From a virus, in IMG/VR virus record IMGVR_UViG_3300031711_000314, positions 1-36,398 of that record: a stretch of 36,398 bases of DNA; one strand, given 5' to 3'. Within the stretch, counting starts at the first letter, position 1. Every line of letters begins with the position of its first letter. Of this stretch, positions 1-36,398 are shown one piece after another. Below the pieces are notes generated by a model. The model did not search any database. It saw only the letters and a program-made list of their open reading frames with translations, and was not told where the DNA came from. A program made the translations under genes and the position numbers.

Positions 1-1194
1 ATGCCCGTCAAGAAGCGGCCGATCAACGGCGAGCGAGTCTGGGTCATCGACCGCCGGTTCCGAACCGCGAACGGCAAAGAGGAGAGGTACCGGCGGGCGG
101 CTCAAGTCCAGAGCCGTGACGCGGCCGAGGCCGAGGAGCGGCGCATCCAGGCCTACTTCGCCGAGCACGGGACGATCAGGCCCCTGCTGGAGAAGGTCGA
201 ACCTAGGGGTGAGGTCGCGAAGAAGGTCTACGTCTGGGAGGACGCCGTCGAGCACTACAAGAAGGTCGAGCTGCCCATGAGGAAGCCGTCCGTGCGGGCG
301 AGCTACGGGGCGATCCTAGGTCAGCCGATCCTCGGTTACTGGTCGGGCAAGCCGCTGACCGAGATCGCGAACAAGCATGAGCAGAAGAAGTGGGAGGTCT
401 GGGCGTTCACTCTGCTCCCGAACAACGGGAGCCGGATGAAGCACCACATCGTGTTGAGGTCCGTGCTGAAGAGCGTGGCCCCCGACGAGGATGAAGACGG
501 ACCCGGCCTCATGCTCTCCGAGGTCCCGCGGTTCATCCCCCTCCCGAAGCCCGACGAGAAGACGATCGAGATCCCTCACCCTGAGGACGTCCAGGCAATC
601 ATGAACGAGGGCCGGGATGGCCGCACCCCTAAGTATTGCAGGGGGAGGGCCATCAAGCGGGCGCAGCTCGCCTTCGCCCTGTCGTTCTGGGCGGGGCTCC
701 GTGCCGGTGAGGTGAGGGCCCTGCGGAAGCGAGACGTCGACAAGCGGCGGAAGGTTATCAACGTCCGCCTCTCCCGTTGTGTCGGAGAGGAAACGGTGAC
801 GAAGGGCAAAGCGGAGCGTCCCGTCCCGATCGCGGAGCCCCTTTGGGAGCGCCTCGAGCCGCGTCTCGAAGAGATCGAGGACGACGACTACATCGCCGTG
901 AACATGCACGGGGAGCCCTGGTCCGACTCAGGGATCTATCAATCGTTCGTGCGGTCGTGCGAGCGCCTCGAGATCAAAGGGTCGCGCTACCACGCGTGCC
1001 GGCATTTTTTTGCAACGGCGCTCTTCGGTTCCGGGGTCGACGCCGTAACCGTCCAACACCTACTAGGTCACAAGGACCTCAACACGACCCAGAGGTACGC
1101 GAAGTTCGTGGAGAGCCGGGCTCGGAAAGCGATCGAGGTCTTTTCTCTTGATGCACTTCCTAGGGTGGAGGTGCACGATGAACAACGAACCTGA
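1..1194 (+). CDS. int: Tyrosine recombinase (phage integrase)
   Basis: Site-specific recombinase expected to integrate and excise the element through a covalent phosphotyrosine intermediate. All the usual catalytic residues are visible in the C-terminal domain: Arg234 in GLRAGEVRAL, Lys268 in the beta-hairpin, His331 and Arg334 in HACRHFFAT, His357 in LLGHKDL and the nucleophile Tyr366 in TTQRYAKF. The first ~60 residues are basic and resemble an arm-binding domain, followed by a SAM-like core-binding domain at about 75-165. At 397 aa it has normal integrase length and looks intact. The first base of the window is the ATG, so its promoter and any attachment site upstream are out of view. Its 3' end overlaps the start of the small zinc-ribbon gene. 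Family assignment is secure; direction and target site cannot be told. Confidence 0.95.
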   Translation: MPVKKRPINGERVWVIDRRFRTANGKEERYRRAAQVQSRDAAEAEERRIQAYFAEHGTIRPLLEKVEPRGEVAKKVYVWEDAVEHYKKVELPMRKPSVRASYGAILGQPILGYWSGKPLTEIANKHEQKKWEVWAFTLLPNNGSRMKHHIVLRSVLKSVAPDEDEDGPGLMLSEVPRFIPLPKPDEKTIEIPHPEDVQAIMNEGRDGRTPKYCRGRAIKRAQLAFALSFWAGLRAGEVRALRKRDVDKRRKVINVRLSRCVGEETVTKGKAERPVPIAEPLWERLEPRLEEIEDDDYIAVNMHGEPWSDSGIYQSFVRSCERLEIKGSRYHACRHFFATALFGSGVDAVTVQHLLGHKDLNTTQRYAKFVESRARKAIEVFSLDALPRVEVHDEQRT

Positions 1195-1360
1195 ACTCGC
1201 GATTCACGTCGTCGAGATCCCCGACGACGTCTTCTACGAGGCCGCCGGCCTCGCTGCTCCCGAGATGTGCGGCGTCTGCTTCGAGAGCAGCAAGGGGCTC
1301 ACCGATGAGATCGGTCCTTTGGGCCTGGTCAAAGTGTGTAATGGCTGCCGGGTTGAGTAG
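1178..1360 (+). CDS. Small zinc-ribbon protein (60 aa)
   Basis: A 60-residue protein with two CxxC knuckles, CGVC and CNGC near the C-terminus, about 20 residues apart. This is the pattern of a small zinc ribbon. The start is the ATG at 1178 rather than the frame opening 30 bases earlier, because a good ribosome-binding sequence (GGTGGAGG) lies just upstream. The first 16 bases overlap the integrase 3' end, so the two genes are probably co-transcribed and translationally coupled. Small zinc ribbons next to integrases can be excisionase-like or regulatory, but nothing here proves that. Real gene likely; function unknown. Confidence 0.7.
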   Translation: MNNEPELAIHVVEIPDDVFYEAAGLAAPEMCGVCFESSKGLTDEIGPLGLVKVCNGCRVE

Positions 1361-1446
1361 GACCGTTCCCAAGGTTAATTTGGCCGCCTAACCCCTAGGT
1401 TCGTACGCTCGTCGTCCTGGGAAACCCATGACGAACGGGCGGAAAT

Positions 1447-1875
1447 ATGGCCGGGGATGATGACTTCCGAGGCGATTGGGAGGAGCTAGCGTCCTACCGT
1501 GAGCCGGCGGAGCCTTTGACGCGAGAGCAAGAGCTGGCGGCTCTCAGGGATCGGCTCCGACAAGCGCTAGCGGACCTAGAGTCGCTCCGAATGCCTTACC
1601 AGGGAGAACGAGACAACCTAGGGTTAGAAGGCGAAGAGCGTCAGAGAATGGACGCCGTCTTCGGCGAAGGGCTCTCGGTCCTCATCCCGCCCACGGTCGT
1701 GACGTGGGCGATTAACTATGCTGCCGATGAGTCGGCATCCCTACGGGTCCTCGAGCTTGTGCATGGCGCCAACGGGTGGGGCGCGAACTTCGGCAACCTG
1801 AGTTGGAGGACCGGCCCCACCGTTGGTGAAGCGCTCGAAGCGTTGGCACAAGCGCTCGATAGTCGCCCGGACTAG
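1447..1875 (+). CDS. Hypothetical protein (142 aa)
   Basis: I do not recognise a family. The N-terminal half is acidic and helical, with a heptad-like stretch at about 25-48 (LTREQELAALRDRLRQAL) that could form a short coiled coil. The C-terminal half has Trp/Gly-rich segments (GANGWGANFGNLSW) followed by an amphipathic helix (VGEALEALAQAL). It lies 86 bases after the zinc-ribbon gene in the same orientation and converges with the minus-strand operon ending at 1894. No strong ribosome-binding site is visible, so the start is uncertain. Coding is supported by composition, the uninterrupted frame and a gene-sized slot. Confidence 0.6.
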   Translation: MAGDDDFRGDWEELASYREPAEPLTREQELAALRDRLRQALADLESLRMPYQGERDNLGLEGEERQRMDAVFGEGLSVLIPPTVVTWAINYAADESASLRVLELVHGANGWGANFGNLSWRTGPTVGEALEALAQALDSRPD

Positions 1876-1893
1876 CGGCGCCCCTCCGAAAGT

Positions 1894-2625
1894 TCAGAGC
1901 CTGCTTGGTAGCTCGCCGCAGGGGGCCGAGCCGTGGTGCTTCCGGCAAACCCGGCACAGGGGGCCGAGAGCCCGGATGTGCTCCCGCATCTTGCGGCGCT
2001 CCTCGGTCAGCGGCTCGTCGCTCGGCACCGCCCTGAGGCGAGCCGTCTCAAGTTCACGCCGACGGGTCGCCGCTCGCTGGGCCTCGGTCTCAGGCGGGTC
2101 GTGGGTCCGCTCCCGCTCGTCGTCGAACCGAACGCGGTCTCGACGGCGGGCGAGGTAGCGGGCGAACTCGTCGGGGTCCTTGAACGCCTGAGGTTCCTGT
2201 TCCTCGGGGAAGAGCCGAGACATGAGCAGGTCGTTGACTTTGGTCGCGTGACGTTCTCGTTCACGCTTGTGGCGTAGATCCATCCTAGCCTTCGGGCTCA
2301 AGGGCGGGCAGTCGCACTCCTCGAGCGAGCCGCACTGGAGGCACCCATGGGTCGTGCACTCGAAGTTCGAGCAGACGCCGTTGTCTTCCAAGAGGGACGC
2401 GCACTCGTCGCAGTAGTCGTCGAGGTCGCTGCTCACGTCGTCGTCCTCGGTCGCGGCGTGAACGACCGGCTCGTCCTCGGGTGAATCATCGGGCGCAGCA
2501 AGGTCATCTTGCTCGTCGTCTACACCAAGCTCCGCCTGGCAATCGGCGCAGAAGCCGGACTCGAGGGCGGGAGCGTCACTGCACTCGAGGCAGAGAGCGG
2601 GCTCGACATCAAACGGGCTGGACAT
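1894..2625 (-). CDS. Cys-rich zinc-binding protein with charged helical middle (243 aa)
   Basis: Last gene of a minus-strand operon. The N-terminal ~110 residues carry many paired cysteines (CLEC, CADC, CDEC, CLQC, then CDCP), suggesting several zinc knuckles separated by acidic linkers. The middle (about 115-220) is highly charged and helical, rich in Arg/Glu. The C-terminus has a further CRVC and a final Cys near residue 236. The ATG at 2625 is preceded by an excellent ribosome-binding site (AAGGAGG) and lies inside the 3' end of the upstream gene, so the two are coupled. This looks like a nucleic-acid- or protein-binding scaffold, possibly an early regulator. I cannot assign a family. Confidence 0.7.
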   Translation of the reverse strand: MSSPFDVEPALCLECSDAPALESGFCADCQAELGVDDEQDDLAAPDDSPEDEPVVHAATEDDDVSSDLDDYCDECASLLEDNGVCSNFECTTHGCLQCGSLEECDCPPLSPKARMDLRHKRERERHATKVNDLLMSRLFPEEQEPQAFKDPDEFARYLARRRDRVRFDDERERTHDPPETEAQRAATRRRELETARLRAVPSDEPLTEERRKMREHIRALGPLCRVCRKHHGSAPCGELPSRL

Positions 2626-3181
2626 GGGCCGCCTCCTTCGCCGCTTTGGCCGCTGCTCGCCGTTTGGTCATGTAGGCCTTCATGTAGGTGCGCTGTTGCG
2701 CTTTGTACTCGGGCGTCTTCTTGTGCCACTTCGACCAGAGGGCACGGTAGCGGCGCATCACGAGCGCGATTTCGCCGTCGACGCCGTCGAAATGGCGTTT
2801 GCCGTTCTTGTCGGCGGGGCCGTAAAAGGTGTCCCTGAAAGCTGTGCTCTGGTTCTTCCACGCGTCGAGGCTTAGGGGCTCCGGAACTGGTTTGCCTTTC
2901 GGCCCACGGCGCCAGCCGGAGCGGTTCCTAGGCGCCACGTACAAGAGCCGGAGGCCCTCGTAGGCCGCTTGGGTCCTGTCCCACTGGGGGAAGCGTGTAG
3001 CGCCGTCCTGGACGGCCTCTACGACCTTCCCGGAGCGGATCGCACGCTCGAAGTCTCCGAGCGCTTGGTTGAAGCGTGTGAAAGCCGCCTTGCGACGTTC
3101 AACGAGCCCGGTCCGGTCGACCATGGCGCGATCCATCGGCTCGCGACGCTTGCCCTTGTCGAGCGCTTTGAAGTCGATCAC
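2609..3181 (-). CDS. Basic hypothetical protein (190 aa)
   Basis: Middle gene of the minus-strand operon. It starts at a GTG that overlaps the stop codon of the RHH gene (GTGA), a typical coupled junction, and its own 3' end overlaps the zinc-binding gene by 17 bases. The protein is strongly basic. Its C-terminus (about 150-185) is a Lys/Arg/Ala-rich helix containing YMKAYMTKRRAAAKAAKEAA, the kind of tail seen on phage DNA-binding proteins. No catalytic motif is recognised. Position behind an RHH protein suggests an early DNA-associated function; this is inference from context. Confidence 0.65.
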   Translation of the reverse strand: MIDFKALDKGKRREPMDRAMVDRTGLVERRKAAFTRFNQALGDFERAIRSGKVVEAVQDGATRFPQWDRTQAAYEGLRLLYVAPRNRSGWRRGPKGKPVPEPLSLDAWKNQSTAFRDTFYGPADKNGKRHFDGVDGEIALVMRRYRALWSKWHKKTPEYKAQQRTYMKAYMTKRRAAAKAAKEAAHVQPV

Positions 3182-3393
3182 AGCGTCACCTCGTCCAAGA
3201 GGTCGTAGACGACGTTCTCGTCGATCTCGGCGTCGTGTTCCTCTCGGCGTTCCAAGAGCTGGCTTAGTCCGATCTCCAGACCCTCCCTGAGGAGCTTCGA
3301 CTTAGTCGCGAATCGGTGACGTTGAGTCAGTCGATCCAACGCCTCTTTGGACTTCTCGCTGATCGGAACGGCAATCCTTGGTTCTTTCGTCAT
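3178..3393 (-). CDS. Ribbon-helix-helix DNA-binding protein (CopG/Arc-type)
   Basis: Small 71-aa protein with the layout of an RHH repressor: a short N-terminal beta strand (RIAVPIS), a helix (EKSKEALDRLTQRH) and a second helix beginning TKSKLLREGLEIGL. It has an acidic C-terminal tail. RHH proteins dimerise and read DNA through the strand pair, usually repressing their own promoter. The ATG at 3393 has a good AGGAG ribosome-binding site, and the 35 bases upstream hold three GTGATC/GATCAC half-sites that overlap that ribosome-binding site, which fits autoregulation. It heads the operon 3393 to 1894. The assignment rests on pattern and size; antitoxin versus phage regulator cannot be decided, since no recognisable toxin follows. 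Confidence 0.75.
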   Translation of the reverse strand: MTKEPRIAVPISEKSKEALDRLTQRHRFATKSKLLREGLEIGLSQLLERREEHDAEIDENVVYDLLDEVTL

Positions 3394-3394
3394 C

Positions 3395-3429
3395 GTGATC
3401 TCCTGCCGATCACGTGCGAATAAGTGATC
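3395..3429. promoter_or_regulatory. Putative RHH operator: three GTGATC half-sites
   Basis: GTGATC at 3395-3400, GATCAC at 3408-3413 and GTGATC at 3424-3429 form two overlapping inverted repeats with spacers of 7 and 10 bases. They lie immediately upstream of the RHH start codon and cover its ribosome-binding site. Alternating half-sites are the kind of array that RHH dimers bind cooperatively. Binding by this protein is inferred from position. Confidence 0.5.
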
Positions 3430-3539
3430 TACCGGGCCGGATTCAAGAACGGTGGGATGATGTAGGTTGATGTCCTACCCGTCTTTGTTAAGATCCTTGA
3501 TCAACAACACCAAGAGGGCCGGAGGCCGGTGTCCGGAAA

Positions 3540-3660
3540 GCAACTGAGAAAAACTAGATAGTGTGTGTATTGCCCTAACAAGGAGAGACAATATTCAAAA
3601 ACACCGAGAAACAGAGGCTTGTTAGGGCAATACACCCAAAGGGCGGTTTTTCTCAGTTGC
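3540..3660. repeat. 121-bp nested perfect palindrome with symmetric internal loop
   Basis: The outer arms (3540-3554 and 3646-3660) are perfect reverse complements over 15 bases (GCAACTGAGAAAAAC). The inner arms (3565-3582 and 3618-3635) are perfect over 18 bases (GTGTATTGCCCTAACAAG). Outer and inner arms are separated by exactly 10 unpaired bases on each side, and the apical loop is 35 bases (3583-3617). Either strand could fold into a long hairpin with a symmetric 10 x 10 internal loop. It occupies the gene-free stretch 3394-3821. No T-run follows in the way of a simple terminator. The function is unknown. Confidence 0.85.
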
Positions 3661-3744
3661 CGTCCCGGAACCCGGAAGGGCGGAAAGACGTGGAAGCAAG
3701 GAACAGAAGGAACAAGGGAAGCAGAGCAAGAAAGACCTCTCGGA

Positions 3745-3774
3745 TAAAAAAGAAGAGCTAGCGAAGCTAGCTCT
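3745..3774 (-). terminator. Rho-independent terminator of the minus-strand gene 4337-3822
   Basis: A perfect 9-bp stem AGAGCTAGC/GCTAGCTCT (3754-3762 and 3766-3774) encloses a 3-base loop. Read on the minus strand, the stem is followed by TC and a run of six T residues, a textbook intrinsic terminator. It lies 48 bases past the stop codon of the gene that ends at 3822. Confidence 0.88.
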
Positions 3775-3821
3775 GGGATTAGGCCCCCCGCCGGTCAGAG
3801 CCAGCGGCGAAGGCCGCATGC

Positions 3822-4337
3822 CTACTGACCGCCCTCGACCGCCAACGGAGCGTCGTAAGCGGCTTGGTGATGGGAGGCGACCTCGTAGCGCTTCGAACCG
3901 ACCTCGATGATGTAGCCCTGGTGGTGATGGTTCCCCATGAGCTGCTTCAACATGTCCCGAGCAGCCTTCTCGGAAGGGTGATTCGTCGGGGCTTGGGATT
4001 CGATGAGGCCCATGTCGACGTAAGCCTCGTAGCTCCCGTCCCGGAGCTGACGGATGAACGGCCGCATCACGAGCAACGGGGCGTCTTCTCGGTAGCCGTC
4101 GGGGTGACGCTCGAAGAGAGCCCGGCAAAGCTCTGAGGCGACCGTAGCGACGGCGTTGGTGCCGTACACGCCGTCGACCTCGGCCTTGGTCTCGAGCGCC
4201 ACTTCGATGCTCACCGTACAGATGGGCCGTGGTGGTTGGGTTCGTGAGAGCGCCGTGTACCTCACGGTTTGGTTCGTCCCCGGCTTCGGCGTCTCGGCCG
4301 TGGTTTCGATGTGCCAGTCGATCGGTTGCTTCACCAT
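3822..4337 (-). CDS. Hypothetical protein (171 aa)
   Basis: I do not recognise a family. The protein is mixed alpha/beta without signal peptide or membrane segment. Features include a beta-rich N-terminal half (QTVRYTALSRTQ, ICTVSIEVALETK) and a His-rich stretch GNHHHQGYIIEVGSKRYEV near the C-terminus. The frame opens at 4406, but the ATG at 4337 is chosen because GGAGGTGGGG sits immediately upstream. It is a single-gene unit with its own strong terminator and diverges from the serine recombinase. Its upstream region holds AATCGG/CCGATT inverted repeats. It could be a regulator or single-strand DNA-associated protein, but the sequence does not show that. Confidence 0.7.
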   Translation of the reverse strand: MVKQPIDWHIETTAETPKPGTNQTVRYTALSRTQPPRPICTVSIEVALETKAEVDGVYGTNAVATVASELCRALFERHPDGYREDAPLLVMRPFIRQLRDGSYEAYVDMGLIESQAPTNHPSEKAARDMLKQLMGNHHHQGYIIEVGSKRYEVASHHQAAYDAPLAVEGGQ

Positions 4338-4464
4338 CCCCACCTCCGAACACATCGCGAAGCTCGCCTCAAGGGCTTCAGCTAACGCCGCGAAACTACC
4401 GAGCACCCGGTGACAGCAACCTGAACGGGGTGGCTCGCCGTCGATCGGTGGCAGCCGCCGCGGA

Positions 4465-4548
4465 AAATCGGAATCGCAAATCCGATTTCTGGATCCGTCG
4501 ACCCAGAATTCACCCCACCGTCGACCGATTTCAAGGTTGCCAATCGGT
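4465..4548. promoter_or_regulatory. AATCGG/CCGATT inverted-repeat array in divergent intergenic region
   Basis: Two perfect inverted repeats share the same half-site: AAATCGGA at 4465-4472 with TCCGATTT at 4481-4488 (8-base spacer), and ACCGATT at 4524-4530 with AATCGGT at 4542-4548 (11-base spacer). They lie between the divergent genes starting at 4337 (minus) and 4591 (plus). A repressor-operator array is the likely meaning; the binding protein is not identified. Confidence 0.5.
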
Positions 4549-4562
4549 GTTCAGTGGTCATG

Positions 4563-4592
4563 ATGTACACACACCACCTGGTAAGTGTACAT
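4563..4592. promoter_or_regulatory. Inverted repeat overlapping the serine-recombinase start
   Basis: ATGTACAC (4563-4570) and GTGTACAT (4585-4592) are perfect 8-base inverted repeats with a 14-base spacer, and the right arm contains the first two bases of the recombinase ATG. It could be an operator, a resolvase binding subsite or a translational hairpin. Resolvases often bind their own promoter region, which makes self-binding attractive but unproven. Confidence 0.45.
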
Positions 4593-5280
4593 GGCATCAC
4601 GACGACGGCTGACGAATCCGAACCTTGCAGTGGGCTACCTTCGGGTCTCGACCGACGAGCAGCGGAACGGCATCGAGGCTCAACGAGGACAAATCGAGCG
4701 ATGGGCGAGCACGGCCGGCGTCACCATCGTCGCGTGGCACACGGACGAGGGCATCTCGGGCGGAGCCGCACTCGACAAGCGTCCGGCCCTCATGGCGGCT
4801 CTGGATAGCGTCCGAGCGGCGAAGGCTGGCCTTCTAGTCGTCGCAAAGCGTGACCGGCTCGCAAGGGAGACGCTCTTCGCTGGCATGATCGAACGCCTCG
4901 CCCAGAAGCACGGCTCTCGGATCGTCTCGGCCGACGGCACCGCAACTGACGACACGCCCGAAGCAGCCATGCTCCGCGGCGTTCAAGACGTGTTTGCTCA
5001 GTACGAACGGGCGCTCATTCGTTCGCGGGTCAAAGCCGCTCTGAGCGTCAAGAAGAGCAAGGGCGAGCGTGTCGGCAGCGTCCCGTACGGCTCTCGGCTC
5101 TCCGCTGACGGAACGCACCTCGAACCCGAGCCCGAGGAGCAAGCCGTGCTGGCGCGTATCCGCTCGCTCCGAGAGGCAGGGCGGCCCCTCCGAGCCATTG
5201 TCACGGACCTCGAGACGTCCGGCGCCCGTGCTCGCGGTGCACGCTGGCACCTCACGACCGTGGCCCGCCTCGTCGGCTAG
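4591..5280 (+). CDS. Serine recombinase (resolvase/invertase family)
   Basis: Small serine recombinase of about 229 aa. The catalytic serine is in YLRVSTDEQ (Ser20 from this start), with the family's arginine cluster in AKRDRLARE and a long helix after FAQYERALIRSRVKAAL. The C-terminal part (about 150-229) has the GxxPYG motif and a short helical DNA-binding segment instead of the large zinc/coiled-coil domains of large serine integrases, so resolvase or invertase activity is more likely than integration. An in-frame GTG at 4585 would add two residues. The start overlaps an inverted repeat, and a GC hairpin with a T-run follows the stop. A second recombinase beside a tyrosine integrase is notable. 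Confidence 0.9.
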   Translation: MASRRRLTNPNLAVGYLRVSTDEQRNGIEAQRGQIERWASTAGVTIVAWHTDEGISGGAALDKRPALMAALDSVRAAKAGLLVVAKRDRLARETLFAGMIERLAQKHGSRIVSADGTATDDTPEAAMLRGVQDVFAQYERALIRSRVKAALSVKKSKGERVGSVPYGSRLSADGTHLEPEPEEQAVLARIRSLREAGRPLRAIVTDLETSGARARGARWHLTTVARLVG

Positions 5281-5325
5281 AGGCGGCTCGCACGCTGCCG
5301 GCCGAACTCGACCCTCGGATCGACC

Positions 5326-5359
5326 CCGGGGGGAGGGGTAACTCGGGCCCCCCCTTTTT
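5326..5359 (+). terminator. Putative terminator after the serine recombinase
   Basis: A GGGGGG run at 5328-5333 can pair with the C-run at 5348-5354, and the right arm is followed by five T residues (5355-5359). The position, 45 bases after the recombinase stop and before the next gene, fits an intrinsic terminator. The homopolymeric stem makes the exact pairing uncertain. Confidence 0.55.
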
Positions 5360-5376
5360 GAAATCGAATACGCGAT

Positions 5377-5394
5377 GACTAAGCGTCGTTAGTC
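5377..5394. promoter_or_regulatory. Palindrome upstream of the second RHH gene
   Basis: GACTAA (5377-5382) and TTAGTC (5389-5394) form a perfect 6-base inverted repeat with a 6-base spacer, 26 bases before the RHH start codon. An operator for the RHH protein is the simplest reading. Confidence 0.4.
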
Positions 5395-5420
5395 CACTTA
5401 TTCGCCGTCTCAAGACAGAG

Positions 5421-5828
5421 ATGGCCAAGAGCATCAACGTCCGGCTCTCGGACGACGCACACAAGATCCTCAGGGACCTCGCCTACAAGAGCGGGCTCAC
5501 GAACGCTCGCGTCCTCGAGCTGGCCTTGAAGTCGCTCCGCGCGGACGCCATCGCCGAGTGGCCGAAGCCGTACGTAACGCCGGTCACGACGGTCGAGGAG
5601 GTTCGCTCGCTCGCAACCCATGTGGGTGAGATCCCGCCGGCCAACGAAGACTTCAGCGGCTCGGAGGGTGACTCCGAAGGTAACGACGGGGCGGGTTCTC
5701 GTGCATTCCCCGAATCCACACCCTCCGAGCCCGCTGATCTTCACACCCAGGACACGGAGCGTCCCCCGGCGAAGGACGACGAGGACGACCTCTTGGACTT
5801 CCTGGCGAGCTTCGACGGTGAGTCATGA
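5421..5828 (+). CDS. RHH protein with long acidic disordered tail (135 aa)
   Basis: The N-terminal ~43 residues have the RHH layout: strand KSINVRLS, first helix DDAHKILRDLAYKSG, turn, second helix NARVLELALKSLRA. The remaining ~90 residues are low-complexity, Ser/Glu/Asp/Pro-rich, ending in a very acidic DDEDDLLDFLASF segment that could be a protein-interaction or DNA-mimic tail. It follows a probable terminator and a palindrome and is the first gene of the + operon running to 7035. It probably acts as a transcription regulator. ParG-like or antitoxin roles are alternatives. Confidence 0.7.
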   Translation: MAKSINVRLSDDAHKILRDLAYKSGLTNARVLELALKSLRADAIAEWPKPYVTPVTTVEEVRSLATHVGEIPPANEDFSGSEGDSEGNDGAGSRAFPESTPSEPADLHTQDTERPPAKDDEDDLLDFLASFDGES

Positions 5829-5883
5829 CGCGACGGTGTGAAGACGAAGCGCATGAAGCGGTCTGCATAACCGGAGCACAACG

Positions 5884-6150
5884 ATGACCGTCACCAAAGC
5901 ACAACAAGCAGCGCTGGACTACCAGGGCCACATCATCTCACTCGACGATCACACGACACCCGAGGTCCACAAGCTCGACGACGGACGAAGCGTCGTCCTC
6001 TTCGCCATGTGCGCGTGCCCGGAGATCCAGTGGAACGTCCACGGCGAAGCTCTCATTTGTCTAAAGTGCCGTGAGGCCGGCCGCACCCACGAGCGCTTCT
6101 CGAAGCCTGGGATCTTCCCGATCCAAGAGTTTGCGTGGCGGTCCACGTAA
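5884..6150 (+). CDS. Hypothetical Cys-containing protein (88 aa)
   Basis: Small protein with the cysteine pattern CAC followed about 17 residues later by CLKC, compatible with one bound metal, and a beta-rich body (HIISLDDH, SVVLFAMC, WNVHGEALICLKC). The ATG at 5884 is the first start after the RHH gene. No family is recognised. It lies in a run of small same-strand genes ending at 7035, a typical early/lysogeny-region arrangement in phages. Confidence 0.6.
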   Translation: MTVTKAQQAALDYQGHIISLDDHTTPEVHKLDDGRSVVLFAMCACPEIQWNVHGEALICLKCREAGRTHERFSKPGIFPIQEFAWRST

Positions 6151-6157
6151 CCACCCT

Positions 6158-6397
6158 ATGCGAACCCGGGATCTCTACTTCGCCGCCTTCCTCGTTGCTT
6201 CCGAGCACGTGGTGTCGAGGACCGAGCGCCCGGCGGAGAACCCTAGGGTTCTCGTGTGGGTCTTCGACGTCCCTAGTGAAGCGTATCAAGCGTTCCGAGC
6301 CGGCTACCTCACGGGTCAAGCGCTCGTGAACGCCCGTGCTTACGCTGATGCCCTTCGAAACCTCAAGAACATGATCCATAGGGACGACGAAGGCTGA
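6158..6397 (+). CDS. DUF5659-like small protein (79 aa)
   Basis: The opening RTRDLYFAAFLVAS, the central aromatic strand VLVWVFDVPS and the C-terminal helix ARAYADALRNLKNMI follow the pattern I associate with DUF5659 proteins, which occur in phages and mobile elements and have no assigned function. The frame opens earlier at 6071, but the ATG at 6158 follows the previous stop by 7 bases and gives the family-like N-terminus. Its TGA overlaps the ATG of the next gene by one base. The family match is from memory of the pattern and is moderately sure. Confidence 0.65.
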   Translation: MRTRDLYFAAFLVASEHVVSRTERPAENPRVLVWVFDVPSEAYQAFRAGYLTGQALVNARAYADALRNLKNMIHRDDEG

Positions 6398-7035
6398 TGC
6401 CCCTTTCGGCGGCTCAGCTTCGAGCGCTCGAAACCGCGCTTCGACAAGAAGCAGAGGCGACGCTCAGGGCGAGGGGATGGGACGGTCACCTTGCGCTCGT
6501 CAGGAACCCCTACGGTGATGAGCTAGCCCTGAGGCTCGAAGGGACGGCACGAATCGGCCACCAGAGTTTCATCAACGAGCGAGCGCTCGAGGTAGCGGCG
6601 GAAGGCTCGTTCGCGCATGACGTCGTGCGAGGTCAGCTTCTACATGACCTTCGGCGATTCCCGGCCCTCCCTGGCTCCGCTGCTGAGCCAGAAGCCAGAG
6701 AAGCGGAACGACGGCGCGTGCTCGAGGAGCTTGGAGTCACGGTGGTTCGCAACGTCGACGAGCTGCCTCCCGAGGTTCGCCCTCGACCACGCCCTATCGA
6801 GCAGGCTTCGCCAGCGGGACGTGCGCTTTCGGCCGCCGCTCTGGGTGCGATCGCAGGCGCAACGTACGGTCTCGATTTCCCCGACGTCGAGTACACGTTC
6901 AGCAACAATGTCTTCCTCGCCACAGGCGCAAACCTAGTGAACGCCGCTTCAACGCCGCAACATGAAGAGCCGGCGCTTCCCGGGCCCGAACCGAAGAGCC
7001 GCTACGAGCTGCTCATGGGCGAGGACGTGATCTAG
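6397..7035 (+). CDS. Hypothetical protein (212 aa)
   Basis: Coupled to the preceding gene through TGATG. The first ~120 residues are charged and predicted helical (SAAQLRALETALRQEAEATL, then an Arg/Glu-rich stretch around 95-115). A proline-rich linker (RPRPRP) follows at about 128-133. A small-residue segment (AALGAIAGATYGLDFP, about 147-162) may be weakly hydrophobic but is too short and polar for a confident membrane helix. No recognised domain. It is the last gene of this + block and converges on the minus-strand pair ending at 7041. Confidence 0.6.
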   Translation: MPLSAAQLRALETALRQEAEATLRARGWDGHLALVRNPYGDELALRLEGTARIGHQSFINERALEVAAEGSFAHDVVRGQLLHDLRRFPALPGSAAEPEAREAERRRVLEELGVTVVRNVDELPPEVRPRPRPIEQASPAGRALSAAALGAIAGATYGLDFPDVEYTFSNNVFLATGANLVNAASTPQHEEPALPGPEPKSRYELLMGEDVI

Positions 7036-7040
7036 CGGAC

Positions 7041-7370
7041 CTACTCTGGCTCGTGATCCTCGTCGTCTTCCTTCTTTGCGAAGGGGAGTTGTAGTTGATC
7101 GCGTGGCCCCGGCTTCCTCATCATTTTCCAAACCTGCCTGGGCAGCAACCCCTGCTTATTCATGCTCTTGGTGTCGATGATGATGTAGCGATGGTCACCG
7201 ACATTTCGGGTGAGGCTCAGGGCGAGAATGTGAGCGGGTCGATCACTAACGAGGAAGTATGCATAGGGCAAGCACTCGACCCAATCGTAGATCCGCGGAT
7301 GGTTGTCGACCCACTCCCGGACATCCACCGAGTTAAACTCCTCACTGTAGACGAGCAGGTACGTCCTCAC
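7041..7370 (-). CDS. Small alpha/beta protein, possibly Cas2/SinR-like fold (109 aa)
   Basis: Second gene of an inverted two-gene cassette. It opens with a hydrophobic strand (RTYLLVYSEE), followed by a helix (VDVREWVDNHP), a strand pair around WVECLPYAYFLVS, a helix (PAHILALSL) and a strand HRYIIIDTK, then a QGLLPRQVWKMM motif and a charged tail. This beta-alpha-beta-beta-alpha-beta order is ferredoxin-like and recalls small proteins annotated SinR-like or structurally Cas2-like. It lacks the CRISPR context, and I would not call it Cas2. The GTG start overlaps the stop of the membrane protein gene (GTGA), so the two are translated together. The fold is an inference; the function is unknown. 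Confidence 0.6.
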   Translation of the reverse strand: MRTYLLVYSEEFNSVDVREWVDNHPRIYDWVECLPYAYFLVSDRPAHILALSLTRNVGDHRYIIIDTKSMNKQGLLPRQVWKMMRKPGPRDQLQLPFAKKEDDEDHEPE

Positions 7371-7768
7371 GACTCGTCGTCTCCCGATAGTAGGGCGGGC
7401 GGTGGTGGGTCTGGGTTGGACAGCATCTCCAGGCTGGCGGGATCGATCGGCACGTCCGACCCCTTGGCCCTGATCATCGCGATCGTCTTCTCGCGAAGGC
7501 GAAAGCTCTCGGATTGAAGGAGCCGCGGGTCGCGAACCGCGAAGTATATGAACGCGAGCCCGTAGAAGATCGTCGAACCGATCACGAAGTACATGACAAG
7601 GACAGAAATCGGATGGTCGGGGCCGACGTGGGCGATGAAGCCGAGGCCACCGATGACGATCACAATGAGAGGTGCGGCCAGCGGCCCCATAACGTTACGC
7701 ACCCAACGTTGCTCGATGATTGACCGAGCGCCGGAGGAGATCTGATGCAAGAAGCTGAGGTTACCCAA
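7367..7768 (-). CDS. Two-TM membrane protein (133 aa)
   Basis: First gene of the inverted cassette. Two clear hydrophobic helices lie at about residues 27-49 (GPLAAPLIVIVIGGLGFIAH) and 54-77 (ISVLVMYFVIGSTIFYGLAF), with a short loop containing GPDHP between them. A cytoplasmic-type C-terminal tail has a basic helix (FRLREKTIAMIRAK) and an acidic end. Start at TTG 7768 is the longest option without a strong ribosome-binding site; downstream starts are possible. Two-TM proteins paired with a small soluble partner, inverted between phage modules, often serve superinfection exclusion or defence. That role is inferred only from context. Confidence 0.65.
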   Translation of the reverse strand: MGNLSFLHQISSGARSIIEQRWVRNVMGPLAAPLIVIVIGGLGFIAHVGPDHPISVLVMYFVIGSTIFYGLAFIYFAVRDPRLLQSESFRLREKTIAMIRAKGSDVPIDPASLEMLSNPDPPPPALLSGDDES

Positions 7769-7830
7769 GACGGGGGCCGAGCCTACGTTTGTCGTTCGCC
7801 GATTTCTAGGGCCGCGCTAAAACCCGGGGG

Positions 7831-8037
7831 ATGCCCGCCCTCTACGAAGTCGCCTTCTCGTCCGCTGACGACGCCGACATCGACGCGGAGCTGACGCTCC
7901 TCGAGGACAAGCCCATGACGCTCGAGGACATCACCGCCGTGTGCGAGAAGTACAAGATCAGGGCGAAGGTGATCGAAGACGGACGGCTCGTCCGTGAGAT
8001 CGTCCCCGATGGGATGCCCAAGCGCTCTTGGGGCTAG
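7831..8037 (+). CDS. Hypothetical protein (68 aa)
   Basis: Small acidic protein with an N-terminal strand (ALYEVAFSS), a helix (LEDITAVCEKYKI) and a C-terminal strand (RAKVIEDGRLVREIV). A GGGGG run 1-5 bases before the ATG could act as a close ribosome-binding site. It stands alone on + between two minus-strand pairs, and its TAG shares the CTAG palindrome with the stop of the opposite gene, so the two converge with zero spacing. No family recognised. Confidence 0.55.
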   Translation: MPALYEVAFSSADDADIDAELTLLEDKPMTLEDITAVCEKYKIRAKVIEDGRLVREIVPDGMPKRSWG

Positions 8038-8183
8038 AGCTTTGACGCGACCCAAATCGAACCGAGCACGATGGCCGCTCCGGTGAGCCACCATGCCGGG
8101 CCGTTCTCGGCCTTAACACAAACGTCGCGCTTGCAAATGTCGAACCTAGGGGTGGGGGCGGGCGAAAAATACACGTAGCTCAT
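8034..8183 (-). CDS. Small single-TM protein (49 aa; 66 aa from an upstream TTG)
   Basis: Tiny protein ending in a hydrophobic segment, PAWWLTGAAIVLGSIWVASK, that is long enough for one membrane helix, preceded by two cysteines (DICKRDVC). The ATG at 8183 gives 49 aa; a TTG at 8234, five bases after the lipoprotein stop, would give 66 aa and immediate coupling. Neither has a convincing ribosome-binding site. It follows the lipoprotein gene on the same strand, suggesting a pair acting at the cell envelope. Coding status is plausible but not certain. Confidence 0.4.
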   Translation of the reverse strand: MSYVYFSPAPTPRFDICKRDVCVKAENGPAWWLTGAAIVLGSIWVASKL

Positions 8184-8238
8184 GTTGAGCACCAACGGAG
8201 CACACCTGCCCAGTTCGGATCCACTTTTAGGCAAAACC

Positions 8239-8775
8239 TCAAATCCCAGGTTCGCAGGCCACGCCGACCTGGTGGCAAGCCGTCGCGCAGTGGCCGATCG
8301 CCGGGCAGGTCCCGGTAACGCAGGCGTTGATGCAGTCGTAGGGCATCCCGTGCGAGTCCGTCAGGCACTGCTGCTCGAAGTGGCAGCCGGTGTCGGAGTC
8401 GTAGTGCTCGGGAGCACCGGCGGCTCCCGGTGTTCCCGCAGCGGCGCTCGGCATGCCACCCATGCCGGCAAGGGAGTGCTCAGTAAGCACACCCCCAGCT
8501 CCGCCCATGCCGGCGACGGGCTCGCCGCCCATCCCGGCAACGGGTGACGTCTCGAGCTGCCCACCGGAACCGGCGCTCGTGACGTCACTGCCGCCGGTCC
8601 CGGCGGTCAGGACTTCACCGGCGGTTCCACCAGAGCCGGCGCTACTCTCGGGAGTTGCGGTCTCGGCCGGCGGCGGTGTCAACGAGCCAGGGTCGAGGTC
8701 CTGATCGTTCGATCCAGAGCACCCGGTCACGAGCACGAACGCGAACACCGTCCCTAGAAGATTGGCGGCCCTCAT
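8239..8775 (-). CDS. Prophage lipoprotein with Gly-rich linker and Cys-rich C-terminus (178 aa)
   Basis: A classic lipoprotein signal peptide opens the protein: MRAANLLGTVFAFVLVTGC, with lipobox VTGC and the lipidated cysteine at residue 19. The ATG at 8775 is chosen over an in-frame GTG at 8817 because it places the signal peptide at the N-terminus. A long Gly/Ala/Thr/Met-rich linker follows, with repeated AGMGG and GTGGS units (about 45-120). The C-terminal ~45 residues carry seven or eight cysteines (GCHFEQQC, DCINACVTGTC, CATACHQ), probably disulfide-bonded outside the inner membrane. Such linkers are common in Myxococcota surface lipoproteins. As a lone minus-strand gene before the late operon it looks like a lysogenic-conversion or exclusion 'moron'. 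Confidence 0.8.
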   Translation of the reverse strand: MRAANLLGTVFAFVLVTGCSGSNDQDLDPGSLTPPPAETATPESSAGSGGTAGEVLTAGTGGSDVTSAGSGGQLETSPVAGMGGEPVAGMGGAGGVLTEHSLAGMGGMPSAAAGTPGAAGAPEHYDSDTGCHFEQQCLTDSHGMPYDCINACVTGTCPAIGHCATACHQVGVACEPGI

Positions 8776-8804
8776 AGGACTACTGGATAGCTCGTCGTAG
8801 CCCC

Positions 8805-8848
8805 GTGTCCATCCCACATGGACACACAGGCCAATAATGGACTTATTG
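8805..8848. promoter_or_regulatory. Two tandem palindromes between lipoprotein and terminase genes
   Basis: GTGTCCAT (8805-8812) and ATGGACAC (8818-8825) are perfect 8-base arms around a 5-base spacer. CAATAA (8832-8837) and TTATTG (8843-8848) are perfect 6-base arms around a 5-base spacer. They lie in the divergent intergenic region that must hold promoters for the minus-strand lipoprotein and, most likely, the + strand late operon, so operator function is likely. No protein is assigned. Confidence 0.5.
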
Positions 8849-8864
8849 CCCTTAGTTAGGTGAA

Positions 8865-8922
8865 CCCCAGGCCGCCCGGTTTCATGAAAGGTCTGGCGGC
8901 CGTTCGCCGTGGCGGCCTGGGG
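8865..8922 (+). promoter_or_regulatory. 12-bp stem-loop in the terminase leader
   Basis: CCCCAGGCCGCC (8865-8876) and GGCGGCCTGGGG (8911-8922) are perfect inverted repeats with a 34-base loop, ending 11 bases before the small terminase ATG. In the transcript it would form a very stable hairpin at the 5' end of the late operon. It may be an attenuator, an mRNA-stability element or part of a packaging-related site. Confidence 0.5.
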
Positions 8923-8933
8923 CTCAACCCAGC

Positions 8934-9533
8934 ATGGCGCTCAAGGGCAAACCGAACTCCGTCACGACGGCGATCCAGGACGCTGAGATCCGTGCGCTCC
9001 AACAGGAGTACGTCACGAGCGTTGGAGAAGACGGGACGATCGTCACGGAGCTGCCGTGGGCACCGCTAATTCGCAGGCTCGATGCCGAGTGGCGTGAGCC
9101 CAAGGCCGATCCGACCCTCATCAAGGCCAAGGTCGCTCAGTTTCTGAAGGCCGTCGCTCGCGGCAACTACCTCAACACAGCGCTCCGCACCGCTAGGATC
9201 TCGAACCAAGCCTTCGCTCATTGGAGCGACATGGCCCGGAAGCGCCAGCAACCCTATGCGCTTGTCTTCGAGCTTCTCGAAGAAGCGGAGCACGTCGCCG
9301 AGAGCCGCATGCTCTCGATCATCGAGAGGGCCGCCATCGAGGATTGGCGGGCGGCGGCTTGGTACCTCGAGCGCAAGTCCCCCGAGCGGTGGAACGCCAA
9401 CCGCATCAACCAAAAACAGACTTGGAACTCGGGCGATCCACGCCTCGCGGGCGGATCCGAGCCAAAGCAAATCGACACCCAGGGGGCGCCTCTCGAGCTG
9501 CTCCCCGCACTCACCGAGGAAGCCGCCGAATGA
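8934..9533 (+). CDS. terS: Terminase small subunit
   Basis: Recognises the packaging start on phage DNA and recruits the large subunit. The 199-aa protein carries a helix-turn-helix at about 62-90 (FLKAVARGNYLNTALRTARI then SNQAFAHWSDM) and the WRAAAWYLERKSPERW segment (about 139-154) that is typical of terminase small subunits. The C-terminal tail is Pro/Glu-rich and probably the large-subunit contact. It begins 11 bases after a strong hairpin and heads the long + operon. Its TGA overlaps the next ATG. Confidence is high from motif plus position two genes upstream of the ATPase. Confidence 0.85.
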   Translation: MALKGKPNSVTTAIQDAEIRALQQEYVTSVGEDGTIVTELPWAPLIRRLDAEWREPKADPTLIKAKVAQFLKAVARGNYLNTALRTARISNQAFAHWSDMARKRQQPYALVFELLEEAEHVAESRMLSIIERAAIEDWRAAAWYLERKSPERWNANRINQKQTWNSGDPRLAGGSEPKQIDTQGAPLELLPALTEEAAE

Positions 9534-9754
9534 AGTTCTCAAAGGTTCACGTTGTCTCGCCGGGCATCGACTACGGGACGGGGCTCGAGTCGCTCTTCAA
9601 GTCCGAAGGCACGGCGCCTCGTGATGGTTGGACGCTCGAGGGCCACACGGCCGGCATCCTGATGAAGAAGGGCGGGAAGACGTATCTCGTCCCGTGGTCT
9701 CGCGTGAGCCATGCCGAGATCATCCCCGACCCTGAGAAGGCGAAGCTCTCGTGA
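9530..9754 (+). CDS. Hypothetical small beta-rich protein (74 aa)
   Basis: Starts at the ATG overlapping the terminase small subunit stop (ATGA). It is a small beta-rich protein with strands at KVHVVSPG, HTAGILMKKG and KTYLVPWSRV, suggesting an SH3-like barrel. Its own stop overlaps the GTG start of the following gene. It sits between the two terminase genes, so an accessory packaging role is possible, but no family is recognised. Confidence 0.65.
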   Translation: MKFSKVHVVSPGIDYGTGLESLFKSEGTAPRDGWTLEGHTAGILMKKGGKTYLVPWSRVSHAEIIPDPEKAKLS

Positions 9755-10233
9755 TCAACGACGACAACGACGGTCGGCTCGAGGCGGCGGCCATCGCCGA
9801 AGAGGCGAACAAGGCGCTCCGTGAGGGCGACACCGTCAAGATCAGCCGTTACTTCGAGGACATCTTGGACGAGATCCACACAGCTAGGGGTTCGTCCTTC
9901 TGGTCGGATCCCGGCTATTCGACGGCCGAAGCCGAGCGTCGTGAACGTGAAGACCTAGAACTCCGTGGAGCGCTCGCCGTCAAGGTGACCGACGCTCTTA
10001 GTGGTGAGCGCATCAAGGTCACGCGCATCACCGAGAACGAAGACCGCGACGGCTACAGGGTCGAGGCTCGTGACAACGCCGGCCGGCTCTACACGACGGA
10101 CCTCATCTATCAGGACGCGATCGTAGCGGGCGAGACGAACCCCGTCGGCCTCGTCAACAAGATGACAGCTTGGATCGTCGAAGGGATCCGAGCGGAGCGT
10201 GACCGGTACTTCCGCCGGATGGGTGCGACGTGA
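9751..10233 (+). CDS. Hypothetical protein between terminase genes (160 aa)
   Basis: Starts at a GTG overlapping the previous stop codon. Helical and acidic N-terminal half (AAAIAEEANKALREGDTV), then a beta-rich middle (KVTRITENEDRDGYRVEARD) and an amphipathic C-terminal helix (MTAWIVEGIRAERDRYF). No domain recognised. Translational coupling on both sides and its place between small and large terminase genes make it a genuine late gene, possibly a packaging accessory. Confidence 0.65.
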   Translation: MINDDNDGRLEAAAIAEEANKALREGDTVKISRYFEDILDEIHTARGSSFWSDPGYSTAEAERREREDLELRGALAVKVTDALSGERIKVTRITENEDRDGYRVEARDNAGRLYTTDLIYQDAIVAGETNPVGLVNKMTAWIVEGIRAERDRYFRRMGAT

Positions 10234-10286
10234 GTGTTGTGCCCGCGCTCGTCGCAATTTTGATCTTCGTGCTCGTAGTCAACTGA
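10230..10286 (+). CDS. Candidate 18-residue hydrophobic micropeptide
   Basis: A GTG overlapping the upstream stop (GTGA) opens an 18-codon frame encoding VSVVPALVAILIFVLVVN. It is almost wholly hydrophobic and just long enough for one membrane helix. It fills part of the otherwise empty 114-base gap before the large terminase. Translational coupling supports it; its size makes chance likely too. Confidence 0.25.
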   Translation: MSVVPALVAILIFVLVVN

Positions 10287-10322
10287 ACGCCGCCACCATG
10301 GTCTGCTAACTACCGAACAGCT

Positions 10323-10353
10323 CTTCACTCATCCCGATGCCTTCGGGGTGAAG
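10323..10353 (+). promoter_or_regulatory. Hairpin that contains the large-terminase start codon
   Basis: CTTCAC (10323-10328) pairs with GTGAAG (10348-10353), and CCCGA (10333-10337) with TCGGG (10343-10347) around loop TGCCT, leaving a 4-base bulge. The right arm is the GTG start and second codon of the terminase. In mRNA this would hide the start, giving translational control or a dependence on upstream ribosomes. Confidence 0.5.
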
Positions 10354-11844
10354 ACGGCATCGCCGCTCCAGCGAGCAATCGCTAGGGCGCTCGATGGACG
10401 TCCGATCGGCAAGCTGTGGGAGGACCCTCAAGTTCAATCCGCGTTCGGCGGAGGTCTGCCCGAGGCGGGGACCGCTCCGTTCATGGCGTGCATCCTCGCC
10501 GCGATCAGAAGCGGCAAGTCGATGCTCGCCGCTGCCAAGGCGATTCACGCGAGCCAAACGTGTTCCGTGGAAGGGCTCGCTCCGGGCGACATCCTGAGGA
10601 TCCCGATCCTCGCGACGACGACGAAGACCGCGAAGCAGAGCTACTTCCACGTCGTCGGCACGCTCCAAGCGAAGCCGCACCTTAAAGCGTTGATTGCGGC
10701 TCCACCCACGGCGGAGAGCGTCTTCGTCAAGCATCCTTCCGGACGTCTCGTCGAGATCACGATCACGGCGCTGAGCGCTCGAGGATCGAACCTCGTCTCG
10801 ACGTACATCGCGACGGCCATCTTCGACGAGGCGCCACGCATGTCGGGGGACGACGAGTCGAAGCGGAACCTCGACGAAGCGCTGTCCGCCATCGCTGGCC
10901 GCATTCGCCCCGGCGGACAGATCCTACTAATCGGGTCCCCGTACCAACCTTACGGTCCAGTCTACGATCTCGTCCAAGAGCGCTTCGGCAAGCCGGGAGA
11001 AGACTGCCTCGTAGTCCGTGCCGGCGGCCCGGCGATGAACCCAACTCGGTGGACGCACGCCGAGTGTGAGGCTCTCCGGCGTAGAAATCCGGACGCCTAC
11101 AAGACCGACGTCCTCGCTGAATTCGCCGACCCTGAAGAAGCGCTCATCAAGGATTACCTCCTACAGCGGGCGATGAGGGACACGCCCGTCGAGCGTGCTC
11201 CTGACAAAGGCCACTACTACGTGGCCGCGATGGATCCCGGGGCGAGGGCGAGCGTGTGGACGTTCGTCATCGTTGGTCGCTTCAAGGCTCCGGACGGCTC
11301 TCTTCGTCCCCATTTCCAGGTCGTCGTCGCCAAGCAGTGGGACCCCAAGAAGTTCGCCGACGGGAAGCTGAACCCGAAGCTCATCCTCCAAGAGATCCGA
11401 ACGCTCTGTGATCGCTACGGCGTTCCCGACGTTCACACGGACCAGTTCGCGGCCGACGCTCTACAGAGCCTCGCTTGGGATCAGGGCGTCACGCTCATCA
11501 CGCACAACGTCGACGCCGCTTTCCGTCTCGAGTGGGCGACGGCCATCAAGACCGGGCTCGAGGAAGACACACTCAAACTCCCGCCCGTCCCTGAGCTTCG
11601 CGAAGACCTCGTCAGGCTCAAGAAGCGGGTCACGTCGAACGGCGTCGTGATTCAGATGCCGGTGAGCGGTGCGGGCCGTCACTGTGACTTCGCACCCGCT
11701 CTCGGGCTCGCTCTGCTTTATCCGCCGGAAGCTCCGGACCTCGAGCCCGAGCAACAACAAGACGACTTCGACTTCGAAGAGTTCATCAAGAGCCGCCAGG
11801 CCGAAAACCCCTTTGACGGGGCTCTCGAAAGGCTTGTGACGTGA
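10348..11844 (+). CDS. terL: Terminase large subunit (ATPase-nuclease)
   Basis: Motor that pumps DNA into the prohead and cuts the concatemer. The 498-aa protein shows a Walker A-type P-loop AAIRSGKS (51-58), Walker B AIFDE (157-161) with the catalytic Glu161, and a coupling motif LLIGSPYQ (193-200). The RNase H-like nuclease domain follows, with acidic residues Asp296 (AMDPGA), Asp365/Asp370 (DQFAADA) and Asp447 (HCDFAPALGLAL). Length and order are normal for the family. The GTG start lies inside a hairpin; no other start fits as well. The stop overlaps the GTG of the next gene. It works with the small subunit and docks on the portal. Confidence 0.92.
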   Translation: MKTASPLQRAIARALDGRPIGKLWEDPQVQSAFGGGLPEAGTAPFMACILAAIRSGKSMLAAAKAIHASQTCSVEGLAPGDILRIPILATTTKTAKQSYFHVVGTLQAKPHLKALIAAPPTAESVFVKHPSGRLVEITITALSARGSNLVSTYIATAIFDEAPRMSGDDESKRNLDEALSAIAGRIRPGGQILLIGSPYQPYGPVYDLVQERFGKPGEDCLVVRAGGPAMNPTRWTHAECEALRRRNPDAYKTDVLAEFADPEEALIKDYLLQRAMRDTPVERAPDKGHYYVAAMDPGARASVWTFVIVGRFKAPDGSLRPHFQVVVAKQWDPKKFADGKLNPKLILQEIRTLCDRYGVPDVHTDQFAADALQSLAWDQGVTLITHNVDAAFRLEWATAIKTGLEEDTLKLPPVPELREDLVRLKKRVTSNGVVIQMPVSGAGRHCDFAPALGLALLYPPEAPDLEPEQQQDDFDFEEFIKSRQAENPFDGALERLVT

Positions 11845-12071
11845 CGCTCGACGAGACTCTCAAATTGCTCCGAGCCAATGAGGTTCGGGCGGCCAAGTTC
11901 CACGCGGACGGCTCGATCGCTGAGATCGAGTTCGCTCCGTCAACGCCGGCTTTCATCGAAGAGACCGAGGCGTTGGCCACCGAAAGGCCGGATCCAGCGC
12001 TGACGTCCTACGAGAACGCGCTCGACATTCTTCAGCGTGGCCGTGACCAGCGGAACGGAGCTGACTCGTGA
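11841..12071 (+). CDS. Hypothetical small protein between terminase and portal (76 aa)
   Basis: Starts at a GTG overlapping the large terminase stop and ends overlapping the portal GTG, so all three are coupled. It is a small acidic protein: N-terminal helix (LDETLKLLRANEVRAAKF), a strand (SIAEIEFAPS) and a C-terminal helix (ALTSYENALDILQRGRDQ). No family is recognised. A small gene at this place occurs in many podoviruses and may be a head-assembly accessory; this is inference. Confidence 0.65.
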   Translation: MTLDETLKLLRANEVRAAKFHADGSIAEIEFAPSTPAFIEETEALATERPDPALTSYENALDILQRGRDQRNGADS

Positions 12072-14056
12072 GCGCTCTAGCCGCTTGGTACATGCGAGAC
12101 AACGTCGAGCTTCCCGACGGCGTCATCGCTCCGCTCGAACCACACAAGGCGATCTTCGAGTTCGGCGAGCGACTGTTCTCCGAACAAGGCGACGTTCGCC
12201 GCACGAGAGCCGATGCCGCGCTCTTCATGTACTACGGCAACTCTCGCCGCGGTCTTACGGGTTCGAACTTCGCGACGACGGAGGCGTTCTTCGGCGAGTG
12301 GAACCTCCCGTTCCGCAACATCATCCAGTCGTGCGTCGACACGAAGACCGCGCACATCTTCAGGAACAAGGTCCGGGTCTTCTTCCTGTCGACCAAGGGG
12401 GACAGCAAGCTCCAAGAGATGGCGATGGGAATGACCCGCGCTATCGAGGCGGGTTTCACGGCGGCCGGCTTCTACGCCACGCCGGGGTTCAAGGTCTGCC
12501 AGGACGGTCAGCTCTTCGAGGGCGGCGGCTTCAAGATCACGCCCGACTTCGCGAACAATAGGGTTCTCTGTGATCGGGTCTTCCCGTGGGAGGTCTTCGT
12601 CCCTGAGGAAGAAGCCCGGTACGGATCACCTCGGCAGATCTTCCACCGTCAGCCGGTCGACCGACAAGTCCTGATCAAAATGTTCCCTGAGAAGGAACGT
12701 GAGATCCGGGCCGCTCCGTCATGCCCCGACGATTGGATGTACACGAACGTCGCTCCGAACACGACGACGTCGGACCTCGTCGCCGTTTGGGAGGCGTGGC
12801 ACCTCCCGAGCGGGCGTGTCGATCTCGACGACAAGGCCTCGTTCGGGCTTGGTGAGGACGGAGAGTTCGCAAAGAACGTCGACCCCGGACACGACGGTCG
12901 TCACGTCATCGCGATCCAGGACGCGACGCTTCTCGATCGCCCGTGGCCATACGACTACTTCCCGTTCGCTTGGTTCCTTCCGCAACCGGATCCCTCGGGC
13001 TTTTGGTCCAGCTCGATCCCCGAGCGTTTGGCCGGCGTTCAAGCCGAATTGATGAAGCTAGGGATCAGGATCCGCAAGCTCATCAACCTCCACGCCGTCC
13101 CTAGGATGTTCATCAGCCGCGGTGCACGGCTGAACAAGAAGGAGATCACGAACTCAGGGGACGACATCATCGAGACGAGCGGCCCTCCGAGCCAAGCCGT
13201 GTGGGTCTACACGCCGAGCGCGGTACCCGCTGAGCTTTTCAAACGCGAGCAAGACCTCGTCGAGTGGGCGCAGCAACAGGTCGGCATCAGCGAGCTTTCT
13301 CAGTACGCCCAGAAGCCGGCCGGGATCGACTCCGGGGTTGGCCTCCAAATGCTCGCGGACACCGAGAGCATTCGTCACACCCCTAGTTTCCGAGCGTGGG
13401 AGGAGTTCCACCTCCAAGCGGCTCGAGCCATGGTCGACTGCTATCGGCAACTCGCCGAAGTGAACCCTGATTTCGAGGTCATTTGGGGCGACAACAAGGA
13501 CCTCAAACGCATCAAGTGGAAGAGCGTCGACCTCGATAGGTCTCAATACGATCTTCGTCTCTGGCCGACGAACTTGCTTCCGAGCACGCCCGAAGCGAAG
13601 GCGAGCCGCGTCGGGCAATACGTGAAGCTAGGGGTGTTCACGCCACAGCAGGCGCTCTCGGCGCTCGAATTTCCGGACATCGAAGCCTTGCTCGGCGACT
13701 CCGCCGCGATGCGAGAGAACATCGAACGGAAGCTTCAGAGTGTCGTCCAAGACGGACTCGACGAAGACAACGCCCCGCACGCCTACTTGGATCTTGGGAT
13801 GGCCAAAGCCATCGCTCGCGAGCGGATCAACCGTCTCGAAGCTGACGGTGAGGCACCCTCAAAAGTCGACGACGTTCGCCGCTGGTGGGACTTCGCCGAC
13901 TACCTCGACAAGAAGAGCCAAGCGGCCTCGGCCGCAGCTCAACAGGGACAAGCGCCCGCACCGCCTCCCGGTGCACCGCCCGACGGGGGGCCACCTCAGG
14001 GTGGGCCGCCTCCCGGTCCCGGGGGCCAACCGATGGCTCTCCCGCAAGCCGCCTGA
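12068..14056 (+). CDS. Portal protein
   Basis: Dodecameric ring at the unique capsid vertex, through which DNA is packaged and ejected. The 662-aa size, the position immediately after the terminase, and the fold pattern fit a podovirus-type portal. There is a helical N-terminal wing, a beta-rich segment with DRVFPWEVFVPEEEA, a segment WPYDYFPFAWF, and a long-helix region SSSIPERLAGVQAELMKLGI followed by ELSQYAQKPAGIDSGVGLQM. The last ~55 residues are a disordered Gln/Ala/Pro/Gly tail (PPPGAPPDGGPPQGGPPPGP), probably on the barrel or crown side. It starts at GTG overlapping the previous stop. Assignment from length, layout and context; confident. Confidence 0.85.
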   Translation: MSALAAWYMRDNVELPDGVIAPLEPHKAIFEFGERLFSEQGDVRRTRADAALFMYYGNSRRGLTGSNFATTEAFFGEWNLPFRNIIQSCVDTKTAHIFRNKVRVFFLSTKGDSKLQEMAMGMTRAIEAGFTAAGFYATPGFKVCQDGQLFEGGGFKITPDFANNRVLCDRVFPWEVFVPEEEARYGSPRQIFHRQPVDRQVLIKMFPEKEREIRAAPSCPDDWMYTNVAPNTTTSDLVAVWEAWHLPSGRVDLDDKASFGLGEDGEFAKNVDPGHDGRHVIAIQDATLLDRPWPYDYFPFAWFLPQPDPSGFWSSSIPERLAGVQAELMKLGIRIRKLINLHAVPRMFISRGARLNKKEITNSGDDIIETSGPPSQAVWVYTPSAVPAELFKREQDLVEWAQQQVGISELSQYAQKPAGIDSGVGLQMLADTESIRHTPSFRAWEEFHLQAARAMVDCYRQLAEVNPDFEVIWGDNKDLKRIKWKSVDLDRSQYDLRLWPTNLLPSTPEAKASRVGQYVKLGVFTPQQALSALEFPDIEALLGDSAAMRENIERKLQSVVQDGLDEDNAPHAYLDLGMAKAIARERINRLEADGEAPSKVDDVRRWWDFADYLDKKSQAASAAAQQGQAPAPPPGAPPDGGPPQGGPPPGPGGQPMALPQAA

Positions 14057-14088
14057 TGTTCCCGAAGACGAACGGCCGCCGCCAATGA

Positions 14089-15168
14089 ATGCCTGATGTT
14101 GTCGCAGAACAACCCCTAGAAGTTACGACCCCGACCACTACCGAAGCCGGCCCCGAGCTTTCCGGCCTCGACGCTCTCAACGCCGCGATCGAGACGGTCG
14201 AGGCCCAGGTCGACGAGGCCGAGGCCAAACAAGAGGGCGAAGCGCCCGAGGCTCCGAAGGCGAAGGAACAACCGAAGCCCGAGCCAGAAGACGTCTTCTC
14301 CGAGAAGGCGCTCTCGACGAAGCAGGGGATCCAAGCGGCCAAGGCGAAGATCGAGGAGCTTCGGACCGAGCTGAAGAAGCGCCAAAGCAAGATCGACAAC
14401 TTCGACATTCGGCTCGAGAAGAAGACCCGAGCCTGGGAGGCGAAGAAGTCGGAAGAAGAGCAGCGGCTCTCGAACGACCGGAACATCGCCAGAATGCTTC
14501 AGGCGCACCTCGGCGTCTTCAGGACCGGGAGCCCGGAGCAAATCCTCGATTCGCTCGGCTCTCTTACGGGTCGGAGCGGAAAGCAGGTTTGGCAGGACCT
14601 CACGGACACGATGCTTCGTGACGGCAAGGAGCCGCCTCGGAGCCGCGAGGTCGAGGGCCTGAAGGGCGAGATCGCCGAGCTGAAGCAGCTTCTACAGAAC
14701 CAACAGCAAGAGCGAGAGCAAGCCGCCCAGCGAGCCGAGCAGGAAAGACGGCTCGGACACGCCGCTCAGTGGCGGGACGGCCTCATCGAGCAGGCGAGTA
14801 ACGCCGAGACTTACCCACATCTGAGCCAATACGTGGCCTTGGGGCGGGGGGCGGAGATTGCCCGCTACACGACACAAATCATCAACGACCTCACCGAAAG
14901 GGGTGAGGCGGCTGACGATTCTATTTGTTTGGCGCGTATAGAGAGCGAACTCGCAAGAGCGCTCACGTCTTCGGCGGGCGCCCAAAAGCCGAGCACGGGT
15001 CAGGGTCCCGCGAAAAAACCTGGTGGTCAGCAGGCGCAGAGAACGCCCGCAAGCATTTCACCATCAGTCACGCGCTCCGCATCAACCGTCCGAGAGATGA
15101 CGGAAGAGGAGCTGCTTGAAGCGGCCCAGAGCGATCCCCAATTCATGAGCCAAGTCTTCGGACTCTAA
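14089..15168 (+). CDS. Probable scaffolding protein (359 aa)
   Basis: Acidic, Ala/Glu/Gln-rich, predicted largely helical, located between portal and capsid where scaffolds usually lie. A coiled-coil stretch runs at about 85-130 (KAKIEELRTELKKRQSKI) and another at about 195-225 (ELKQLLQNQQQEREQAAQRA). The C-terminal part is Pro/Gln-rich, ending in TEEELLEAAQSDPQFM, a short helix that could bind the coat protein. The junction with the portal is a chain of overlapping tiny frames (TGATG, ATGAATG, TGATG), with the ten bases GCCTGATGTT repeated at 14051 and 14091. Scaffold function is inferred from composition and position; no protease domain is seen. Confidence 0.75.
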   Translation: MPDVVAEQPLEVTTPTTTEAGPELSGLDALNAAIETVEAQVDEAEAKQEGEAPEAPKAKEQPKPEPEDVFSEKALSTKQGIQAAKAKIEELRTELKKRQSKIDNFDIRLEKKTRAWEAKKSEEEQRLSNDRNIARMLQAHLGVFRTGSPEQILDSLGSLTGRSGKQVWQDLTDTMLRDGKEPPRSREVEGLKGEIAELKQLLQNQQQEREQAAQRAEQERRLGHAAQWRDGLIEQASNAETYPHLSQYVALGRGAEIARYTTQIINDLTERGEAADDSICLARIESELARALTSSAGAQKPSTGQGPAKKPGGQQAQRTPASISPSVTRSASTVREMTEEELLEAAQSDPQFMSQVFGL

Positions 15169-15211
15169 CTCCTAGGGGTGTTGTTCGTGGTGCCGACAAG
15201 GACCCACGCCC

Positions 15212-16447
15212 ATGGCAGCAGCCACAGTGACAGGCCAAGTCAGCCTGTTGAAGAGGTTTTGGGGCAACAAGGTTGCCCAGCCGATGTACGACAAGTCTCG
15301 GCTTCTCGATCTAGCGAAGAAAGACACCAAGTTCCTCGGCGAGTCGAAGTACATCGCCGTCAACATCGCGCCCACGTCGGGCGGCTCCTCGAACTTCGAG
15401 GACGCCGTTGCTTCTCAGGATCCAAGCTCGACCAAGCGCTTCGAGATCCGTAGGAAGCGCGAATACCAGGTTTGCACGATCGCCAACGAGCTGATCGAGG
15501 CGGGCTCCGGTCAGGGTGCGATCGTCGACGCCCTCAAGTTCGAACTCGACAAGGCTCGTCAGTCGTTCGGCGAGGCGATGGCTCGTCGTGCCTGGGGCGA
15601 CGGTGGTGGATCGCTCGGTCAGCTCGACTCGGGCGTGAACCTCGCGTCGACCACGCTGACGCTTCGTTCGCGCACGAACATCGTCGGTGTCTTCAACATC
15701 GGAACTCAGCTCGAGTTCGCGACGGACAACGGCACGGCATCGAACCCGGCTGGCCGCCTCCCGACGGCGACGGCGCCCGATCGTCTGAAGGTCGTGTCGG
15801 TCGATCGCACGAACGGTGCGGTCACGACCAACGCCGCCCTGAACACGATCGGCGGTCTCACCGCCAACGGCTACGTCTTCCGACGGGGCGACTATGCGAA
15901 CGCGATCACCGGTCTTCCCGGCTGGCTCCCGATCGTTGCACCGACGACCGGAGACAACTTCTTCACCGTCGACCGCACGGCGGACATCATCCGTCTTTCT
16001 GGTTACCGCGTCCCCTCGAGCGGCTCGACCAAGGAAGAGACACTCCAGAACGCCGGTGCAGAAGCGAGCATCAACAACGCTCAGCCGAAGCACTTGTTCG
16101 TCAACCCGCTCGACTACAAGGACCTCTGCAAAGAGCTTGGTTCCAAGGTCAACATCGGCAGTGACGGCAAGGCGTCCGTTGGCTTCAGCAACGTTCGCGT
16201 CTTTCTCGCCACTGGCGAGGTCGAGATCATCAGCGAGCCGTTCGTGCCGAAAGGCTACGCGTGGCTCGGTGATGCCGGCGACGTAACCCTCGCGAGTGCG
16301 GGCGACTGCCCGATGATGCTCACCAAGGGTCAGGGGACGAACAACCTCCTGCTCTTGCCGGGCAACGACGCCTTCCAAGGTCGACTCGGGACCTACGCCC
16401 AGATCTCAATCGATAACCCGGGCAACTGGGGAGTCATCACCTGGTGA
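15212..16447 (+). CDS. Major capsid protein (HK97-fold type)
   Basis: Coat protein of 411 aa. The N-terminal region (SLLKRFWGNKVAQPMYDKSR) is arm-like. It is followed by a strand-rich E-loop-like section with SSNFEDAVASQDPSSTKRFE and a long helix at about 95-125 (IVDALKFELDKARQSFGEAM) like the spine helix of HK97-type coats. The C-terminal half contains beta-rich A-domain-type segments (PKHLFVNPLDYKDLCKEL, EVEIISEPFVPKGYAWLG). The start ATG follows AAGGA with suitable spacing. It comes directly after the scaffold and before two small beta-rich structural proteins, the usual head order. No delta-domain or protease partner was seen. Confidence 0.85.
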   Translation: MAAATVTGQVSLLKRFWGNKVAQPMYDKSRLLDLAKKDTKFLGESKYIAVNIAPTSGGSSNFEDAVASQDPSSTKRFEIRRKREYQVCTIANELIEAGSGQGAIVDALKFELDKARQSFGEAMARRAWGDGGGSLGQLDSGVNLASTTLTLRSRTNIVGVFNIGTQLEFATDNGTASNPAGRLPTATAPDRLKVVSVDRTNGAVTTNAALNTIGGLTANGYVFRRGDYANAITGLPGWLPIVAPTTGDNFFTVDRTADIIRLSGYRVPSSGSTKEETLQNAGAEASINNAQPKHLFVNPLDYKDLCKELGSKVNIGSDGKASVGFSNVRVFLATGEVEIISEPFVPKGYAWLGDAGDVTLASAGDCPMMLTKGQGTNNLLLLPGNDAFQGRLGTYAQISIDNPGNWGVITW

Positions 16448-16483
16448 GCCGCGAGCTGACCTGAACAGCGAAGGACCAAGAAC

Positions 16484-16963
16484 ATGGCAAGTGCTGACAA
16501 AGTAAAGATGCGGCTCGCCGGCACCGACGGCATCGAGGACGGTGCCGAGGACACGGTGAACCAGCTCACGGACATCCCGTGGGTCATCACGCTCGCGGCC
16601 GACGGTGCGACGAGCACCGCGATTGCGATCACCAAGAGCTTCACGAACCCCTTCGATTTCACCCTCAAGGTGGTGTCGGTGGGCGTGAGTGCGGGCGCCG
16701 GTGTGACCGCGGACGCGACGAACAACGCCACGACGGTTATCAGCACCGACAACGGAGCGGACTCCGCCCCGGCGACGGCCGCTCAGCTCGTGACGGACGT
16801 TGCCGGCGGCAACTGGGTGACGGACATCCTCAAGGCGTTCACGCTCACGCCCGCGAACTGCCTGCTCCCGCCGGGCGGCAACCTCTTCTATACGCAAACG
16901 AAGGCGGCCTCCGGGGTTCAGCTCCCGGTGCGCAACATCGTCGTGCGTATGCGGAGGGTGTGA
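16484..16963 (+). CDS. Beta-rich structural protein, possible head decoration (159 aa)
   Basis: Rich in Ala/Thr/Val/Gly with alternating hydrophobic strands (WVITLAADGATSTAIAITKS, FTLKVVSVGVSAGAGV), a Trp-Val core segment and a C-terminal strand QLPVRNIVVRMRRV. No signal or membrane helix. It lies immediately after the capsid gene, the slot that in many phages encodes a capsid cement or head-fibre base. No named family is recognised, so decoration is an inference from place and composition. Confidence 0.6.
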   Translation: MASADKVKMRLAGTDGIEDGAEDTVNQLTDIPWVITLAADGATSTAIAITKSFTNPFDFTLKVVSVGVSAGAGVTADATNNATTVISTDNGADSAPATAAQLVTDVAGGNWVTDILKAFTLTPANCLLPPGGNLFYTQTKAASGVQLPVRNIVVRMRRV

Positions 16964-16966
16964 CGA

Positions 16967-17386
16967 ATGTCGTCTCGCTCGATGAAGCACGGGCTGACGA
17001 ACGGGGTGAGCCGGAAGACGATCGTTTTCCGGTTCTTCCCGCAAGGCAGCTCGACGACGCCACTCACGACGGCAGCGGGAACGCTCCGTGACCCGAGCGG
17101 GTACGTCGCCAACGTCACGAGGACGGCCACTGCCGGCAAGTTCCTCGTGACGATGGTCGACCCCTACTACAAGGTCATCTCTATCGACCCGACGACTCAG
17201 CTCGCGGGCGACACCACGGATCTCTCGGTCCAGTGGGGGACGGTCTCGAACGAGGGCACGTCAACGCCGCTCACGTTCGTCATTCGTCTTCTCACCGGGG
17301 CGACGAACACGGACATGGCGGCGGATCCGAACAACTCGGTCTCGGTATCGCTCGACATCGAAGAGTCGGCGGCGGCGGGAGTCTAA
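16967..17386 (+). CDS. Beta-rich structural protein, possible head decoration/fibre base (139 aa)
   Basis: Begins 4 bases after the previous stop. It is a beta-rich protein with strands at RKTIVFRFFPQG, KFLVTMVDPYYKVISI and TPLTFVIRLLTG and a Thr/Ser-rich body. Its composition matches the gene before it, and the two may form a pair on the capsid surface. It has no transmembrane segment and no catalytic motif. Function inferred only from position in the head cluster. Confidence 0.55.
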   Translation: MSSRSMKHGLTNGVSRKTIVFRFFPQGSSTTPLTTAAGTLRDPSGYVANVTRTATAGKFLVTMVDPYYKVISIDPTTQLAGDTTDLSVQWGTVSNEGTSTPLTFVIRLLTGATNTDMAADPNNSVSVSLDIEESAAAGV

Positions 17387-17389
17387 CGA

Positions 17390-17644
17390 ATGGCTGACAA
17401 GAAGCCGGGCGGGCTCCTCGCCATCATCGGAGCCGGCGGCAAGAAGCCCGAGGACGAGGCCGACGGTGAACCGAAGAGCCCGAAGGCTCGAGCCGTCAAA
17501 GACTTCTTCGACGCTTGCAACGACGGGGACTGGGACGAGGCCGCTCAGGCTTTCGGCCGTGCCTACGACATTTGCAAGATGAAGGGCGAAGAGGGCGGCG
17601 ACGACGAGTCCGAGGATTACGAAGGCTCGGACGAAGAGGAGTAA
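17390..17644 (+). CDS. Small acidic protein with Lys-rich N-terminus (84 aa)
   Basis: Starts 4 bases after the preceding stop. The N-terminus is Lys/Gly-rich (ADKKPGGLLAIIGAGGKK), the middle is a helical segment with ARAVKDFFDACNDGDWDEAA, and the C-terminal 18 residues are almost all Asp/Glu. Dipolar small acidic proteins occur in head modules, but I cannot name this one. The tail may bind a basic partner or mimic DNA charge. Confidence 0.6.
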   Translation: MADKKPGGLLAIIGAGGKKPEDEADGEPKSPKARAVKDFFDACNDGDWDEAAQAFGRAYDICKMKGEEGGDDESEDYEGSDEEE

Positions 17645-17650
17645 CGGATC

Positions 17651-18355
17651 GTGGCGAGGGAAGTAACCCTACTCACGATCCGTGACCTCGCGAAGCTCTA
17701 TGCGGACGAGCGTTCATCGGGCGTCAACGCGTTCATCAAGGATCTCCAGCTCAACAAGCTGGTGAACCTGGCGCTCGCGGAACTCTACGACGACCTCGTG
17801 AACGCTCGTGGCGCTGAATACTACGAGCTAGAAGACACGAGCATCGTCACCGTGTCGGGCACGGCGAGCTACGACCTGCCGAGCGACTACTACAGGCTCC
17901 TCTCCCTGCATCTCCAATGGGGGACCGACGAACTCGAGGAGATGCACAAGCTAGGGAGCCTGAACGACCGGCACCTCTACACGCGCATCTCGTGGCAGCG
18001 GTGGACCCGGAAGGCGTACCACGAGCACGGAAAGACCCTCGAGTTCTTCCCGACCCCGACGGGCCCCGCAACCGTCGTTCTTCGGTACGTCCCGGCGTTT
18101 CAGGACCTCACGACGGACGCTTCGACGTTCGACGGCGTGAACGGCTGGGAGCGTGTCGTCGCTCTTCGTGTCGCGGTCGAAATCCGCATGATTCAGAAGC
18201 TCCCGTACGGGGACCTCATGTCCCTCTACCAACAGGAGAGGGACCGGATCCAAGCGCTTGCGGCCGATCGAGTCGTGGGCGAGCCGGCGAAGATCCGCGA
18301 CGTCGACCCTGAAGGCGGAGGACGTGGGGACTTTGGACCGTGGGGGTGCTGGTGA
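17651..18355 (+). CDS. Head-tail adaptor protein (phage adaptor type)
   Basis: Ring protein expected below the portal, joining head to the short tail. The 234-aa sequence has a helical N-terminus (LTIRDLAKLYADERSS, then LVNLALAELYDDLV), the strand-turn pattern TASYDLPSDYYRLLSLHL, aromatic segments ISWQRWTRKAY and LEFFPTPTGPATVVLRYVPA, and a late helix WERVVALRVAVEIRM. This pattern is typical of podovirus/siphovirus adaptor proteins of the DUF6682-like kind. It begins at GTG. Its stop overlaps the GTG of the next gene, and the giant nozzle gene follows one gene later, which fits a connector. Confidence 0.7.
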   Translation: MAREVTLLTIRDLAKLYADERSSGVNAFIKDLQLNKLVNLALAELYDDLVNARGAEYYELEDTSIVTVSGTASYDLPSDYYRLLSLHLQWGTDELEEMHKLGSLNDRHLYTRISWQRWTRKAYHEHGKTLEFFPTPTGPATVVLRYVPAFQDLTTDASTFDGVNGWERVVALRVAVEIRMIQKLPYGDLMSLYQQERDRIQALAADRVVGEPAKIRDVDPEGGGRGDFGPWGCW

Positions 18356-18750
18356 ACTTTCGCGGCATCCCGACTTACAGCACGACAAGCCCGCCGGCCT
18401 TAGCCGTGGAGCTTTCGCGGCAGAACCGTGAGGTAGACACAGCCTTCAAGGACGTCGAGCGAGAGCGAGCCGCACGCTACACGGTTCGGTTCGTCACCTC
18501 AGACACGCCGGCCGTTCTCGACGAGATGATCGTGTGCGAGCCCTCGACGGCCCTCACGGTCACGCTCCCGAGTTCATCGCCCGACAATTCGGGGAGACGG
18601 ATCGCGGTCGTGATGGGGAACTCGGTCACCGTCTTCGTTCGAGCGAGTGGGACCGACAAGGTGGTCGGAACCGATCGCTACACGATGAGCACCCCGGGTC
18701 AGATGCTCGAGTTCTACGACGACGGCCACGGCAACTGGTGGAGGACGTAG
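18352..18750 (+). CDS. Small tail-associated beta protein (132 aa)
   Basis: The frame opens at GTG 18340, but the GTG at 18352 overlaps the adaptor stop (GTGA) and has a GGGGG run just upstream, so it is preferred. The N-terminus is a short linker with helix (LSRQNREVDTAFKDVERERA). The C-terminal ~80 residues are beta-rich (STALTVTLPSSS, RIAVVMGNSVTVFVRAS) and resemble small fibre-tip or receptor-binding-like domains in phage tails, ending DDGHGNWWRT. It lies between connector and nozzle. The family is not certain. Confidence 0.6.
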   Translation: MNFRGIPTYSTTSPPALAVELSRQNREVDTAFKDVERERAARYTVRFVTSDTPAVLDEMIVCEPSTALTVTLPSSSPDNSGRRIAVVMGNSVTVFVRASGTDKVVGTDRYTMSTPGQMLEFYDDGHGNWWRT

Positions 18751-21700
18751 TGCCCGAGGTCCTCTCCGTACCGATCACCCCTGGAATTCACCAGGAAAAC
18801 GACCGCACGATGCTCCCGGCGGGGACGCTCATCGATGCGGCGAACGTGCGCGTTCGCAAGGGTGGGGCGATCGGCAAGCGCTGCCCGACCGTAGCCGCCG
18901 GTCGTGTCGTCTCGAAGTACCTCAAGACGGACGGCACGGCGGGGACCGGTAACGCCATCACCGGCTACGTCGGAGAGATCACCGAGCTGAACGACGGAAG
19001 CCAGGCACTCATCGCCGACAACCGTTGCTACGTCCGAAGGAACACAGGGGACGAGTGGGTAGAGAGCGGCAGGACCTCGAGAGCGCTTCCGGTGAGCGCT
19101 ACCTGGGTCCAGTACAACGAGGGTGTCGTCCCCGGTTCGAGCCCCGCTCTCTTCTCGGGGACGGGCAACGTGACGTGTGCAACCCAAGGGGATTACACCG
19201 CGGTCTCGTACGTCCAGCATGTGACCCAGGGCTCGCTGACGATCACCCAATGCTGCTTGACCCTCTACGGCAAGAACGGCGTCGTGATCGTCGAGAAGAC
19301 CGCGGGTCAGATCTCGGAGTACCCGCAGGGGCGGCAGAACCCTAAGATCATCGCCGCGAACGGGGTTTTCCTATGGTTTTACCAACAGGCTGACGGCAAC
19401 TCGGCTGACACGAACCTCTACGTTCGAACCTTAGATCCGGTCGCGAAGACGTTGAGCGCGGAGAACGCCTTCACGTCCACGAAGGCCGCCGGCGGCGGGT
19501 ATGACGTCACGGCCTACCAGAACGGGACGCAAGTCCTCGTCGCGCACGTCCCGCCGAACACGGAGCCAGGTCTCCCCGTCGGCCACGACGGCTTCAAAGT
19601 CGCGCTCTACGACGCGGCGGGGAGCTTCTTCACTGCAACCGCGGTCCAGCTCCACGACGTCACGGGCGACGGTCTCGCGGGTGACATGCACCTGACGGTG
19701 TACGGCGATCCCGCGGCTACTCAGATTTGGGTCGGCCTCTGCATGAAGGATGCGAGCGGGGCACGAGCCGTCGGCTTTGACGGTGCTCTCGCTTCTGCCG
19801 AAAGCTCGAACCTCCTCCTCTCGCCGTATGCAGGCGGAACGCTTGTCGCCGGGCAGCTCGGGATCGTGAACCGTGGCGGCGGGTCCTCGAGCGTATGGGT
19901 GCTCGTTCAGAGCTATTTCAGCGCAGTTCGCCGCATCTACCAGACGGTGGTCTCCGTGTGCTCGCTCGGCCTCGGGACTACGCCGGCACCGTCGAACACG
20001 GTCATCCCGCACTGGCTCCCCGCCTCTCGTCCGTTCTTCGGTCAGTCGAGGAGCTTCATGGTCTGGCTTCACGACGACGGCTTGCCCGACGGGTGGGACG
20101 ACTTCCAGACGAACAGCTTCGCTTGGCGTAACCAGCGAACCTACGGGCTCTTCACCGTCGTCTTCGCGAACGACTCGGGCGGTACGCCTTCGTTCTCGAT
20201 GCTTCAGCCGGAGCTTGTCCCTGAGGAACGCTCGACGTTTAAGGGCATGTACTCGTGGCTCCCTGAAGTCGCGCTCCACGACGTGACGGACGACAACGGC
20301 GTAGCGGTGAACCACGCTCTCGTCCCGCTGTTGTCGCCGATCCAGACGCAAGCTTTGGCGGACGCCGAGTCGTGGGCCGTGATCTTGTACGAGTGGGAGA
20401 CGGACATCGAGCTGATGTCTCGTCGCCGACAAATCGTCGAGCACGCGGGCGGGGTTCTGGTTCTAGGGGGCCATCTACAAGAGAACGCCCTCGACATCTC
20501 GAACCGTGTCCTCCCGACGCTCAGCGGGTTCCTCACGTCAGTAGAGACGACGGGCGCCCGAGGCTTCGAGAACGGCTTTCCCAGGGGGCCCGCGCTCATC
20601 GATCGCGACACCCCCAACGACTCAGGCGGGGTCCTCATCGGAAGCGCCACCTATCAACTGTGCGCCCTCTACGAGCACGTCGACGCCATCGGCCGTCGAC
20701 ATCGTTCGCGGCCTTCCCAGGTCGTTCGCGTCTCGCCACCGGACGCGACGAGCGCTCTCTCGGCTCAGGTCGCAATCACGGACCTCTCCGAGCGGCTGAT
20801 CGCGTCCGACGCTCACGGGATCGTCGTTCATGTCTTCGCGACGCAGGGGAACGGCTCGACGTTCTATAGAATCACGCCGTCAAGCGGTGCACCGCGGGCG
20901 TGGGATGAGCTTGCGTCGACCATGGTCGCCGGGTTCACGACGATCGGGCTCGCCGACACGGCCATCCCAGCCGGCGAGATCCTCTACACGCAAGGCAACG
21001 TCGTCCCGAACATGCCGGCGCCGGCTCATCGGTTCGGCTGTGTCGGTGCAGGTCGCGTTTGGCTCGGCGGACTTTTCGACCCGACGATGATCGAGTGCTC
21101 CAAGCTCGAGACGCCTCAGGAGCCGACGCAGTTCACGAGGAACGCCGCGTTCCGTCAGAAGCTCCCCGATCCCTGCACGGGCCTAGTCGTGATGGACAAC
21201 ACGGTGGTCGCGTTCACGCGCACCGGGATCTACACACTCGCAGCGGCTCTAGCCCCGAACAACCAGGGAGCGCCGGCTCTCCCTCAATTTCAGCCGCTTC
21301 CGTCGACCATAGGGTGCATCAACCCATGGTCCGTCCGGGTCGTTGCCGACGGCATTCTCTTCCAGAGTCGGCGAGGGCTCTACATTCTCCCTCGAGGGTT
21401 CGGTCCGCCCGAGCTGATCTCCGCCCAAGTTCAGGACGAAATTGAGGGACGTCTGGTGACGTCGTCGGCCGTAGTCGACCACCAAGAACACCGGCTCGTT
21501 CTCTCATGCGTCTCGCCGACGAACGTTGGGGCGGACGACGGCCGGCTACTCGTCTACGACCTCGATCGGCACACCTGGATCTCGAGCGACGACCCCGGCA
21601 CGGGGTCCGAGTACGGCACCATCATCGCTTCTTGGAACGGCCGGCTAGCGCTCGCCACGAGGCTTCAGTTCGGGGCGGACATAGATCTTCGGGTCGAAGA

Positions 21701-22097
21701 TCCCGACGCTTGGACGACGAACCTCTCTAACGAAGACGTGACGCTCGAACTCGCGGACCTCCGCCCGTTCGGCGTGATGGGCAGGGGTGCGGCGCGGGTC
21801 TTCCAAGTTCTCGGCGAAATCAGGGCGAACGCGACGATTTCCGCGACGGTCTTCACTGACGGCCGTTACAGCGCGGCTATCGACCTTCCGCCTCAGCAAG
21901 TAGTCGGTGAGGTGGGCGACAAGTTTACGGTCGAGTGGGGTTTACCTGTTCGTGACCTCAACGCTGTGGGCGTGCGGCTCAATGTGTCGCCGCCGGACGA
22001 TGGCTCCGTCAATGAAGGACTTGTTATCCACTCTATTGGTGTGGAGGCAGACAGCCTCCCGTCGAAGCAGCGCGTTCCCGCCGAACGGAGAGCCTAA
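18750..22097 (+). CDS. Tail nozzle/hub protein (1115 aa)
   Basis: Very large beta-rich protein. The opening VLSVPITPGIHQENDRTMLP plus LIDAANVRVRKGGAIGKRCP matches the start pattern of podovirus tail-nozzle/hub proteins (T7 gp12-like, or 'stabilisation' proteins of the P22 gp10 kind), which bind to the adaptor ring and form the short tail channel. The body is a run of beta-propeller-like segments. Later motifs include FTRTGIYTLAAALAPN and LFQSRRGLYILPRGFGPPEL, typical of these proteins. The GTG at 18750 overlaps the previous TAG. The frame is open further upstream, but that part overlaps the preceding gene in another frame. It is longer than T7 gp12, so extra domains are likely. Confidence 0.75.
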   Translation: MPEVLSVPITPGIHQENDRTMLPAGTLIDAANVRVRKGGAIGKRCPTVAAGRVVSKYLKTDGTAGTGNAITGYVGEITELNDGSQALIADNRCYVRRNTGDEWVESGRTSRALPVSATWVQYNEGVVPGSSPALFSGTGNVTCATQGDYTAVSYVQHVTQGSLTITQCCLTLYGKNGVVIVEKTAGQISEYPQGRQNPKIIAANGVFLWFYQQADGNSADTNLYVRTLDPVAKTLSAENAFTSTKAAGGGYDVTAYQNGTQVLVAHVPPNTEPGLPVGHDGFKVALYDAAGSFFTATAVQLHDVTGDGLAGDMHLTVYGDPAATQIWVGLCMKDASGARAVGFDGALASAESSNLLLSPYAGGTLVAGQLGIVNRGGGSSSVWVLVQSYFSAVRRIYQTVVSVCSLGLGTTPAPSNTVIPHWLPASRPFFGQSRSFMVWLHDDGLPDGWDDFQTNSFAWRNQRTYGLFTVVFANDSGGTPSFSMLQPELVPEERSTFKGMYSWLPEVALHDVTDDNGVAVNHALVPLLSPIQTQALADAESWAVILYEWETDIELMSRRRQIVEHAGGVLVLGGHLQENALDISNRVLPTLSGFLTSVETTGARGFENGFPRGPALIDRDTPNDSGGVLIGSATYQLCALYEHVDAIGRRHRSRPSQVVRVSPPDATSALSAQVAITDLSERLIASDAHGIVVHVFATQGNGSTFYRITPSSGAPRAWDELASTMVAGFTTIGLADTAIPAGEILYTQGNVVPNMPAPAHRFGCVGAGRVWLGGLFDPTMIECSKLETPQEPTQFTRNAAFRQKLPDPCTGLVVMDNTVVAFTRTGIYTLAAALAPNNQGAPALPQFQPLPSTIGCINPWSVRVVADGILFQSRRGLYILPRGFGPPELISAQVQDEIEGRLVTSSAVVDHQEHRLVLSCVSPTNVGADDGRLLVYDLDRHTWISSDDPGTGSEYGTIIASWNGRLALATRLQFGADIDLRVEDPDAWTTNLSNEDVTLELADLRPFGVMGRGAARVFQVLGEIRANATISATVFTDGRYSAAIDLPPQQVVGEVGDKFTVEWGLPVRDLNAVGVRLNVSPPDDGSVNEGLVIHSIGVEADSLPSKQRVPAERRA

Positions 22098-23336
22098 ATG
22101 GGTCCGAGTGACGCTGGCTACTACCAAGAGCCGAACTACCTCTCGAGCGCGAAGGTCAAGTCCCAGAACTTTGACCTCGGCAACGGCGATCCGAACTGGC
22201 TCTCGAACTTCGCGAACAAGCAGACGGGGACGTCGAACGACGCCTACCGGATGAACGTCCAGGGGCAGAACCTCTCGCACGCCGCGAACGACGCCGCGAA
22301 CCGAGGGGGATACCAGGCGTACTACGGCATCGCGAACGACACGCTCGGCAAGGCTCAGAACCAGATCCAGAACAGCGCCCCGGCGAACACAAACCAGGGG
22401 AACATGGCGGACAAGCTCGCCGCTTTTGCGAGCGCTCCTCAGGGTCCTTCGGCCGCCCAAGCCCAGCTTCAGAAGGGCACGAACCAGGCTCTCGATTCTC
22501 AGCTAGCGCTCGCTCGAAGCGGTAGCGGGTTCGGCGAGTCAGCTAACGCTCTGAACGCCGCTGGGCAGAACGCCTCGAGCACGATCGCGAACGCAGCGAA
22601 CGACTCGGCGACGCTCAAGGCCCAAGAGGATCAGAACTACCGCCAGAACCAGATGCAGGCCCTCTCGGGTGCTGCCGGCATCTACGGCCAGCAACAGCAA
22701 GGGCAGCTCAGCCAAGCCCAAGCTCTTCAACAGCTCGCTCAGCAACAGTCGGGGCAAGCCGAGTTCAACACGAACGCCGCTCTTCAGGGTCGTGCTCAGA
22801 ACGACGCCCTACAGCAAGGGCTCGAGAACTCGAGCATCACCGCTCAGAACGACTCGCTCAGCCAGGACCTCGCGGCTCAAGGGCTCACGCTTCAGGCTCA
22901 AAACGCCCAGCTTCAGGGCAAAGAGGCCGAAGAGCAGGCGAACGCCCAGCTCTACGGGACCGACGCAGACGTCTACAAGGCGAACCTCCAAAACCAGGTC
23001 GACAACCGCAACCTCGACCAGCAGTTCGGCCGTGACGTTGTCGGCGGTGTGGGTTCTGCGATCAGCGCGATCGGCGGCCTCGCGATGCTCTCGGACGAGC
23101 GAGCAAAGACCAACATCGAGCCCACGTCCGCCGCGAACCGCTACGACCGTGATCGCTCGGACACGGGTCGGGCCTATCGCAATTACGAGACCGACCAAAC
23201 GGACGATCTCTTGGACACGTACTCGACTCTACAGAATCGAGACGACGAGGCGAAGAAGAGGAGGGTCGGGGCCGCGTTTCAGAACGCCGGAGCCCAGTTC
23301 TCGAGGTTCTCGCAACCCGTTTCGATGAGAAGGTGA
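22098..23336 (+). CDS. Gln/Ala-rich internal-virion-like protein with truncated S74-type motif (412 aa)
   Basis: Starts directly after the nozzle stop. About 300 residues are Gln/Ala/Asn/Ser-rich and helical, of the sort found in internal core or ejection proteins. A small-residue segment (VVGGVGSAISAIGGLAM, about 315-331) could insert in a membrane. It is followed by LSDERAKTNIEP with Ser332, the opening of the peptidase S74 intramolecular-chaperone domain. The rest of that domain is missing; instead there is a charged tail. The next gene carries the same motif with a fuller domain. It is probably an ejection or tail-assembly protein; precise role unknown. Confidence 0.65.
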   Translation: MGPSDAGYYQEPNYLSSAKVKSQNFDLGNGDPNWLSNFANKQTGTSNDAYRMNVQGQNLSHAANDAANRGGYQAYYGIANDTLGKAQNQIQNSAPANTNQGNMADKLAAFASAPQGPSAAQAQLQKGTNQALDSQLALARSGSGFGESANALNAAGQNASSTIANAANDSATLKAQEDQNYRQNQMQALSGAAGIYGQQQQGQLSQAQALQQLAQQQSGQAEFNTNAALQGRAQNDALQQGLENSSITAQNDSLSQDLAAQGLTLQAQNAQLQGKEAEEQANAQLYGTDADVYKANLQNQVDNRNLDQQFGRDVVGGVGSAISAIGGLAMLSDERAKTNIEPTSAANRYDRDRSDTGRAYRNYETDQTDDLLDTYSTLQNRDDEAKKRRVGAAFQNAGAQFSRFSQPVSMRR

Positions 23337-23340
23337 AGTC

Positions 23341-24165
23341 ATGCCTGGAATGTTCGGCAACATCGCGAACGCGCTTCGAAACCAGCAGGCGCAGCAGCCT
23401 CAGCAGGGGCAACAACCACCGGCTCGTCCCCCGATGCAGGCGCAGCCACAGGCTCGGCCCGGCATGTTCGGAGCGATGCAGAGGGCCATGCCGCAGCAAC
23501 AGCAACCGCAGCAACAGCCTCAGCGGGGCGGGATGTTCGGGATGATGCAGCGGGCGATGCCGCAACAGCAACAGCCTCAACAGCGGCCCCCGATGGGCGG
23601 CTTCATGGGTCGTATTGCCGGCGCCATGGGGGGCCAGCAAGGGCAGATGCCCCAGCAGAACCAGATGCAGGCGGGCATGGCCCAAATGGGCGGCGGCATG
23701 GGGGCGATGCTCTCGGACAAGCGCTCGAAGGATCGCATCCGTGAACTCGAGGACCTCAACGATAGCTACGCCGCGCTCATGAGTCGTGACACGGCGAAGC
23801 CCGACGTTCGCCGGCCTGATACCGACGCTCTCGACCGAGCGGCGAACTACAACGGCGTGGGTTCGTACTCCTATGAGTACAAGGACCCGAACGCCGCCGG
23901 TGCCGCTCCCGGCGAGCACGTGGGGCCCATGGCTCACGAGCTTCGTTCGATCCCCGGCGTGGTTCAGCCGGGCGCGGACGGGATGGATCGCGTCGACACG
24001 CCTCGTCTCACGATGTCGAACGCCTCGGCCATCGGGGAACACGAGCGCGACATCCAAGACCTCAAGGAGGCAAACGACGCGCTCGCACGCCGACAGGAAC
24101 TCGCCGACCTCGAGAAGGCCGGGAAGAAGCAGTCGAGCCGCATCCTCTCGAACACGCCTTACTGA
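23341..24165 (+). CDS. Gln/Met-rich protein with S74-like chaperone domain (274 aa)
   Basis: The N-terminal ~120 residues are low-complexity Gln/Pro/Met/Gly, with a near-duplicate unit MFGAMQRAMPQQQQPQQ / MFGMMQRAMPQQQQPQQ. The C-terminal ~150 residues begin LSDKRSKDRIREL (Ser125) and continue with SYSYEYKDPNAAG, HVGPMAHELRSIPGVV and ASAIGEHERDIQDL. This is the order of the peptidase S74 chaperone domain, which trimerises and self-cleaves before its serine in many tail spikes. Here it sits in a small protein between the nozzle and ejection genes rather than at a fibre's end. Cleavage would release a Gln-rich peptide; that is inference. Confidence 0.7.
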   Translation: MPGMFGNIANALRNQQAQQPQQGQQPPARPPMQAQPQARPGMFGAMQRAMPQQQQPQQQPQRGGMFGMMQRAMPQQQQPQQRPPMGGFMGRIAGAMGGQQGQMPQQNQMQAGMAQMGGGMGAMLSDKRSKDRIRELEDLNDSYAALMSRDTAKPDVRRPDTDALDRAANYNGVGSYSYEYKDPNAAGAAPGEHVGPMAHELRSIPGVVQPGADGMDRVDTPRLTMSNASAIGEHERDIQDLKEANDALARRQELADLEKAGKKQSSRILSNTPY

Positions 24166-25844
24166 TGGCCACGTACCGCCCGCTCTCGAACGGCCTCTAC
24201 GAGCTTGATAGCTCGGCTGGGCCGATCCCTGTCTCGGCGACGGAGGACCAGCTCCAAGCCTACGGGCACACCTTGGATCCGGGCGCTCTTGCGTTGAACG
24301 ACAACGGGACGGGCGGGCAAGGCAACGTTCCTGCGAACGCTTCCGACGCCGTGCCGAACTACAGCCCGGCGGGGCAAGGCGGGGCGCCGGCTCAGTCGCT
24401 CGACCAGGACCTCTTCGACGGCGCTCCGAACTCTCCCGCGATGAGCCCGAAGAACGAGGCTGTAGGGGACGTGACGAAGGCGACGAACCCGATCACGGAC
24501 GGCAACGGGCGTCCCAAGACCGACAAGTTCGCGCCGAAGACGGAAGACGTCGATCTCAAGAAGTACCTCGAGGGCGTTCGCAGCTCCGCCGGCCCGAGCT
24601 ACGTCCGGATCCCTCAAAAGGACATCAAAGCCCAGTGGACGGTTCGCAAGGGCAAGAGCGTCCCTGAGGACCTGCTCGAGGCGGACAGCGACGCGGCCAT
24701 CAACCAGCGGCTCGCGATGCAGAAGAAGTCGGACCTCGAAGCGGATCGAGCCGACCGCATGGGCGAGGCCGCTGACGATGCGATTGGCGCCCAAGAGAAG
24801 GCCATCTCGGCGGACGAGATCAAGGTTCAGAAGTGGCGTCAGGAGTACGCCCGTCGCCAAGCGGTCATCGACAAGGAGCGTGAGGCGAACGACCAGCTCA
24901 AGATCGACCCCGACAAGGTCTTCAACGATAAGGGCGGCACGCTGGCGAAGCTAGGGGCAGCTCTTCAGATCATCGGCGGGGCGGGCGTTCAAGCGGGGTA
25001 CCGACTCGCTGAGAACCCCGGGATGAAGGCCGTCAACCAGATCATCGATCGGAACATCGAGCTTCAACGGGAAGAGATCGCCAACCGTAAGGCGAGCACT
25101 CGGGGCAAGGAGAACGAACTCGAGCGGCTCACCAAGGTCTACGGGAGCCCCGAACTCGCCGAGCAAGAGCTTCGGAACCGTCAGATGTCGCTCTTCAGCG
25201 CGTACGCCAAGCGGGCGATGATGCAGTCGCCGGACGACGTACGAGCGAACTTCGACGCCGCCATGGCGGATTTCGAGAAGGAACGCGTCGCGAGCCGTGT
25301 CGCTATCGACCAGGCGGCACAGGACGACGTGACCGAGCAGTGGGTGAACCGCCCGGCTTCGACGGTTGCCGTTGGTGGACCCGGCAAGGAGATGAACCGC
25401 GTCGTGAGTGTCGACGGGACCGACCTCTTCGCTCGCACACCGGAGCAAGCGAAGGACGTCCAGGAGAAGATCACGAACTCGACGATGATCTCGAACCAGC
25501 TAGCCGAGCTGAAGGCGCTCGCCCAGAAGGCTCCGAGCTTCCGTGTCGGCTCGGCCGAGTGGGACGCGACGCTCGCTCGGATGAAGTCGATCGCCTACGA
25601 CGTGATGCCGCGCATGAACGTCGCCGTGGGTCAGGGCGCCATGTCCGGCGACGAAGCCGAGCGAAACATCAAGATGGTTGGCGATCCGGAGGCGCTCATC
25701 CGGACGAACCAGAACGAAATGCTCGACGAGACGATCCGCGGGCAACACACGTTCAAGAAGGGCCTCATCCGGGACTACCTCTACAGGGACAAGGGAGCGA
25801 CGGCGCACGCTATCAACCCCGAACCCGCACACGTGAGGGAGTAA
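24165..25844 (+). CDS. Probable internal virion/ejection protein (559 aa)
   Basis: Starts at an ATG overlapping the previous stop. The N-terminal ~150 residues are disordered (Gly/Asn/Pro-rich). A long helical region follows (about 185-330), including a charged coiled-coil part (KVQKWRQEYARRQAVIDKER) and a hydrophobic patch (LAKLGAALQIIGGAGVQAGY, about 262-281) that may touch membrane. More helices run to the C-terminus (LAELKALAQKAPSF). No lysozyme motif is seen. The position between nozzle and the 827-aa protein fits the set of ejection proteins podoviruses use to make a channel across the envelope. Confidence 0.65.
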   Translation: MATYRPLSNGLYELDSSAGPIPVSATEDQLQAYGHTLDPGALALNDNGTGGQGNVPANASDAVPNYSPAGQGGAPAQSLDQDLFDGAPNSPAMSPKNEAVGDVTKATNPITDGNGRPKTDKFAPKTEDVDLKKYLEGVRSSAGPSYVRIPQKDIKAQWTVRKGKSVPEDLLEADSDAAINQRLAMQKKSDLEADRADRMGEAADDAIGAQEKAISADEIKVQKWRQEYARRQAVIDKEREANDQLKIDPDKVFNDKGGTLAKLGAALQIIGGAGVQAGYRLAENPGMKAVNQIIDRNIELQREEIANRKASTRGKENELERLTKVYGSPELAEQELRNRQMSLFSAYAKRAMMQSPDDVRANFDAAMADFEKERVASRVAIDQAAQDDVTEQWVNRPASTVAVGGPGKEMNRVVSVDGTDLFARTPEQAKDVQEKITNSTMISNQLAELKALAQKAPSFRVGSAEWDATLARMKSIAYDVMPRMNVAVGQGAMSGDEAERNIKMVGDPEALIRTNQNEMLDETIRGQHTFKKGLIRDYLYRDKGATAHAINPEPAHVRE

Positions 25845-25845
25845 C

Positions 25846-28329
25846 GTGGCCGAAGTCGCGGTCACACAAGACGGCCGCGTCCACATGCTGGATGCGGAGG
25901 GGCAGCCGGTCACGGTCGACAAAACCGATCTCGGCCAGGCCCTTCAAGCTGGCTACCAACCTGAAGATCCAAAGAGCGTCGAGCGCCGCAACGTCGAGCA
26001 GACCTACGGGACGCTCGCGGAGAGGGCGAAGACCTTCGGCGAAGGCGCTCTCGAGGGTGCGACACTTGGTGTCGGGAACGCCGGCCTCGCGGCGATCATG
26101 GGCGACGACTACAAGCAGAACGCCCAGCTCCGTGCCGAAGTGAACCCGGGGACTCGAACGGCGGGCTCCGTCGTCGGTGCCGTTGCTCCCGCTCTCGCGT
26201 CCGGTGGTGAGAGCGCCGTTGCTCGTGGCGTCTCGGCTCTCGGTGCTCCCGCAAGAGCGGCGAGCGGGCTCGGTAGCCTCGCCGAACGTGGAGTGATGGC
26301 CGGGCTCGAAGGGCTCGGCTACGAGGGCTCGTCGGTGCTCGGGAGGATGGGAGCGAAGGCTCTCAGCATGGGCGCCGGTGCTGGAGTCGAGAACGCGCTC
26401 TACGGAGCGGGGACATCGCTCGAGGATTCCGTCCTAGGGGACAGCGATTGGACGGCCGACAAGGCGATGAGCGCCATGGCCGATCAGGGTTGGTACGGCT
26501 TCGCGGGTGGTGCTGCCGTCGGGGGAGCTGGTTCGCTTCTAGCGAGCGCCGGAAAGCGGGTGCTCGAGAAGATGGCCGGCGAGGGCAAGACGTTCCAGCA
26601 GGCCGCTGGTGAGCTTGCCGAGCGTCGTGCGGCGAAGTCCGTCATCGGTAACAACCAACGCGTCTACAACGAACTCACCGACTACGGCGACGACTTCAGC
26701 CGCATCCAGCGCATGGGCCGAAAGGCTCTCGACGCTGACATCCCGCTCACGAACCTCGAGAAGGGCGTGGCCGCTCTCGGCAAGAAGACCGACGAAGCGG
26801 CGGAGCGCCTCAAAGGCGTGGCTGAGCAGCTCGACACGGCGGGCGTGAAGGTCGATGCACAGAAGGTTCTTTCCCAGGTCGACGACCAGATCCAAGCGCT
26901 CAGGAACGTCGACCTCAAAAGCCACCACGCCGTAGCCGACCGGCTCGAGAGCGAGATCGCTCCCATCCGTGAGGCTCTCCAGCCCAAGGAAGTCCCGACT
27001 GTAAACCGCACGGGTGAGAAGCCCACGGTCGAGTTCACCGAGAAGCCGGGCAAGGAGTACTCCTTCAGCGAGTGGTGGAAGCTCCGCCAGAAGTTCGACG
27101 AAACCCTGAATTGGGCCAAGCGTGGCGGGGACCCAGCGACGGATAGCCTCAGGAAGCTCCGCTCGACGCTCGACGAGGGCCTAGACGACGCTCTCGCTCA
27201 GCACGCTGACCTCCAGGCGAAGAAGTTCGCGGTCGATCCTTCGGACCTTGCGGCCAAGGAAACCCACGAGACGGGCTCCCTCGCCCAAGAGTGGAAGAGC
27301 GCGAAGGAAGACTACGGCGACTTCGTGTCCCTCAAGAACGCGGGCGAGGAGCAGCTCATGAGGGGCGAGAAGAACCGGTGGATCTCGCCGAGTGACTACG
27401 GCGTAGCAGCGACGGGGGCGAACATTCTAGGGACCGTCGCCGGCATCGCCTCAGGTTCCGTCGGCATCGGAGCCCTCACGAGCATGGCGAGCGGGGCAGC
27501 AAGCGGCCTCGCTTCCAAGTTCTTCAGGGAGCGAGGGGCCGGGATGGTTGCCCGCATGGCCGACGCGATCTCGAAATTCGATGCTCGGACCGGGCTCGCA
27601 GCGAAGGTCATGGTCGGTGCCGTCCCGGCCGCGAAGAAGCTCCCGATCACGATCGCCACGAGGAAGCGCCGAGAGGACGAGCGGGCGAAGAACTTCACTC
27701 GCGTGAACGAGCACGTTCAACGGTTCGCGTCCGATCCCATGTACGCGCAGGCCGAGACCCAGAAGGTCATCAAGCCCTGGACGACGGAGCAACCCGGGCT
27801 CGCGTCGAAGATCGCTCAACGCTACCAGGCGGACATGGCGTACCTCGCTGAGAAGGCTCCCAAGCCCTACTCGGCGGGGACCAAGAGCTTCCAGCCGTTG
27901 AAGACGCCGAAGCTCTTCAGCCGGGTCGACAAGCAGAAGTTTCTACGTATCGCCTCCGCACTCTCGGACCCCGCCGACGCGATCGACGACATCGCTCAGG
28001 GCGACATCGACCTCGACGTGATCGAGGCCCTCAAGGAGCGCCGGCCCGAGGCGTACGCCGACCTCCGCACGGACGTGATGACGGAGGCGGCAAAGCTGAA
28101 GGACGAGATGCCTTTCGCCCGTCGCAACTTTCTATCTATCGCCTTCGACTATCAGGGCGATCCTTCGCTTGACCCCCAAACGCTCGCTTCGATCCAGTCG
28201 AGCACGATGCAGAACATCGAGAGCCCGGATGACCAAGGAGGCTCGGGCCCTCCGAAGAGAATCAACGTCGATGGTGAAGCCCTTCAAGACGCGATGACGC
28301 TCCCCTCCGAGAAGCAAGCGACGGGCTAA
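25846..28329 (+). CDS. Large internal virion/ejection protein with membrane-active Gly/Ala region (827 aa)
   Basis: Begins at GTG just after the previous stop. The first ~45 residues form a small beta domain (VTQDGRVHMLDAEGQPVTVD, then LGQALQAGYQPED) common at the front of phage ejection proteins. Residues ~65-250 are Gly/Ala-rich with repeated hydrophobic stretches (LGVGNAGLAAIMGD, GSVVGAVAPALASGG, GWYGFAGGAAVGGAGSLLAS). The middle is a long charged helical region (about 260-480), and another Gly/Ala segment occurs near 525-560 (GANILGTVAGIASGSVGIGA). This alternation fits a protein that leaves the capsid and lines a channel in the host membrane. No peptidoglycan-degrading motif was found. 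Confidence 0.7.
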   Translation: MAEVAVTQDGRVHMLDAEGQPVTVDKTDLGQALQAGYQPEDPKSVERRNVEQTYGTLAERAKTFGEGALEGATLGVGNAGLAAIMGDDYKQNAQLRAEVNPGTRTAGSVVGAVAPALASGGESAVARGVSALGAPARAASGLGSLAERGVMAGLEGLGYEGSSVLGRMGAKALSMGAGAGVENALYGAGTSLEDSVLGDSDWTADKAMSAMADQGWYGFAGGAAVGGAGSLLASAGKRVLEKMAGEGKTFQQAAGELAERRAAKSVIGNNQRVYNELTDYGDDFSRIQRMGRKALDADIPLTNLEKGVAALGKKTDEAAERLKGVAEQLDTAGVKVDAQKVLSQVDDQIQALRNVDLKSHHAVADRLESEIAPIREALQPKEVPTVNRTGEKPTVEFTEKPGKEYSFSEWWKLRQKFDETLNWAKRGGDPATDSLRKLRSTLDEGLDDALAQHADLQAKKFAVDPSDLAAKETHETGSLAQEWKSAKEDYGDFVSLKNAGEEQLMRGEKNRWISPSDYGVAATGANILGTVAGIASGSVGIGALTSMASGAASGLASKFFRERGAGMVARMADAISKFDARTGLAAKVMVGAVPAAKKLPITIATRKRREDERAKNFTRVNEHVQRFASDPMYAQAETQKVIKPWTTEQPGLASKIAQRYQADMAYLAEKAPKPYSAGTKSFQPLKTPKLFSRVDKQKFLRIASALSDPADAIDDIAQGDIDLDVIEALKERRPEAYADLRTDVMTEAAKLKDEMPFARRNFLSIAFDYQGDPSLDPQTLASIQSSTMQNIESPDDQGGSGPPKRINVDGEALQDAMTLPSEKQATG

Positions 28330-28424
28330 TGCCGGGCAAGACCAAGATCACGATCGTCCTCGTCTCCAAGGTGAAGATGACGATCACGCTTACCGCAACG
28401 ACAGTCTTTCGAATCGATCCCTAA
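28329..28424 (+). CDS. Small basic hypothetical protein (31 aa)
   Basis: The ATG overlaps the TAA of the ejection protein (TAATG), a coupled start, and the 31-codon frame fills most of the gap before the fibre gene. The peptide is Lys/Thr/Val/Ile-rich with an internal echo (KITIVLVSKVKMTITLT). No function can be suggested. Too short to be sure it is translated. Confidence 0.4.
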   Translation: MPGKTKITIVLVSKVKMTITLTATTVFRIDP

Positions 28425-28444
28425 AGAACGAGCCGCCGCCATGA

Positions 28445-31198
28445 GTGCCGTACGTTATCGGCCAGCAGATCAGGAACACAGGTGAGTTTCGGGACCTAGC
28501 GAACACGCTGACGGATCCGAGCGCTCTCGTGTTCGTGATCCGTGCGCCGAACGGCGAAGAAACTCGCTACGAGTACGGCACGGACGTCGAGGTCGTGAAG
28601 GACTCGACGGGCGTCTACCACGTAGACGTCACCCTCGAGCAATCGGGGGATTGGTACGTCCGTTGGGAAGCGACGGGGGCCGTCATCACGGCCGGCGATC
28701 AGGTCGTTCGCGTCGAGCCTTCACCGTTCGACATCCCGGTTCCGCCTCCCGACCCCGTAGACAACGGGAAGGTCGTCGTCGCGTTCAACGGCGGCTTTGG
28801 TTACGTCGGCGGAACCCTAGGTCAATGGCTTCGGTGGGGCGCGGGTGGTGCGGTCTTCCAGGACGGTGCACCGACGGGCGGGCTCTCCCCGCCGCTCAAC
28901 CCGGACCAGAACGACTACTTCACGATCGGCCTGAACGGCGATCTCCACTACATCACGCCGACGGACGCGACGTCGCGTCTCAACGTCTTCACCTCGACGT
29001 TGAAGGGGCTCACGCCCGCGAGCGGCGGCGGGACCATCAACTATCTCCGTGCCGATGGCTCGTGGGCGGCTCCCGTCGCTCTGCCCGTGAGCGGCGGAGA
29101 CGATTACAAGGTTGCGTTCGGGCTCGCGGGGAACCTCTCGTTCGCTTCGACCGTGAAGATGGGGACGGCCGGGGACTCGCTCCTCTTCGGCGGAACGGCC
29201 ACGACGGGGGCAAAGCTCAACTTTCCAGGCTCGGGCACCCTTGCTAGGGCACGCAACAACGCGGGCACAGGGAACGTCGATCTCTTCACGTGGGGCACGA
29301 CGGCGGATCGCCTTGTAATCGGTGACTCGACGGCACTCGCAGGGCTCGACATTGCCCTGAAGTTGTCGGGAGACATCTCGATCTCCGCGGCCGGTAGCAC
29401 CAAGTACAACCTCACCTCGACGGGGATGAACTTCAACGCCAACTCGGCGTTCGGTCTTCTCTTCGTCGCCTCGACGGGCACCAGCGCGAGCGCCGGCTTC
29501 GTGAGGGCTCCGAACAACGTCTCGATCATCGCGGCCAGGAACGCCGCGGGTACGGCGGACATCGGGGTCGTAAGCACTGATGGCTCGAACAACATCACGA
29601 TGGGCGATGCGGCGAACACGGCCGCCGTCCAGCTTGCGGCCAAGAGCGGCGGCTTCGTGGGGCTCTTCGTAGCCGGAACCCTCGAGTACTCGTTCAACGC
29701 CACACAGCTTTCGTGGAACGCGAACAACTCGGTAGGCGCCGGGTTTTACAGCACGTCGGGATCGGTCGCGACCGGTGGCCTCTTCAGGGTTGCTTCTAAC
29801 CAGATCATCCTGACCGGCCTCAACAACGCCGGGACCGGCAACATCCAGCTCGTCGCCACGGACGCGAGCGACAACGTCTACCTCGGTGGGTCGAACTCGC
29901 TAGCCGCGAGCTTGAACTACAACGTCAAGGCCGGCGGGACCCACAACATCCAGGTCAGCGCGGCGACCGAGTACGCGTTCTCGAGCACGACGGCCGATTT
30001 CAAAGACAACGTTCTCCAGTTCGGCACCACACCGGCAACCAGCGGCGTGATCCGCCTGTCGAATGCGACGAACGTTACGGCTCGCAACGCCGGCAACACG
30101 GCAGACCTCACGCTCGTGCGATCCGACTCGAGCGACAACGTTTTGCTCGGCACGACGGGAGCGGGTGGTGACACCTACTTGGATGCCGCGAGCGGGAAGA
30201 CGATTTGGATCCGGTTCGCCGGTGGAGCTCAGGACTATCGGTTCACCTCGACGTTCGCCGACTTCACGGACAACTTCCTCCAGTTCGGCACGAATCCCGC
30301 CGGTTCAGGGCTCGTCAGAACGCCGAACAACGTAGCGATCATTGGAGCAAGGAACGCGGCGAACACGGCGGACGTCGAAGCCCTCAGGGTCGACGGTTCG
30401 AACGTCGTCGTTCTCGGTGGTGTGGGAGCCACACCAAGCGCGGCTCGTGTCTACGCGAACGCGACGACGAACTTCACCGTCGCGATCAACGGCACTGACG
30501 AGTACCTCTTCGACGGCAGCATCGCGAACTTCACGAACAACTCGTTAAAGTTCGGAACGACGCCCGCTTCGAACGGCACGATCAGGCTAGCGAACGACAC
30601 GGGACTCATCGCGTGGCGTAACGCCGGCAACACGGCGGACGTGCTCGGCCCGTACGTTGACTCGGCGAACGGTCTTCTGATCGGCGCCCCGAACGGTGGG
30701 TTCTCGTCGCCGGCAAACACGGCGATTTATGCGGCCTCGGGCGGCTCGGTCTTCATCCGCGTCGTCACGACCGACGAGTACGTGTTCAACGCCACGACGG
30801 CGAACTTCAAGGACAACGTGCTTCAGTTCGGCACGAACCCGGCGGCGCAAGGCACGATCCGTCTGGTTGCGTCGTCGGGCACGGGCGGAGTTTGGTTCCG
30901 CAACAACGCCAACTCCGCCGACATCTCGGGCATCTTCAGCGGCACCGACGACGTCCTCTATTTAGGGGACTCCACGAACAGCGTGGGTGTGAACATTCGC
31001 TCGAAGACGGGCGGGTTCACGCAGATCATGTTCAACGGCGTCGTAAGCCACACGTTCGACGCGAATAAGCTCTTCATCGCGAACTCGGGTACGCCACCGA
31101 CGACGGATCCGACGGGCGGTGGTGTTCTCTACGTTGAGAGTGGTTCGCTCAAATTCCGCGGTTCCTCGGGAACCGTCACAACCCTGGCGGCTGCATGA
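28445..31198 (+). CDS. Tail fibre protein built of ~90-residue repeats (917 aa)
   Basis: Starts at GTG, giving PYVIGQQIRNTGEFRD as virion-attachment-type opening; an N-terminal Ig/beta domain runs to about residue 100. From about residue 330 come at least six repeats of ~90 residues. The clearest carry ADFKDNVLQFGTTPATSG, ADFTDNFLQFGTNPAGSG, ANFTNNSLKFGTTPASNG and ANFKDNVLQFGTNPAAQG, each followed by an ARNAGNTAD-like and a DEYxF-like segment. A degenerate unit precedes them. The C-terminus (GGGVLYVESGSLKFRGSSG) is a common end of phage fibres. It probably forms a trimeric shaft contacting the host. The repeats suggest that length can vary by recombination. Confidence 0.85.
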   Translation: MPYVIGQQIRNTGEFRDLANTLTDPSALVFVIRAPNGEETRYEYGTDVEVVKDSTGVYHVDVTLEQSGDWYVRWEATGAVITAGDQVVRVEPSPFDIPVPPPDPVDNGKVVVAFNGGFGYVGGTLGQWLRWGAGGAVFQDGAPTGGLSPPLNPDQNDYFTIGLNGDLHYITPTDATSRLNVFTSTLKGLTPASGGGTINYLRADGSWAAPVALPVSGGDDYKVAFGLAGNLSFASTVKMGTAGDSLLFGGTATTGAKLNFPGSGTLARARNNAGTGNVDLFTWGTTADRLVIGDSTALAGLDIALKLSGDISISAAGSTKYNLTSTGMNFNANSAFGLLFVASTGTSASAGFVRAPNNVSIIAARNAAGTADIGVVSTDGSNNITMGDAANTAAVQLAAKSGGFVGLFVAGTLEYSFNATQLSWNANNSVGAGFYSTSGSVATGGLFRVASNQIILTGLNNAGTGNIQLVATDASDNVYLGGSNSLAASLNYNVKAGGTHNIQVSAATEYAFSSTTADFKDNVLQFGTTPATSGVIRLSNATNVTARNAGNTADLTLVRSDSSDNVLLGTTGAGGDTYLDAASGKTIWIRFAGGAQDYRFTSTFADFTDNFLQFGTNPAGSGLVRTPNNVAIIGARNAANTADVEALRVDGSNVVVLGGVGATPSAARVYANATTNFTVAINGTDEYLFDGSIANFTNNSLKFGTTPASNGTIRLANDTGLIAWRNAGNTADVLGPYVDSANGLLIGAPNGGFSSPANTAIYAASGGSVFIRVVTTDEYVFNATTANFKDNVLQFGTNPAAQGTIRLVASSGTGGVWFRNNANSADISGIFSGTDDVLYLGDSTNSVGVNIRSKTGGFTQIMFNGVVSHTFDANKLFIANSGTPPTTDPTGGGVLYVESGSLKFRGSSGTVTTLAAA

Positions 31199-31614
31199 GC
31201 AGGATGAAGCTCGATACGCTTCGATCGGGGCCGACCGTTGTCACGTCAACAGGCACCCAAACCGCTGCCTCGTGGTCGCTTGCGACGCTGACGAGCGGTA
31301 TGTCGACGGGGGACGTTTGCTACGTGGACGTCGTCGCCGGCTGCTTTAGCGTGAGCGCGGCGAACTACTCGGCTCTTGTCGCTCTGACGGTTGCCGTGGG
31401 GCTGAATGCTGGCCCGACGTACGCGCTTGGGGCCGTTAGCTACAGCCAGCCGAACGCCGGCTCGGGGAACACGCCTGGCGACGTCACGGGTGGAGGCATG
31501 TGGGACTCGATGACGCTCGATCAGTCGAGCGGGACGCTACGTCTCCGGGTCACGTTCTCGGTTCATACCCAGGGTTTCACCTGCTACGCGCTCGCCAACA
31601 CGTTGGGGCCGTGA
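31195..31614 (+). CDS. Tail/virion-associated hypothetical protein (139 aa)
   Basis: Starts at an ATG overlapping the fibre stop (ATGA) and ends overlapping the glycosyltransferase start. It is beta-rich, Ser/Thr/Ala/Gly-rich (TLRSGPTVVTSTGTQTAASW, GDVCYVDVVAGCFSVSAANY) with a Trp-Asp motif GGGMWDSMTL near residue 100. The composition is that of a small virion domain, perhaps a fibre tip or chaperone. No family recognised. Confidence 0.6.
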   Translation: MSRMKLDTLRSGPTVVTSTGTQTAASWSLATLTSGMSTGDVCYVDVVAGCFSVSAANYSALVALTVAVGLNAGPTYALGAVSYSQPNAGSGNTPGDVTGGGMWDSMTLDQSSGTLRLRVTFSVHTQGFTCYALANTLGP

Positions 31615-32351
31615 TGCTGATCGTGGTGCCCTTCAATCGCCCGGAGCGCCTCGAGCACGTCCTCAAGATATGGCGTCACCAGTACACGAAGGCGCCGCTG
31701 GTTCTCGTCGCCAACGAACGAGGGGCGTGGGCTTCTCGTGCCGAGGAAACCGGAGCCGTCGTCCTAGTTGGAACCCCATCGATAGGTGGAGCAAAAAACC
31801 GCGGACTGGAACACGCCCGAAGCGTCGGAGCTGACTGGGTGCTCTTCCTCGACGACGACAACTACTGGGGACCGATGCTCGTCCGTGAGTTCGTGCGTGA
31901 GGCTACGGACGACGTCGAGGTGATGAGCCAGGGGATCGGCTTCGTCCGCTTCGACGATGGCCTGTACCTGTTTTCTACACCCCTAGGTTTCTGCCCCGGC
32001 CATTGCACCGCGGTTCGGACATCTCTCGGCGTCTACTTCCCCGAGCTGAACTTAGGGGAGGACGTCGCTTGGACGAAGAGCCTCCCGCCAAACACTAGGG
32101 TTCGGCACCTCGGCCCGTGGCACGCGATCTACAACCGAACCGGGATCGACCACGCCTACAAGGTCGGCAAGGTCGAGTTCTTGGCTTCGTTCGGGGACGC
32201 CCTGGAGATCGGCGACGTTGCCGACGACTTCGTCGACCTCCCTAGGGACGTGTCGAAGCTGAACCTCCGACGGCACACGGCGAACGACGACGAGATCTTC
32301 GCCTCGCTGGCACGGCATTCACGGTTCCGAGGGGGCTCATGCTCGGGCTGA
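31614..32351 (+). CDS. GT-A fold glycosyltransferase (family 2-like), 245 aa
   Basis: Predicted sugar transferase. The N-terminal strand MLIVVPFNRPERLEHVLKIW is a nucleotide-sugar-binding opening. It is followed by GGAKNRGLEHARSVGADWVL and the metal-binding acidic motif FLDDDNYW (about residues 79-86), as in GT2-type enzymes. A further acidic segment LNLGEDVAWTKS around 145 may supply the catalytic base, as the ED motif does in this class. The ATG overlaps the previous stop, so it belongs to the late operon. It may glycosylate a virion protein such as the fibre or capsid, or modify host surface sugars; which one is not shown. The following LamG-like gene overlaps it by 13 bases. Confidence 0.8.
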   Translation: MLIVVPFNRPERLEHVLKIWRHQYTKAPLVLVANERGAWASRAEETGAVVLVGTPSIGGAKNRGLEHARSVGADWVLFLDDDNYWGPMLVREFVREATDDVEVMSQGIGFVRFDDGLYLFSTPLGFCPGHCTAVRTSLGVYFPELNLGEDVAWTKSLPPNTRVRHLGPWHAIYNRTGIDHAYKVGKVEFLASFGDALEIGDVADDFVDLPRDVSKLNLRRHTANDDEIFASLARHSRFRGGSCSG

Positions 32352-33085
32352 TCCTTCACGGTGTAGGTCGGTCTCGCTCGGTGAGTGCGGCAGCGTGGAC
32401 CCCGGCGGCTTTGAGCGGCCTGGTGGGCTGGTGGGATGCCATGACCGGCATCACGCTCGCCGGAAGCAAGGTCTCAGGGTGGGCTGACCAAAGCGGGAAC
32501 GGCTCGGACCTCGTGCAAGCCACGGGTTCAGCTCAGCCGACCTACCAAAGCACCGGGTGGAACTCGAGCAAGCCCACCCTGAGCTTTGACGGCATCAACA
32601 CGTGGATGAGCACCGCGAACGCGACGCTCACCGGGCTCGTGAACGGCACGAACTCGCCCTTCACGGTGATGGCCGTGGTGAAAGCCGTCAGCAACACGAG
32701 CTTCAAAATCCTCACGGGTTGGGACGACGGAGCCGGCAACGGCCGCTACATCCTGGGGTGCGACAACGCTCACAAAGCGTTCGCGACCGATGGGACGAAC
32801 TCTCGCTCGGCAACGGCGACGTTCGACGGTTCGAATATCGTGGTCGCCTATGAGGTCGGCGGCGGCACGATCACGAGTTACTTGAACGGCACGCTCGACT
32901 TCAATGGCGCCGTCCTCGGGATCGCCGCGAGTGGGACGACCAGGTTTCTCTTAGGGCTTCACCCGCTCGGAGCGTTCCCCTGGAACGGGCTCGTGAGCGA
33001 GGTCGTCATCTACTCCGCGAAGTACGGCGCTACTGAGGCGGCTCAGTTTCGCACTTATGCGCAAGCAAAGTGGACGGGACTATGA
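32339..33085 (+). CDS. LamG/concanavalin-like virion protein (248 aa)
   Basis: After a short N-terminal stretch, WTPAALSGLVGWWDAM and VSGWADQSGNGSDLVQA match the opening of LamG-type jelly-roll domains found in phage tail proteins. Later strands include KPTLSFDGINTWMSTANA, SPFTVMAVVKAVS, SYLNGTLDFNG and NGLVSEVVIYSAKY, and the C-terminal helix EAAQFRTYAQAKW. Such domains bind carbohydrate. It has a good GAGGGGG ribosome-binding site and overlaps the glycosyltransferase gene. A sugar-making and a sugar-binding protein side by side suggest a joint role in adsorption; this is inference. Confidence 0.75.
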   Translation: MLGLILHGVGRSRSVSAAAWTPAALSGLVGWWDAMTGITLAGSKVSGWADQSGNGSDLVQATGSAQPTYQSTGWNSSKPTLSFDGINTWMSTANATLTGLVNGTNSPFTVMAVVKAVSNTSFKILTGWDDGAGNGRYILGCDNAHKAFATDGTNSRSATATFDGSNIVVAYEVGGGTITSYLNGTLDFNGAVLGIAASGTTRFLLGLHPLGAFPWNGLVSEVVIYSAKYGATEAAQFRTYAQAKWTGL

Positions 33086-33270
33086 ACGAAGAACTCGATC
33101 TCAACGTCATCCTCGAGGCCGTGAGCAGCCAGCGAAACAGCTTTGCCAACGAGGTGGCCGTTCTTAAGGGACGTCTTGCGGCAGCAACGGCGAAGATCGC
33201 TGACCTAGAGAACCAGCTCAAGACGAAGACCGGGGAGGAGCCGAAGGGTGAAGGACCGCCTACTTCGTAA
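33082..33270 (+). CDS. Small coiled-coil protein (62 aa)
   Basis: The ATG at 33082 overlaps the previous stop. Residues ~8-52 form a heptad-patterned helix (VAVLKGRLAAATAKIADLEN), ending in a Lys/Glu/Pro tail. No hydrophobic membrane segment. It overlaps the next gene by 23 bases. It is the first of three small genes at the end of the late operon, where lysis genes often lie, but a coiled coil alone does not show a lysis role. Confidence 0.6.
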   Translation: MNEELDLNVILEAVSSQRNSFANEVAVLKGRLAAATAKIADLENQLKTKTGEEPKGEGPPTS

Positions 33271-33532
33271 CCTCGACTGGCTCCTGCGTCGCATCGGCGA
33301 GCGGCTGAACGCGATCGAGGACGAGCGTCTCACGGCTATCGAGGAGAGGCTCCGAGTGATCGACGCGAACCTCACGATCGCGAACCGCACGGCCCAAGAG
33401 CAAGGTCAGGTTCTGGGACTGCTCCACGACATGGTTCGCGAGCTGCATTCCAGGTTCATCGAGCACTCTGATTCGACGGGCGCCGAGATCCGCCGGCTCA
33501 AGGCGAAGGTCGGCCTCAATGGCGGACGCTGA
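33248..33532 (+). CDS. Small helical protein (94 aa)
   Basis: Starts at GTG within the previous gene. The N-terminus is basic and amphipathic (KDRLLRNLDWLLRRIGERL), then a heptad-like charged helix (AIEDERLTAIEERLRVIDAN) and a second helix (GLLHDMVRELHSRFIEH). This resembles short phage coiled-coil or i-spanin-like periplasmic helices, but no signal anchor is present. It overlaps the next gene by 14 bases. Function unknown. Confidence 0.6.
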   Translation: MKDRLLRNLDWLLRRIGERLNAIEDERLTAIEERLRVIDANLTIANRTAQEQGQVLGLLHDMVRELHSRFIEHSDSTGAEIRRLKAKVGLNGGR

Positions 33533-33809
33533 GTACGAGCGCCGTCTCCGTCGGCTCCGTGAGTCTGTCTCGGACGCCGAAGAGGATTCGAGCGTAACGC
33601 ACATTCACGCGACGGGCTCGAAGATCGTGGTTCAAAACGTCGGGGCCGGGAACGTGAAGGCCGGGCTCGACGTGAGCATCCCTCCGAAGGCGGAGAAGCC
33701 CATCATCATCGCTGTCCTCACGACGTTGCCCCCGTGGGGCCGTGTCGTGATCGCCCTAGCGATCGTCACCGCTGCCGGGCTTGGGGGTCATACCCTAGGG
33801 TGGTGGTGA
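33519..33809 (+). CDS. C-terminal membrane-anchored protein, holin candidate (96 aa)
   Basis: The N-terminal half is soluble and charged (EYERRLRRLRESVSDAEEDS) with a beta segment IVVQNVGAGNVKAGLDVSIP. The C-terminal 30 residues are hydrophobic (KPIIIAVLTTLPPWG, then VIALAIVTAAGLGGHTLGWW), enough for one long or two short membrane passes. Being the last late gene, with the only membrane segment of the late operon's end, it is the best holin-like or lysis-linked candidate, though typical holins have the membrane part first. A diverged copy of its 3' end recurs 739 bases downstream, past the DUF4145 gene. Confidence 0.65.
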   Translation: MADAEYERRLRRLRESVSDAEEDSSVTHIHATGSKIVVQNVGAGNVKAGLDVSIPPKAEKPIIIAVLTTLPPWGRVVIALAIVTAAGLGGHTLGWW

Positions 33810-33827
33810 ACCTAGAAAGGGATCTCC
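33759..33827. repeat. Direct repeat copy A flanking the DUF4145 cassette
   Basis: This stretch, from the end of the last late gene through the end of the opposing gene, is closely matched at 34498-34574. Shared blocks include GCGATCGTCACCG, CTAGGGTGGTGGTG and a CTAGAA(A/C)GGGA block that spans the stop codon of the minus-strand gene in each copy. The match is diverged, with a few small gaps. Confidence 0.75.
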
Positions 33828-34444
33828 TTTTCGGCCTCTTTCCTCTTCTCCTCGTTCTCGCGTCGCTCTTTGAATCGCTTAAAAGCCGCCTCGAACATGT
33901 AGAGGTACTGGATGATCGCTTTCGTGAACTCGAGAGCATCGTCCGCGTCCTGCCTCGAGACAGTTACAGTGATGTCGTGCGCCGCGTCGTTGCCCAAGGC
34001 TCGGAGTACATGGTCAGCCCATTCGTAGAGGCGCGACTCAATGATCCCTCGCTCCTTGAGATCGATGAGCTTGTCCTTTAGGTTGCGCCCTTTCGCTTCG
34101 AACCCGAAGCAGATCCCCTCGAGAGTTCGCCGACACATGATGGCAGCGGCGGTGTAGGCGCCGGACTGGAAGCAGGCGTGCGCCTCCCAATAACTGGCAC
34201 AGATGTTCGCCGGAACGCTGCCGTCTAGTTGAGACCTATCGCTGGGGAAGATTACGACTGGCTGGCCGTAGCCCTCGAACCCGGTTTCCCTCACGGCCAC
34301 AAAGGGCTTCTGACAATGCGGGCACGCGTAGAGCAAATATTGGTAGTCGGGCTCATAGTCTTCGCTCGTCACCTCGTACGTGAAGCGGTGCACCGCGGCG
34401 ACGGGCTTTTCACACTTGGTGCATGTGGCTACCAACCCTAACAT
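33812..34444 (-). CDS. DUF4145 protein with N-terminal zinc ribbon (210 aa)
   Basis: Two CxxC pairs, CTKC (about residues 8-11) and CPHC (about 41-44), form a zinc ribbon. They are followed by the helical DUF4145 region: YWEAHACFQSGAYTAAAIMC, RRTLEGICFGFEAKG, LKDKLIDLKERGIIE, then the conserved RALGNDAAHD-like motif, and DADDALEFTKAIIQYLYMFE. DUF4145 is often found alone or fused to nucleases in defence and mobile loci; its activity is not established. A charged Lys/Glu tail ends KEIPF. The gene is inverted relative to the late operon and flanked by a duplicated sequence, so it looks like acquired cargo. It appears slightly lower in GC than its neighbours. Confidence 0.85.
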   Translation of the reverse strand: MLGLVATCTKCEKPVAAVHRFTYEVTSEDYEPDYQYLLYACPHCQKPFVAVRETGFEGYGQPVVIFPSDRSQLDGSVPANICASYWEAHACFQSGAYTAAAIMCRRTLEGICFGFEAKGRNLKDKLIDLKERGIIESRLYEWADHVLRALGNDAAHDITVTVSRQDADDALEFTKAIIQYLYMFEAAFKRFKERRENEEKRKEAEKEIPF

Positions 34445-34455
34445 TCGTCGACGCT

Positions 34456-34557
34456 ATGCAGATCTTGATGGCCGTGCAACTTGTCCGCGGGCCAGTGGCG
34501 ATCGTCACCGTTGCCGGTCTCGGCGGGCAGTCTCGGCTAGGGTGGTGGTGGACCTAA
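34456..34557 (+). pseudogene. Remnant of a second copy of the C-terminal membrane segment
   Basis: A short + strand frame encodes a 33-residue peptide ending GPVAIVTVAGLGGQSRLGWW plus WT. This parallels the C-terminus of the last late gene (ALAIVTAAGLGGHTLGWW). Only the 3' end of the gene is present; the upstream part was replaced by the DUF4145 cassette. It could be a remnant of a related phage's late gene. A translated mini-protein is not excluded. Confidence 0.6.
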
Positions 34558-34574
34558 GCTAGAACGGGAGATCG
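34498..34574. repeat. Direct repeat copy B flanking the DUF4145 cassette
   Basis: Diverged copy of 33759-33827. It spans the remnant's end and runs into the last codons of the DarT-like gene on the minus strand, so that both minus-strand genes end in a Pro-Phe-stop encoded within the repeat. Confidence 0.75.
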
Positions 34575-35515
34575 CTTAGCGTGACGTGATCCTGGAACGC
34601 TAGGTGTCCTTCGATCCACACTGTAGCGATCCCCGTCGGGAGTGCGTCCTTGAGATTGATCCCCCACCTCTTCGACATCTGATGCTGGTCCTTCGTCGCC
34701 GTCCAAACGTTCTTGGCATCCTCGTACTTGAACGCGACCTTCATGGGGAGGCTGTAACGGGTGGGTGCGTGAAAGCCAAACCGAATGAGGTTCTCCTCCG
34801 GCGTTACCTCTTCAACGAACGCCCACTCGTTCTCGAAGTATTGGCTGGCCTCAACGTCGACCAAGCTTTCGTAGCGGGACCTAAGTTGCTTACCCAGTAG
34901 ATGCAGGAGCGTCCGGCGTTCGGGGTGCGAGCGGCAGACGATCCTTTTGATGCCTCTCGTGGATAGGCGAACCGGAACCAGCACTTCGGCGCAACGGTGA
35001 AAGGTCAGACTCGACGCATGGGGATGGCCCCACGTCGAGCCCCGGTGGTACACGAGCGGGAAGTCGATCCGGTCGAAGTCGGCTTCGGTAGGGCCGTGGC
35101 TAACGCCCCCCGCCCCCATGTTACCCGTTGAGAACTGGGTGCTGTCTTGACCGAGCAGGTCGACGAAGTCGAACAGCATGAAGACCGGGACCGGGCAGTG
35201 GGCCTCTAGATCGATGCCGGCCGCGGGCCGAATGCCCTCGTTACGGTATTGGGTCGGGGTGAGAGGGCGGAAATAGAGGCGGACGAAGTCCTTACGCTCG
35301 GTCGTCGTGTTAGCGATGACGCTCGGGGCCGCGCAATTCTTGTAGGCGATGTTCTGTCTCGCCATTTCCTCGCGGCTGAGGAGTTCGCCTCGCTTCAGGA
35401 TCTCGACGACGTTCTCGATGTCGTCGAATCGATACACGTGGCTGGCGAGCTGCTTGGGCAGCACGTTGTTCCACGTCGCTACGTGCTTCCGAAGTTTATT
35501 GATCCACGGCTTCAA
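34559..35515 (-). CDS. darT: DarT-like DNA ADP-ribosyltransferase toxin (DUF4433), 318 aa
   Basis: DarT enzymes transfer ADP-ribose from NAD+ to bases in single-stranded DNA, blocking replication; several protect cells from phage. The pattern fits: HVYRFDDIENVVEILKRGEL (residues 26-45), then FVRLYFRPLTPTQYRN (77-92), and FHRCAEVLVPVRLS (172-185) whose Glu177 lies where the catalytic glutamate is expected. The N-terminal His/Thr motif usual in the family is altered (VYRF). The protein is ~100 residues longer than the short DarTs I know, with a beta-rich C-terminal part (GFHAPTRYSLPMKVAFKYED). TTG 35515 is the apparent start, overlapping the antitoxin gene by 20 bases. The family call is good; activity is inferred. 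Confidence 0.8.
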   Translation of the reverse strand: MKPWINKLRKHVATWNNVLPKQLASHVYRFDDIENVVEILKRGELLSREEMARQNIAYKNCAAPSVIANTTTERKDFVRLYFRPLTPTQYRNEGIRPAAGIDLEAHCPVPVFMLFDFVDLLGQDSTQFSTGNMGAGGVSHGPTEADFDRIDFPLVYHRGSTWGHPHASSLTFHRCAEVLVPVRLSTRGIKRIVCRSHPERRTLLHLLGKQLRSRYESLVDVEASQYFENEWAFVEEVTPEENLIRFGFHAPTRYSLPMKVAFKYEDAKNVWTATKDQHQMSKRWGINLKDALPTGIATVWIEGHLAFQDHVTLSDLPF

Positions 35516-36398
35516 GGTGAGCGGGCATCTGCTGCGTCTGCTCCGGGTCGCGCTCGGCGGCAGGGGAGAAACGGATCCCCCTGACGTTTAGCTTCTTGTT
35601 CCTCGGGTCGGCAAACGGAGCAGTCTCGATATAGCCTAGCTCACACAGCAGGGGGACGACCTTCTTAGCGTTCCGGGCAAGATCGGGAGGGAACTCGTCG
35701 ACCGTCAACGCACCCCTAAGTTTCAGGTCCAGCCAGAGAGAACGGAAATCCTCACCCGGGATCGCTAGATCGTCGGAGTAAACGAGGACGGGGAGAGGCG
35801 GCGGTCCGTCGTCGCAAACCGTCGTTGATTCGGCTCGTGGCGCGGGTTCGACCCGTGCCGCGTGCTCCCTCAAATCGTCGAAGAACTCGTTGAAGCTGAT
35901 CCTGATGCGCGGTTGGAGGAGATCCTTCTCCTTATGTTCCGGCACAAAATCAGCCGGATTCTTCACGCGGTGCACGTAGACCGGGATGGGGAGGTTCTCG
36001 AGGTACTTCTCCATCATCGGGCGCACCACCTTCTCCCAGTCGAGGCCGCCGTTCCCGGTCCCGAGCTGGGGGAACGAGATGCTCGTGATGCCGTACTCGG
36101 CGTAGCTCGCGACGAACTTCTTGAGCCCGGCTTCGACGTACTCGGGCTTCGAAGGGGACCGCCAGTGGCGCTTGGTCGGGAAGTTCAGGACCCACTTGTT
36201 AGGGGTCCGGTAGAGGTAGAGCTTCCCGACGGTGAGCGTCTTGTCCTTGCAGAACTTGGCGTACCGCTCGAACATCTCGGGGTAGCGCCGCTTGTATTCG
36301 AGCGCGATGCCCTTCCCCATGACGCCGACCGTGTTCACGGTGTTCACCAGCGTCTGAGCCGGTGACTCGAACAGGTTCATTGAGAGGTAATGCAGCAT
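35496..36398 (-). CDS. darG: DarG-like macrodomain antitoxin (300 aa)
   Basis: Macrodomain proteins of the DarG type remove ADP-ribose from DNA and also hold DarT. The ligand-binding motif NTVNTVGVMGKGIALEYK (19-36), with Lys29 matching the lysine needed for de-ADP-ribosylation in this class, and the second loop SFPQLGTGNGGLDW (about 108-121) are intact. The C-terminal half (about 150-300) is a separate region: an acidic/proline linker, then a winged-helix-like segment (FRSLWLDLKLRGALTVDEFP, LCELGYIETAPF), perhaps the toxin-binding or autoregulatory domain. It lies upstream of the toxin gene and overlaps it. The window ends on its ATG, so the promoter is not seen; an in-frame ATG six codons in is an alternative start. 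Confidence 0.85.
   Translation of the reverse strand: MLHYLSMNLFESPAQTLVNTVNTVGVMGKGIALEYKRRYPEMFERYAKFCKDKTLTVGKLYLYRTPNKWVLNFPTKRHWRSPSKPEYVEAGLKKFVASYAEYGITSISFPQLGTGNGGLDWEKVVRPMMEKYLENLPIPVYVHRVKNPADFVPEHKEKDLLQPRIRISFNEFFDDLREHAARVEPAPRAESTTVCDDGPPPLPVLVYSDDLAIPGEDFRSLWLDLKLRGALTVDEFPPDLARNAKKVVPLLCELGYIETAPFADPRNKKLNVRGIRFSPAAERDPEQTQQMPAHLEAVDQ

Follow-up and report, generated by a model that had tools for sequence, protein, structure and literature searches.

A 121-bp nested perfect palindrome at 3540–3660, in the early region of what would seem to be a temperate phage, is real, rare and far above chance. It is tentatively read, at somewhat less than an even chance, as an orphan structured noncoding RNA of the phage encoded on the plus strand, its transcription, direction and function being predictions. 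This reading is favoured ahead of a folded-DNA replication element, a template-switch product, a mobile palindrome and a pair of regulator sites.

The window, that is the whole stretch of DNA analysed here, is a 36,398-base IMG/VR virus record that has a tyrosine integrase gene at its start and a DarTG toxin-antitoxin pair at its end, and that encodes a terminase and the SU10-like portal and adaptor proteins in between. Its first and last bases coincide exactly with start codons, matching what would be expected of a provirus record trimmed at gene boundaries, and we infer that the 36.4-kb window is the provirus of a temperate phage. The host is likely to be one of the Myxococcota, judging from sequence, because the serine recombinase encoded at 4585–5280 is closest to genes in Deltaproteobacteria/Myxococcota assemblies, mostly at 50–56% identity. 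No replication protein was recognised in the window, with neither a helicase or primase family nor a match to the RepA-like proteins of related phages. Elsewhere in the window, the genes for the DarT toxin and the macro-domain antitoxin DarG (34559–36398) adjoin a DUF4145 gene (33812–34444), and a glycosyltransferase family 2-like protein is encoded in the late region beyond the tail genes (31500–32351). A predicted lipoprotein of the early region (8239–8817, minus strand) is rich in GSGG/GMGG repeats, a style common in Myxococcota.

As the first-pass annotation had stated, the palindrome lies in a gene-free stretch of more than 400 bases, the only gap of this size in the early region. The same annotation had placed it between divergent control regions, which is incorrect, as the flanking genes at 3178–3393 and 3822–4406 are both on the minus strand. 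Two open reading frames, at 3565–3747 on the plus strand and 3622–4353 on the minus strand, overlap the gap and are without a coding signature as judged by GC content by codon position. At the far left of the gap an inverted repeat, GATCAC-N10-GTGATC (3408–3429), is found upstream of the ribosome-binding site of a gene for a 71-residue ribbon-helix-helix-like protein (3178–3393, minus strand) and is likely to be the autoregulatory operator of this gene. The features of the gap are as follows:

3394–3821, no strand assigned: gene-free stretch containing the palindrome, 428 bp, defined from the list of open reading frames and GC by codon position
3467–3494, plus strand: sigma70-like promoter site, TTGATG-16-TAAGAT, with a predicted start near 3501, suggestive only
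3532–3536, plus strand: left arm, TCCGG, of a weak outermost stem seen in the RNA and DNA folds
3540–3554, plus strand: outer left arm, 15 bp perfect, pairing with 3646–3660
3555–3564, plus strand: left side of the internal loop, 10 nt
3565–3582, plus strand: inner left arm, 18 bp perfect, pairing with 3618–3635
3583–3617, plus strand: apical loop, 35 nt, with 18 A, 8 G, 6 C and 3 T
3618–3635, plus strand: inner right arm, 18 bp perfect
3636–3645, plus strand: right side of the internal loop, 10 nt
3646–3660, plus strand: outer right arm, 15 bp perfect
3665–3669, plus strand: right arm, CCGGA, of the weak outermost stem seen in the RNA and DNA folds
3666–3765, plus strand: tract rich in purines (78% A+G), more skewed than any other 100 bp in the window, and a candidate single-stranded RNA tail
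3754–3774, minus strand: 9-bp hairpin with a T-rich tail, terminator-like, for the minus-strand gene 3822–4406

Both nested arm pairs agree in every detail with the first description, being 15 and 18 bp long without a mismatch about a common centre at 3600. Within the 10 × 10 internal loop two bases on each side are able to pair (3562–3563 with 3637–3638), and folding as either DNA or RNA adds the weak 5-bp TCCGG/CCGGA foot that closes the structure. The longest arm that ten Markov shuffles of window length produced within 200 bp was 13 bp, as against the 15 and 18 observed. Across 1.42 Mb of sequence, taken from related phages and loci bearing recombinase genes as well as from the window, this was the only centre at which perfect runs of at least 10 bp added up to 30 bp or more, the runner-up reaching 27 bp and lying in a G-rich repeat. 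The fold of the palindrome gave z-scores of −8.9 for DNA and −5.8 to −6.8 for plus-strand RNA; any palindrome would give an RNA fold score as low.

It is the composition of the unpaired parts that points to an RNA. The apical loop has 18 A against 3 T in its 35 nt (P about 7e-5 given the local composition), and the 23 stretches of 35 bases in the window with at least 18 A all start either at 3575–3584, in the apical loop, or at 3694–3723, in the purine-rich tail; no stretch of this length in the window has as many T. No strand-asymmetric signal other than the loop bias and the purine tract is seen in the gap, and both of these point to the plus strand. In structured RNAs the unpaired parts are typically A-rich and the stems neutral in composition. 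The combination seen here, of unpaired parts rich in A with stems of more neutral composition, therefore favours a plus-strand RNA, a hairpin acting only as DNA giving no reason for the bias, though the stems are not perfectly neutral, 8 of the 15 bases of the outer left arm being A. The RNA fold, with a z-score reaching −6.8, and the lack of a coding signature in the gap are also in keeping with this reading. Selection on the structure is thus plausible, with composition as its support. The first-pass annotation had taken the perfect arms themselves to imply such selection; that step is not safe, because template-switch repair can perfect an imperfect palindrome without selection.

Transcription of the proposed RNA would start near 3501, from the promoter-like site at 3467–3494, the 15-bp stem beginning 46 bases beyond the end of this site (3494). 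The transcript would fold as one long nested hairpin, with the 5-bp foot, the 15-bp stem, the 10 × 10 loop, the 18-bp stem and the 35-nt A-rich loop. Beyond it would come a tail of ~80 nt, rich in A and G and without structure, and perhaps a further short hairpin (3754–3774). The stem may give stability or an entry site for an enzyme of the RNase III type, and the A-rich loop and tail may be contact surfaces for a protein or a target RNA, such that the RNA would act as a regulator of the early region.

Several observations stand against the RNA reading. While the promoter-like site is suitably placed and oriented and ranks second among 569 sites in the window, its score was reached in 85 of 300 shuffles of the AT-richer gap and is not significant. 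No plus-strand terminator was found in the gap; the element at 3754–3774 is a possible 3′ hairpin of the plus-strand RNA, with no T run on that strand. Since the gene at 3822–4406 has this hairpin of its own (3774–3754 in the direction of the gene), the palindrome is not its terminator. A set of 33 pairs with neither a mismatch nor a G-U is also unusually clean for an RNA stem that has evolved for long. Finally, neither an Rfam family at threshold nor any relative was found.

The searches for relatives were broad. DNA similarity searches of phage and plasmid records gave nothing relevant to the palindrome, and no second copy is present in the window. Patterns for the inner and outer arms with variable gaps had no match in 2.9 million IMG/VR viral contigs, nor did the inner-arm pattern in 84,980 GTDB species genomes, and a covariance model of the palindrome gave no convincing copy in 189 Myxococcota genomes or 27 related phages. 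In its one weak match (E 0.17), in the related phage L125, much of the inner stem is mispaired and open reading frames are overlapped. A short DNA match to 3656–3684 that recurs in Myxococcota genomes corresponds to the region upstream of guaB in two close relatives, and the other short Myxococcota DNA matches examined look like chance, being mostly inside coding sequence. Searching Rfam with the window at the gathering threshold gave no matches, and a relaxed search of the gap gave chance hairpin matches only. Literature searches revealed no described counterpart. When flanking proteins were used as bait in IMG/VR (the 71- and 194-residue proteins, recombinase, portal and integrase) no useful relatives were recovered. 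With the terminase as bait, 28 related viral contigs were recovered; terminase identity was 53% and portal identity 60% in the closest of these, and neither the palindrome nor the flanking early genes are found in any of the 28. Since the flanking early proteins are themselves orphans, the lack of a homologue does not show a lack of function.

Amongst known RNAs, the closest likeness is to the orphan structured RNAs of phages and mobile elements, large hairpins of the Rfam type, which share the position in a noncoding gap, a stable nested hairpin, A-rich unpaired segments and a strand bias; the palindrome differs from these in having no family match or relatives and a perfect stem with no G-U pair. 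6S RNA has a similar layout, with a closing stem, a roughly 10 × 10 central bubble and an upper stem, but there is no Rfam match, and the loop sequence and perfect stems are unlike those of 6S. The 12 GGA motifs at 3501–3780, equal to the maximum for the window, recall the CsrA-sequestering RNAs CsrB and RsmZ. A CsrA sponge was nevertheless rejected, since 12 such motifs were reached in 198 of 1000 shuffles and CsrA was found in only 10 of the 189 Myxococcota genomes. A retron msr-msd RNA is likewise not supported, as the proteins of the window that were scanned included no reverse transcriptase. The RNA reading thus fits no tested family.

Two recombination sites were considered and either rejected or found to be unsupported. 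An integron attC site would have outer RYYYAAC/GTTRRRY core sites, L boxes and unpaired extrahelical bases; here the inner arm CCCTAAC/GTTAGGG misfits the core at the first and last letters, the stem is perfect and no L box was seen by eye. For a res or att site of the neighbouring serine recombinase, the top related loci (50–56% identity) had no perfect arms of at least 14 within 200 bp, in a scan that covered arms of this kind only, shorter or imperfect sites being beyond its reach.

The main rival to the RNA reading, though in itself unlikely, is that the palindrome is a DNA element active when melted or extruded, either a replication origin or a single-strand initiation site, with an AT-rich palindrome that would unwind beside the polypurine tract, possibly with the help of host DnaA. 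The lowest-GC 200 bp of the window (3441–3640, 45.5% as compared with 53.5% for the next) covers much of the palindrome, and the lack of a recognisable replication protein would accord with an element of this kind. Three of the window's ten DnaA-box-like sites with one mismatch lie here, at 3415, 3545 and 3647, but the latter two, inside the outer arms, are one inexact site counted twice by symmetry. Origins in this phage group may be repeat-rich noncoding blocks. In the relatives L100 and L111 the strongest block of inverted and direct repeats, at 6306–6450 and 3464–3616 respectively, consists of short units (TCCGGTG; GGCGAAAGTCG) directly behind an AAA_25/RepA-like gene, and these blocks are candidate replication origins. 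Iteron or inverted-repeat origins behind RepA-like helicase genes, as proposed for these two phages, resemble the present gap in being repeat-rich noncoding blocks of the early region. They differ from it in that the window has no RepA-like gene and the palindrome is a single nested hairpin rather than short repeated units: the L100 and L111 RepA-like proteins had no significant match in the window, and only one direct-repeat pair was found in the 901-bp region around the palindrome. An origin at this position would lack an adjoining initiator gene and iterons of the kind seen in the relatives, and would leave the strand bias of the apical loop unexplained. In two further relatives, L113 (2810–2933) and L125 (5764–5877), iteron-like TGTCACCA repeats are found in the 3′ part of an open frame bearing a Walker A motif.

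It is less probable again that the palindrome has no selected function and arose in a weakly constrained gap, either as an inverted duplication or as an imperfect palindrome perfected by template-switch repair. Quasipalindrome correction yields exactly perfect arms with no G-T pair or mismatch, as observed here, and one inverted duplication would by itself account for the centre common to both arm pairs; the palindrome has not been kept in any relative. Such an origin would not, however, lead one to expect the palindrome to coincide with the segments of the phage that are lowest in GC and most skewed to purines, or to have an A-rich loop, and long palindromes are prone to deletion unless kept.

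Still more doubtful is the insertion into the phage of a small non-autonomous mobile palindromic element, similar to a MITE. The palindrome resembles the ERIC and Correia elements as a nested intergenic palindrome of ~120 bp and its GC content is below that of the phage. A CCGGAA direct repeat on both sides (3533–3538 and 3665–3670) could be a target-site duplication, but the arm ends lie off it by 1 base on the left and 4 on the right, so that there is no clean duplication at the arm ends, and CCGG is self-complementary and may be part of the stem. Unlike ERIC and Correia elements, moreover, it is present in a single copy, with no other in the window, in IMG/VR or GTDB by arm pattern, or in the 189 Myxococcota genomes by covariance model. 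Least probable is that the arms, which hold inverted copies of a −35-like TTGTTA, are paired protein-binding sites in duplex DNA, such as operators of the 71-residue protein: a promoter-like TTGTTA-17-TCTAGT on the minus strand of the left half (3581–3553, seventh of the 569 sites) could drive the operon that starts at 3393 on the same strand, but the operator-like repeat at 3408–3429 already lies nearer the start of this operon, perfect arms of 15 and 18 bp are longer than operators usually need and the 35- and 10-bp spacings are not explained.

Returning to the orphan plus-strand RNA, a bolder version of this reading can be framed, which we consider improbable. The palindrome would then represent a new class of phage RNA, ~270 nt long and on the plus strand, made up of a perfectly paired nested stem, a long apical loop rich in A and a tail rich in A and G. 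Such an RNA would control the early region or prime replication in an RNA-primed, host-dependent manner, the temperate phage itself having no replication gene that could be recognised.

If the palindrome is transcribed, it would be a phage RNA without a described family, from a lineage of probable Myxococcota phages that is all but uncharacterised. Were it instead an origin, it would show the mode of replication of a tailed phage that has no recognisable initiator, and if neither, it would be a case of a palindrome, all but perfect, that has been either kept or produced by repair.
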